Below are positions 1 to 44,424 of a stretch of 44,424 bases of DNA, one piece after another. The DNA comes from a virus, in IMG/VR virus record IMGVR_UViG_3300021076_000006, positions 1-44,424 of that record; one strand, 5' to 3'. The notes under the pieces were generated by a model, which was given only the letters and a program-made list of their open reading frames with translations, ran no database searches and was not told the DNA's origin. Position 1 is the stretch's first letter. Each line of letters begins with the position of its first letter. Position numbers and translations under genes: made by a program.

Positions 1-36
1 GTGGCACTCTCTGATCTTGTTTAATGTGTTTTTCAT
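1..36 (-). CDS. Alanine-rich protein copy 3, 5' end only (window edge)
   Basis: These are the first 12 codons of a minus-strand gene. They match the start of the copy at 37616-38167 exactly (MKNTLNKIRECH). The gene runs off base 1, and its 3' part is at the other end of the window (44330-44424). The start codon is set by a Shine-Dalgarno AGGAGC about 7 bases upstream (plus-strand 41-50), in the same leader that precedes the other copies. About 225 bp (75 codons) present in copy 2 are missing between the two window ends, which fits an assembly break inside a repeat. The function is unknown; see the complete copies. Confidence 0.85.
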   Translation of the reverse strand, partial: MKNTLNKIRECH

Positions 37-70
37 TTGTTTAGCTCCTGTTGTGTTTGTCGATGTAGGT

Positions 71-99
71 ATATTAAGCTAACGTAAGGGCAAAGTAAA
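71..99 (-). promoter_or_regulatory. Promoter of alanine-rich copy 3
   Basis: On the minus strand: TTTACT (94-99), 17-bp spacer, TAATAT (71-76). About 64 bp (47-110) match 20923-20986, the promoter ahead of the 66-aa gene and alanine-rich copy 1, with about two differences. The spacer contains TTACGTT, as in other promoters of this phage. It reads into the gene that leaves the window at base 1. Confidence 0.75.
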
Positions 100-152
100 G
101 CCTTTTTCGTAAGTTCGGCGATTTAATTTAACTATCGTGTTGCGCACTTCGA

Positions 153-181
153 TTGCACAAGCCCAAACAACGCGTTACACT
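153..181 (+). promoter_or_regulatory. Candidate promoter of the protease-capsid operon
   Basis: TTGCAC (153-158), 17-bp spacer, TACACT (176-181). The predicted transcript would start near base 188, only about 20 nt before the ATG at 208. The decamer GCGTTACACT also occurs just before the TerS start at 39774. Promoter activity is inferred from the hexamers and spacing. Confidence 0.5.
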
Positions 182-207
182 CTGACAAACCTTTACCCTT
201 TGCGACC

Positions 208-1587
208 ATGCCCCACGTTATTTTAGCGTTCGACCGTCAGACAGCGCGATCTTTCGACGCAGACGGGCGCATGCGCGTAAAGGATTGCATCCTTTCTACC
301 GCAGAGATTAACCCGTACTACGGAAAGGAAATACCCGGCTATGAGTCGTTGGGCTTGAAACCTGAGACTGTGTACGAATTGTACCGCGACCCAGCAGAGT
401 TAAAGCGCGCCGCCGACACGTTTAACGGTGTGCCGCTGATGATCAAGCATGTGCCGCAAACAGCAGCTGACCCGCGCAAAGAGTACATCGGCGGTTCTGT
501 GCATTCAGTGCGCTTTGACGGGAAACACTTGCGCGGCGATTTGCTGGTCATGGACGGTCATGCAATCGACTTGATTCAGTCTGAGAAGTTGTCCGATCTA
601 TCCTGCGGTTACCGTTACAAACCTGATATGGTATCCGGTAGCGCAGACGGTAAAAAATATGATGGCGTGATGATCGGCATCGAGGGTAATCACGTTGCAT
701 TAGTGGACGACGGACGCGCTAGTAACGCGCACGTCGCTGACGCGGCACTACAACCCCCGCAAATTTCAACCAAAGGAGCAATTGATATGGCTTTTCCTAA
801 CGAAAATGGCGCGCCGGGTGCAGGTGCTGGCGCACAACCCGGTTCGCCAGAAGGTGAACAAAACGAGCAAATGAACATGCAGGCCATCGGGCAAGCGTTG
901 AAGCAAATTGCTACCCTCTTGCAAGATATTCATGGCAAGGTTGGCGCAAGCGCGCCACAAGCTGACACCGCAGGCGCTGACAACACGGGCATGTCCGAGG
1001 GCGAAAACGACCCGCGTGCAGGCATGGACGAAGCCGAAGAAACGGAACATGAGGGCAAAGCTAAAGATGAAGAGCTTTCACTCGAACCCGCCACCAAAGA
1101 GATTAAGCTCAACGACGGCGCGGAAGATGAATCTGTTGACACTGACGAAGGCGAAAAGGCTTATCTGGATACCAAAGAGCAAGAAGGCACCCCGAATCGC
1201 GGCAACAAGACACAGTTTTCGCAAACCGGCGCAATGGATGCCAAGTCGGTGCGCAATGTAGTAGCTAACGCTGTCAAGGCCGAACGCGAACGCGCTCACG
1301 CCGCTGCCGAAGCCAAGCGCGATGTTATGCACGTACTGGGTGACATCGCCATGGACGACGCTAGCGACATTTACCGAGAAGCATTGATCCAGTCCGGCAT
1401 TGACGTTGCCGGGGTGCCTAAGTCCGGCATGCGCGCCATTTGGCAAGGTGTTGCACAGGCCCGCGCACAAGTTGCAGGTGCTGCCCCGCGTGCGTTAGCG
1501 CAAGGTATGGCGATGGACAGCGCGAGCAAGAACGCTACTTCAGCGGTACTTTCCGCACTGGCTGCAAAAATCTCCGTCAAGGGCTAA
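208..1587 (+). CDS. DUF2213 prohead protease / scaffold-like protein
   Basis: 459 aa. The N-terminal ~180 residues have the DUF2213 pattern of phage prohead proteases: an opening FDRQTARSFDADGRM stretch, PLMIKH (candidate catalytic His), LSDLSCGYRY (candidate Ser) and GNHVALVDDGRA. The remainder (~190-459) is acidic, Ala/Glu-rich, low-complexity and then helical, as expected of an internal scaffold released by proteolysis. It directly precedes the cement and capsid genes, so the likely role is head assembly and maturation. The ATG at 208 keeps the family's conserved N-terminus although no clear Shine-Dalgarno precedes it; the internal ATG at 271 would cut into the domain. Confidence 0.85.
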   Translation: MPHVILAFDRQTARSFDADGRMRVKDCILSTAEINPYYGKEIPGYESLGLKPETVYELYRDPAELKRAADTFNGVPLMIKHVPQTAADPRKEYIGGSVHSVRFDGKHLRGDLLVMDGHAIDLIQSEKLSDLSCGYRYKPDMVSGSADGKKYDGVMIGIEGNHVALVDDGRASNAHVADAALQPPQISTKGAIDMAFPNENGAPGAGAGAQPGSPEGEQNEQMNMQAIGQALKQIATLLQDIHGKVGASAPQADTAGADNTGMSEGENDPRAGMDEAEETEHEGKAKDEELSLEPATKEIKLNDGAEDESVDTDEGEKAYLDTKEQEGTPNRGNKTQFSQTGAMDAKSVRNVVANAVKAERERAHAAAEAKRDVMHVLGDIAMDDASDIYREALIQSGIDVAGVPKSGMRAIWQGVAQARAQVAGAAPRALAQGMAMDSASKNATSAVLSALAAKISVKG

Positions 1588-1630
1588 ACCCCGAGCGGAT
1601 CAAACCCTGACGATTTAAGGAGAATTAACC

Positions 1631-2134
1631 ATGTTTCAAAATCAAGTGTACATCCAGCCAGCGCAAGCCGTGCCGGGCGATTTCGCGTCTAGCAATCCGA
1701 TGATTTACAAACTGTCTGGCACTGGCCGCGCGGTGGCAGATAGCTCGGGCGTGACTGTCGGACATTTTGCGGCGCTGAACGCCACCGGCACCGTGACCAG
1801 CATCTTCTCGTCGGCCCCTGATGCGTCACGTATCGGGTTTGTGCATCGTGAGTTTAACGCGCAGATCACCACCTTCCTAGCTGAAGCAGGTTACACCATC
1901 CAAGCAGGCGAACCTGTCGCACTGTTCGGCAAGGGCGACTTCTGGGTCAATACCGACGTGATTACCGGCTCACCAGTGCGCGGCGCGCAAGTATGGTGGG
2001 ACATGACGACCGGTAATACCATTATCGGCGCGCCAAGTTCGCCACCTGCAACGACTGTCAACACCGGCTACATTCTGATTTCAGAATCGGCTACCGTTGG
2101 CGCAGTGGTAGTTATCAGCAATACCGGCGCGTAA
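1631..2134 (+). CDS. Structural cement / capsid decoration protein
   Basis: 167 aa, between the protease and the major capsid protein, with a strong AAGGAG ribosome site. It is rich in Gly, Thr, Ala and Val with a predicted beta pattern, has no signal or membrane segment, and starts with the MFQNQVYIQPAQAVPGDFAS type of N-terminus seen in Gp24-like cement proteins of myoviruses. The likely role is to stabilise the capsid shell. The assignment rests on size, composition and position as well as family resemblance. Confidence 0.7.
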   Translation: MFQNQVYIQPAQAVPGDFASSNPMIYKLSGTGRAVADSSGVTVGHFAALNATGTVTSIFSSAPDASRIGFVHREFNAQITTFLAEAGYTIQAGEPVALFGKGDFWVNTDVITGSPVRGAQVWWDMTTGNTIIGAPSSPPATTVNTGYILISESATVGAVVVISNTGA

Positions 2135-2171
2135 GCCTCGGCCACACAACGCAATCTTAGGAGATTATCAA

Positions 2172-3182
2172 ATGCGTGACTCGCAACTTATTGCACAAAT
2201 GGCCCGCGCTGGCGTCGTGCTCCCTTCCACCGTGCAGAACATCAGCACCCCGGTAGGCGAGTACGCGATGGATGCGGCGAGCTTAACCCCGACATTGGTT
2301 GGCACTCAGAATGCCGGTATCCCTTCATACTTGACGACTTATGTCGATCCGAAGGTTATCGAAACAATCGTCGCACCAATGGCGGCAGCTACGCTGGTGG
2401 GTGAATCGAAGAAGGGCGACTGGACTACGCTGGTTGCCGCCTTCATTCAGGCCGAACCTTTGACCGAAGTTGCCACTTACGGCGATTATTCGGCAGATGG
2501 TTCTAGCAACACCAACATTAACTACCCGCAACGCCAGTCCTACTTCTTCCAGACGTGGACACGTTGGGGTGAGCGCGAGTTGGAAATGGCAGGTGCCGGA
2601 CGTGTTGATCTGGCTTCGCAACTGAACCTTTCCTCCGCGTTGGGGTTGGCTAAGTTCCTGAACAATTCGTACCTATACGGTATTTCGGGCTTGCAAAACT
2701 ACGGGCTGACCAACGACCCGCGCCTGTCCGCACCTGTTACCGCTTCGGCAAACTGGGCGACTGCCACTCCTGACGCGATTTACAATTCCATCATTTCGGA
2801 CTTGTGGAAGCCAATGCAAACGCAATCGCAAGGTGTTATCCGTCAAACCGATGAACTGCGTTTGGGCCTGCCACCTAGTGCTGTCGCAGATATCAATCGT
2901 GTCAACTCCTACGGTCTCGCAGCGGCAAAGCTGCTCAAAGATGCGTGGCCTAAACTGGAACTGGTTGAAGTGCCGGAGTACGACACCGCATCAGGTCGTC
3001 TGTTGCAGTTGTGGGCAGTCAAGGTTGAAGGTCAAGAAGTTGCAACTTGCGCTTTCACCGAGAAGATGCGCGCTCACGCTGTCGAGCGTTACTCTTCGTA
3101 CTTCCGTCAAAAGAAGTCGGCAGGCACTTGGGGCGCAGTGGTATTCCGTCCGTTCGCAGTTACGCAAGGTATTGGTTACTAG
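2172..3182 (+). CDS. Major capsid protein (DUF2184 family)
   Basis: 336 aa with an AGGAG ribosome site. The sequence follows the DUF2184 major capsid pattern: an N-terminal arm, then PSYLTTYVDPKVIE, a central ELTEVATYGDYS-like region, QTWTRWGERELEMAG, a GISGLQNYGLTNDP loop, and a C-terminal MRAHAVERYSSYFRQK segment followed by an aromatic, Val-rich end. It assembles the HK97-type shell. A strong rho-independent terminator follows about 45 bp downstream, fitting a highly expressed gene that ends a transcription unit. Confidence 0.9.
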   Translation: MRDSQLIAQMARAGVVLPSTVQNISTPVGEYAMDAASLTPTLVGTQNAGIPSYLTTYVDPKVIETIVAPMAAATLVGESKKGDWTTLVAAFIQAEPLTEVATYGDYSADGSSNTNINYPQRQSYFFQTWTRWGERELEMAGAGRVDLASQLNLSSALGLAKFLNNSYLYGISGLQNYGLTNDPRLSAPVTASANWATATPDAIYNSIISDLWKPMQTQSQGVIRQTDELRLGLPPSAVADINRVNSYGLAAAKLLKDAWPKLELVEVPEYDTASGRLLQLWAVKVEGQEVATCAFTEKMRAHAVERYSSYFRQKKSAGTWGAVVFRPFAVTQGIGY

Positions 3183-3226
3183 TTTAACCACAAATTAACC
3201 ACTAAGTCTAACGGTGTGTTAATCGC

Positions 3227-3250
3227 AAAAGCCCGGTTCGCCGGGCTTTT
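3227..3250 (+). terminator. Rho-independent terminator after the capsid gene
   Basis: Perfect 10-bp stem AAAAGCCCGG / CCGGGCTTTT with a TTCG tetraloop; the T-rich arm serves as the run of U. It separates the capsid gene from the promoter at 3252-3280. Confidence 0.9.
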
Positions 3251-3251
3251 G

Positions 3252-3280
3252 TTTACCTTACGTTCGCTTTAGCTTAGAAT
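3252..3280 (+). promoter_or_regulatory. Promoter of the neck/sheath operon
   Basis: TTTACC (3252-3257), 17-bp spacer, TAGAAT (3275-3280). The spacer begins TTACGTT, a heptamer shared with other promoters here. It would restart transcription right after the capsid terminator and serve 3339 onward. Confidence 0.65.
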
Positions 3281-3338
3281 AAGGATTCGCGCTCTGTGCG
3301 CGCCGACCCGTTACGCCTATCCACCACCGGAGCAAACC

Positions 3339-3605
3339 ATGACTGACCAAACAAACGAACAGCCTGTTGACGAGCAAACCCCAAACGCGACCAGCGATGC
3401 CTCCAATGCCGTTGTGACATCACCCGAACCTGCTTCAGTAGCTACTGCCTCCGATGCATCAAGCTCCGCGCCCGTTACGGACACCGTAGTTGACACTGCA
3501 ACTACTGATGAAACTGTAGACGCGCCTGAAAGCGAATCGTTGCTTGAAAGCATTGAACATGTCGTCGAAGAAGGCATCGAGGCACTTAAAAAGCTGGTCG
3601 AGTAA
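3339..3605 (+). CDS. Small acidic low-complexity protein
   Basis: 88 aa, GGAGC ribosome site. Residues 1-65 are almost entirely Ser, Thr, Ala, Val, Asp and Glu and look disordered; residues 66-88 form a likely amphipathic helix ending in LKKLVE. There are no Cys or aromatic residues. It is the first gene after the capsid terminator and has its own promoter. I do not recognise the family. A head-associated or assembly role is only suggested by position. Confidence 0.6.
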   Translation: MTDQTNEQPVDEQTPNATSDASNAVVTSPEPASVATASDASSSAPVTDTVVDTATTDETVDAPESESLLESIEHVVEEGIEALKKLVE

Positions 3606-3643
3606 TAACGACCAAGCCGAACAACTAACAAGGAGTTACAATT

Positions 3644-4000
3644 ATGGCAACTAAGTCCAAATCTAGCGGTTTCGTTACTGTCGCGTGCAAGCTGCCACAA
3701 GGCCTAAACATCAGTGTGCCAGATACTGATATCAAGCTTAAACTGCATGGCACACATTCCCCTTATGCTGTCGCAGGACACGGTCTTACCGAGGTCAAAT
3801 CGGACGTGTGGGACGCCGTAGAAGCACACTACAAAGATGTACCCGGCGCTAAATGGCTCGGTTCGTCCGTGTTTGTATCGTCTAAGCGGGAAGACGCTGT
3901 GGACGAAGCGACTGAGAAAGCCGACGAGAATTACGGGTTTGACCCTATTGACCCTACCGCCCCCGGTTCAGTAAATAAGGGCATCGCAGTTGCGGATTAA
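3644..4000 (+). CDS. Conserved head-module protein, unknown function
   Basis: 118 aa, strong AAGGAG ribosome site. The N-terminal VTVACKLPQGL segment, the central AVAGHGLTEV and the charged tail ending in a G-x-x-PIDP motif match a small protein often found between capsid and connector genes in tailed phages. No enzymatic motif is visible. Its position between capsid and head-completion genes suggests a virion or assembly protein. Confidence 0.7.
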   Translation: MATKSKSSGFVTVACKLPQGLNISVPDTDIKLKLHGTHSPYAVAGHGLTEVKSDVWDAVEAHYKDVPGAKWLGSSVFVSSKREDAVDEATEKADENYGFDPIDPTAPGSVNKGIAVAD

Positions 4001-4035
4001 TCCGGTAACATAGAGCTTTACGAAAGGGGTTCATC

Positions 4036-4515
4036 ATGGCGGTTATCGTTTTCAGTCCGACGGATTTTGTAGCTTGCTACCCGGAATTTGCAAACGCGAC
4101 CGATACGCGATTGACTGATATCTTTAATCTGGTGCAGTACACCATGATTGACAATACGGACAATTCGCCAGTGATGGACCCCAACTTTCGCACGCAGTTG
4201 ATCTATATGGCGATGGGCCATTTGCTGTTGATTTACGGGCTAGCACCTGCGCAGCGCAGCGACGGCACGATAGACAATACCCCGCCAGGGCGCATTTCCA
4301 GCGCGACTGAAGGCACGATCACTACAGCGTTCCAGATGGAAGTCACCAACGCGAACGGTAGCGCGGCGTGGTGGAATCAGACCAAATATGGCGCAATGTA
4401 CTGGATGGCGACAGCGCGTTTCCGCTCTTTCCGGTATTTCCCGTCCGGTGTGTCTGGCATTGGGCAAGCCGTGGCGTATGGACAACCTCCATTCTTTGTG
4501 CCGGGTGGCGTATGA
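4036..4515 (+). CDS. DUF4054 head-tail connector (head completion) protein
   Basis: 159 aa. The N-terminus FSPTDFVACYPEFAN matches the DUF4054 signature, followed by a helical segment (YMAMGHLLLIYGL) and an aromatic C-terminal half with WWNQTKYGAMYW. DUF4054 proteins form the adaptor ring below the portal in myoviruses of this type. The stop codon overlaps the next ATG (ATGA), so the genes are translationally coupled. Confidence 0.85.
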   Translation: MAVIVFSPTDFVACYPEFANATDTRLTDIFNLVQYTMIDNTDNSPVMDPNFRTQLIYMAMGHLLLIYGLAPAQRSDGTIDNTPPGRISSATEGTITTAFQMEVTNANGSAAWWNQTKYGAMYWMATARFRSFRYFPSGVSGIGQAVAYGQPPFFVPGGV

Positions 4516-4982
4516 GTGTTACGCGTCGCGGGCTAGATCATTCACGCTTTCGCAAATACGCAGCGGTATCTGTGAAAGCAGGTGTGTTGGAAAGTGCGAC
4601 CTACCCCGCCGATACGTTGACCAACGCTGCGACCGGCGAACAAGTACCCGACCCGCGAGCGGGTATGAAAGTTGCTACTATTGCACGCGCATTGCATTAT
4701 GGTGTTGGGCAAAACCATCCCCGCCCGTTCCTTGCGCAGACAGTTGTGCAACATAAAAAAGAATGGGTGACTGGGTTTGTCAAGCTAGCAGTCGCAGGCG
4801 TTACGCCGCTAAACGCTGCGCAGCAAATCGGGCAAGTCATGAAAGAAGATATTCAGCAGTCTATTCAGCAATGGCCTGCGGATAACTCAGCATCGTGGGC
4901 GAAGTTTAAAGGATTTTCACACGGCTTGGTGTTGACAGGCCACCTAACGAATTCGATTGAGTTCGAGGCGAACAAAAAATGA
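4512..4982 (+). CDS. Tail completion / minor virion protein
   Basis: 156 aa when started at the ATG at 4512, which overlaps the previous stop; the open frame extends further upstream but only inside the connector gene. It contains VATIARALHYGVGQNHPRPFL, typical of HK97-gp10-like and related neck proteins that act on the connector. It overlaps the next gene by 4 bp. The likely function is head-tail joining. Confidence 0.65.
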   Translation: MSVTRRGLDHSRFRKYAAVSVKAGVLESATYPADTLTNAATGEQVPDPRAGMKVATIARALHYGVGQNHPRPFLAQTVVQHKKEWVTGFVKLAVAGVTPLNAAQQIGQVMKEDIQQSIQQWPADNSASWAKFKGFSHGLVLTGHLTNSIEFEANKK

Positions 4983-5398
4983 CGTTCAACATTCGAAGCG
5001 CTGTACGCGGCGCAGTGCAACAACTGAACGAAGACACCCCCGGCACCGTCTACGTGTCCACCGGGCGCACCAACACGGGCGGCATCCTTACGCCTACTTA
5101 CGCGAATGTTGCCGCTTATTTGCAGGTGCAAGCGCAGGATCACGACTCGATCCAGCACAATCGCGGACTCGAATATAGCGGTTCGTACTATACCGTCTAC
5201 GCGTATGGCGACTTCTCGGATATCGAGCGCCCGGACGGTAAGGGCGGCGACGTGGTGAACATGAACAATCGGTATTATTACATTTCGCAGATCTTTGAAT
5301 GGTGGCCCGATTGGTGCTCGTTTGAAGTGACGCGCCAGTTAAACGCGACCGATCTAGCCGCGCTCTTAGCCGCGTTGCGTAATGGAGCAAACCCATGA
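4979..5398 (+). CDS. Head-tail joining (neck) protein
   Basis: 139 aa, coupled by 4-bp overlaps to the genes on both sides. It has a beta-rich pattern with VYVSTGRTNTGG near the N-terminus and YYISQIFEWWPDW later. Position between DUF4054/tail-completion genes and the tail terminator matches the stopper/collar slot of related myoviruses. There is no catalytic motif. Confidence 0.65.
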   Translation: MTFNIRSAVRGAVQQLNEDTPGTVYVSTGRTNTGGILTPTYANVAAYLQVQAQDHDSIQHNRGLEYSGSYYTVYAYGDFSDIERPDGKGGDVVNMNNRYYYISQIFEWWPDWCSFEVTRQLNATDLAALLAALRNGANP

Positions 5399-5934
5399 GT
5401 ACCGTCGCGCTATCCCCCAGTGAAGACCAAGTGTTTGCTGCCGTGTATGCGGCAATTGTTCAACTGTTTGATACGTCTATTCAGCCCAACATTTTCAAGG
5501 GGTTTCAGAATATGACATCGACTCCGCTTGCGTCTTACATCGTCATATCGCCGAGCACGAAGGAACGGCAGAACCAAGGTGCGCGCAGCTATGACGCGAC
5601 GAACGGGTTAATGAACGAAGAGCGCAGCACGACCTATTCTTACCAGATAGATTGCTATGGCCCGGCAGGCCCCGATTACGCAGATATTATCTCTATCGCT
5701 TGGCGCTCGGCTTGGTTTGCGAACTACGCAGAAGATAACGCCCTACCGTTTCAGGTGCTGTATGCCGACGAACCGCAGCAGTTGAACATCGCTAATGCAG
5801 AAAACCAGTACGAACAGCGGTTCATGTTGAAAATCTATTTGCAAGTGAATCAGGTCGTGTCGTTACCGCAACAGTTCTTTGCGACAGCTCCGACAATTAC
5901 TGTCGAAGTTCCCGCTGACGCTGACCCGTTATAG
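5395..5934 (+). CDS. Tail terminator, LIC_12616-like neck protein
   Basis: 179 aa. It contains YIVISPSTKERQNQGAR and SYQIDCYGPAGPDYADIISI, the pattern of the LIC_12616/phage neck terminator family, which caps the tail tube and joins it to the head. It lies directly upstream of the sheath gene and overlaps the preceding gene by 4 bp. Confidence 0.75.
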   Translation: MSTVALSPSEDQVFAAVYAAIVQLFDTSIQPNIFKGFQNMTSTPLASYIVISPSTKERQNQGARSYDATNGLMNEERSTTYSYQIDCYGPAGPDYADIISIAWRSAWFANYAEDNALPFQVLYADEPQQLNIANAENQYEQRFMLKIYLQVNQVVSLPQQFFATAPTITVEVPADADPL

Positions 5935-5940
5935 ATTCGT

Positions 5941-5970
5941 TTGCACGGGGTCGTTGCAAGATGCTAGAAT
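5941..5970 (+). promoter_or_regulatory. Candidate promoter of the tail sheath gene
   Basis: TTGCAC (5941-5946), 18-bp spacer, TAGAAT (5965-5970), in the ~100-bp gap before the sheath start. It would give extra transcription of the abundant sheath protein. Confidence 0.45.
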
Positions 5971-6034
5971 CGGTGCGTTGATAGGGCTTTTCTATCGTGT
6001 CAGCCCGCACGATCAATTTAAAGGACGCATCAGC

Positions 6035-7531
6035 ATGTCAACTATCCCAATTTCCCAGATCGTAACAATGCAACCGGGCGTTGTCGGTGGTGGCGGTGCG
6101 GCCTCCCTACTGACCGGACTTGTATTGACGCAAGACGCTTCTGTACCACCTGGCCAGTTCCTTGATTTTTACACCGCTACTGACGCATCTAATTGGTTTG
6201 GCGCAAACTCCAACGCAGCAACGCTGGCCAACGCCTACTTCCCCGGCACGATCAACGGCGGCCAACTGCCTTATGATCTGAAGTTTGCTTTCTACGCGAC
6301 GGCTGCGCAACCCGCTGGCGTGTTTGGCGCGCAACTCGGCACCATGACGCTAGCACAGTTGCAAGCATTGAGTGGCACACTGATCGTGACCACTGCGGCC
6401 CTGCACACGTCGAGTTCGATTAACTTATCGAGTGCTACCAGCTTCGCTGACGCCGCGTCGACCATGACAGCTGCCTTCACATCACCAGATTTTGCCATCA
6501 CCTACGATGCGCAACGCGGGCGTTTCCTGCTGATGACGACACTGACCGGCACCACTGCTGCGTGCTCTGCCGTCACGGGCACACTCGCAACCGGTGTAGG
6601 TTTGTCTGCAACTGCTGGCGCGTACAACCAAGCCGCAGGTATCGCAGCAGATACGTCAGAAGCGACCGCGCTCAATCGCATCACTAACCAGACAACCAAC
6701 TGGGCGACATTTACCACTGACTACGCCATCCCGACCGTAGCGGAGCGTATGTTAATTGCGCAGTGGAATAGCGGGCAAAACTTCCAATATCTTTACGTTG
6801 GCTGGGACCTGGACGCAATCGACGCCCAAACTGGCAACACCAGCAATTTCGGGTACGAAGTGTTTGCACAGCCCTATCAAGGCACGTTGCCACTTTACGG
6901 CACCATCGGCGCGGCAGGTGCTGCAATGGCGTGGGCGGCGTCGATCAACTTCAACGTGCCAAACGGGCGCACCACGCTAGCCTTTCAGCAATCTTCGGCG
7001 GGTGTGTCTGCTAGCGTGTCCGACTTGGCGACGGCTAACGCGTTGCTGTCGAACAACTACACATACATTGGCAATTACGCTAACGCGGCAAACACTTGGA
7101 CGATTTTCTACAACGGCAAAGTGTCTGGTGAGTTCTTGTGGGCCGATACCTATGTCAACCAAATCTGGCTGAATCGTTCGCTGCAACAGGCGTTTTTCGA
7201 GGCGATGCTGGCCTACAACTCGCTGCCCTACAACCAAGACGGTTACACCAATCTGTACCGCGCAGGCGTGGACGTGATTAACTCTGGCGTCACAGCGGGC
7301 GTGATTCGTGCAGGCGTTACTTTGTCGAACTCGCAGCAGCAATTGATCAACACGCAAGCCGGGCGCACTATCTCGGACGTGGTGCAAACTCGTGGTTGGT
7401 ATCTGTTGATCGGTGATCCGTCCAATCCTGCGCAAAGTCGGCAGAATCGCACGACGCCAGTGGCGCAACTTTGGTACTCAGACGGTGGCAGTGTGCAGCA
7501 GCTGACTGTACAATCTCGCGCAGTGATTTGA
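6035..7531 (+). CDS. Contractile tail sheath protein (DUF3383)
   Basis: 498 aa from the ATG at 6035, which has AAGGA about 10 bases upstream; the frame is open further upstream but without a ribosome site and overlapping the terminator gene. It begins MSTIPISQIVTMQPGVV and carries QDASVPPGQFLDFYTATDASNWFG, hallmarks of DUF3383 sheath proteins. The middle (~100-250) is Ala/Thr-rich and the C-terminal half holds the conserved barrel (YNSLPYNQDGYTNL, GVIRAGVTLSN). It establishes myovirus morphology. Confidence 0.92.
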   Translation: MSTIPISQIVTMQPGVVGGGGAASLLTGLVLTQDASVPPGQFLDFYTATDASNWFGANSNAATLANAYFPGTINGGQLPYDLKFAFYATAAQPAGVFGAQLGTMTLAQLQALSGTLIVTTAALHTSSSINLSSATSFADAASTMTAAFTSPDFAITYDAQRGRFLLMTTLTGTTAACSAVTGTLATGVGLSATAGAYNQAAGIAADTSEATALNRITNQTTNWATFTTDYAIPTVAERMLIAQWNSGQNFQYLYVGWDLDAIDAQTGNTSNFGYEVFAQPYQGTLPLYGTIGAAGAAMAWAASINFNVPNGRTTLAFQQSSAGVSASVSDLATANALLSNNYTYIGNYANAANTWTIFYNGKVSGEFLWADTYVNQIWLNRSLQQAFFEAMLAYNSLPYNQDGYTNLYRAGVDVINSGVTAGVIRAGVTLSNSQQQLINTQAGRTISDVVQTRGWYLLIGDPSNPAQSRQNRTTPVAQLWYSDGGSVQQLTVQSRAVI

Positions 7532-7539
7532 CAGGGCAT

Positions 7540-7572
7540 GCATAACCGCGTCAATCTGGCATGCGGTTATGC
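7540..7572. other. Perfect hairpin between sheath and HNH genes
   Basis: GCATAACCGC (7540-7549) and GCGGTTATGC (7563-7572) form a 10-bp stem with a 13-nt loop; the HNH stop codon is in the loop. There is no T-run, so it is a weak terminator at best. It could protect the 3' end of the sheath mRNA, or act as a boundary of the inserted HNH segment. Confidence 0.5.
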
Positions 7573-8204
7573 TTCTTCAAATTCTCAATAGCGGTTAGCA
7601 CTCGTAAATTGTTTGCTACATGCAGCCCACACACCGTAGCGCCTTGGAGCGGATAATAGTGGTCTACGTGATGTTTGACCCCCGTAACTGCCGCCAAGCG
7701 CGCAGCTGCTTCGTAAACCTTGAAAATTGCTAGTAAGTCAGCCCAAAGAGGAGTAGCGCGCTTTACATGCTCTTGCCGTGCACGGGCCTTAACGAGTATT
7801 TTCGGCTTATTAGCTTGCCGCCAATGTCGGCCTCTGCGTCGCGACGCAGCTTTGATGTCCTCGCGTTGGCGGTATGTTTTGTCGTTTATCTGCGCGCGGG
7901 CACTGAACCGCCATCCGTTCTCGCGGTCGAGCCAGCGCTGTTTGTTAGCTTCATAATATTGCTTGCGGTACGCTGAAAGTTTGTCTTTATTTTCCGCTTT
8001 GTATGTTAATCGCTTGGTGCGTTTTGCAGATTGCGGCGCGTTGTAGCTGGCATTGTCAATTACACGCTGGCATCTGTAACAAGTTTTTCGTAACCCTTCA
8101 CGCGGCTCCCCTAGGGTCGTAACCCACTTTCGCACACTAAAATCCGCAGCGGGGCAAGTATTCTTGCAAACCTTGCACACCTGCTCCATAATGACAGTAA
8201 TCAT
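7551..8204 (-). CDS. HNH homing-type endonuclease
   Basis: 217 aa, antisense to the surrounding tail operon. The N-terminus has a zinc-binding-like pair C10-x2-C13 and C42-x2-C45. A long basic middle (~65-150) looks DNA-binding. The C-terminal ~40 residues hold the HNH core: VKHHVDHYYPLQG, then VCGLHVANNLRVL and a final ENLKKHN. Such free-standing phage HNH genes are usually selfish. It has an AGAGG ribosome site for the ATG at 8204 (a second ATG lies five codons in). It sits between the sheath and tube genes, which are normally adjacent, so it is a likely insertion. Confidence 0.88.
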   Translation of the reverse strand: MITVIMEQVCKVCKNTCPAADFSVRKWVTTLGEPREGLRKTCYRCQRVIDNASYNAPQSAKRTKRLTYKAENKDKLSAYRKQYYEANKQRWLDRENGWRFSARAQINDKTYRQREDIKAASRRRGRHWRQANKPKILVKARARQEHVKRATPLWADLLAIFKVYEAAARLAAVTGVKHHVDHYYPLQGATVCGLHVANNLRVLTAIENLKKHNRMPD

Positions 8205-8235
8205 TTAAACCTCTGCTTTATGTGTTGAACGGTTA

Positions 8236-8706
8236 GTGTACCACACATACGGCGGCAACCAAACGGAGGCTAAAATTTCTGGCACCCTCACAGTCGCAAA
8301 TTCCGTAATCTCCGCAACCGTCGAAGCTCTTTACACGTCTGCAACTCAACTCACTGGCTACTCGGCAGATGATGCGTTTGACTTCGACGCGGTAGAGAAC
8401 GGCGAATATCAAATGGGCATCGATGGCACCCTGTCTGCGGGTTTCGTTTATAACGAGATTCCGTTCACGGTGACGTTCAATGCTGATAGTCCCTCTGTTC
8501 AAATCTTCGAAAACATTTGGAGCTACGAACAGTCTAACCGTACCAAACTGTCGCACAACTGGACAATCACGTTGCCAAATTTGAGCCGCCGTTACGACCT
8601 CAAAAATGGCTTCATGAAAAGCTACAAAGCACCAAGCGGCAAGAAAATATTGCAGCCTGCCGTGGTGCAGCTCGTGTTTGCCCGTATCGAACCTTCTTCG
8701 GCTTAA
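8236..8706 (+). CDS. Putative tail tube protein, unusual start
   Basis: 156 aa if begun at GTG 8236. It is beta-rich, with FVYNEIPFTVTFNADSPSV, then IFENIWSYEQ, and a C-terminal LQPAVVQLVFARI, similar to proteins annotated as tail tube or tail fibre next to DUF3383 sheath genes. The start is odd. No ATG lies near the domain's beginning and GTG 8236 has no Shine-Dalgarno. A perfect GGAGG (8265-8269) precedes an in-frame ATT at 8275, which would give a 143-aa protein. The upstream HNH insertion may have altered this 5' end. Confidence 0.7.
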   Translation: MYHTYGGNQTEAKISGTLTVANSVISATVEALYTSATQLTGYSADDAFDFDAVENGEYQMGIDGTLSAGFVYNEIPFTVTFNADSPSVQIFENIWSYEQSNRTKLSHNWTITLPNLSRRYDLKNGFMKSYKAPSGKKILQPAVVQLVFARIEPSSA

Positions 8707-8718
8707 TAGGCTCGTATC

Positions 8719-8934
8719 ATGCCACTCGTCAAAGGTGAGAGCGACAAGTCCCGTTCAAATAACATCAAACGGGAAATTGAAGCAGGCAAACCCGCAAAGC
8801 AAGCAGAAGCGATAGCGTACAGTGTGCAGCGCAAAGCGGGGGGTAAAGACCGTGCTTATGATGCCAAAGCGAGTTTTTTCGCGTTGCATAAGTACGCAGA
8901 AGACTGCATGAATTACGACAAACGCAAACGCTGA
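8719..8934 (+). CDS. Small conserved basic phage protein
   Basis: 71 aa, strongly basic. It has the pattern NNIKREIEAGKPAKQAEAIAYSVQRKA, seen in many small phage proteins of unknown function, followed by AKASFFALHKYAEDC. It is the last gene of the capsid-tail operon, just before a terminator. Confidence 0.75.
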   Translation: MPLVKGESDKSRSNNIKREIEAGKPAKQAEAIAYSVQRKAGGKDRAYDAKASFFALHKYAEDCMNYDKRKR

Positions 8935-8994
8935 TACAGTGTTAAAGCCAGTAACCTCGTCGCCGATACGTTACGCGTATTGCCGTCACGGTAG

Positions 8995-9024
8995 AAAGCC
9001 AGCCCAAACGGGCTGGCTTTTCTT
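8995..9024 (+). terminator. Terminator closing the structural operon
   Basis: 11-bp stem AAAGCCAGCCC / GGGCTGGCTTT with an AAAC loop and a T-rich tail (TCTTTT) on the plus strand. It lies between convergent operons and may also slow minus-strand transcription from the 9052-10014 genes. Confidence 0.85.
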
Positions 9025-9051
9025 TTCGTGCATCGCGTTGTAGCGCGTAGA

Positions 9052-9699
9052 TCATGCTGGGTTCGCAGTGGCCCAGTATTCTAGTGCGGCACGGTGCAAG
9101 GCGCGCTGTGCGTCGTCAAACCCAACAGGAGAAGATGTTAGCCCAACAAAGGCCCCCGCTGACGCGTAGGCTGTCATGCCGCGCGCTTGAATAAAAGCGC
9201 GGCATTGATCCAGGTGCTTTGCGGCATCGACTGCACCTAATTTAGCGGCTAGTTGCGCAACCAATGCCCTTGCGGCGTCGTCGGTTAGCGTTTCGGTTGG
9301 TGTTTCGATTGGTGCTGCGTTAAGCTCAATTATCGGTGCTACACCAAGTTGCTCGGCAGTTTGCGGTGCAGTAGCTGCAAACGTTCGCGGGTCGAGTTGA
9401 GTCTGTGCGGGCGGCGTAAACGGCCATTCCGCAGACGTGGTGACGGCTTTCTCTGCTTCGATGTCAGCTTTCGTGCGGCGCTTGCGTTTAGCACCTTCTG
9501 GTGCGGTAGTTGCGGTGTTTTCGCCTTGTTCAGTTGTTTGCGCTGGCGCTTGCGCTACCACCTCACCGTCGCAGCCTACCCGAGACTCCGAGTAGTCAGA
9601 CGCAGCAAGTAGTTGCTGCAACGCGTACTTAGGCTGTTTAAACCCAGCCCATTCTGTGAACGCGTTGAGTTCGTCCAGCGTGTCAAATGAGATATGCAT
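9052..9699 (-). CDS. Hypothetical protein, Ala/Thr-rich with basic patch
   Basis: 215 aa, second gene after the regulator promoter. Residues 1-40 form a compact start (FDTLDELNAFTEWAGF). Residues ~50-85 are low-complexity and contain the basic KRKRRTKADIEAEKA motif common in phage early-region proteins. The C-terminal ~80 residues look helical (DDAARALVAQLAAKLGAVDA). I recognise no enzyme family. Co-transcription with the HTH gene suggests an early role. Confidence 0.65.
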   Translation of the reverse strand: MHISFDTLDELNAFTEWAGFKQPKYALQQLLAASDYSESRVGCDGEVVAQAPAQTTEQGENTATTAPEGAKRKRRTKADIEAEKAVTTSAEWPFTPPAQTQLDPRTFAATAPQTAEQLGVAPIIELNAAPIETPTETLTDDAARALVAQLAAKLGAVDAAKHLDQCRAFIQARGMTAYASAGAFVGLTSSPVGFDDAQRALHRAALEYWATANPA

Positions 9700-9729
9700 G
9701 TGTATTTCTCCTGTGTGGTTGTGGTGTTG

Positions 9730-10014
9730 TTACGCCGCTACAGCGGCGCGCTCTTTTGCCGCCTGCACTGCGCGCAACTCGCGCTGCGTCTCGAGCAACG
9801 CCCAGCGTACACTAAGTGCGGCCTCGTTTGCTTTGATGTACGCGCCAGCGGCTTGCAAGCGCTCAATAGAGATTGAGTTCGTGTTGCGCATGGTGTAAAT
9901 GGCACGCACTGACGTTTTGAACAGTGTGGCCGACTCTTTGATACCGATAACATCGGTCAATTCGCGCACGTTGAGTTTTTCCAACGGCTTGCTCAAAAAA
10001 CATACTTTGGTCAT
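9730..10014 (-). CDS. Small HTH (Cro-like) transcription regulator
   Basis: 94 aa. Residues ~14-52 (LNVRELTDVIGIKESATLFK, then TSVRAIYTMRNTN) match a Cro-like helix-turn-helix: a loop, a helix with A-x2-F, a turn, then a recognition helix with S-x-R-A-I-Y. The C-terminus is a helical, charged tail. It has a strong AGGAG site. A perfect 12-bp inverted repeat straddles its promoter (10033-10075), which suggests autoregulation. It is the only obvious DNA-binding regulator in the window and may control the switch between early and late transcription. Confidence 0.65.
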   Translation of the reverse strand: MTKVCFLSKPLEKLNVRELTDVIGIKESATLFKTSVRAIYTMRNTNSISIERLQAAGAYIKANEAALSVRWALLETQRELRAVQAAKERAAVAA

Positions 10015-10032
10015 GGTGTAATTCTCCTAAGT

Positions 10033-10075
10033 TTGACTATACGCAAAGTGTAGCTAAGTTTCTGCGTATAGTCAA
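10033..10075 (-). promoter_or_regulatory. Promoter with perfect dyad operator of the HTH gene
   Basis: Minus strand: -35 TTGACT (10070-10075), 17-bp spacer, -10 TACACT (10047-10052). The same DNA contains a perfect inverted repeat TTGACTATACGC (10033-10044) / GCGTATAGTCAA (10064-10075). One arm covers the -35 and the other lies just downstream of the -10, so a bound dimer would block the promoter. The binding protein is inferred to be the downstream HTH product. Confidence 0.75.
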
Positions 10076-10082
10076 CTTAATG

Positions 10083-10607
10083 TTAAGCCTTGTTCATTTT
10101 GTTTAATCGGTCTGCCATTTCAATGGCCGGGTTTGCGGCTTTATAGTGCCTGCGAATCCCGTTAGGCGCAAAGTCTTGATAGTTGTCCTCCGCGTCGTAT
10201 CTGCGCACAACAATCTCATGGCTACCGAGCGACCACGCGCACCAAGGTTCCCACTTCGGGTCATCGTCCTGTGACAATGCGGGATGTTCCAGTGACGCGC
10301 TGTCCGGCACGTATTCGGGCTCGGGCGCAATTCCAGCGGGGGCTGCCGGTGCTGTCAGACGATCTTCTACTAACTTGGCGTAGCCTGCGATGTCATGCCA
10401 ATTGTCGGCGTAGGTCGGATCGCCTGACAAAATGCGTGATGCTTTGTCGCAAATTACATCAAGCGCTTGCTGCATGTCGTAGTCCAGCATCACCCAATTG
10501 TCGGAATTGCGCAACACGTTTTTTAGACTCTGCGCAGTCGCGGCATTTTCGGCAAACGTGCCGTAACGTTGACCCCGTTGCTTAAGTGTTTCGTTGATAT
10601 CGGTCAT
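10083..10607 (-). CDS. DUF6378-like protein
   Basis: 174 aa. The N-terminal ~85 residues match DUF6378: LKQRGQRYGTFAENAA, DYDMQQALDVICDKASRI and DPTYADNWHDIAGYAKLVED, an all-helical fold related to nucleotide-metabolism proteins. Residues ~85-120 are a Pro/Ala/Glu linker. The C-terminus (W-x-PW-x-AWSLGSHEIVVRR) looks like a separate small beta domain. A strong promoter precedes it inside the end of the polymerase gene. A role in nucleotide pools is inferred from the family and from its neighbours. Confidence 0.7.
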   Translation of the reverse strand: MTDINETLKQRGQRYGTFAENAATAQSLKNVLRNSDNWVMLDYDMQQALDVICDKASRILSGDPTYADNWHDIAGYAKLVEDRLTAPAAPAGIAPEPEYVPDSASLEHPALSQDDDPKWEPWCAWSLGSHEIVVRRYDAEDNYQDFAPNGIRRHYKAANPAIEMADRLNKMNKA

Positions 10608-10639
10608 TTATTCCTCACTGTTTAAGTTTGTGTAAGTCT

Positions 10640-10668
10640 ATTGTAACGTGCTTTTACGGGTTTGTCAA
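10640..10668 (-). promoter_or_regulatory. Strong promoter of the DUF6378-like gene
   Basis: Minus strand: TTGACA (10663-10668), 17-bp spacer, TACAAT (10640-10645). It overlaps the last codons of the upstream polymerase gene, so this gene can be transcribed separately from the replication operon. Confidence 0.75.
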
Positions 10669-12635
10669 TCTTTACGCCATTGATCGTTCGTATAGCCTTC
10701 TGCGTTTAACGGCAGGCCGGGAGCCCATGACGGAGCTATGCGCATGCGGTCTTTCAGTTGTTCGAGTCGCAGCGCGGCACGTTCTTTCGGCACTTCCATC
10801 ACAATCTGATCATAGACGTGATGCACGATGCGTTCGGCTTGTTCGACATCAAGCATGATTTCCCAAAAGAAGTCACGCGCAAGCCCTTGTGTCATGTTGT
10901 TTGACAGAATCTTACGATCTAGCGTTTCTACGTAGCCTTCGGGTTTGTCGTATATCGCAACTGGCGCAGACGCACCGGGATCAAGGTGCAACCTGGCGTT
11001 GTGGTAACTGATTGCACGGCCTGACGGCAAACGCATGCGCAATGCCGTATCATCACGCACAAACACCACTTTCGAGCAGAAACCCCGCCCGATTGGCATC
11101 TCTACCTCGCGCCCCGGTTGATCAAGGGCTATCAACGCGCAGTATTCCAGCACCGACCACCAGCGTTCAAGCATAGGATGGCCTGCCCGGTATTTATAGA
11201 CAATATCGTCTACCTGCTCAGAGGGCAAATGCACGCCGTAGTTACCGGCCATGCTGACAAATGCACCTGCACCGCCACCATACTGCAGGGCTAGCCGGAC
11301 CACTTTTCCGATCTGCCGTTGATCCTTAGTCACTTCTTCGTAAGCAATGTCGAATATGCTACTCGCTTCGACTTTATACCCGTCAATATTGCGCTCGAAC
11401 TCGGTGAGCATATCCTCATCGTTAGCAATCCACGGGCCTAACCGGGCTTCGATACCCGACAAGTCAGCGTCAACGAGTGTATGGCCAGGCCATGTGGCAC
11501 GAAAAAGGGGGCGCTGTGCATCTGCTAACGCGGCCAACATCGGGCCATGCTCCGGTGCCGACAGGTATGCAACATCTTTGCGTTTGATAGCGTCAATGAA
11601 TGCTTCGCACTGTTCCACTGACTTGCCTGGTCGTGGTCGTGCAATGTTGAGCAACTGCACACCACCTGCACCGCGTGCAGTCGAACGGCCCGACAACGCG
11701 CCGTAGGGAATCGTTGAATGTCGGATTCGCCCGCCAACGTGAGCGCGCACAATCGCCGCGGATTTCTTAGGGGCGCGGGAAGCATCGAGACGCAGCGCCA
11801 ACACTTCGCGTAAGTCAGAGGGCAGGTCGTCACGCTTGGTCAGCGTCTTGATAGCTTCTTTACTCGCGTCATCCATATCAATGTCATAATTCGTCGCAAA
11901 CTCTTTGATCTTCGCAATCTCAGTTACCGCTAATACGCCGCCTTTGGTTAGCACCGTGATCTGGTAATCAAGCTGCGCCTCTGCTAACGTCTTAAGTTCT
12001 TCCATGCAGCGTGCAGCCTCTACATCAGCACCAAACCCGCGAGCGTTAATCTTCATATCGAGTTCGAAGAATGCCTGCTCGCGTGCGGGCACGGGCTGCG
12101 TAGCACGGGCTAACCCGATCATGGCATCCGTATCGGTCACTGCATACTGATACATCCGGGCGAACTCGGCGGGGTGGGTTTGTGGAGTCCAATCCGGGTG
12201 CTTAGCAATCTCCTTCATCACTTTGCCCCCCGCTACATCCTTGCGGATTGGCAAGCCCATTGCATCGCATGCACCCTCCAACGAACCGGGCAAACCGTTG
12301 TAGCGCGCACGAAACGCTGTGCAACGAACCTGTTCGATCTTGATCTGGGGTAATTCCGGGCAGTACGCACTCAGGACGGTATTCCAAATGTGAAAATCGA
12401 AAGGTGCGTTATGCGCCCAGAACTCGCCGCCGAACTTGATGTGCGCAAGTACATCAGCAGGTAATGGTTGGCCGAATTCCCACAGCGCGGTTTGCGTCAT
12501 GTTCGGCAAGCGGTATGTAAAACACGTCGGGCGTGTAGTGGGGTCGTTTAGATAGCGATCTAGCCCTTCGGAAGGCAGATCACACAGGCTGGTCGTCTCA
12601 AAGTCCAGCCACAAAGCGCGGTCGAATTCGTTCAC
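10665..12635 (-). CDS. Family A DNA polymerase with 3'-5' exonuclease
   Basis: 656 aa. Proofreading exonuclease: Exo I D11-x-E13 (LWLDFETT), Exo II N76-x3-D80 (HNAPFDF), Exo III Y164-x3-D168. Polymerase: motif A D391-LSGIEAR, motif B R440-x3-K444-x7-Y452, motif C Y608-D609-Q610 followed by IVMEV. There is no 5'-3' exonuclease domain. Motif C is HDE in the Pol I type; here the His is Tyr and the Glu is Gln, while the essential Asp is kept. It overlaps the small membrane gene upstream by 4 bp. It is the replicative polymerase of the phage. Confidence 0.95.
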   Translation of the reverse strand: MNEFDRALWLDFETTSLCDLPSEGLDRYLNDPTTRPTCFTYRLPNMTQTALWEFGQPLPADVLAHIKFGGEFWAHNAPFDFHIWNTVLSAYCPELPQIKIEQVRCTAFRARYNGLPGSLEGACDAMGLPIRKDVAGGKVMKEIAKHPDWTPQTHPAEFARMYQYAVTDTDAMIGLARATQPVPAREQAFFELDMKINARGFGADVEAARCMEELKTLAEAQLDYQITVLTKGGVLAVTEIAKIKEFATNYDIDMDDASKEAIKTLTKRDDLPSDLREVLALRLDASRAPKKSAAIVRAHVGGRIRHSTIPYGALSGRSTARGAGGVQLLNIARPRPGKSVEQCEAFIDAIKRKDVAYLSAPEHGPMLAALADAQRPLFRATWPGHTLVDADLSGIEARLGPWIANDEDMLTEFERNIDGYKVEASSIFDIAYEEVTKDQRQIGKVVRLALQYGGGAGAFVSMAGNYGVHLPSEQVDDIVYKYRAGHPMLERWWSVLEYCALIALDQPGREVEMPIGRGFCSKVVFVRDDTALRMRLPSGRAISYHNARLHLDPGASAPVAIYDKPEGYVETLDRKILSNNMTQGLARDFFWEIMLDVEQAERIVHHVYDQIVMEVPKERAALRLEQLKDRMRIAPSWAPGLPLNAEGYTNDQWRKD

Positions 12636-12826
12636 TGTTTAACCTCGAACAAGATTGAAATAAACCCATACGACATAAACAAAAACCCCGCGCCTGCGCA
12701 AGATAGCAAAGCAAGCAGCAGGTAGGACGGGACAATGCCCGCTAACATAAGCGCAGCGATGCCGCAACCGAAGCAAGCAACGGCGAGCACGAGCCGCACG
12801 ACGACTAACACGCAATTTGCAAACAT
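12632..12826 (-). CDS. Small two-span membrane protein
   Basis: 64 aa with two hydrophobic segments (about residues 5-30 and 35-57) and little else, so it is an inner-membrane protein. It lies between helicase and polymerase genes, has an AGGAG-type site and overlaps the polymerase start by 4 bp. Its function is unknown; membrane tethering of replication or superinfection exclusion are only guesses. Confidence 0.7.
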   Translation of the reverse strand: MFANCVLVVVRLVLAVACFGCGIAALMLAGIVPSYLLLALLSCAGAGFLFMSYGFISILFEVKQ

Positions 12827-12835
12827 GACGTTCTC

Positions 12836-14677
12836 CTATTTGTAATCGGGATCATAACGGAAAGATACTAATTGCTCATCACGAACAAAGCGTATCTCAG
12901 TTATAAAGATAAGCCCATCTTCGTATTTTGTCAAGGTAATGTCAGTAGGTTTAGGGAGCGTGTTCCGCGTCAGCAACACGCGGTAAGCCTCACTAGGCAA
13001 GCGTTGCCCGGTAGCCGCCTCGTAATACTTGCGCGCTTGCGCAAAGAATTTGTTATCTGCCGTGGTGCGGTCAAAATCGAGTTGCAGCTGGTACGCGCCA
13101 AATTCTGTCTCAAACGCAAAGTTAAGTACGCTGTTTCCTGCGGGCTCAATCTGCATTGCATATACTTCTAGTGCACGCGTCTCTTTGCACACCTCGTCAC
13201 GCAGCACCACGTTATCCTCATCATGGATGTCGTAGCTGTCGGCGTCACCCATGCCACGAGGCCCACGCTCCACGCGCTGGCGCAAACCTAGAAAGCCTTG
13301 GCGGGGCCTTCCGCACTGACGGCACGTTAAATGCTCCGCGTCGTTGAGATAGCCGCAGCCTTCTGTACCTTCTTCCATCAAGCCCAGCAAGACGCGCATA
13401 TCAGGCTGTTCGGCGGGAGAGCTGACGGGAAAGCGCAGCGCGGAACGTTCCCGCGCTACGGCGGGGATAACACCGCCCAGTTCGTCACGCCTTGGCGGCG
13501 TTTGTATCGTCTGGTCGGTACACTCCCATAAGCCCACGCGAGAATCGCCGCTTGTCACGTCTTTGTTAATCGGCCCGTGGCGAACAAAATTGCCGCCAGC
13601 ATCAAGCACGAGGCAATTATCTTTGCCTGGGTAAGGGCGAAACCCGCGCCCGACGATCTGCCGCCACAGCACGAGGGATCGCGTTGGCCGGTAGCAAACG
13701 ATGCAATCCACGAACTTAGCGTTAAATCCGGTAGTTAGCATGGCCACACTGACTATGTGCCGGTGCTTCTTCTTGAGGTATTCGTCGATACCGACGACGC
13801 GCTCATTCTTTTCTAGTTCACCGTGAATAATGACCGACGATTCGCCCGCTTCGCACAGCGCATTATAAATCATGCGCGCATGCTCGATATTGACTGCAAA
13901 ATGCATAAAATGCTTGCGGTCTGGCGCGTTGTCCAAGGCTACCGCGACACACTCCCGCGTTATCTCCATCGCAACCCGCGCTAATTCTGCTTCGTCAAAG
14001 TCGCCACCCTTGGTCTTAACGTTGCTCGTGTCGATCTGAGGAAAACGAATAGACGGCGCGACAACAGGGGATATATAGCTTTCACGCACTAAGCGATTGA
14101 AGTTGCGCCCAGAGGTTAAGTCGTACACCACGGACGAAAACAACCCACACTGCGTCAACGGTACAACTTTCAAGCCTTTCATGATGAAAGGAGTAGCAGT
14201 CAGCCCGATAAAGCGCACGTTTGGGCGCAACGCCCGCAACCCGTCAACAATCGCCTTTGCGGTTTTCAAGTCAATGTTAAAAGTATGCGCTTCGTCAATG
14301 AGCACATAATCAACCGGCCCAAAACGTTTCACTTGTCTAGACACAGATTGCGGCGAACCAATGATGATCTGCGACATCCGATCTTTCATATTCAGCCCGG
14401 CGCAATACACACCAAGCCGCGCAGTCAGTGCTGGCGCGATGAAACCCACTGCTTCGTCAACGTTCTGCTTCACCAATTCCATCGATGGTGCGAGCGACAG
14501 AATACGAGCGTTCGGGGTGAGCTGTAGCAGTCGCTCAATCAGCATCGCGTTGATTAACGCCTTACCGCCCCCGGTCACGATAGCCGCTACCGGGTGTACA
14601 TTGTCTGCAATGCGTATTGATTCAATAACAGCGTCTACCGCCTCCGCTTGATACCAGCGAGGTTCTAGTCTAGCCAT
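12836..14677 (-). CDS. SF2 DEAH-type helicase with zinc-ribbon insert
   Basis: 613 aa. RecA domain 1: Q-motif region (PRWYQAEAV), Walker A T35-GGGK39-A40, DEAH at 128-131, TATP at 160-163. RecA domain 2 ends with motif VI QIVGRGFRPYPG. Then comes a four-Cys pattern (GCGYLNDAEHLTCRQCGRP) and a C-terminal domain of ~170 residues with WD-poor beta pattern. Walker A ends in Ala where Ser/Thr normally binds magnesium. The architecture resembles phage SSL2/UvsW-like helicases that act in recombination-dependent replication or origin unwinding. No clear ribosome site precedes the ATG. Confidence 0.88.
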   Translation of the reverse strand: MARLEPRWYQAEAVDAVIESIRIADNVHPVAAIVTGGGKALINAMLIERLLQLTPNARILSLAPSMELVKQNVDEAVGFIAPALTARLGVYCAGLNMKDRMSQIIIGSPQSVSRQVKRFGPVDYVLIDEAHTFNIDLKTAKAIVDGLRALRPNVRFIGLTATPFIMKGLKVVPLTQCGLFSSVVYDLTSGRNFNRLVRESYISPVVAPSIRFPQIDTSNVKTKGGDFDEAELARVAMEITRECVAVALDNAPDRKHFMHFAVNIEHARMIYNALCEAGESSVIIHGELEKNERVVGIDEYLKKKHRHIVSVAMLTTGFNAKFVDCIVCYRPTRSLVLWRQIVGRGFRPYPGKDNCLVLDAGGNFVRHGPINKDVTSGDSRVGLWECTDQTIQTPPRRDELGGVIPAVARERSALRFPVSSPAEQPDMRVLLGLMEEGTEGCGYLNDAEHLTCRQCGRPRQGFLGLRQRVERGPRGMGDADSYDIHDEDNVVLRDEVCKETRALEVYAMQIEPAGNSVLNFAFETEFGAYQLQLDFDRTTADNKFFAQARKYYEAATGQRLPSEAYRVLLTRNTLPKPTDITLTKYEDGLIFITEIRFVRDEQLVSFRYDPDYK

Positions 14678-14684
14678 GATGTAA

Positions 14685-14712
14685 GTTAAATCTTAGTGGG
14701 AATATAAGTTAT
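14685..14712 (-). promoter_or_regulatory. Candidate promoter upstream of the helicase
   Basis: On the minus strand a TTACAA-like -35 is followed after about 16 bp by TAAGAT, in the AT-rich 50-bp gap before the helicase ATG. The spacing is slightly short, and other TATAT/TACAAT words lie nearby, so the exact hexamers are uncertain. Confidence 0.35.
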
Positions 14713-14729
14713 TGTAACAGATTTGTTGA

Positions 14730-15029
14730 TCAAACCGCGCCTTTCGTCGTCTTCATGGTCGGTAGTTGTTTCCAGTCTTCCGAGTCGCTGAGCGACACGG
14801 TGCCCCACATGAGCGGATTTTCATAATTCACGGGGTGCGAGCATTCGCCAAACTCACGCTTAAAGACTGGCCGCCAAAACATCGGACCGTCGTCGTCGGC
14901 GTGTCGGGCGTTTGCGTATGCGATCGAGCGTCCTTTGTACAACCAAAAGAATTGCTCGCCAATCTTTACGCCCAGTTCTGCATTGTCATTAACGACCCAT
15001 TCGACTTGCGCTGTTGTCAGTTCTTGCAT
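14730..15029 (-). CDS. Hypothetical early protein
   Basis: 99 aa from the ATG at 15029, set by AAAGG six bases upstream (an in-frame TTG lies two codons earlier). Trp-rich with FFWLYKGRSIAYANARHADDDGP and MFWRPVF. It has no membrane segment and no motif I recognise. It is the last of four small genes after the primase-helicase. Confidence 0.65.
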   Translation of the reverse strand: MQELTTAQVEWVVNDNAELGVKIGEQFFWLYKGRSIAYANARHADDDGPMFWRPVFKREFGECSHPVNYENPLMWGTVSLSDSEDWKQLPTMKTTKGAV

Positions 15030-15066
15030 GGTCAACCTTTCTTCGGAATAAATGGCGCAGTGTCAG

Positions 15067-15279
15067 CTACACAACAATGGAACGACTTGTATCGGGAACG
15101 AGTATGCAAATCTCCCCTTTGCGCTTGCCAGATTTAGCTGCGCGGAATACGCCGCCAGTGCATTTGATTTGACCTTCACCTATAACTTCTGCGCAGTACA
15201 ACATGAAATTCTCTCGCGTATCGGCAAGCCGGGCTAACGCTTCTCGACCATAAGTTGTGTCTTTAAATACATTTTCCAT
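15067..15279 (-). CDS. Hypothetical small early protein
   Basis: 70 aa, AGGAGC ribosome site, starting 3 bp beyond the previous stop. It has an N-terminal helical half (GREALARLADTRENFMLYCAE) and a basic C-terminal half with AKSGKRKGE. I do not recognise the family. Its tight packing in the replication operon suggests an early function. Confidence 0.65.
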   Translation of the reverse strand: MENVFKDTTYGREALARLADTRENFMLYCAEVIGEGQIKCTGGVFRAAKSGKRKGEICILVPDTSRSIVV

Positions 15280-15281
15280 TT

Positions 15282-15557
15282 TTAGCTCCTTGGTAAGTAA
15301 GGCGCAGTGTCAGGATTCAATTCGAACACTTCGCGAATAACGGCAATTGGATAAGCGCACTCAGTCGCCCAGGGTTTGTCTGGCGTCGGACGAACAGTCC
15401 ATGCGCCTTGCCGCACACGACAAACGAACGAGCAGTCTTTACCGAGTTTGGACAGTAGCTTGACTGGCACCGGCTGCGGGCAGGTCAGGAACCTACTAGC
15501 CTCTTCGACGGTGTAGTTTTCATCGGGTTTGCCGTTGATATCGATTCGATCAGCCAT
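15282..15557 (-). CDS. Hypothetical protein of the replication operon
   Basis: 91 aa from the ATG at 15557, which has GAGG six bases upstream and overlaps the preceding stop (the frame is open four codons further). It contains NYTVEEASRFLTCPQPVPV and a basic centre; no known motif. It is translationally coupled to its upstream neighbour. Confidence 0.65.
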   Translation of the reverse strand: MADRIDINGKPDENYTVEEASRFLTCPQPVPVKLLSKLGKDCSFVCRVRQGAWTVRPTPDKPWATECAYPIAVIREVFELNPDTAPYLPRS

Positions 15558-15882
15558 GCTTGACCTCATCCAGCAAAGCGATTAGCGCGTCAGCCAAGCT
15601 AACCGCATTTGCAACAAGCGCGGTTCGCGTTAAGTCAAGTGCTATAGGGTTTGCGCTCATACCCTGCAAAGCCGCGGTTGCGATACGTTCGCGCCGTTCG
15701 CGTAGCTTGTCGCCCAGTTGTTGCGCAAACTTGCCGCCAGCGATGCGGCGCACGCGGGCAAGATAGTCGTAATCAGCTTCGGCATACTCACGGGTAAGCG
15801 ACGCGCCGTACATTGAACGTATCGCAACGTCGAGTTGTGCGCCGCCCAACGTGTCAAGATAAGCATCAGATAATTTAGTCAT
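15550..15882 (-). CDS. Hypothetical helical protein of the replication operon
   Basis: 110 aa, largely helical and charged, with KFAQQLGDKLRERRERIATA in the middle and an Ala/Leu-rich C-terminal helix (SLADALIALLDEV). It overlaps the primase-helicase stop by 4 bp, so the two are coupled. The function is unknown; it could be a partner of the primase-helicase. Confidence 0.65.
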   Translation of the reverse strand: MTKLSDAYLDTLGGAQLDVAIRSMYGASLTREYAEADYDYLARVRRIAGGKFAQQLGDKLRERRERIATAALQGMSANPIALDLTRTALVANAVSLADALIALLDEVKHG

Positions 15883-18368
15883 TTCCGTAACTCCGAGTTA
15901 AAGGGGTTGTTAAGTGGAAGTGTAACCACTTTGTCGGAAATGTCAATAAAAGTTTCGGGCGCGTTGTAGTAGCGCATGCCCATTCCATCCTTGCCGACAG
16001 TCCACCCGCGAGCAATTAACCACTGCGATATTTCCTTCGCAGCGAATCGGCGGCCCGTGACTAAAGTGTCGAGCGCGAGGCGTACTGCTGACGATTGGAC
16101 GCGGCGTTTCTCATTGAGTGCAATCTGTTGGCGCAGGATGCCCGGTAGTAGGTCGTCCAAATCAGACAACGGGATACCGTCGCCACGTAACATAGCATCA
16201 TTGTTGTACTCAAACACGGCGCGAGACGCTGCGTTAGCGATGGCATAGTATTTGCTTTCGTCTTCACAGAAGCATTTCTTAGCCTCGGCCAATATCTGCC
16301 GCGCTTCAACTGACCAGTTATCAGACAGGCAACCGCGTGCAAACACCGGATAGAAACGCCGGTTACCAGTTTCGTCCCGATTCGTTTCGTACTTGTTTGC
16401 CGTGCCAAACGGCACAAAGCGGCGCGGGTGCGCTTCTTCGTGCTTCTCGTAGGGTTTGCGGTACACGTCATTATCATCTGTCACCCAGCGCTTAATTTCG
16501 TCTGCGTCGCGCTTGTTCAGCCCAGACATTTCCGCAAGTTCGCAGATAACGGATCGCGCCGCTGCCATGGACATGCGCCGATCTTCCGAAAACGCAACAG
16601 ATGCGGGCGACGGTGCGCCTAACGCTTTAGCTATCTCCCCCACGAAGCGGCTTTTACCGATACCTTGCCGACCTATCAATACGGGGACGACCGGGGCCGT
16701 AATGCCGGGTTTGAGTTGGCGCATGATGATTGCCGCAAAAAACGCTTTAGAAACGATTGGAAGAGCGGGGGCGGGTTCCGCATCAAACGCATCAATAAAA
16801 ACGCTCTGAAGGCGTTCTACGCCGTCCCAAACGGGTAAATTCAGCACAGCGTCTTTCCATGGATCGCGTCGATTCATGTCTGCGAGGGCTTCTATTGCTC
16901 TTTCGACAATGCCCGGCGTGACATTAGCGCAGCCGATACGTGATAAGGCTTCGACTAGCCTGCCCACGGTCGGCACGTCTTGCGTGTCTGCCATGGTGGT
17001 GCAAACGTCAAAAACAGGAAGTGCGTCGATTTCGCGCAGCAGGAGTTCCAGACCGTGCATGACGTTCACGAACGGCGCGGCTTTCTTCGTGGGTTCGGGG
17101 TACTCCACCAAGCCGCACAGTTTCTCTGCGGCTAAGTCCAAGGGGCTAGCAAGGTCGGCAGCAGACGCATTGGTAAATGCAAAGAACTCCTGCAACTTGT
17201 GGGACCACACGCCGGGCGTGTCGCCCATCCGAACAATTTCGGCTTTGGTCGTCAATTTGTCCGACATGTCAGGTCGCCATGTATCGAACGGGTCGGCGCA
17301 ATGCTTACCCAATGCGTCAGCGAGGTTCGAGAGCACTTGCTCAACCGTCACAAACCCGACGCCTGCAACGTACAGGGTCCACGATTTCGGGAGTGCCTTG
17401 TCACCTAGCGCACGCGTAGCGAGCAGCCCGTACCGCTCGCCTTGTTGCGGGTCTAAGCCTGCGGCTATCGCGTTTTGTTTTTGATAGTCAATGGCTATCG
17501 TCTTGGCTTCCCTGCGGCGCGCATTCTTGGCGTTGCGCACAGCAGTAGCGAAACGGCGCTCTTCGATTTCACGAACAGCGGGTAGCAACTGCGCGTCAAG
17601 CATCCCTTCCGCAGTGCGGTACTTCGTGGGTGCGCCGAGCACTTGGGGTGGGCGCTCCACAAAGCGTTGCTCAAAGGGAATATCGCGGGTTACGTCACCG
17701 ACTAAGACCGGGTTTGCTTCAAACATCAAGCGCGAAGGCTGGTAGACCAACGAATCGGACAGTTGCCGGGTGAGTAGCGCTCCGGACTTTGAAATTTTGA
17801 TATGCCCCCGTCCCGCAGCCCACTGCTCGATCTGCATACGCTTCGCTAGTGCGGGGATATCCGTACCCCGCGTGACGGCAACGTAGACGTGTACACCGCG
17901 CAGACCACGCCCTGCTACGAAAGACGACGACGAAGGGCGCGCCACCCGGTGGACGTGCGTGAGCCACGGCGAACACGCCTCGAGCGCGTCCAGCACTGCT
18001 TCAGGCGAATAAAAGCCATCACCTTCCACGTCTACGTCAATCGGGAACAATGCAGGGCCATAAGGAAACACAAACCCCTCATTGGTACGCGCTACTGCGT
18101 CGTGCCGAAAATCTGCCCCGGCGCGGGTGGTCAAGAGCGTGTCGCCAACAGCGGGGATACCGCACGTAATCGCTTGGTTCGACGTGAGCAAATCCAGTAA
18201 CAGCCGCAATGCCGACAAGTTGGGCAGCGTCACAATACGCGCCGTGCCTTCTGTCATGTGCGCAATGGCCGTGCTTTCTACTGCGCCAGCGTCGTTTCGT
18301 TTGAATGTCTTTGTGAGTTCGCAATTCGTCGCAGTGATCTGCGCGAACTGGATGTTGGTTATCTGCAT
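15879..18368 (-). CDS. Primase-helicase (VapE/VirE-type ATPase)
   Basis: 829 aa. The N-terminal ~250 residues resemble an archaeo-eukaryotic-type primase: D111-V-D113 in FPIDVDVEGD and GLRGVHVYV with H160. The C-terminal ATPase matches the VapE/VirE-domain group: Walker A G566-RQGIGKS573, an acidic CELAEMSGLNKRDADEIK block near 609-626, and RFVPFGTANKYETNRDETGN before a conserved RRFYPV. It is the likely replicative primase and helicase/initiator. It is first in the minus-strand replication operon, next to the iteron-containing repeat at 18476, so it may act on that site. Confidence 0.85.
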   Translation of the reverse strand: MQITNIQFAQITATNCELTKTFKRNDAGAVESTAIAHMTEGTARIVTLPNLSALRLLLDLLTSNQAITCGIPAVGDTLLTTRAGADFRHDAVARTNEGFVFPYGPALFPIDVDVEGDGFYSPEAVLDALEACSPWLTHVHRVARPSSSSFVAGRGLRGVHVYVAVTRGTDIPALAKRMQIEQWAAGRGHIKISKSGALLTRQLSDSLVYQPSRLMFEANPVLVGDVTRDIPFEQRFVERPPQVLGAPTKYRTAEGMLDAQLLPAVREIEERRFATAVRNAKNARRREAKTIAIDYQKQNAIAAGLDPQQGERYGLLATRALGDKALPKSWTLYVAGVGFVTVEQVLSNLADALGKHCADPFDTWRPDMSDKLTTKAEIVRMGDTPGVWSHKLQEFFAFTNASAADLASPLDLAAEKLCGLVEYPEPTKKAAPFVNVMHGLELLLREIDALPVFDVCTTMADTQDVPTVGRLVEALSRIGCANVTPGIVERAIEALADMNRRDPWKDAVLNLPVWDGVERLQSVFIDAFDAEPAPALPIVSKAFFAAIIMRQLKPGITAPVVPVLIGRQGIGKSRFVGEIAKALGAPSPASVAFSEDRRMSMAAARSVICELAEMSGLNKRDADEIKRWVTDDNDVYRKPYEKHEEAHPRRFVPFGTANKYETNRDETGNRRFYPVFARGCLSDNWSVEARQILAEAKKCFCEDESKYYAIANAASRAVFEYNNDAMLRGDGIPLSDLDDLLPGILRQQIALNEKRRVQSSAVRLALDTLVTGRRFAAKEISQWLIARGWTVGKDGMGMRYYNAPETFIDISDKVVTLPLNNPFNSELRK

Positions 18369-18475
18369 GTGTTTTCCTGATTATTCGAATTTGAACCAGC
18401 TAGTGCCATGTTGTGTCTTTCTTAAGGAAAAGTAAAATTTGAAAAAACTATCAACTAGCCGAGATCAATAGCTAT

Positions 18476-18872
18476 TTGCGCAGTTGCTTCAAAGAAATGT
18501 ACGGAGGGACGGAGTACGGAGGGAGGTTTTTGAGACCCTGTACACTTTGCGAAAGTAGTAATAAGTACCCTACTTGTTACTACTTTCTTCATCCAGTGCT
18601 TATATAGTAACTCTGTATTCTCCTTCTGTATTTATTATATATTATTAATATTTTATTTAACTACTATACTAAGAAACAGCTACAGAATGCGGGTCGTAGG
18701 CTTATTCAAAGTACGGAGGGAGATAGTTGTCAAAGTACTACTCCCTCCGTACTTCTGTAATTTCCATGTTGCAGCGCACAATAAATAATTAACACTCTGA
18801 CAACGGAGTACGGAGGGAGAAACAACTTCCTGCCGTACCGGCACGGAAGCTGCCGCAAAATGAAATGAGTCC
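18476..18872. repeat. Long repeat copy A: iterons and AT-rich core, candidate origin
   Basis: About 397 bp, repeated at 39302-39698 in the same orientation with ~97% identity. It contains GTACGGAGGGA(G) at 18499-18509, 18514-18525, 18711-18722 and 18808-18819 on the plus strand, and inverted at 18741-18752. The third site and the inverted site form a 14-bp perfect dyad. Between them lies a ~75-bp AT-rich tract (18600-18670, with TTTATTATATATTATTAA). Iterons plus an AT-rich unwinding-like tract fit a replication origin. The location between divergent operons also fits a shared control region. No convincing ORF is present in 18369-18934. Confidence 0.7.
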
Positions 18873-18876
18873 AAAC

Positions 18877-18905
18877 TTTACCAATTCGTTAGAATGTACT
18901 AAGAT
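18877..18905 (+). promoter_or_regulatory. Promoter of the DUF2800-DUF2815 operon
   Basis: TTTACC (18877-18882), 17-bp spacer, TAAGAT (18900-18905), just outside repeat copy A and 30 bp before the DUF2800 ATG. Confidence 0.65.
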
Positions 18906-18934
18906 AAGCGCACCTACAACACAAAGGAGCAAAC

Positions 18935-20125
18935 ATGTCTAATCCAGTAGTCGTGCATTCGAAGTTGTCATTCTCATCGCGCAAGCGTTGGCGCAATTGC
19001 CCTGCGAGTGTGCAGATGTCGGTCGGGTTATCAGACGTTGCTGGCCCTGCCGCATTAGAAGGTACAATTGCGCACGCCGTGGCCGAGTTTTATGTGCGCC
19101 AAAAGTTTAGTTTGGAAGGCGCAGCGGGTGGGGAAGCTCCGATGCAAGCGCCGCCTATTGAGTTAGATCTGAAGGGTAAATCCGTCGAGGATTGGAACGC
19201 AGAGCTGCGCAAACACGGCAAGGCTTACGCCGATTTCATTCAATTGCTGATACCTGAAGGCTATCAAGGGTTTGTCACGATTGAAAAGAAAGTGGCCATC
19301 CCGTCAATATCGGGTCAGTTGTTCGGTACGGCCGATTGCATCGTCTGGGTGCCTGCGCATCATTTACTGATCGTCGTCGATTACAAATACGGGTTTGAAG
19401 ATGTAGCTTGCGGCGACGCGGAAGACACAAACCCGCAACTTGCAGCTTATCTTGTCGCCGCTGCCGAAACGTTTAAGCTGGCCCCTGTACGCATGATGGT
19501 TGCAGTATTTCAGCCGCGGCGCGTTATCGGCGTGGCCGGACAAGCGCTGGAACTTCCCGCCGAGTGGTTGCAACGCGAGCGGTTGTTACTTGCCCAAGAA
19601 GTGGAGCGCACCCACAACCCCGGCGAACCCGTTGCAGGTGAGCATTGCCGCTACTGCCGCGCAAAAGCGGCCTGCCCGCGCACGCACGAAGCCGTCGCAG
19701 GCGCACTGAATAACTACGCAGGGCTGCGCAGTTTGCACGACATGACGGACGACGAAGTTGTGCAGTTGTGGGCAGCGCGCACGGCATTTAAATCGTTTTG
19801 GGAAGACGTTGGGCAGCGCATCGAGAACTTAGCCAAGACGGGCCATCCTGCTATTCAATTGACGACGAAACCGGGGCGGCGCATGTGGCGGGATGCAAAA
19901 GAAGTCGCGCTTACTTTGCTAGCTTACGGCATGCATGACTTGCTAGAACCTAAAGCATTGTCTGAAGTGTACGACCGTTTGCCCGAGGGTCTGCGCGATA
20001 CGCTGATCAAACGCTCGGCAGATCAAAAATCTGTGAAATTGGTTGTGCCTGGGACGCCTTCTGAAGTTGCAAAATTGTTTAAACAGTACTCAAATATTAT
20101 TGACCAAAGCGTAAAACTTGATTAA
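18935..20125 (+). CDS. DUF2800 RecB/Cas4-like nuclease
   Basis: 396 aa, AGGAG ribosome site. PD-(D/E)XK-type core: E42-GTIAH47, GTAD134 and D149-x-K151 (VVDYKYG). Cysteines C22, C238, C241 and C247 are placed as in AddB/Cas4-type [4Fe-4S] clusters. The DUF2800 family is typically next to a DUF2815 ssDNA-binding protein in phages, as here. The likely role is DNA-end processing or recombination-linked replication. Confidence 0.88.
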   Translation: MSNPVVVHSKLSFSSRKRWRNCPASVQMSVGLSDVAGPAALEGTIAHAVAEFYVRQKFSLEGAAGGEAPMQAPPIELDLKGKSVEDWNAELRKHGKAYADFIQLLIPEGYQGFVTIEKKVAIPSISGQLFGTADCIVWVPAHHLLIVVDYKYGFEDVACGDAEDTNPQLAAYLVAAAETFKLAPVRMMVAVFQPRRVIGVAGQALELPAEWLQRERLLLAQEVERTHNPGEPVAGEHCRYCRAKAACPRTHEAVAGALNNYAGLRSLHDMTDDEVVQLWAARTAFKSFWEDVGQRIENLAKTGHPAIQLTTKPGRRMWRDAKEVALTLLAYGMHDLLEPKALSEVYDRLPEGLRDTLIKRSADQKSVKLVVPGTPSEVAKLFKQYSNIIDQSVKLD

Positions 20126-20189
20126 TATTGAACTATCCGCTGTGGCGGGTTTATTGAAGTGTCTATTAACTTAATCTAAAGGTTCTCTC

Positions 20190-20837
20190 ATGTCTATCAC
20201 TGACCACGTTGCAATTTTGGCTAACTCCGCATTGGCTACCCCGTTGGCTAATAAACTGAAAGACGGCCACCCACTCGAACATTTTGCCTTGTTAGCTTTT
20301 GCCCCCGATGCGCAAGTTGATTTGCTCGCGATGATCACTGAACGTGCTACTGCATCGTTTGGTGCACTACACCCGGATATCAGCTTGTCAGTAGAAACAA
20401 ACGCATCCCGCAAGAAACCATTGCCCGGCATTCCTGGCGACTGGCTCGTCGTGCGGGGTGTGTCGCGCTTTGCCCCAGAAATTTACGGCGCAGACGGGGT
20501 GCAGGTTACTATCACGCCTGAAAGCACAAATGCGATTCGGCAGTTGTTTTATGCAGGTCGTCGCGTTCGCGTCACACTGGCGGCGTGGGCTTGGTCGCAC
20601 CCGTCCGGCAAGCGCGGCATTTCATTTAACCTGAATGGCATCATGGACGCAGGCCCAGGAGAACGTTTGCCGATTGGTAACAACTCTGGTGCCGCGTTTG
20701 CAGGCCACGCACAGCAAGGGCAACCCGCACCGCAACAGGCAACAGCTAATCCGTTTGGGGGCGCACAACAGGCAACAGCTAATCCTTTTGCGCAAGCGGC
20801 CAACGCGCCGCAATCAGCAAACCCGTTCGCCAAGTAG
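20190..20837 (+). CDS. DUF2815-like ssDNA-binding protein
   Basis: 215 aa. Residues 1-155 contain a beta-rich core with DWLVVRGVSRFAPEIYG and GRRVRVTLAAWAW, the pattern of DUF2815 OB-fold ssDNA-binding proteins. Residues ~165-215 are a disordered Gln/Ala/Pro tail with three NPF motifs, two in a duplicated 20-bp segment (20733-20752 and 20766-20785). The very end is NPFAK and not the acidic tip of classical SSBs. It partners the DUF2800 nuclease upstream. A strong terminator follows. Confidence 0.8.
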   Translation: MSITDHVAILANSALATPLANKLKDGHPLEHFALLAFAPDAQVDLLAMITERATASFGALHPDISLSVETNASRKKPLPGIPGDWLVVRGVSRFAPEIYGADGVQVTITPESTNAIRQLFYAGRRVRVTLAAWAWSHPSGKRGISFNLNGIMDAGPGERLPIGNNSGAAFAGHAQQGQPAPQQATANPFGGAQQATANPFAQAANAPQSANPFAK

Positions 20838-20869
20838 TCCAGTACATTCACCCGGACGATATACCGTAA

Positions 20870-20895
20870 CAACAACCCGCTTCGGCGGGTTGTTG
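20870..20895 (+). terminator. Terminator after the ssDNA-binding protein gene
   Basis: Perfect 11-bp stem CAACAACCCGC / GCGGGTTGTTG with a TTCG loop, followed by CGTTTG. The T-run is short, but the stem is strong and it lies directly before a new promoter. Confidence 0.75.
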
Positions 20896-20932
20896 CGTTT
20901 GTGCGACGTGTGCATTTATTTACGAAAAGGGC

Positions 20933-20961
20933 TTTACTTTGCCTTTACGTTAGCTTAATAT
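20933..20961 (+). promoter_or_regulatory. Promoter of the small gene + alanine-rich copy 1 unit
   Basis: TTTACT (20933-20938), 17-bp spacer containing TTACGTT, TAATAT (20956-20961). It is nearly identical to the promoter of alanine-rich copy 3 at 71-99. Confidence 0.8.
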
Positions 20962-20994
20962 ACCTACATCGACAAACACAACAGGAGAAATGAA

Positions 20995-21195
20995 ATGCAA
21001 ACAGTCAAAGTGAACGGCGTAGGCGGCGAGTGGATCAAAACAGCGATCAGTGTCGAAGGTAAAGAATGCCGCCGTGTCAGGGCTCCTGACGGTAGCAAAC
21101 AATATGACTATCAAGGCGCTCGCAGCGTCGTTCGTCTTCGTCATACTAGTAAATTGGCAATCGCCATTGAAGCTGAAATCGTAAAGCAATCGTAA
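20995..21195 (+). CDS. Small hypothetical protein
   Basis: 66 aa, CAGGAG ribosome site, first gene after its own promoter. Basic, probably beta-rich (VKVNGVGGEWIKTAISVEG). No recognised family. It precedes alanine-rich copy 1, as the 70-aa gene precedes copy 2, so a short accessory gene plus the alanine-rich gene may move as a unit. Confidence 0.65.
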   Translation: MQTVKVNGVGGEWIKTAISVEGKECRRVRAPDGSKQYDYQGARSVVRLRHTSKLAIAIEAEIVKQS

Positions 21196-21237
21196 TTAAC
21201 CGGGGCTTCGGACCAAGCTACGACAGGAGCTAAACAA

Positions 21238-21825
21238 ATGAAAACCACATTAAACAAGATCAGAGAGCACAGCCCTTGCGCTGAGGGTTGGGAAAAGCTA
21301 CTGCGCACATTGGGTAAAACGAAAGCAGACAACGAACCCGTCTCCGTCGTCCAGATTCTGGACAGCAACGGATTCGATGATGCGTTGTGGTGTTTGCGTG
21401 CGGTAGAAGGTCATGAACGCGAGATTAGGCTTTATGCGGTCTGGTGCGCTAGGCAGGTGCAACATTTGATGACAGACCAACGCAGCATTAACGCACTTGA
21501 CGTTGCTGAACGCTTTGCAAATGGGGAAGCAACCTATCAAGAGTTAATTGCTGCGTATGAGGCTGCGTATGAGGCTGCGTATGCTGCTGCGGGTGCTGCT
21601 GCGCGGGCTGCGTATGCTGCTGCGTGGGCTGCTGCGCGGGCTGCGGATGCTGCGCGGGCTGCGGATGCTGCGTGGGCTGCTGCTGCGGGTGCGCGGGCGG
21701 CGTGGGCTGCTGCGGATGCTGCGGATGCTGCGGATGCTGCGGATGCTGCGGATGCTGCGGATGCTGCGCAGGAACGCGAATTGCGCCGTGTTTGTGAACT
21801 GGTTGAACAGGAGTTGAACAAATGA
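21238..21825 (+). CDS. Alanine-rich repeat protein, copy 1
   Basis: 195 aa. Residues 1-100 are a conserved domain (MKTTLNKIREHSPCAEGW, QILDSNGFDDALWCLRAVEG, REIRLYAVWCARQVQH) also found in copy 2. Residues ~101-178 are a tract of Ala-Ala dipeptides separated by Tyr, Trp, Arg, Asp or Gly, with six perfect ADA repeats at its end. The C-terminus RRVCELVEQ is conserved in copies 1 and 2. Similar phage proteins exist, some labelled putative immunity proteins, but no function is established that I can name. The tract length differs in every copy. It overlaps the RusA-like gene by 4 bp. Confidence 0.8.
   Translation: MKTTLNKIREHSPCAEGWEKLLRTLGKTKADNEPVSVVQILDSNGFDDALWCLRAVEGHEREIRLYAVWCARQVQHLMTDQRSINALDVAERFANGEATYQELIAAYEAAYEAAYAAAGAAARAAYAAAWAAARAADAARAADAAWAAAAGARAAWAAADAADAADAADAADAADAAQERELRRVCELVEQELNK
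21542..21770 (+). repeat. GCTGCG-based minisatellite in alanine-rich copy 1
   Basis: Interrupted GCT/GCG codon repeat with TAT, TGG, CGG or GAT every third codon. It ends with six perfect 9-bp GCGGATGCT units at 21712-21765. All reading frames are open across it, which produces spurious ORFs on both strands. Confidence 0.9.
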
Positions 21826-22184
21826 ACTCGACTACACTAACGCTACCGTTTCCGCCATCAATGAACAGGCTTTACCGGGCAGTGTGTGGGCGGGTTGTGC
21901 TGTCCAAGGCGGCTAGGGAGTGGGGCATCGCAGCAAAAAACAAGCTGCCATCTGGCAAGGTCAAGCCCTTAACAGGCAGATTAGACGTTCTAATTGAGTT
22001 GCTGCCTCCGAAACGCTTGCAAGGCAAAGCGTGGGACATCGCAAATAGAGAGAAAGTGTTGTGTGACCTACTGACCAAGCAGCGAATCTGGCTAGATGAT
22101 TCGCAAATTGACCGCATCCTGATCATTCGCGGCAATCCAGTAAGCCGCGATGGCGCAGCAGTTGTTCACATAAGGGAGTTGTAA
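21822..22184 (+). CDS. RusA-like Holliday junction resolvase
   Basis: 120 aa. The opening LPFPPSMNRLYRA matches the RusA fold, followed by a WD72-IAN75-REK78 block and W-L-D92-D93-SQID. In E. coli RusA the catalytic acids are in DLDN and DDxQ; here the second Asp of DLDN is Ala (A74) while the Lys and the DDSQ acids remain. Resolving branched replication intermediates before packaging is the expected role. It follows the alanine-rich gene with overlap. Confidence 0.8.
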   Translation: MNSTTLTLPFPPSMNRLYRAVCGRVVLSKAAREWGIAAKNKLPSGKVKPLTGRLDVLIELLPPKRLQGKAWDIANREKVLCDLLTKQRIWLDDSQIDRILIIRGNPVSRDGAAVVHIREL

Positions 22185-22358
22185 ATGGCTACGTTTTGGC
22201 AAATATTTGGTGCGTTTGTTGCGACGCAAATATTTGGTGCGTTCGCCATGACTTTCGTAATGGGCGTCGTCATCGGCGGTTGGTTGTTTATTTTCGACGT
22301 GGTGCCAAAGGTGACAAGCTGGGTAAAATCACTGGCACGCTGCGATAGCCGCAAGTAG
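22185..22358 (+). CDS. Small membrane protein with internal duplication
   Basis: 57 aa, starting immediately after the RusA-like stop with GGGAG upstream. It is mostly hydrophobic, with one long or two short membrane spans (about residues 8-40). It carries a duplicated QIFGAF segment encoded by two CAAATATTTGGTGCGTT copies. The C-terminus is short and basic. It converges on and overlaps the Rz1-like gene end. Function unknown; an exclusion or lysis-accessory role is possible but not shown. Confidence 0.6.
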   Translation: MATFWQIFGAFVATQIFGAFAMTFVMGVVIGGWLFIFDVVPKVTSWVKSLARCDSRK

Positions 22359-22595
22359 CTGACCTTCGTACGCGATCCGTTGCTCCAGCTCGGCTAGCAC
22401 AGCTCGGCCCTTTGTGTACACATCCGCGCCGGGTTGTATCGCATCAAGCGCCCATTGCGGAATCGGTACGGGTTCTATCTTGCAAGCAACTGCAATGGGG
22501 ACTTTTACCTCGACCGGGTCGTGGACGATAGCGGGCTGCGCGGCACAACCAGTCAGAGCTAGCACCATCAGCGCATGATAGATTTTACCTATCAT
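22329..22595 (-). CDS. Rz1: Rz1-like outer-membrane spanin
   Basis: 88 aa. It has a lipoprotein signal: basic-polar start, hydrophobic stretch and lipobox LTGC with Cys17. The mature part is Pro-rich at first (VKVPIAVACKIEPVPIPQW), as in o-spanins. It overlaps the Rz gene by 4 bp (ATGA). Together they would fuse inner and outer membranes in the last step of lysis. It is last in the lysis cassette. Confidence 0.8.
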   Translation of the reverse strand: MIGKIYHALMVLALTGCAAQPAIVHDPVEVKVPIAVACKIEPVPIPQWALDAIQPGADVYTKGRAVLAELEQRIAYEGQLLAAIAACQ

Positions 22596-23023
22596 TTGCG
22601 CACCTTGATAGTTTCGTTAATCAAGTCGTCTAGTGATGCGCAAGCATTGCCGGGTTTGCTCGGTGTTTTAGCTAATGTGCGTTGCGCTGTCGTGTAGCCC
22701 TTCTGCGCGGCGATTTGTGCCTGTGCTTGCGCTTGTGCTACCTGCTTTGCCTTTGCAGCATCAGCGGCCTTCAGTGCGTCTATGGAGGCGTTCTGTTTGG
22801 CTATTGTGGTACTGAATGCGTCGTTTGCATCTTTTAACGCGTTGGCCGAAGCTACGGCACGTTCTGCGCGTCGGTTAGCCGTGTCTAGTTCATGTTGTAG
22901 GCTGGCCACCTCAATAGCGTGTGCAGCGTACAAACCCGCACAAATTGTCACAAACGCAGCAGCGCCAATGATCTTAAATTTTGTGCCGACTGCAAGACCG
23001 GCAAAGCTAGTTAAGATAGACAT
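22592..23023 (-). CDS. Rz: Rz-like inner-membrane spanin
   Basis: 143 aa. It has a single N-terminal membrane anchor (~residues 17-38), then a long Ala/Lys/Gln-rich coiled coil in the periplasm (~40-120), and a Cys-containing C-terminal part. This is the i-spanin layout. The gene starts in the stop of the endolysin gene (TAATG) and overlaps Rz1 by 4 bp. Confidence 0.8.
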   Translation of the reverse strand: MSILTSFAGLAVGTKFKIIGAAAFVTICAGLYAAHAIEVASLQHELDTANRRAERAVASANALKDANDAFSTTIAKQNASIDALKAADAAKAKQVAQAQAQAQIAAQKGYTTAQRTLAKTPSKPGNACASLDDLINETIKVRK

Positions 23024-23526
23024 TACTCACCTCGACATGCGGCACGTTCTGCGCGCCGCCGTTTCATTAACCCGCTACAGTTACTTTCCGCAAGCGAACA
23101 ATCGCGGCGCGGGTTCCCCGTGTATTTATAGCGCAAAAACTGTTCGCAGGCTTCCGGAAATTGTTTGTTGCCGTACATCACACGCAAAGTTGAGCTTTTG
23201 TACGTTTGTACGCCTAAGTTATAGGCAAAATCTACAGCGGCAACTTTCTGCCCGTCCGTCAGCGTGTCGAAGTCCAACGTAGAGTTGCGCACAGCAGTTG
23301 CGTAATCGGCCAAACGATCCGCTAGCAATTGTTTGCACTCGTCTAGCGTGTAACGCCGCATTGGGACTTCAGTATCGCCATAGCAAACAGTTTGCACGTT
23401 TGCACCTAGCTTGTCGTTGTACGGTTTAAGCGAAACGCCTTCATTTGAGCCAGTCAGCGCAACAGCTAACACCGCAGCGGCAGGCCCAATCACTGCGGCC
23501 AGTTTAGCTTTGTCAGCTAGTGCCAT
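23023..23526 (-). CDS. SAR endolysin, GH24 lysozyme
   Basis: 167 aa. Residues ~7-26 are a weakly hydrophobic Ala/Gly-rich signal-anchor-release segment. The T4-lysozyme-type catalytic residues follow: E29, D38 and probably T46 (EGVSLKPYND, then QTVCYG), with D-to-T spacing two residues longer than usual. Later come a VDFAYNLG motif and RRRAERAAC. Muramidase activity on peptidoglycan is expected, with activation on release from the membrane. It overlaps the holin gene by 14 bp. Confidence 0.88.
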   Translation of the reverse strand: MALADKAKLAAVIGPAAAVLAVALTGSNEGVSLKPYNDKLGANVQTVCYGDTEVPMRRYTLDECKQLLADRLADYATAVRNSTLDFDTLTDGQKVAAVDFAYNLGVQTYKSSTLRVMYGNKQFPEACEQFLRYKYTGNPRRDCSLAESNCSGLMKRRRAERAACRGE

Positions 23527-23830
23527 GAGTATTCTCGTTGACAGTCACAGTCACAGTAACTGGGGCGTCTTGTGCAGTAGTAGCGCTTGGTGGTAAGGCA
23601 TTACGGATGTCGCGGTTGGTTCGCCAAGGCTTATACAATCGGTCACGGATCAACACAAAGAGCTGTACTAGCGTGTAGACGATTGTCAGAATTAGCACCC
23701 AATCGCTTAAAGGCACACCGAGAAAGTGCGTTACGCCTGCTACGGCTGCGGGAGTTGCAACGCGTGCGGCCTGTTCGCCAACATCCTGCGCAGTACTCAT
23801 ATCAGCCCCTTTATCGTAGAAAAAATGCAT
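23513..23830 (-). CDS. Holin (pinholin-type candidate) with two possible starts
   Basis: 105 aa from the ATG at 23830 or 95 aa from the ATG at 23800. Both starts have a ribosome site: AGGAG eight bases before the first and AAAGGGG five bases before the second. There is a weak Ala/Gly-rich hydrophobic segment (ATPAAVAGVTHFLGV), then a strong span (WVLILTIVYTLVQLFVLI), then a basic turn and a disordered Thr/Val tail. The extension MHFFYDKGAD adds charged residues, as in dual-start holin/antiholin genes. Pairing with a SAR endolysin fits a pinholin. Confidence 0.75.
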   Translation of the reverse strand: MHFFYDKGADMSTAQDVGEQAARVATPAAVAGVTHFLGVPLSDWVLILTIVYTLVQLFVLIRDRLYKPWRTNRDIRNALPPSATTAQDAPVTVTVTVNENTHGTS

Positions 23831-23895
23831 GTTTGCCGCTCCTGTCGTCGCTGGATGGGCCTAGGTTAGCAGGTCTGCGCCTCGCTGGCTCAATT

Positions 23896-23974
23896 GTAAC
23901 ACCTTGTTACTATCAGGGAAAACCTGAGTTAACATACTTTGTGGCGCATTTGTCTACCGCGTGAGCAAATGCGC
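23896..23974. promoter_or_regulatory. Inverted repeats upstream of the lysis cassette
   Basis: Three small dyads in the 146-bp gap: GTAACACCTTGTTAC (23896-23910), TCAGG/CCTGA (23913-23927) and a 9-bp stem GCGCATTTG (23944-23952) / CAAATGCGC (23966-23974) just after the tail-chaperone stop. The last could be a weak terminator (no T-run). The first resembles an operator. No convincing sigma-70 promoter is visible. Confidence 0.4.
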
Positions 23975-23976
23975 GA

Positions 23977-24483
23977 TTACTTCCAGACGATTGCCTCTAC
24001 GTCAGCGACGGTCATTGCCGCTGCGACCTGCGTTTTAAGCGTAGTTAGTTGTTGGAAACCGGCCCAGTCCTGAGCTAGCACTGCTGCCAATAGACCATTG
24101 AGGTCGGCGAGCGTGAAAGGCACTTGTGCGTTGTCTTCCGACTTCCAGTAGAAACCAGCCGGGACGGCTTGTTGCGCGCTGTAACCCGCTACAGCAAAGG
24201 ACAGCAAATCGCGGCTGTTGCTATCGGTCTGAAATGTCTTCGTTACGCCGCCTTCGGCGGTAAAGCTCACTGATGCTTGCACGGCTGCGTTATACGCCGC
24301 CGTCAACTCAGCAACTTGAGCCGCCCGCGCCTGCGCAAGTGTCGGAGGGGGATTAGAGATTGCATCAGCTTCAGCCTGCGTAATCTCCACGCACCCCGCA
24401 GGCAACAAATCTTTGCCGCCATTTTCTATATCGATATCACTTAAGTAGTGAACAACGCCGTTTGTGTCTTTGTAATTTTGCAT
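23977..24483 (-). CDS. Tail fibre assembly-type protein (DUF4376)
   Basis: 168 aa from the ATG at 24483 (AAGG upstream; a TTG two codons earlier is less likely). The N-terminal ~45 residues (MQNYKDTNGVVHYLSDIDIENGG) are a short domain found at the start of fibre-assembly proteins. The rest matches DUF4376 (VSFTAEGGVTKTFQTDSNS, LADLNGLLAAVLAQD). It directly follows the fibre gene, so it is the probable chaperone or distal fibre partner. Confidence 0.75.
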   Translation of the reverse strand: MQNYKDTNGVVHYLSDIDIENGGKDLLPAGCVEITQAEADAISNPPPTLAQARAAQVAELTAAYNAAVQASVSFTAEGGVTKTFQTDSNSRDLLSFAVAGYSAQQAVPAGFYWKSEDNAQVPFTLADLNGLLAAVLAQDWAGFQQLTTLKTQVAAAMTVADVEAIVWK

Positions 24484-24492
24484 GGTCAATCC

Positions 24493-26346
24493 TTATCGCA
24501 GCTCTGCACACTGGTTGATGGTATTTACGGTAGTGCTCGTCAACAAATAAGACGCCCTCGCGGGAATGACGATAGAGCCTGCGCCAAATTGTCCAGCCAC
24601 GTTTGCCGTTGTCAGAAAAAGAACAGCGAGGCCGCCGTTAATAGTTGCACTTACCTGTGAATTGCCGTTATTCGACATCTGAACATTGAGAACTATTGCG
24701 CGGTTAGTGGTGTTGTAATAAGTAACTCCGAAAGTGCGGCTGGCAGTAACGTCCTGCCAAGTTTGCCCGAATCCCAGTGACTGCATCGCTGCCATGGCTT
24801 GTCCGCCATATGGCTGCACCTGAGTGAGCGCCCAGCCAGTACCACTGGTCCATGTGCCAGTAAAGTAACCAACCACCCGGTAAGGGCTGTTAGCCGCGAC
24901 CGCACTTGCGGAATAAATGACCGACGGCGATGTAGAGCCAGCACTTATCGTTGTCGGGCTGATCGTGCCTGTTTCGCTAAGATCAACACCGCCAGACATA
25001 TTTACCAAGCAGAGAACCGGAGAGCCCGTGTTGTAGGCGACAAGGACAGCAATCTGTGCGGCAACTGCTGTTGTGGCTCCCAATGAAGCCGCAATATTCG
25101 GAATAGCGACACTCAATGCCGTTACCGCAATAGTAGTCCCACTACCAGTGGTCAGTGTCGCGTTGCGGAACTCAAGCGACACGGCAGCAAGATTCGCCGT
25201 GATCAAGTTTGACGCGACGCTAGCTGTCAGCGGCATAAGCTGTGGAGTTTGCGCAGCAGCAATCAAAGATTGAGCCTGCCCCAGTGGTACCGCGTGCTGA
25301 CTGGCCGTGGCATTGGCGACCTGCACAGGCGCGCCTGTGCATTCCAGCAAAACAAATTTTGACAGCGAGCCGTTATATTCTGCCTCGCAATAACCCCCGG
25401 CCGCAATTTCGCCTCCTTGCAGCGCTATTTGCGCGCCACCGACTAACGCAATTGCACCAAGGCCATTCACGTTCAACGTAGCAGCGCCCGTATTTGCTGT
25501 CAGCGCTCGGAAGCGAATTTTGACACCATCGGCATACGCAGCAATTGCGGGCGACAGTGGAACTGCGTAAGTGTTGGCGGTGCCTGTGTCGATGGCGTAG
25601 GACGAAAGACCGGACTGCACCTGGCCGAGCGTAGCAGCTTGTTGACTAGCTGTTGCAGTGGCGATCGACGCGGGCGCTTGCACGATATTGGTGCCATCGC
25701 CGTGCACCGATTGCGCACCAGCTTGCAGGTATACCCCTGTACCGCTCGCAGTGTTGAGCAACAGCGTGAACGTTACCATTGCGGTGTTGTTAATGATGGT
25801 CCACTCGTACACCCACGCAGGGAGTGTTACGGTCGTGTTGGCACTCAGCGTACCGGTCAGAATAAGAATCCGCTTTGCAGCCTGCACAGGGCGCACGGTG
25901 ATTGCTGTAGACGACACGGCGATACTTGCCGCGCCGTAGTTGTAGCCTGGGGTCCAGTTCGCTGCGGTGCCGTCAGTCGCATCTGGGTTTGTGACGTTGT
26001 TGTCTACCGTGTTTAACCAATCACCGGTATTGTCTAGGCGTAACAACTTCGCGCCGTTAGCGTAGCCGCCGATATACGAACTCGCGGCAAACGTTGCATC
26101 ATAGGGGTAGAAGTTACCACCCATGACCCACCACGCAATTGAAGCGATCTGATTGATTGCGCCGTTAAAGTCTTCCAGTTGCGGCGGCACACCACCTGAC
26201 TCTGGCGGTTGCCCGGTCAGCGGAGGAAAGCCCAGCGACTGGCTGGCGCGGGTTGCGTCCGTAGTTGTAACCGGGACGTTGACTTTCGAACTATCGTTCT
26301 GCGCGAACGGTACGTAAATTTTACTCGGCGCGTTTGATTGTTGCAT
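24493..26346 (-). CDS. Tail fibre protein
   Basis: 617 aa, AAGGG ribosome site. The N-terminal ~70 residues (FAQNDSSKVNVPVTTTDATR, then GFPPLTGQPPESGGVPP) form the conserved virion-attachment part. Two related segments, TASQQAATLGQVQ and TASQHAVPLGQAQ, occur in the middle, as in repeat-containing fibres. The rest is Ala/Thr/Asn-rich beta sequence. The C-terminal ~100 residues probably bind the host surface. It is followed by its assembly protein. Confidence 0.8.
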   Translation of the reverse strand: MQQSNAPSKIYVPFAQNDSSKVNVPVTTTDATRASQSLGFPPLTGQPPESGGVPPQLEDFNGAINQIASIAWWVMGGNFYPYDATFAASSYIGGYANGAKLLRLDNTGDWLNTVDNNVTNPDATDGTAANWTPGYNYGAASIAVSSTAITVRPVQAAKRILILTGTLSANTTVTLPAWVYEWTIINNTAMVTFTLLLNTASGTGVYLQAGAQSVHGDGTNIVQAPASIATATASQQAATLGQVQSGLSSYAIDTGTANTYAVPLSPAIAAYADGVKIRFRALTANTGAATLNVNGLGAIALVGGAQIALQGGEIAAGGYCEAEYNGSLSKFVLLECTGAPVQVANATASQHAVPLGQAQSLIAAAQTPQLMPLTASVASNLITANLAAVSLEFRNATLTTGSGTTIAVTALSVAIPNIAASLGATTAVAAQIAVLVAYNTGSPVLCLVNMSGGVDLSETGTISPTTISAGSTSPSVIYSASAVAANSPYRVVGYFTGTWTSGTGWALTQVQPYGGQAMAAMQSLGFGQTWQDVTASRTFGVTYYNTTNRAIVLNVQMSNNGNSQVSATINGGLAVLFLTTANVAGQFGAGSIVIPARASYLLTSTTVNTINQCAELR

Positions 26347-26355
26347 AGCAAGCCC

Positions 26356-27048
26356 TTAAGCTGTCGGGTTGTTATAAAACGGCCCTTGATTAAAGCCGGT
26401 GATGAAATTCGGGTTAGCGCCACCATTCGCCCCCGCAAAGCCGAACGGTGAATAAGTGTATTGCTGATAGATATATTTTACTGCCATTCCGGCAGGGATG
26501 GGAAACAAACCCGATTCAATGATAGTGCGCTCTACGTTAGTAGGCGTGAACTCGAAGTGATACCCGATGCGCATCGGTAGCGCAAGGTCATAGCCGACAT
26601 AGCACTTGCCCCGAGTTCCGAACATGGCGCGCATTAACGCGTTAATGCTCGGTACATCGCAAGAGGCGATATTCGAAGCCGCTTTGACAAGCAGCACCTG
26701 CCGGTAATAACTATCGAGCAAGGCATAAGCGACTGTGCCGCCTGCTGCGCCATTATAGAATGGGGCTTGGTTAAATGGTTGCCAGTTTGTACCAATTGCG
26801 GCGTTAATGTTAAACCCGAAGTTGTCCCCCGGTACTTGCGCTACTTGCACATAGCGCGATTGCCCAAGAATGCGCCCCCAGATGTCAAGACCAAACCCTT
26901 GCGCCGTAGTGATGTCCCACACGTTAGCTAGAAATTGTTCAGTGAATGAGCTAAGATCGACCCATTGATCAAAACTGTCGAGAAGTTGCAACAATGTTGT
27001 GGAGTTACTGTATTGCTTCTGTACAGTCTGTCCGAGATAGTCGCTCAT
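26356..27048 (-). CDS. Baseplate protein, DUF2612
   Basis: 230 aa. It contains WDITTAQGFGLDIWGRILGQSR, typical of DUF2612, and later NALMRAMFGTRGKCYVGYDLALPMRIGYHF. In myoviruses this protein follows the J-like wedge protein and links the baseplate to fibres, as the gene order here suggests. The region downstream of ~190 shares NP-x-FNQGPFYN wording with residues ~85-100, a small internal repeat. Confidence 0.82.
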   Translation of the reverse strand: MSDYLGQTVQKQYSNSTTLLQLLDSFDQWVDLSSFTEQFLANVWDITTAQGFGLDIWGRILGQSRYVQVAQVPGDNFGFNINAAIGTNWQPFNQAPFYNGAAGGTVAYALLDSYYRQVLLVKAASNIASCDVPSINALMRAMFGTRGKCYVGYDLALPMRIGYHFEFTPTNVERTIIESGLFPIPAGMAVKYIYQQYTYSPFGFAGANGGANPNFITGFNQGPFYNNPTA

Positions 27049-27051
27049 GGT

Positions 27052-28311
27052 TTACACCGTGATGGCATTGACAGTGATATTCAACGCGGGGCAAACGGGT
27101 TGCTGGTCAATCCCCATCGTCACAGATGCCCCGCTTGCCGGGCTCGCGGAGAAGCCGATGAAAATCGATACCGGGGTGATATTGCCGATAGCTTGTATTG
27201 GGGCAGCGTACTCGGCTGCGATGATTTGCCCCCCAATGCGCGCACGTGACACGTTGATCGATCCATCCGCAGCAGAGTAACCGTTGATGAATGCAGACGC
27301 TACGGCGTTCTGCACTTGCGTAATGTAGTTACTTGGCAATGTTGTCAAGTTAGCTACATTAACCGTGATGTATACCTGCTCAGCCGGGGGTACGACGTAG
27401 CGCACAACATAAGTGGGGTAGGGTGCGACGTAATTGACAGTATCTTGAATGGTTACGCTAGTGGTGCCTTGTGACGACATGCCGCAACTTGCGTCTAGCT
27501 TACTGTGAATCGCCGCAGCCACAGCAGCAGCAGTGCCACCAGTCGCGGCTACCATGATCGAATTGGCGGGGATAGGGTAATTAGTCGTGCCATAAGTAAT
27601 CGCGGATGTGCTGCCGTTGTTGTACACATACACATCACTAACGTTCGTGACAGCCGCAACAGCGGCGCGCACAGACTCTGCTGAACCCGTGCCACCAATT
27701 TGCACGCTTTCTTGTCGCCGCGTTTCGAACGCTGCCCGGCCTTCTACGTCTTGACCCGGCGTGCTGCTAACGCTGTTAGACACGCCTTCCCAGCCTGCCG
27801 AGCGCTGATAAATAGTCAGGTCGTTGATGCCTGCTACCGGCACACTGCCCGAAGTAGTCGCTTGAAACGTCACCGTAGCGGTGCCTGCCGAGCCAAACAC
27901 AACTGACGTAGTGGAGGCCCATATCGTCCCGTCGGACGATTTAACCTGCGCACCTGCTGCGAGTGGTTGTCCGACAACACCAGTCACGGTGGCAGGTACG
28001 GTGGCGTATGTTGCCGCGTTGCGTTTAAGCAAGTAAATGCGCCCCAGCGCGTCTTGAAATGCGCCCGAGGTGGTCAACGGGTCTACGTTAGCAATTAACT
28101 GCGCTAACGCTGCCTGAAAGTCGGCCACCATGTAGGACTGCGAAGAGGAAAGCTGGCCCTGTGGTGTAGCGAGTGCGGAAGACAACGTCTTACCCGTCGC
28201 AGCCCAAGCAGCGACATAGTCGGCCAGAATGCCTGTCAGAATAGCCTGTTCGCTATACGTGAGCAGTCCGGCGCTAGTGAAGGTCGGTAAAGGTACGTTT
28301 GTTGTAGCCAT
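27052..28311 (-). CDS. Baseplate J-like wedge protein
   Basis: 419 aa. It has the baseplate J pattern: a helical N-terminus with LTYSEQAILTGILADYVAAWAA, a beta domain with VGQPLAAGAQVKSSDGTIWAS, ASDGT-like turns and GWEGVSNSVSSTPGQDVEGR, then RARIGGQIIAAEYAAPIQAIGN near the end. It forms the baseplate wedge ring. It lies just downstream of the accessory cassette, so the cassette separates it from the other baseplate genes. Confidence 0.88.
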   Translation of the reverse strand: MATTNVPLPTFTSAGLLTYSEQAILTGILADYVAAWAATGKTLSSALATPQGQLSSSQSYMVADFQAALAQLIANVDPLTTSGAFQDALGRIYLLKRNAATYATVPATVTGVVGQPLAAGAQVKSSDGTIWASTTSVVFGSAGTATVTFQATTSGSVPVAGINDLTIYQRSAGWEGVSNSVSSTPGQDVEGRAAFETRRQESVQIGGTGSAESVRAAVAAVTNVSDVYVYNNGSTSAITYGTTNYPIPANSIMVAATGGTAAAVAAAIHSKLDASCGMSSQGTTSVTIQDTVNYVAPYPTYVVRYVVPPAEQVYITVNVANLTTLPSNYITQVQNAVASAFINGYSAADGSINVSRARIGGQIIAAEYAAPIQAIGNITPVSIFIGFSASPASGASVTMGIDQQPVCPALNITVNAITV

Positions 28312-28350
28312 GCCGGTGAGTGTAGCAGAAACCGCAACGGGTGCGCAAAG

Positions 28351-28491
28351 TCAATTGTCAGGGCAGACAGACTGTTTCATGTCGTACAAGTCAATCTTGA
28401 TTTGCACGTACTTAGCGATGCCGTCAGCAATGCTGGGTTGTCCGTAAAACAACAACATGCCCAGCAGCACGACAATAAGCGCTTTGTACAT
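28351..28491 (-). CDS. Very small signal-anchored protein
   Basis: 46 aa (MYKALIVVLLGMLLFYG then a polar tail ending in VCPDN). The N-terminus is a membrane anchor or signal peptide. The start overlaps the previous stop (TAATG) with AGGAGC upstream, so translation is likely. It is the last gene of the accessory cassette. Function unknown. Confidence 0.55.
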   Translation of the reverse strand: MYKALIVVLLGMLLFYGQPSIADGIAKYVQIKIDLYDMKQSVCPDN

Positions 28492-28793
28492 TATTTAAGC
28501 TCCTTGTATCTGCCGGTAATCCCATGAGCAGCTTCGATATCGCGGAATAGATCAGCGAAACTAGCGCCTGGCGTTCGATCCCGCGTTGCGTAAATGCTTG
28601 CAATTTGCATTTCGTTCAAGGGCTCCCGCTTCACGCTGGCAATGGCCTGCTCTGCGTAGGCGCGCACCTTTTCTTCACCCCAAGCATCCCTTGATTCGAC
28701 AATGTCAGCTTGCATGCCGCGAATCAGCTTGTGGCCAACGACGACTTCACATACTCCGTCGGGCTCCGGCAGAGGTGGTAACTGGTGGCTCAT
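28491..28793 (-). CDS. Hypothetical accessory protein
   Basis: 100 aa from the ATG at 28793 (GGAG upstream; another in-frame ATG five codons earlier has no ribosome site). It starts MSHQLPPLPEPDG, a Pro-rich opening common in small phage accessory proteins, followed by helical charged sequence. It belongs to the cassette inserted among baseplate genes. No function can be assigned. Confidence 0.65.
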   Translation of the reverse strand: MSHQLPPLPEPDGVCEVVVGHKLIRGMQADIVESRDAWGEEKVRAYAEQAIASVKREPLNEMQIASIYATRDRTPGASFADLFRDIEAAHGITGRYKELK

Positions 28794-28801
28794 GGGGACT
28801 C

Positions 28802-28915
28802 CTACCATTTTAAAGTAACGTTGTTTTCATCGAATTCCAGATGCCCCGACCAGACGCCGAGCAGAATCAATAGAATTCCCAGACAGAATCCAGTAGCTAT
28901 CAAGGCGATTCCCAT
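28802..28915 (-). CDS. Tiny membrane protein
   Basis: 37 aa (39 from a GTG at 28921 that overlaps the previous stop as GTGA). One membrane span (IALIATGFCLGILLILLGVW) and a short acidic tail. It fills the gap between two cassette genes exactly, which supports its being real. Function unknown. Confidence 0.5.
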   Translation of the reverse strand: MGIALIATGFCLGILLILLGVWSGHLEFDENNVTLKW

Positions 28916-28917
28916 AA

Positions 28918-29868
28918 TCACTTTCCCGCCTCCTTAGCCGCGATAGCTGCGTCGATGGCTGCACGCCATTGATCCGGCGTCCAGCGCTCTTTCATTCCTT
29001 TGAAATATTGCTTCATAAAATCAGTGCACTTAACTCTGTCGGGCCTGAAGTACCAGTCAAATCGCTCGCTGTCCTTCGCGTCTGTGAATGGCAGGGCGCT
29101 GGCGAGCTTGTCGATGTGGTCTGCGATCTGTCCCGCCAGGCGCCCAGGAATCATCACCAGATCGCCACCAGCGCGGCGACGAAGCCATGCGCTGATGTTT
29201 CCCTTCGCGGCATCGTCGGACGCGTCTACCGGCTCCGCACTTACAGGCGCAGGGTGTTCTTTCTGGTAAGCCTCGTATTCGGCAACAACAGCCGCAAGCT
29301 TTTCTTGATAATTACGGAGTCCGGTTTTCAACCACTCCACTTCATCAACGCCATTCACAGTGGCACTTACAGGCGCTGGAGGGGCGGCTTCCTCGATGAC
29401 TCGTAGTGATTCCAACCATGGACAATTCGCGCTGCTGTGCTCGCCGATTTCTTCGCCGAAATATTGGCTAATAGCGTCCGCCAGCTTGTCCGCAATTTCG
29501 GCATTGTAGTCGCGCTCACGCAAAGCTTGATCCCACAACTTGTCATCGCTTGGGCGCATTTCATATGCCGGAATTGCTCGCCATTTCCCTGCGCCATGGA
29601 TGTTGTGTTCCGATATGGCATCATTGATGTGCTCTTGTGCTTCGTCGTGAGTAGATGTGACGAATTCAGGGTTGCCATTTTTGTCAACGATGACAAATGC
29701 GAATGCCACCGGCTCCGCGCTCCCCACGGCGGCGCGCTTGGCGGCAAGCCATGCGTTGAACATGAATGACTCTGTGGCGCTGTAAGGCGGCTCTTTCTTT
29801 AGCGCGGTTTCATCACTAAAAAACCAGTCGTGAAACTCCCGGCGCTCTTGTTCAATGTTCAGTGTCAT
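28918..29868 (-). CDS. Accessory hypothetical protein (Ea-type mosaic)
   Basis: 316 aa. The N-terminus REFHDWFFSD, later FMFNAWLAAKRAA and AEPVAFAFVIVDKNGNPEF, and a C-terminal W-x-PDQWRAAIDAAIAA resemble modular early/accessory proteins of temperate phages, which shuffle such pieces. Ala/Pro linkers (AAPPAPVSA, HPAPVSAEPV) separate the modules. It has no catalytic motif. It overlaps its upstream neighbour by 4 bp. Confidence 0.7.
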   Translation of the reverse strand: MTLNIEQERREFHDWFFSDETALKKEPPYSATESFMFNAWLAAKRAAVGSAEPVAFAFVIVDKNGNPEFVTSTHDEAQEHINDAISEHNIHGAGKWRAIPAYEMRPSDDKLWDQALRERDYNAEIADKLADAISQYFGEEIGEHSSANCPWLESLRVIEEAAPPAPVSATVNGVDEVEWLKTGLRNYQEKLAAVVAEYEAYQKEHPAPVSAEPVDASDDAAKGNISAWLRRRAGGDLVMIPGRLAGQIADHIDKLASALPFTDAKDSERFDWYFRPDRVKCTDFMKQYFKGMKERWTPDQWRAAIDAAIAAKEAGK

Positions 29869-30026
29869 GGTTTGCTTTCTGTAGTCGGGCGATTCGGAGT
29901 AACCTGACTATCCTGCGTTGCCTCAATGATCGCTCGCAGCTTGTGCATGTAGTCCATATAGATGTTTTCTCCATGCTCATAGCGCAAGCGGTCATGAATC
30001 CATTGTAGGAATTGTTTGTCGGTCAT
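29865..30026 (-). CDS. Small hypothetical protein
   Basis: 53 aa (starting MTDKQFLQWIHDRLRYEHGE). It has a strong GAGGAG site and a leader (GGAGTAAATAATGAC) almost identical to that of the next upstream gene. Its end overlaps the 316-aa gene by 4 bp (ATGA). Helical and charged; function unknown. Confidence 0.65.
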   Translation of the reverse strand: MTDKQFLQWIHDRLRYEHGENIYMDYMHKLRAIIEATQDSQVTPNRPTTESKP

Positions 30027-30029
30027 TAT

Positions 30030-30872
30030 TTACTCCTCGGAGTCAAGAACGGCCTGTAAGCCATTACTGTCAGAATCGGATAGATACCAACGGTTCGTGT
30101 TCATTTTTTCTACGCACCCTGGAATGCAATTACCTACAGATGCATACCCACATTGTTTGCTAGATGGCGCTTGTCCCTTCTTACCTTCTTGTGCCCGTTC
30201 AACACCAAGCTCATAGCCGATCTGGTAAGCCTCGCCATGTTCTGGGTCGCCATGTGGTGTACGCGATAGGTCCAGTCCATCCTGCTGCAAGCCGTGGCCG
30301 ATGCCAGATTCATAAGCATCGCAAATACCAAAGATGTCCCTGCGGCGTGCTGGCGCTTGTTCCTGCGGTGCGGCGGCGAGCATACGCTTGATGTCTGCGA
30401 TTGTTTTATCGGTTTCGATGACATCTTTCTCGGGGACGTATCCGAGATTGCGGAATTGCAGGAGGTGCAGCAAACCAGCGACACGCGCGCGCAGCAGCAA
30501 ATCCGCCACTACCGGCTTCGCCTCTTGGCGAGGTGCTGCAACTCCGTTGGAATACACCAGAGGCGCGGGAGTATCGACTAGAGACGCTTTCTGAAAATTT
30601 TGTGGAATGGATGCTTTCAAGATTTCTCCAAAATTGCATTGCGTCCCAATTTCTGTTTGCGTAAATTTAGCTACCGGCGTCTCTGCTGCTGGCGGTGCTG
30701 ATAGAAGCAGGTACGAGCAGGTAATGTGCCAGCGGTTTAGGTCGATTACGTCTACATCGACGCGGCCGGTACGCTCTGCGAATTCGATTGCCGATTTGAT
30801 CGCATCACGCAATTCACGGACTGCCTGCTCATCCGTTACTTGCGGCGCTGCTGTTTGTTCTTTGTTTGTCAT
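30030..30872 (-). CDS. Accessory hypothetical protein, mosaic
   Basis: 280 aa, strong AGGAG site. Modules: N-terminal EQAVRELRDAIKSAIEFAER, a middle segment with IADIKRMLAAAPQEQ, then a C-terminal DAYESGIGHGLQQDG with HGEAYQIGYELGVERAQ and a Cys-containing end (CGYASVGNCIPGC). As in its downstream neighbour, Ala/Pro linkers separate pieces. Such proteins vary widely between related phages. No function can be assigned. Confidence 0.65.
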   Translation of the reverse strand: MTNKEQTAAPQVTDEQAVRELRDAIKSAIEFAERTGRVDVDVIDLNRWHITCSYLLLSAPPAAETPVAKFTQTEIGTQCNFGEILKASIPQNFQKASLVDTPAPLVYSNGVAAPRQEAKPVVADLLLRARVAGLLHLLQFRNLGYVPEKDVIETDKTIADIKRMLAAAPQEQAPARRRDIFGICDAYESGIGHGLQQDGLDLSRTPHGDPEHGEAYQIGYELGVERAQEGKKGQAPSSKQCGYASVGNCIPGCVEKMNTNRWYLSDSDSNGLQAVLDSEE

Positions 30873-30895
30873 TATTTACTCCTGATGTTGGTAGA

Positions 30896-31225
30896 TCAAA
30901 ACGGGCAATCGCCCTTTACTGGGGCAGCTACTTCGAACGGCATGTCGCTATCTTTTACACCTTGCCGCTTTAACTGGTTGTACGGTCCTCGCGGGTTGTT
31001 GTCGCAAAACGGGTGCGTCGTGCGATGCGGATACGTGCCGTCCTTTCCTACTACGTTGCGGCAGTAGCACAAACCCCGCCGATTATATTCTCTGCCTTCC
31101 AGCCGCCACCCCGACACTGTGTTGCACACTTCACAGGCTGGCGGCCTGAGATATTCGTCGGGGTGCCGTTTACTGACTCGGCGATGGCGACATGCGCTAT
31201 TTTTGCAACGTACTGAGTAGGTCAT
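30896..31225 (-). CDS. Cys-rich zinc-ribbon-like small protein
   Basis: 109 aa from the ATG at 31225 (a TTG seven codons earlier is in frame). It opens MTYSVRCKNSACRHRRVSKR, followed by PPACEVCNT, GWRLEGREYNRRGLCYCR and HRTTHPFC, a recurring phage small-protein pattern with Cys pairs that could bind zinc. It is the first gene after the structured leader at 31270-31440. No Shine-Dalgarno precedes the ATG, so the leader may control its translation. Confidence 0.7.
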   Translation of the reverse strand: MTYSVRCKNSACRHRRVSKRHPDEYLRPPACEVCNTVSGWRLEGREYNRRGLCYCRNVVGKDGTYPHRTTHPFCDNNPRGPYNQLKRQGVKDSDMPFEVAAPVKGDCPF

Positions 31226-31269
31226 AGTATTAAAGTGTTGGTACAACTACAGGATGACATTCCTTTAGA

Positions 31270-31440
31270 CCCCGTGCGTTAATACTGCGAGGAGTGCGCA
31301 CGGGTTTGCGCAGTTTGCAACTTCATAGTTGCACCAACACAGAAGCGGGCGGTTATAACTGCATAGGGCTATCCGCTTGCTGCAACCGGGTACGACCACT
31401 CGCTTCTATGTTGGCCCTGCGCTCTCTTACCCGGCGCAGG
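31270..31440 (-). ncRNA. Highly structured leader RNA or ncRNA candidate
   Basis: A 264-bp stretch without a credible gene, transcribed from a consensus promoter at 31477-31505. In plus coordinates: 7-bp hairpin 31416-31422/31434-31440; 14-bp helix 31334-31347/31401-31414 with one G-U; 7-bp hairpin 31316-31322/31327-31333; 6-bp helix 31284-31289/31309-31314; 8-bp helix 31271-31278/31297-31304. The last two cross, giving an H-type pseudoknot or two exclusive folds. CCGGGTA (31386-31392) also matches TACCCGG (31428-31434) in the first hairpin's loop. This density of perfect helices is not expected by chance. Class unknown. Confidence 0.65.
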
Positions 31441-31476
31441 TTTAGGTGGTACTATCGCGCTTCCAACGTTAAGCAT

Positions 31477-31505
31477 ATCTTACGATAACTTAAATTCTTT
31501 GTCAA
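31477..31505 (-). promoter_or_regulatory. Consensus promoter of the structured RNA and accessory cassette
   Basis: Minus strand: TTGACA (31500-31505), 17-bp spacer, TAAGAT (31477-31482). It lies right after the spike gene stop and is one of the best sigma-70 matches in the window. Transcription would start near 31470. Confidence 0.85.
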
Positions 31506-31510
31506 GCACT

Positions 31511-32299
31511 TTAACCGGTCATGTTGCCGGTATTACCCGAACCGGTTTGTACGCCGCCGTGGATATGATTGTTCACGCTGCCGTTTGGCACGATGACATC
31601 CGGCACGGTGATCGGGCTAGCAAACGAGAACTTGCCTGAACCCGTTGCGGTGCCGCTAATCGTGTTGTTGAACGTGGTTGGCGCGTTGACCACTAGCTGC
31701 GACGCGTTGACCGTTGTTGTACTTGCTGACGTAGTGGCAATTGTCGAGCCAGCTTGCAACGTCAGCGAACCCCCCGCGTTGAGTGCGATGTTGCCCGTCG
31801 CGTTCAAGTTGATATTGCCGGGTGAGACAATGTTAATGCCTGCCGCGCTGGCGAGGAATTGAACGTACTGTGTCGGTGCGCCGTTTAAAAAGCCGCCGAG
31901 GTACAACCCATCAGCGGTGCTGAATACGCGGTCGGTAGACGCAGGGCTAGGTTGCAACGTACGCTTAATCGTAGTGATGTCTTTTTGCGCGTAAAGTGCT
32001 ACGCCGATGTCCCCGACCACTGGGTCTAAGATGATCGCAGATACGCCACCCTGCATGCGCATGTAGGGCACGTTGTATGCTGGGCTTTGATCGAGCACGA
32101 TGCTGTTCGTATCTACATCTAACACCATGGGCTGCACAGTGACAAACCCGACACGATCCGCCACCGGATTGACCGCCTGTACTTGCACCAATTCTGCGGT
32201 GTTGATCGTGCCGCGCAGTAACGACAAGATGACGTACTCTTGCGACCGGTCCTGATCGAACTGCGCCTCGAACGGGAAACTAAATGGGGTGTTGCTCAT
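31511..32299 (-). CDS. Baseplate spike protein (gp138/gpV-like)
   Basis: 262 aa. An N-terminal OB-like domain (~residues 30-125, ending in GDIGVALYAQKD) is followed by a beta-helical repeat region (INIVSPGNINLNATGNIALN, GGSLTLQAGSTI). The tip ends in NNHIHGGVQTGSGNTG with the His-x-His pattern that binds metal in membrane-piercing spikes. It is the central spike under the hub. It overlaps the gene upstream by 4 bp. Confidence 0.85.
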   Translation of the reverse strand: MSNTPFSFPFEAQFDQDRSQEYVILSLLRGTINTAELVQVQAVNPVADRVGFVTVQPMVLDVDTNSIVLDQSPAYNVPYMRMQGGVSAIILDPVVGDIGVALYAQKDITTIKRTLQPSPASTDRVFSTADGLYLGGFLNGAPTQYVQFLASAAGINIVSPGNINLNATGNIALNAGGSLTLQAGSTIATTSASTTTVNASQLVVNAPTTFNNTISGTATGSGKFSFASPITVPDVIVPNGSVNNHIHGGVQTGSGNTGNMTG

Positions 32300-32580
32300 T
32301 TTGCACTTTCCCGCTTAATCGTGACACTAGACTTCTTCTCAGTAACGACGCGGTAATCAACCCAATCGCCGTTATCTTTCAGCATGCACGATACGCGGGG
32401 TGATATGAAAGCTTCGCGCCCAGTGAGTTTGCTTAGTTCGATGCATGCGGGGCGGGATATGAGGAAATATTCCCCCGCTATGCAAACAAACCCCCCAAGT
32501 ACCACCAGTCCGATAAGCAGCGCGTATGCACTCACTGCGGCGAAAAAAGCCTCTTTAATCTCGCGTGCGGTGTCATTCAT
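32296..32580 (-). CDS. Small membrane protein in the baseplate cluster
   Basis: 94 aa from the ATG at 32580 (AGGAG upstream; the longer frame has no ribosome site and overlaps the hub gene). One membrane span (SAYALLIGLVVLGGFVCIAG) follows a short helical N-terminus. The C-terminal ~55 residues are soluble with Cys and Lys. A single-span protein between hub and spike genes is unusual. Function unknown. Confidence 0.65.
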   Translation of the reverse strand: MNDTAREIKEAFFAAVSAYALLIGLVVLGGFVCIAGEYFLISRPACIELSKLTGREAFISPRVSCMLKDNGDWVDYRVVTEKKSSVTIKRESAK

Positions 32581-32593
32581 GTTTGTTCTCCTG

Positions 32594-33490
32594 TTAGTTA
32601 TTACTCTTTGCGCCGTAACTGTTCGCCGCGATGGCCGTATTCCACTGCCCGCCGGGCAGATTGACATCTAATTGATGCGACAACACGGCAGCGACCCAAT
32701 TGGTACGGTTGACGAAATCAAACGTCGTTTCTACATCCAGCGCTATGCCGGGACGCAGCAATGGATTGAATATCGTCGTGATGCTTAACCCGCTCGTGCT
32801 GTACACCGGGGCGTATTGCAAACCCGTATCAACCGCGATACGCACGGAGTCCGTATTACTCGGCGCACCCGCCAACCGGATCACGACTTGCTGCAAATTG
32901 ACAAACCATGTCAGGTCGGGATATTGCGACATTAGCGCGTTGATTTGTTCCAACGGCGCACCCGTTACGCGGGGGTTCGTCAAGGAATAGACTGGAACTG
33001 ACGCCGAATACACCACGGCAAAACCCGCTTGCCCAGCAATGTCTGCTAACGCGTCAGATAGCGTCACCGGCCCCGGATTCGAATAAGGCGGCACTGGGAT
33101 ATTCATCAAAGGCATAGCGGCGTTGCTGTCAATGACCAGCTTAACTTGCGGCATCGTTGACGCGTCTACAGCAGACCACATGATAACGCCTTGAAAGAAC
33201 GGGATGTACTGCATTCCGTTCCATACGTCAATTGCGACTGTATCGGCGTTCTGCGGCGTCATGACCTCTAGCCACAACCGAGCTATTTGATTCATGTCCT
33301 GTTGAGCGACGCCGAAGATTTCAATATGTGCATTGCCGTACTGCTTACCACCCTGCCGCACCTGAATACGCATGCGGTTTTGTGTGTAGACGTAGGTGTA
33401 CGTTTGCGCCGCACCTTGCGCGTTGTTGCGGGTGACCGACACGGTAACGCGTGCCGCACGTTCGGCGAATTGTTGGAATGTGCCTGTCAT
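32594..33490 (-). CDS. Baseplate hub protein
   Basis: 298 aa, beta-rich. Features include TYTYVYTQNRMRIQVRQGGK near the N-terminus, a middle domain (LSDALADIAGQAGFAVVY, then EQINALMSQYPDL), and a C-terminal LSHQLDVNLPGGQWNT. This layout and the position between tape measure and spike match hub proteins of this type of myovirus baseplate. It has no enzyme motif. Confidence 0.7.
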   Translation of the reverse strand: MTGTFQQFAERAARVTVSVTRNNAQGAAQTYTYVYTQNRMRIQVRQGGKQYGNAHIEIFGVAQQDMNQIARLWLEVMTPQNADTVAIDVWNGMQYIPFFQGVIMWSAVDASTMPQVKLVIDSNAAMPLMNIPVPPYSNPGPVTLSDALADIAGQAGFAVVYSASVPVYSLTNPRVTGAPLEQINALMSQYPDLTWFVNLQQVVIRLAGAPSNTDSVRIAVDTGLQYAPVYSTSGLSITTIFNPLLRPGIALDVETTFDFVNRTNWVAAVLSHQLDVNLPGGQWNTAIAANSYGAKSNN

Positions 33491-33492
33491 GA

Positions 33493-33582
33493 TCAGCCCA
33501 GTTTAACCGCTAGCCACGACAGGAGCAAATAGCCGAAAAGCGCTAGTGTCAGGTCGAACATGCCTTGTAAGAACTTCTTCAT
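33493..33582 (-). CDS. Tiny membrane protein
   Basis: 29 aa, with a Lys-Lys start and one membrane span (LTLALFGYLLLSWLAV). It has a strong GGAGG site, and its ATG overlaps the upstream stop (TAATG), so translational coupling is likely. Function unknown. Confidence 0.55.
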   Translation of the reverse strand: MKKFLQGMFDLTLALFGYLLLSWLAVKLG

Positions 33583-33869
33583 TATTCAACCTCCGGTTGA
33601 TCGAGCATCCAATCGATCCAAGCTAGCCGGTCTAGCCTGACAGTACGTTGAGCATCATAACCGTTTGCACGCTGCCAATTTTCGAGGTACACGTGCGGCG
33701 CTAGCGCATCACGGATATAGCGACTAAGTCGAACTTCCACAGCCATGCAGTAATAGCCACGATGTACGGCAGCGGTCACTATTGCTAAACAAATGTAAAA
33801 TTCTTCACCGCTTTCGATCAGTTCTCTCGCAGCAATTAGCAGCTCCCGCTCGATCTTACTCAACGCCAT
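33582..33869 (-). CDS. Hypothetical protein in the baseplate cluster
   Basis: 95 aa from the ATG at 33869 (AGGAG upstream; an in-frame start 19 codons earlier overlaps the promoter). N-terminal helix (IERELLIAARELIESG), then ICLAIVTAAV and aromatic sequence with AWIDWMLDQPE at the end. I do not recognise it. It has its own strong promoter, unlike its structural neighbours, so it may be expressed at a different time. Confidence 0.65.
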   Translation of the reverse strand: MALSKIERELLIAARELIESGEEFYICLAIVTAAVHRGYYCMAVEVRLSRYIRDALAPHVYLENWQRANGYDAQRTVRLDRLAWIDWMLDQPEVE

Positions 33870-33897
33870 GACGTTCTCCTGTTGTAAGTGTGCATCT

Positions 33898-33926
33898 ATC
33901 TTACGAAAACGTAACGGCAATGTCAA
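33898..33926 (-). promoter_or_regulatory. Consensus promoter downstream of the tape measure gene
   Basis: Minus strand: TTGACA (33921-33926), 17-bp spacer containing TTACGTT, TAAGAT (33898-33903). The same -35, -10 and TCG before the -10 occur in the promoter at 31477-31505. Confidence 0.85.
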
Positions 33927-33931
33927 GCGAT

Positions 33932-35731
33932 TTAACGTACGGCGGTGTTGTAATTTTGTGGTCCGGTCAGGCGTTGTATCCCGTTGACGAATTCGCCAGG
34001 GTTGTTCGCCTGTACCGTAACGCTTTGAATGCTGATCGACGTACCTGCCGGGGCTGCTCCCGCTGAATCCGGGCCGTTGTACCCGCTGGACAACTTGTCA
34101 GCTAACTGCCCGCGCCGGATCGACTCAGACAAGTTGCCGTGACCTTCGAACACATCGGAAAACGACTTACCTAATTGTTGTGCACCACCGCCCGCGCCGA
34201 GTGATTTACGCAGTAACCCGGATTCGTAAGGGTTAGAGAACAAAAAGTCCAGCTGCTGGTCGAGTGTCCCGGCGTCAGGACGAACCCCATACTTTGATAG
34301 GAACGCGTCGGAACGCGCACCGCGCCATTGGAACAACCCTCGTGCACCGCTGCCACCACCTGCGGGGTTGAAAGCGTTGGTCTTGGTCCCTGATTCACTC
34401 ATCGCATTAGCTGCAACTGCGGCAGCTTGCGGCACCGTCAGTCCATATTTTGTAATCAGCTTCGTCATTAAATCAGACGCGCCTGATGTTGTGCCCGCAG
34501 GTGCAGCACCGGGATTGGCGGCGGCCGGGGTGGCTGCGGGTTTGTTCAATCCGAATAAGTTAGCAACCGGCGCAGGGCCGTTTGTGCGTGCTTCTTTTGC
34601 CACCTTAGTCCAAAGGTTACTGATGAAAGCCGCAGGCCCAGATAATCCTTCTTTGACGTTATCAAAAATGCTTCCTACTTTGTCGCCGATGTTAAATTTA
34701 TCAAACGCCGACTTCAACACGTCCCACGCTTTAGCGATGCCGTATGCGAGGATATCGATGTACTCGCCCAGCTTAGTGAGTGCGCCAAGGTAGATATTGG
34801 TGGCCGTGGGCAGTTCTTCGCGCATGACTTTGATGAAGCCGTCGAGTCCCCCACCAGAGGCCATGATGCGGTCAACAAACGCCGACACTGCCGTAGCACC
34901 TTTGCTTGACCAATCCGCAAAGCTTTCTATTGCAGGCTGCAACACGGTTGCAAGTGCATTCGCGACATTGATTGCCGAATTTTCTACAGACGACATCGCG
35001 TCCGAAACCGCCGCGAGCGCTTTCTTGTTCTCTTCGGCGGCTTCGTTCAATGATTTAGTGTATGCGGCGCGTGCATCCGTTTCCGACTTGATCATCAGAA
35101 TCAAGTCCGGAGATACACCCTGCGCAGATAACCCGGATTCAATCTGCAGCTGTTGCGCGGGGCTTGATGCGCGATACATGTGCTGCGCCTGCTCCAAAAT
35201 GTCCGCAATGGGCGTATCCGTACCCGCGTGAATACCCATCCGCGCAAACGCGGCAAGTGTTGGTGCATCGCCGGTAATGTTGAACTGTTGCTGTTCTCGC
35301 GCGAGGTCAGCTATGGCCTGCGCGCCACTGGCTGCATCCGCGCCTAGCCGCCGGGCTGTGCTGCCCCATGCCTGCATTTCCCGGTTAGACAAGTTAGTCG
35401 ACACTGCCGTCCGGCGTAGACTAGTTTCCATGCCCGCCAGTGCGATTACCGAGCCGACTAGCCCGGCTACTGAGCCGACGCCGAGCACACCCGCCAAGGA
35501 CAACGACAAGCCCTTTAACGCATTGGTCAGCGTCTTTGTTTCGCTAGTCGATTGCTTAGTGCGCTTGATCTGCTCTTTTTCGCGTTTGCTGCGCTTGTCA
35601 TCCTCTTTGACGCGTTTCTTCTCAGTCTTTTCAACCTGTTGATCGACTTGCTTATCTGCTTTTTTGTACTCAGCATCGTCCAGCGTGAGCTTAACGACAA
35701 GTTCGTCCACCACGTTTCCGTTATCAGCCAT
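33932..35731 (-). CDS. Tail tape measure protein with lysozyme-like domain
   Basis: 599 aa from the ATG at 35731 (a TTG two codons earlier is possible). Residues ~15-70 are a Lys/Glu/Arg coiled coil. A hydrophobic stretch follows (ALKGLSLSLAGVLGVGSVAG, then VIALAGM). A long helical middle sets tail length. Near 425-550 is a tail-lysozyme-like domain: LTVPQAAAVAANAMSESG, then GARGLFQWRGARSDAFLSKYG, with the Glu of SESG as candidate catalytic acid. It is a short tape measure, implying a short contractile tail. It overlaps the upstream gene by a few bases. Confidence 0.85.
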   Translation of the reverse strand: MADNGNVVDELVVKLTLDDAEYKKADKQVDQQVEKTEKKRVKEDDKRSKREKEQIKRTKQSTSETKTLTNALKGLSLSLAGVLGVGSVAGLVGSVIALAGMETSLRRTAVSTNLSNREMQAWGSTARRLGADAASGAQAIADLAREQQQFNITGDAPTLAAFARMGIHAGTDTPIADILEQAQHMYRASSPAQQLQIESGLSAQGVSPDLILMIKSETDARAAYTKSLNEAAEENKKALAAVSDAMSSVENSAINVANALATVLQPAIESFADWSSKGATAVSAFVDRIMASGGGLDGFIKVMREELPTATNIYLGALTKLGEYIDILAYGIAKAWDVLKSAFDKFNIGDKVGSIFDNVKEGLSGPAAFISNLWTKVAKEARTNGPAPVANLFGLNKPAATPAAANPGAAPAGTTSGASDLMTKLITKYGLTVPQAAAVAANAMSESGTKTNAFNPAGGGSGARGLFQWRGARSDAFLSKYGVRPDAGTLDQQLDFLFSNPYESGLLRKSLGAGGGAQQLGKSFSDVFEGHGNLSESIRRGQLADKLSSGYNGPDSAGAAPAGTSISIQSVTVQANNPGEFVNGIQRLTGPQNYNTAVR

Positions 35732-35733
35732 GA

Positions 35734-36333
35734 TCAACTCGTAATGAAGGCAGCGGCTTTCACCAGCGCTTGCTGCGCGGCGGTCACTGCGGTAGTGAAG
35801 ACTTGACCAATCTGTGCGACTGGATTGCTTTTTGCTGACAGCGTGTTTTGATAACTACCGTCGCTGGACACAATCTGCGGCACTTCCGTAAACAAGATGT
35901 TCAAGTACGTTATGTTCGAACCGCGATCAGGGCGCACGTCTATTGACATGGTAGCAATCGTAAAATCAACAAAAACGCCAACAGGTGATATCAGCGTGTA
36001 CAGTTGCGTAGGGTTCAACGCTTCCTGTTGGCGGATTGCAGTGAACCACGCAAACCGGGCAACGTCTGACCCAGTTTTGATCATAGTGACATTGACCGTT
36101 TGAGGGCGCTTGACTTTGTTGTAAGGCTGAAACGCGCCTTGCTCTTGAGGATAATCCGAAAGTTGCGTTTCGTACTTCGGGGAGAATTCTCCCCATGATG
36201 ACGGTATCGTCAGCGGGATAAACGTGTCACCCGCCACAATCGCGTAAATAGGCGTGGGCAGGTTGACGTTAGGCAACGCTGACGCAACGAGCGCCAACGC
36301 ATTTAACGCATTAACTGACGGTATGGTAGCCAT
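35734..36333 (-). CDS. Baseplate/tail protein upstream of tape measure
   Basis: 199 aa. It contains FIPLTIPSSWGEFSPKYETQ, VNVTMIKTGSDVARFAWFTA and YLNILFTEVPQIVSSDG, a beta-rich layout found in baseplate hub/Dit-like proteins encoded next to tape measures. The C-terminus is an Ala-rich helix. The position between tail chaperones and tape measure supports a tail-tip role. Its precise part is not established. Confidence 0.65.
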   Translation of the reverse strand: MATIPSVNALNALALVASALPNVNLPTPIYAIVAGDTFIPLTIPSSWGEFSPKYETQLSDYPQEQGAFQPYNKVKRPQTVNVTMIKTGSDVARFAWFTAIRQQEALNPTQLYTLISPVGVFVDFTIATMSIDVRPDRGSNITYLNILFTEVPQIVSSDGSYQNTLSAKSNPVAQIGQVFTTAVTAAQQALVKAAAFITS

Positions 36334-36334
36334 G

Positions 36335-36736
36335 CTAGGCGTAAATATTCAACATCGCAAAAGCAGCTAGCAGCTCGCCCAAAGTTGACAACTCGCGAAT
36401 ATCGGTTCGCAACAGTGGTCGAAAGGCTTCGGGGTGCTTCGGATCGGGTGCGATTTGCACGGATTGTAACGCGTCAGTGATCAGCGTATGCACGGCTTGG
36501 GGCTGCGACCCTTGCAAGATATGCATAATGACATCGATCTGAGGCGCGCCAGCAGGAGCTGATTGCACCTTCGCCAGCAAGTCCTCGTAACTTTCGACGC
36601 GCAACGCAGAAACTAAGCGCACCACAAAGTCGGCCTTGGCCACCACGTCCAATTCTGTGATACGAAAAGCTTTTCCCGCATCACGGCCTTTAGTTCCGTA
36701 CGCCGTGGTGGTTTTGATTTCGTCTAGTGGGTTCAT
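36335..36736 (-). CDS. Tail assembly chaperone 2
   Basis: 133 aa from the ATG at 36736, which overlaps the upstream stop as ATGA. The GTKGRDAGKAFRITELD segment near the N-terminus parallels ELEGRDAGKTVQLTELP in the gene just upstream, so the pair are diverged paralogues. Two adjacent chaperone genes before a tape measure are standard. Here they are separate coupled genes and not a frameshift pair. Confidence 0.7.
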   Translation of the reverse strand: MNPLDEIKTTTAYGTKGRDAGKAFRITELDVVAKADFVVRLVSALRVESYEDLLAKVQSAPAGAPQIDVIMHILQGSQPQAVHTLITDALQSVQIAPDPKHPEAFRPLLRTDIRELSTLGELLAAFAMLNIYA

Positions 36737-37308
36737 GCTATGCCTTTGGGTTTCGTGTTGGCTTTCCATTCTCGGATAGCTTCCACATTAGTTAATTCTA
36801 CTAGGTTAAACGCGTCTTCGGTACTCAGAACGGTTTCCAATTCGACGTAAGAAGCTTGCCCGGATTGTAGCACCGCAGCCAAAAAGGGCGAACAAAACGT
36901 CACAGCGATGTCAGAAACTCCCGCTAGGATCGCTTCGGCGCGCATAGTGACGGGCGTTTCCAGTAACTCCCGTTCAAACAGAAAATCAACATGCAACAGT
37001 AGCGCGACTTGCTGCAATTTCGCCACGTTGCGCCAATCCCGCAAGTCGCGCCGGATATCAAACGTGCTTCCGTCTGCGTGCGTAGCGCGCACAAACCCGA
37101 ACAGCAAGTACAATCCTTCCTCACCAAGCGCGGCAAGCTCTTTTTGGTAACGGAGGGCTAACGACACAATCCCTCCGGTAGTATCGCCATCAAAACGCTG
37201 AATGATGCGTCGGGCTAGCCGGTCAGCAACCAAAGCGGGCAACTCGGTTAGCTGCACCGTCTTGCCCGCGTCCCGCCCTTCTAGCTCAAATGTGCGCGTT
37301 TTTATCAT
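36733..37308 (-). CDS. Tail assembly chaperone 1
   Basis: 191 aa from the ATG at 37308 (MIKTRTFELEGRDAGKTVQL); the longer open frame overlaps the membrane protein gene. Helical and charged, with LALRYQKELAALGEEGLYLL and a C-terminal VETVLSTEDAFNLVELTNVE-like region. Its N-terminal GRDAGK-x4-TEL motif is shared with the next gene. Likely chaperone for tape measure folding during tail assembly. Confidence 0.7.
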   Translation of the reverse strand: MIKTRTFELEGRDAGKTVQLTELPALVADRLARRIIQRFDGDTTGGIVSLALRYQKELAALGEEGLYLLFGFVRATHADGSTFDIRRDLRDWRNVAKLQQVALLLHVDFLFERELLETPVTMRAEAILAGVSDIAVTFCSPFLAAVLQSGQASYVELETVLSTEDAFNLVELTNVEAIREWKANTKPKGIA

Positions 37309-37619
37309 TGCACGAAACTGTGTGCGATGTAGCCAAACAACAAGCCCAAACCCGCCCGAACCACGATGGCGCACATAACTTGAACGACGCTACGTCCTGC
37401 GTCAACTGCTACGTGCTGCGCAAACAGAAACCGAAACCCGAGAGCTACGCACCCCGCAATCAGAGGATTGACAGAAACGGGGTAAAACGGCACCACAAAC
37501 CATTTCAGATAGAGCGGCAATACCGTGCCGTAGGTAAGTACAAAAAAACCGCACACTGCGCCTAAGTCGAGTAATTCACTAGTGATATGCTTGATTCGTG
37601 TTTTTGTAGTCGCGTTCAT
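37305..37619 (-). CDS. Membrane protein, about three spans
   Basis: 104 aa with hydrophobic segments near residues 17-38, 48-66 and 75-99. It overlaps both neighbours by 4 bp: alanine-rich copy 2 upstream and tail chaperone downstream. A membrane protein here is not part of the usual tail module, so it may belong to the accessory unit with the 70-aa gene and the alanine-rich gene. Confidence 0.7.
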   Translation of the reverse strand: MNATTKTRIKHITSELLDLGAVCGFFVLTYGTVLPLYLKWFVVPFYPVSVNPLIAGCVALGFRFLFAQHVAVDAGRSVVQVMCAIVVRAGLGLLFGYIAHSFVQ

Positions 37620-38167
37620 TTTGTATGCCCCTGTTCAACCAGTTCACAAACCCGGCGCAGTTCGCGTTCCTGCGCAGTCTGCGCAGTGGCCTGCGCAGGA
37701 GCAGCAGCCCGCGTAGCAGCCCGCGTAGCAGCCCACGCAGCCCACGCAGCATGCGCAGCAGCAGCCCCCGCAGCAGCAGCAGCCCGTGCAGCAGCATCAC
37801 CCGCAGCCCGCGCAGCATCCGCAGCATTCGCAGCAGCAGCCCACGCAGCAGCAGCAACTAACCCTTGATGGGTTGCCTCACCATTTGCAAAGCGTTCAGC
37901 AACGTCAAGTGCGTTAATGCTGCGTTGGTCTGTCATCAAATGCTGCACCTGCCTAGCGCACCAGACCGCATAAAGCCTAATTTCGCGTTCATGACCTTCA
38001 ACAGCGCGCAAACACCACAACGCGCCATCTAATCCGTTGCTATCCAGAATCTGAATGACGGAAACGGGTTCATCATCTGCTTTCGTTTTACCTAGTGTGC
38101 GCAGCAGTTTTTCCCAACCCCCAGCGCAAGGGTGGCACTCTCTGATCTTGTTTAATGTGTTTTTCAT
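37616..38167 (-). CDS. Alanine-rich repeat protein, copy 2
   Basis: 183 aa. Residues 1-100 are ~90% identical to copy 1 (MKNTLNKIRECHPCAGGW, QILDSNGLDGALWCLRAVEG). The Ala tract (~101-165) has a different order and length, with Trp, Arg, Asn, His and Thr spacers, and lacks the ADA array of copy 1. The C-terminus RRVCELVEQ is kept. The leader CACAACAGGAGCTAAACAAATG matches the other copies. It lies in the tail operon but is preceded by its own promoter and the 70-aa gene. Confidence 0.8.
   Translation of the reverse strand: MKNTLNKIRECHPCAGGWEKLLRTLGKTKADDEPVSVIQILDSNGLDGALWCLRAVEGHEREIRLYAVWCARQVQHLMTDQRSINALDVAERFANGEATHQGLVAAAAWAAAANAADAARAAGDAAARAAAAAGAAAAHAAWAAWAATRAATRAAAPAQATAQTAQERELRRVCELVEQGHTK
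37665..37860 (-). repeat. Alanine-codon minisatellite in copy 2
   Basis: Interrupted GCA/GCC/GCT-type repeat on the minus strand with no strictly repeated unit longer than about 9 bp. It is the variable part that distinguishes copy 2 from copies 1 and 3. Confidence 0.8.
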
Positions 38168-38188
38168 TTGTTTAGCTCCTGTTGTGGT

Positions 38189-38401
38189 TTATGCGCAATA
38201 ACGAGAAAAAACCAACGCGAACGACTTGCAAATTTCTTGCGCTACTTCGCTGTGGGCGCTGCTGGCATCTGCTGCGACCATTTCTACAAAGCACCGCAGT
38301 AAATCGTCTTCGCGTCCGTGTGCCGCCTCAGGGTCGGCATCGCCGATTAGCGCTATCTTCGCCACTTCCCTGTGCGCCTTTTCAATTGTAAGTTGTTCCA
38401 T
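38189..38401 (-). CDS. Small conserved phage protein
   Basis: 70 aa, helical and acidic (IEKAHREVAKIALIGDADPE, then EDDLLRCFVEMVAADA), a type seen in other phage accessory regions. It is first gene after the promoter at 38431-38459 and has the CACAACAGGAGCTAAACATG leader shared with the alanine-rich genes. Function unknown. Confidence 0.7.
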   Translation of the reverse strand: MEQLTIEKAHREVAKIALIGDADPEAAHGREDDLLRCFVEMVAADASSAHSEVAQEICKSFALVFSRYCA

Positions 38402-38430
38402 GTTTAGCTCCTGTTGTGTTGTGTGTAGTA

Positions 38431-38459
38431 ACTATAAGTTAAACAAAACGTAAAGTCAA
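38431..38459 (-). promoter_or_regulatory. Strong promoter of the 70-aa/alanine-rich copy 2 unit
   Basis: Minus strand: TTGACT (38454-38459), 17-bp spacer beginning TTACGTT, TATAGT (38431-38436). It lies just downstream of the terminator at 38465-38488, inside what would otherwise be one long tail operon. Confidence 0.85.
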
Positions 38460-38464
38460 CAGGT

Positions 38465-38488
38465 AAAAAAAGCCGGGCGAACCCGGCT
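38465..38488 (-). terminator. Minus-strand terminator after the baseplate plug gene
   Basis: On the minus strand: AGCCGGG, loop TTCG, CCCGGCT, then six T (plus-strand AAAAAA at 38465-38470). It ends transcription of the gp46-like and plug genes. Confidence 0.85.
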
Positions 38489-38588
38489 AAATGCCAAACG
38501 CTTGGTAGCGCAGGCGATCCCACATCAGGAGGAAACGGAATGCCAAAAGACAGTCCAAGCATAGCACAAGTTGCGCTAAGTGCAAGGT

Positions 38589-38885
38589 TCAACTATCCCC
38601 ATACAACAGCAAGTAGCGCGAACCGAACCCGGTGTACACGGGGTCTGTGATGCCTTGCAGGTCGGCAAAGGTCAGCAACTGCGGTAAGCCCAGATAACGA
38701 TTCGGGTTGATATCGGTGCGGTCGAGGCACAAACGACCTAGCGCAACGGGTACGCCATCGTAAATCACGTCAGCAAACAAACCATAGTCGGTCGTCGTCA
38801 GCGTAATCTGCGCCGCTGCGCCATCCAGAATCGCCGTGATGGTCTGGTTAGGTGTGGCAGATAACGGAATAACGACTTGTGTCAT
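38589..38885 (-). CDS. Baseplate plug-type protein (DUF6983-like)
   Basis: 98 aa. It contains VVIPLSATPNQTITAILDG, ADVIYDGVPVALGRLCLDR and LPQLLTFADLQG, the pattern of the small beta-rich baseplate plug family in this type of myovirus. It overlaps the gp46-like gene by 4 bp. It is followed by a terminator. Confidence 0.75.
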   Translation of the reverse strand: MTQVVIPLSATPNQTITAILDGAAAQITLTTTDYGLFADVIYDGVPVALGRLCLDRTDINPNRYLGLPQLLTFADLQGITDPVYTGFGSRYLLLYGDS

Positions 38886-39253
38886 AGCAGCACTTGCGAA
38901 GAATTGCCACTAATGTCGGTGGTGGTGATTGTCCCGGATACGGTGCGGTTAGCAAATGTGAAGTCGGCGGTAGCTTGCACTACGTCCGAAACTTTCAAAG
39001 CCTGTGTCGTGAATGAGTTTTGTACAAGTGTGAGGTTGGGTGCTTGCCCGAGAATATTGCTGTAGCGTATTCCTTGCGTCGTATCGTAGTAAAGCTCCCC
39101 GTACCATGTCAGGCAGCGCGTGGCTACGTCCTGCGCCATGCGTATTGCCGGACCTGTCGAGTCGCCTGGCGTAGCGTCGCCCACCGCTGCCCAATTGCCA
39201 TATTGGTCTACGGTCAAGTCCCACAATGAATAATCGAGAGCTACTGTGTCCAT
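38882..39253 (-). CDS. gp46-like baseplate wedge protein, start uncertain
   Basis: 123 aa from the ATG at 39253 (MDTVALDYSLWDLTVDQYGN). It carries IRMAQDVATRCLTWYGELYYD and GIRYSNILGQAP, typical of Mu gp46/gp25-like wedge proteins. No Shine-Dalgarno precedes 39253 or the alternative ATG at 39283. Repeat copy B begins 50 bp upstream (39302), and the frame runs on into it, so the original 5' end may have been replaced. Products longer than 133 aa would be repeat-encoded and are not credible. Confidence 0.75.
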   Translation of the reverse strand: MDTVALDYSLWDLTVDQYGNWAAVGDATPGDSTGPAIRMAQDVATRCLTWYGELYYDTTQGIRYSNILGQAPNLTLVQNSFTTQALKVSDVVQATADFTFANRTVSGTITTTDISGNSSQVLL

Positions 39254-39301
39254 GCGCTGATTGTGCCAAAGAACGGCGCGCATGTCACGTGTGGCGCGAT
39301 A

Positions 39302-39698
39302 TTGCGCAGTTGCTTCAAAGAAATGTACGGAGGGACGGAGTACGGAGGAAGGTTTTTGAGACCCTGTACACTTTGCGAAAGTAGTAATAAGTACCCTACT
39401 TATTACTACTTTCTTCATCCAGTGCTTATATAGTAACTCTGTATTCTCCTTCTGTATTTATTATATATTATTAATATTTTATTTACCTACTATACTAAGA
39501 AACAGCTACAGAATGCGGGTTGTAGGCTTATTCAAAAGTACGGAGGGAGATAGTTGTCAAAGTACTACTCCCTCCGTACTTCTGTGATTTCCATGTTGCA
39601 GCGCACAATAAATAATTAACACTCTGACAACAGAGTACGGAGGGAGAAACAACTTCCTGCCGTACCGGTACGGAAGCTACTGCAAAATGAAATAAGTC
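39302..39698. repeat. Long repeat copy B: iterons and AT-rich core, candidate origin
   Basis: Second copy of the element at 18476-18872, same orientation, ~97% identical, with one inserted A. Iterons: 39325-39335, 39340-39351 (one mismatch), 39538-39549 and 39635-39646 on the plus strand, and inverted at 39568-39579. It fills the divergent gap between the minus-strand baseplate genes and the plus-strand terminase operon. It lies 20.8 kb from copy A, nearly opposite it on a ~44.6-kb circle. The 520-bp interval 39254-39773 holds no other credible gene. Confidence 0.7.
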
Positions 39699-39773
39699 GC
39701 GGCGTTGTCTAACTGACAACTTCATGGCAGGTAACTATCGCCAAGCGTCGATCAATTGCGTTACACTGCGCTT

Positions 39774-40262
39774 ATGGCAAAACTCGAACCCGTCCACGCG
39801 TCACTTGTGGCTGATCTGGTCGACCTCATCAATTCGAACCTGGCCGATTTGCTCAAAGTTCGCACTGTTACGTGCGGCGACTGCCACGGGCGTGGCACCG
39901 TCGGCGGTGAGACACGTTCGGACGGTAGTATTGCTGACGACGGCACACTAGCGACGTGCGCGACGTGCGGGGGTGTTGGTGCTGTTGAGCGCTATGAGAT
40001 TGACCATGCCGCACTGAAGACCTACAAATACGGGCGGTACGTAGAGGGCTTCGAAGTCAAGCAAGGTGTTGTCGTGCCTAAATTTCGATCTAAAACAAAC
40101 GCGTTTAACACGTTGACCAAGTTGCTCGGCTTCGATAAGGCCGTGGTGGAGATTTCGAACGGGGCTACTTTGTCGCAAACCATTTCTGAGGAGCAAAAAG
40201 CGCAGTACGTCGAACAGTTGAAAGAATTGGCGACCATGGGCTTGTTGGATGGTGGCAAATGA
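39774..40262 (+). CDS. Terminase small subunit with zinc-finger-like insert
   Basis: 162 aa from the ATG at 39774 (a TTG six codons earlier is in frame). It overlaps TerL by 4 bp. Residues 34-68 hold two CxxCxGxG motifs (CGDCHGRG with C34/C37; CATCGGVG with C62/C65), like a DnaJ zinc finger. The C-terminal half contains FNTLTKLLGFDKAVV, as in several small terminases. It should recognise phage DNA for packaging. No Shine-Dalgarno is present. GCGTTACACT lies 7 bases upstream, leaving room for a leaderless transcript. Confidence 0.75.
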   Translation: MAKLEPVHASLVADLVDLINSNLADLLKVRTVTCGDCHGRGTVGGETRSDGSIADDGTLATCATCGGVGAVERYEIDHAALKTYKYGRYVEGFEVKQGVVVPKFRSKTNAFNTLTKLLGFDKAVVEISNGATLSQTISEEQKAQYVEQLKELATMGLLDGGK

Positions 40263-41716
40263 ATGCAATCGTCGGCCTCGATCCGCTGCAATTCTTGATC
40301 CAAGAGTCGCGCACGAATTTTGCTGCGTTTGTATCGCTTTTGCATCGTCCACGTTTTAAGCATTCCGGGTTCTCGGTCGAAGTGTGCAAAGCAATCGACG
40401 CGTTTGTCGCTGACGTGATTGCAGGCAAGCGGCCCGTATTGATGCTTACTGCACCCCCTCAACATGGCAAAAGTTCCTTAATTTCGCGCTGCCTACCCCC
40501 TTACCTGTTCGGAAGATTACACGGCCACTTACCCGCAGTTCGCATTGCGGGTGCGAGTTACGCGTTAGCACTAGCCCGGCGCAATACGCGTGATGCAAGG
40601 TCTATCATGGGTGAACCGCTTTACCGTGAAGTGTTTCCCGCTGCATCATTAATCGGGTTTAAAGGTGTTGACAATTCAGACGGGTTTGACGTGCCTAACG
40701 GGGGTTTGCGGGGCGTTGGTGTGGGCGGCTCCCTTACCGGCTTCAGTATTGACGTGGGGATCATTGACGATGCCATACGCGATGCACAAGCTGCATTGTC
40801 GCCAGTTGTGCAGGGCGGGTTAGAAGCTTGGTACGAATCGGTTTTGATGACACGCTTACAGGCCCGGTCAGGCACGGTCATCATCGGTACGCCCTGGTCG
40901 GCAAATGACTTGCTAGCCCGTGTGCGCCGCAAGATGGCCGCTGATCAGCGATTCACGTTATTGTCGTTCCCCGCGCTCAACAAACCCGCGGAGATTGGTT
41001 ACAACCCGGATTTACCAGAGGGTGCACTTGTGCCGTACTTGCACGACGAAACCAAACTGCTAGAAATGAAAAAACACATGTCGGAGTTTTGGTGGTCGGC
41101 CATGTTTCAGCAAGTGCCACTGTCGGAATTCGGGGCAATCTTCAAGAAGCAATACTTACAATACTACCGGCGCGCGGATTTGCCCGCTAATTTCCAGCGG
41201 CTAGTTATCAGCGTCGATGCAGCGTTCAAAGACGGGCAAGCAAGCGATTACGTCTGCGCGGGCGTGTGGGGCTTCACGCATGCCGACCAGCGCGCTTGGC
41301 TATTGGACTTCAGACGGGCTAAACTCGCTTTCATGGCAACGGCACAAACTATTACCGACCTGAAGCAGAAGCACCCCCGCGTATCGCGCATTTACATCGA
41401 GGACGCGGCCAATGGCGCGGCGTTGATCGACATGCTGCGCAAGCATTTTGCCGGGCTTGAAGGCGTGCCGCCTCTGGGCAGCAAAGAGGCTCGTGCCGCT
41501 GCGGTGTCGTGGGCGTGGGAAAATGGGCAAGTCATGCTGCCGCACCCGGACGAAGTACCTGGCGTTACGCCACTCGTTGCGGAGATTACGACTTTCCCCG
41601 ACACAACGACGGGCCACGACGACGCAGTAGACATGATGACCATTGCCTTGCATCAGTTAATGCTACGTTCGCCGATAGCGAGTATGATTACAAAAGATAT
41701 TCTTAATCGAGTGTAA
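40259..41716 (+). CDS. terL: Terminase large subunit
   Basis: 485 aa. ATPase: Walker A A65-PPQHGKS72; Walker B VGIIDD with D170/D171. RNase H-like nuclease: D320 (ISVDAAFKD), E381-D382 (IEDAANG) and D454-D455-x2-D458 (GHDDAVD). It is the packaging motor and DNA-cutting enzyme. It lies between TerS (4-bp overlap) and the portal gene. The packaging type cannot be decided from the sequence, but the lack of fixed ends here fits headful packaging. Confidence 0.95.
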   Translation: MNAIVGLDPLQFLIQESRTNFAAFVSLLHRPRFKHSGFSVEVCKAIDAFVADVIAGKRPVLMLTAPPQHGKSSLISRCLPPYLFGRLHGHLPAVRIAGASYALALARRNTRDARSIMGEPLYREVFPAASLIGFKGVDNSDGFDVPNGGLRGVGVGGSLTGFSIDVGIIDDAIRDAQAALSPVVQGGLEAWYESVLMTRLQARSGTVIIGTPWSANDLLARVRRKMAADQRFTLLSFPALNKPAEIGYNPDLPEGALVPYLHDETKLLEMKKHMSEFWWSAMFQQVPLSEFGAIFKKQYLQYYRRADLPANFQRLVISVDAAFKDGQASDYVCAGVWGFTHADQRAWLLDFRRAKLAFMATAQTITDLKQKHPRVSRIYIEDAANGAALIDMLRKHFAGLEGVPPLGSKEARAAAVSWAWENGQVMLPHPDEVPGVTPLVAEITTFPDTTTGHDDAVDMMTIALHQLMLRSPIASMITKDILNRV

Positions 41717-41718
41717 CT

Positions 41719-43389
41719 ATGTCACGACGCAAACACGCAACGAAACGCATTGCAACAACTGCAACACGCCCCGCTAAACCGATTGCGGCCGACGACAAAT
41801 ACGCACGCCGCGCAGCGATGCGCGCCGCAGTGGATGCGTTGGGCGAACCGACTAGCCCGTCGCTGCAATCCGCGCAACGCTATGAAACGAACGACGCGCA
41901 CTATTCGAACAACGAGCGCAAAGCCGCAGAGCACGCGATGGATTTTAACGGCGCAACAGCTAACGCGCTGACGTTTGTATCTCGCACAGGCTTTCCGGGT
42001 TTCCCTACGCTGGCGCTGCTGTCTCAATTACCAGAACATCGCGCCATGCACGAAACGTTAGCCGATGAATGCGTGCGCAAGTGGGGTTACGTCAAAGCGA
42101 CAGACGATACCGACCCTGCATTGCTGGAACAGATTGAGACAGAACTGAAGCGCATTAACTTACGGGAAGTGGTGCGCCAATTGGTCATTCATGATCAATC
42201 TTTCGGGGGTGGACACGTCTATTTCAAACTGAAGAACGACGAGCAATTCCGTGATACGCCACTCGTGTTGCGCCCCTATACGGTCAAGAAAGGTTCGTTT
42301 GAAGGGTTGCGCGTGGTGGAACCATATTGGGTGACGCCGAACTACTACAATTCTATTGATCCTACCGCAGCGGATTTTTACAAGCCTTCGTCGTGGTGGA
42401 TGCTCGGCACGGAAGTACACGCGACCCGGCTAGAAACGATCGTCAGTCGTCCTGTACCGGACATGCTCAAACCCACGTATTCATTCCGTGGCATTTCAAT
42501 GACGCAGCTTGCCGCTGAATATGTCGATAACTGGCTGCGCACCCGGCAATCGGTAAGCGATACCGTCAAGCAGTTTTCGATCACAGGTGTGCGTACGGAC
42601 ATGCAGCAGATGCTGCAACCCGGCGGCGCGATGGATTTAGCTGCACGCGCAGACTTGTTCAACCGCGCCCGTGACAATCGCAACATCGCTTTCCTCGACA
42701 TGGCGACGGAAGAGTTCTTCCAACTCAATACGCCATTGTCAGGGCTGGACGCGCTGCAAGCCCAGTCGCAGGAGCAAATGGCGGCAGTGTCGCACACGCC
42801 GTTAGTGAAGTTGCTGGGCGTAACGCCTACTGGGCTAAATGCGTCCAGTGATGGCGAAGTTCGCGTCTGGTACGATCACGTAGCCGGTTATCAAGCAAAC
42901 ACACTGACCGCGTTAATGCAAACCGTTTTGCGTATTGTTCAACTGTCGCTATTTGGCAACATTGACGAATCTATTTTCTTTGAGTGGGAACAACTGCACG
43001 AATTGACCGAGTTGGAAGACGCCGAGCGCCAAAAACACGAAGCGGAAACCGATGCAATCTATATCGAGCAGCAAGTCATTACTCCGCAGCAGGTGGCCGA
43101 GCGTCTCGACAACGATCTGGGCAGCATGTATTCCGGGACACTAGTGGCCGACACGCTAGAAGAAACCCCGGACGACGATATACAAGGCATCACTGAACAC
43201 ATTCTGAAAATTGGCAACGAACAACCAGGGCAAGAAACGAGCGCGCCCGCTGCGACTGGCGGCGAGGGTTACACGGCGAACGGCGGCCCGGTCGATCCTG
43301 CCGAAGTGGACCCCGACTCTTTAGCGCAGTTGACGGAAATGAGGCAGGCCGTGATGGAAAATCAGGTTGACAAGCAATCGTCGCAATAA
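41719..43389 (+). CDS. Portal protein (DUF1073)
   Basis: 556 aa. A basic N-terminal ~30 residues lead into the DUF1073 portal core: FPTLALLSQLPEHRAMHETLADE, VIHDQSFGGGHVYF, YDHVAGYQANTLTALMQTVL and a helical acidic stretch (LTELEDAERQKHEAETDAI). The C-terminal ~70 residues are Gly/Pro/Glu-rich and disordered. It forms the dodecameric ring for DNA entry. Its stop overlaps the next start. Confidence 0.92.
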   Translation: MSRRKHATKRIATTATRPAKPIAADDKYARRAAMRAAVDALGEPTSPSLQSAQRYETNDAHYSNNERKAAEHAMDFNGATANALTFVSRTGFPGFPTLALLSQLPEHRAMHETLADECVRKWGYVKATDDTDPALLEQIETELKRINLREVVRQLVIHDQSFGGGHVYFKLKNDEQFRDTPLVLRPYTVKKGSFEGLRVVEPYWVTPNYYNSIDPTAADFYKPSSWWMLGTEVHATRLETIVSRPVPDMLKPTYSFRGISMTQLAAEYVDNWLRTRQSVSDTVKQFSITGVRTDMQQMLQPGGAMDLAARADLFNRARDNRNIAFLDMATEEFFQLNTPLSGLDALQAQSQEQMAAVSHTPLVKLLGVTPTGLNASSDGEVRVWYDHVAGYQANTLTALMQTVLRIVQLSLFGNIDESIFFEWEQLHELTELEDAERQKHEAETDAIYIEQQVITPQQVAERLDNDLGSMYSGTLVADTLEETPDDDIQGITEHILKIGNEQPGQETSAPAATGGEGYTANGGPVDPAEVDPDSLAQLTEMRQAVMENQVDKQSSQ

Positions 43390-44309
43390 TGGAACTGCGC
43401 GCACCCGGCAAGCGGGACATCAAACTTCCCGCAGTAGAAACTAACTTTCAAGTCGAGTTATTCTACAAGCAGGCATTGAGCAAAGCGGTAGCTAACATGA
43501 CCGCTTCTTATGAGTATTGGCTCGCCATGCGGTTCAAGAAAGCTAAAGACGCGAACGTAGAGGCTGGGCTGCTACCGGACATTGCACAAGATGCCGACAC
43601 GCCGGGCAAAGCCACGCGCAAGCTCTTTGGCGAGATTGGCCGACTGCACGACTACTGGCAAAACTACTTTGACGACTTCGCCAACAAGATAGCTAAACAG
43701 ATGGCGGGTAAGTGGTACGACAGCAATTCCCGTTCGTGGCGCGGCAAGCTGGGCAATGCTGGTTTTGACATCAAGATGCAGGTAACTCCTGCGCAAAAAC
43801 TGATCCTTGATACCAAGATCAAAGAAAATGTCGCGCTGATTAAGTCGATCCAGCAGGACTACCACAAGAACATCGAAGGGATTGTGACGCGTAATTTCCT
43901 TGCCGGGCGGGACTTGTCCACCATGGCAGACGCGATCAAAAAGACCGGGGGTGTATCAACACGCCGCGCTGCGCTAATTGCGCGGGACCAGTCGAACAAA
44001 GCTACTGCGCAGCTCAACAGCTCCCGCCAACGCGAGATTGGCGTAACGTGGGCCATGTGGCAGCATTCCAGCGCAGGCAAAGAGCCACGTCCTGAACACG
44101 TGCGCGCCGGGCGCGAGCACTGGTTTTATCGCATTGACCGGGGTATCGATTTTGGTGATGGGTTCGGTGAAGTTTTGCCAAGTTTCGCGATAAATTGCCG
44201 TTGCACAGGACGTAGCGTAATACCTGCGCTAAACCGTTTACCTGCCGGGTTTGATGAGTCGAAGCTAGTCGAAGTGCCGGGTTTCCCCGGCGCTTACAAA
44301 ATGCCTTAA
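43389..44309 (+). CDS. Mu F-like minor head protein
   Basis: 306 aa. The C-terminal half has the phage Mu F pattern: RRAALIARDQSNKATAQLN, VTWAMWQHSSAGKEPRPEHV, and a final LPSFAINCRCTGRSVIP. The N-terminal half is helical. It is packaged in or attached to the head near the portal. On the circular map the next plus-strand gene is the protease at 208, separated only by the antisense alanine-rich copy 3. Confidence 0.85.
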   Translation: MELRAPGKRDIKLPAVETNFQVELFYKQALSKAVANMTASYEYWLAMRFKKAKDANVEAGLLPDIAQDADTPGKATRKLFGEIGRLHDYWQNYFDDFANKIAKQMAGKWYDSNSRSWRGKLGNAGFDIKMQVTPAQKLILDTKIKENVALIKSIQQDYHKNIEGIVTRNFLAGRDLSTMADAIKKTGGVSTRRAALIARDQSNKATAQLNSSRQREIGVTWAMWQHSSAGKEPRPEHVRAGREHWFYRIDRGIDFGDGFGEVLPSFAINCRCTGRSVIPALNRLPAGFDESKLVEVPGFPGAYKMP

Positions 44310-44329
44310 ATTACACTCGTTCAACCAGT

Positions 44330-44424
44330 TCACAAACCCGGCGCAGCCCACGCAGCTTCCGCAGCAGCAGCAGCAGCAGCAACTAACCCTTGATGGGTTG
44401 CCTCACCATTTGCAAAGCGTTCAG
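44330..44424 (-). CDS. Alanine-rich protein copy 3, 3' end, frameshifted
   Basis: 3' part of the minus-strand gene whose 5' end is at 1-36. The frame set by ERFANGEATHQGLV continues into only ~12 Ala-rich codons (with Glu and Trp) and then reads PGL and a stop at 44330-44332. The conserved RRVCELVEQ tail is still encoded, but in another frame that stops at 44311-44313. The tract is much shorter than in copies 1 and 2. This may be a repeat contraction that shifted the frame, or an assembly error at the contig end. Confidence 0.7.
   Translation of the reverse strand, partial: ERFANGEATHQGLVAAAAAAAEAAWAAPGL

Follow-up and report, generated by a model that had tools for sequence, protein, structure and literature searches.

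Translation of a leader open reading frame (ORF) is needed for the next gene in the rep leaders of IncI-type plasmids, and these leaders contain a pseudoknot. SAM-II and preQ1 are riboswitches in which an H-type pseudoknot hides a Shine-Dalgarno sequence, and the structured RNA GOLLD is known from phages. Control of repZ/repA by leader peptide and pseudoknot in IncI-alpha, IncB, and IncL/M plasmids is credited to Asano and Mizobuchi (1998) in PMC10724649, and a repB leader is described in PMC10286972. Phage PhiTE encodes a pseudoknotted RNA, pseudo-ToxI, and ToxI itself consists of repeated 36-nt pseudoknots and is partnered by a toxin (PMC3475682). Translational coupling of gene pairs via ATGA overlaps has been described (PMC6728339), as have the large structured RNAs GOLLD and ROOL (PMC12286853).

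The window analyzed here, the 44,424 nt of IMG/VR record IMGVR_UViG_3300021076_000006, is a 44.4-kb record of a tailed phage whose baseplate hub is about 50-55% identical to those of its distant relatives, the Xanthomonas phages PhiXhv/XapPhi and Burkholderia phage Bcep781. Between its spike gene (31511-32299), which carries the GpV apex motif, and a small Cys-rich gene (30896-31225), comparative sequence analysis indicates that there is a genuine folded RNA that is strongly conserved and has a promoter of its own; it is encoded on the minus strand, as are all features of the element given below. The element is apparently undescribed and apparently belongs to a narrow phage clade. The downstream gene encodes a zinc-ribbon-like protein of PHROG 17384 (function unknown), for which the AlphaFold model had a mean pLDDT of 51 and was too poor for use. 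Positions 28490-31225 are a mosaic of accessory genes between the spike and the baseplate/tail fibre genes that relatives match only piecewise, and the RNA lies at its head. Named phages and plasmids gave no relevant DNA match to the element (two plasmid matches were short and weak), the GTDB genomes contained neither a 20-mer match to it nor a relative of the downstream protein, and a literature search on the window's phage group returned nothing useful.

The same genome carries repeats elsewhere. A direct repeat of about 396 bp (18476-18871 and 39302-39698, 96-98% identical and 20.8 kb apart) includes, besides a long hairpin (GAAAGTAGTAATAAGTACCCTACTTGTTACTACTTTC), several AGTACGGAGGGAG / CTCCCTCCGTACT units; one copy sits in a gap between divergent genes, and both match a single place in the relative L089. 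These are perhaps origin iterons or a mobile repeat. Positions 21215-21841, 37600-38190, 44319-44424, and 1-58 are related copies of one repeat-rich coding stretch, with an inverted pair that is 90% alike. Parts of 37633-37899 recur in the last ~106 bases of the window, and its first 58 correspond to 38132-38189, which means that the window ends may be repeat related or an assembly break.

The first-pass annotation had proposed a consensus promoter for the RNA, and the sigma-70-like sequence TTGACA-N17-TAAGAT is indeed exact at 31477-31505 (TTGACA 31505-31500, a 17-nt spacer, and TAAGAT 31482-31477) and conserved in all homologues, with a single substitution against each across the 40-nt region 31510-31471. 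The exact pattern occurs twice in the phage genome, the second copy being at 33926-33898, against 0 expected in shuffles. Since the two copies are alike beyond their hexamers (GTTAAA..GCTTGACA..TCGTAAGATA), they seem to represent a promoter type of the phage. Judged from the position of the promoter, transcription would start near 31470. Within 33582-33926, the second copy follows the tape measure gene and precedes a small gene of PHROG 8421 (function unknown), and it too is conserved in relatives. At 5790-5850 of the homologous contig L010, the promoter region is a near-perfect palindrome of about 58 nt (GTGCTTGACAAAGAATTTAAG...CTTAAATTCTTTGTCAAGCAC), of which the window holds only a decayed version; this looks like quasi-palindrome correction.

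Three lineages in IMG/VR carry the element: that of the window, the L007 type (three near-identical contigs and one partial; L086, L089, L101, and L103), and the L010 type (the single contig IMGVR_UViG_3300049728_000011). Alignment of these homologues delimits a conserved unit, AGUACCACC...CCAACAC (31235-31453), the whole of which is spanned by the covariance model R1 used with cmsearch. The fourfold sites of the adjoining spike gene differ from the window by 23% (L007) and 25% (L010). In contrast, the 52-nt 5' module of the unit (31402-31453) is unchanged against either lineage. The 112-nt 3' module differs at 6 and 8 positions, including a cluster of four in pseudoknot loop 3 (ATTAA vs TCTTC). 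The RNA is thus under purifying selection. When conserved pieces were used in four exact-word scans of IMG/VR, the true element turned up in no contig beyond those already known, the other matches being due to chance, and the covariance model found no further member among spike-related contigs and named phages that have the downstream gene. In L011, whose spike is 67% identical, the small gene follows the spike directly without the RNA, so that the RNA was probably inserted together with its promoter.

The 5' module consists of a hairpin, CCUGCGC/GCGCAGG (31440-31434/31422-31416), and the 5' arm of a long stem, helix A, which is continuous from 31414-31402 to its 3' arm at 31346-31334 with one G-U pair. 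It is followed by hairpin B (UGCAACU-AUGA-AGUUGCA, 31316-31333), which holds the start codon AUG1 in its loop, by an H-type pseudoknot (31271-31314), and by hairpin D (AGGA-AUGUCA-UCCU, 31251-31264). The minimum free energy has a z of -3.6 to -4.0, matched by none of 200 shuffles, in ViennaRNA energies that leave the pseudoknot out of account. Loss of the helices in homologues, which the first-pass annotation had set against its own proposal, was seen in neither lineage: no substitution disrupts pairing in the 5' hairpin, helices A, B, S1, S2, or D. Changes in the 3' module sit in loops or stay paired on the minus strand only. The helix A change (U-G to U-A, in L010) and the helix C change (G-C in the homologues, G-U in the window; helix C is described below) keep their pairs on that strand and give an A-C mismatch on the plus strand. 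They support a minus-strand RNA without amounting to covariation, and no compensatory double change occurs among the three independent sequences.

The two crossing helices of the pseudoknot, S1 (31314-31309/31289-31284) and S2 (31304-31297/31278-31271), are perfect and lie exactly where the first-pass annotation had placed them. Pseudoknots of this 6+8-bp H-type arose in 8 of 300 shuffles of 31247-31510 (3%) and in 8 of 168 minus-strand tiles of the genome (5%); for 31226-31510, none of 300 shuffles reached the two H-type pseudoknots counted there. Taken alone, the pseudoknot is therefore weakly beyond chance and no more than suggestive, and it is conservation that makes the case. All of its stem positions are invariant across the homologues while loops 2 and 3 vary, so that covariation neither confirms nor refutes the stems. 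The earlier proposal of a structured RNA read from this promoter is supported by the conservation in the two other lineages, the strand-specific wobble changes, and the confinement of changes to loops. A 7-nt match that had been read as a kissing loop (31386-31392/31428-31434) is present in the window and in 1.8% of shuffles, but the longest counterparts in the two homologues are 4 and 5 bp, at the level of chance. It lies partly inside the apical domain described below, is confined to the window phage, and was rejected as not conserved. In the window, the four clustered changes of loop 3 create an 8-nt reverse-complement match (31279-31286/31226-31233) between that loop and the bases immediately preceding the next gene's ATG, absent in the homologues; it may have arisen as a templated mutation or serve to lock the start further.

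The covariance search that had been suggested for this RNA, run here with Rfam 15 (SAM-II, preQ1, GOLLD, ROOL, and others), brought no family to its gathering score, which leaves the element in no known RNA family. Weak matches in a permissive Rfam search were far under gathering and fell mostly on the L010 promoter palindrome, and a tRNA search found nothing.

Helix A is capped by a hypervariable apical domain (31347-31401), 55 nt in the window and 62 and 123 nt in homologues. The apical domains of the three phages have no detectable similarity to one another, and a search for the domain as a copy of another sequence found no match among the sequences compared. In the window and L007, helix A extends into this domain with different yet complementary bases.

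The first-pass annotation had overlooked a second long helix. Helix C pairs 31340-31326 (GUGUUGGUGCAACUA) with 31249-31235 (UAGUUGUACCAACAC) over 15 bp in the window and L007 and 14 in L010. Its 5' strand overlaps the 3' arm of helix A and hairpin B, so that it is incompatible with the lower part of the former and with the latter. Its 3' strand, UAGUUGCA+CCAACA, amounts to the 3' arm of hairpin B fused to the 5' arm of helix A, and the conservation of the unit stops exactly where this strand stops. Two mutually exclusive stems of at least 14 bp occurred in 1 of 1000 shuffles. The state with helix C differs from that with helix A by +2.6, +0.1, and +2.9 kcal/mol at 37 C in the window, L007, and L010 respectively, and by at most 4.2 kcal/mol at 15 C, a gap within 0-4 kcal/mol overall in all three phages. 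The RNA may therefore switch between a state with helices A and B and one with helix C. Because nearly all molecules are computed to be in form A at 37 C for the window and L010, such a switch would need a trigger. Helix C was also considered as an intrinsic terminator and rejected by inspection, as only UUUAAU follows it and its loop is 76 nt.

The stretch had been described as free of genes, which holds for ordinary genes and fails for two short leader ORFs, the first of them likewise overlooked. From ATG2, a mini-ORF of 12 codons (MSSCSCTNTLIL, 31222-31260) ends in a TGA (31224-31222) that overlaps the ATG of the zinc-ribbon-like gene (31225-31223) as ATGA. It is preceded, 8 nt before AUG2, by a Shine-Dalgarno-like GGGGU (31269-31273) whose best duplex of -6.2 kcal/mol is within the range of the phage's other Shine-Dalgarno sites; three of its five bases are the last three of the S2 3' strand. 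The second, in frame with ATG2, opens at ATG1 (ATG 31326) and in the window closes after 15 codons at a TAA (31279); in the homologues this frame is open to its end, giving 34 and 38 codons. The likeliest start of the downstream gene is ATG 31225, not TTG 31246, and with that start its reported lack of a Shine-Dalgarno sequence is confirmed, in the window and in L007. In both, the TGA/ATG overlap of the mini-ORF is with the zinc-ribbon-like gene. In L010, where the RNA is directly followed by an inserted P-loop gene (PHROG 14685), the same frame is 16 codons long and its TGA overlaps the ATG of that gene, at a different junction. At the two junctions, such an overlap has a probability of about 6% and 5% of arising by chance. 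In L010, L011, and six named phages (Mano, Mica, BgVeeders33, Sonora, BcepF1, and Bcep781), the zinc-ribbon-like gene starts at most 4 nt from, or overlapping, an upstream stop, with a Shine-Dalgarno sequence in some and none in others; Maja, PPpW-3, and Persinger were left out since their annotated start of this gene is elsewhere or missing.

The best reading of this arrangement, which we put slightly short of an even chance, is a cis-acting pseudoknotted leader that gates a mini-ORF coupled to the zinc-ribbon-like gene. The mRNA would start near 31470 from the phage promoter at 31505-31477, and its first ~235 nt would fold into a scaffold of the 5' hairpin, the long stem with its exchangeable domain, hairpin B, the H-type pseudoknot, and hairpin D. 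The zinc-ribbon-like gene, having no ribosome-binding site of its own, would be translated by termination-reinitiation from the mini-ORF. S2 would cover part of the GGGGU, helices A and B or alternatively C would cover the surroundings of AUG1, and helix C would additionally cover the sequence immediately before the gene start, so that translation would be gated by RNA folding. The fold of the leader would then decide ribosome loading on the mini-ORF and hence reinitiation on the next gene, with two folding states of similar energy as the gate. The promoter motif, the conservation, the mutually exclusive helices, the mini-ORF/gene overlap, and the closeness of this gene family to upstream stops are seen directly, and transcription, translation of the mini-ORF, switching, and its trigger are inferred. 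Several points count against this model, among them the lack of compensatory double changes, energies that leave out the pseudoknot, and the computed predominance of form A in the window and L010. In addition, the gene after the RNA in L010 has a good Shine-Dalgarno sequence of its own, the ATG1 frame is closed by the TAA in the window, where any regulation via ATG1 must therefore differ, and the exchangeable domain has no role in it.

Such a leader would work most like the leader-peptide/pseudoknot switches of plasmids, with which we do not class it since their long-range pseudoknot and, by a consensus scan, their antisense RNA were not found in it. As in the IncI-type rep leaders, the phage leader ORF ends at the start of its target gene, and in L010 at that of another gene. 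The plasmid pseudoknot is long range and next to the target start, whereas that of the phage is a compact local H-type at the ribosome site of the mini-ORF. A pseudoknot between a leader hairpin loop and the sequence before the start was not found, both strands falling inside 31314-31271, some 46 nt ahead of the gene start. A consensus scan found no plus-strand promoter-like site in the element from which an antisense RNA could arise, and no replication gene is involved in the phage case. Like SAM-II and preQ1, the phage pseudoknot has part of a Shine-Dalgarno-like sequence in its 3' strand, but the RNA has no Rfam match, no ligand is indicated, and the site served is that of the mini-ORF. It shares with PhiTE pseudo-ToxI that a pseudoknotted RNA is encoded by a phage; unlike ToxI, it has a single, unrepeated pseudoknot of 44 nt. 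No pseudoknot repeats of ~36 nt, as in the ToxI type III antitoxin, occur in 31226-31510, and no ToxN-like endoribonuclease was found among the neighboring proteins searched in Pfam, PHROGs, and PADLOC. The ATGA stop/start overlap is identical to that of the gene pairs in PMC6728339, in which the upstream ORF is a full gene rather than a 12-codon leader in a structured RNA. GOLLD and ROOL are structured RNAs as well, but the phage element is far smaller.

The main rival, which we consider less likely, is a stand-alone phage RNA acting in trans, a unit of ~220 nt processed from the downstream mRNA or ending before it. It would act by itself, for example by inhibiting a host factor or defence or by serving as a decoy for it, and its specificity would lie in the exchangeable domain. 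A constant scaffold whose apical domains are entirely different does look like a changing binding part. The unit has its own promoter, it is tightly constrained at positions outside any ORF, and its conservation stops sharply at CCAACAC, where L010 has its P-loop gene insert, which makes the RNA a portable unit. However, no terminator follows the unit, the start of the next gene is 9 nt past it, and a frame inside it ends precisely on that start. Where the first-pass annotation had left the choice between a regulatory leader and a stand-alone RNA, the leader is the better supported, since the mini-ORF within the element ends exactly on the next start in two gene contexts. Quite speculatively, the element may represent a new phage RNA family, in which a freely exchangeable apical domain on a fixed bistable pseudoknotted scaffold determines which host molecule or signal is recognized. 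The switch would then either make translation of the accessory gene behind it depend on that recognition or be directed in trans against the host.

It is improbable that the 3' module mainly codes for a small protein of 34-38 aa from ATG1, with folding secondary. No stop interrupts the frame before the ATGA overlap in L007 and L010, and outside one cluster the few changes in the unit are at third codon positions. Against this, the window has a TAA after 15 codons, and the 5' module is equally conserved yet outside the ATG1 ORF. A conserved protein read from this stretch had been named as evidence against the RNA; searches of Pfam, PHROGs, and phage genomes gave no match. Very improbable is a cis-acting antitermination or transcript-stabilizing element for the accessory genes, like the HK022 put sites and without translational control: its position directly after a phage promoter, heading a mosaic accessory gene block, and its sturdy hairpins would suit such a role, but no known element was matched, and the overlap with the next gene and the alternative helix would be left unexplained. 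We give almost no credence to an absence of RNA function, with the folding due to chance or the site acting at the DNA level as an inverted repeat or in recombination. Although the pseudoknot alone is only weakly above chance, and the near-perfect DNA palindrome at the L010 promoter and the exchanged apical domain show recombination here, the purifying selection, a folding z of about -4, and helix changes that fit a minus-strand RNA only all speak against it.

Structured RNAs of non-model phages are little known, and it is unusual for a fixed scaffold to carry a domain that has been exchanged entirely, a pattern open to direct testing. If the leader model holds, this locus would show how a phage can accommodate an accessory cassette under independent regulation among its tail genes, with a promoter, a structured leader, and a mini-ORF replacing the feeding of ribosomes by the upstream gene in its relatives.
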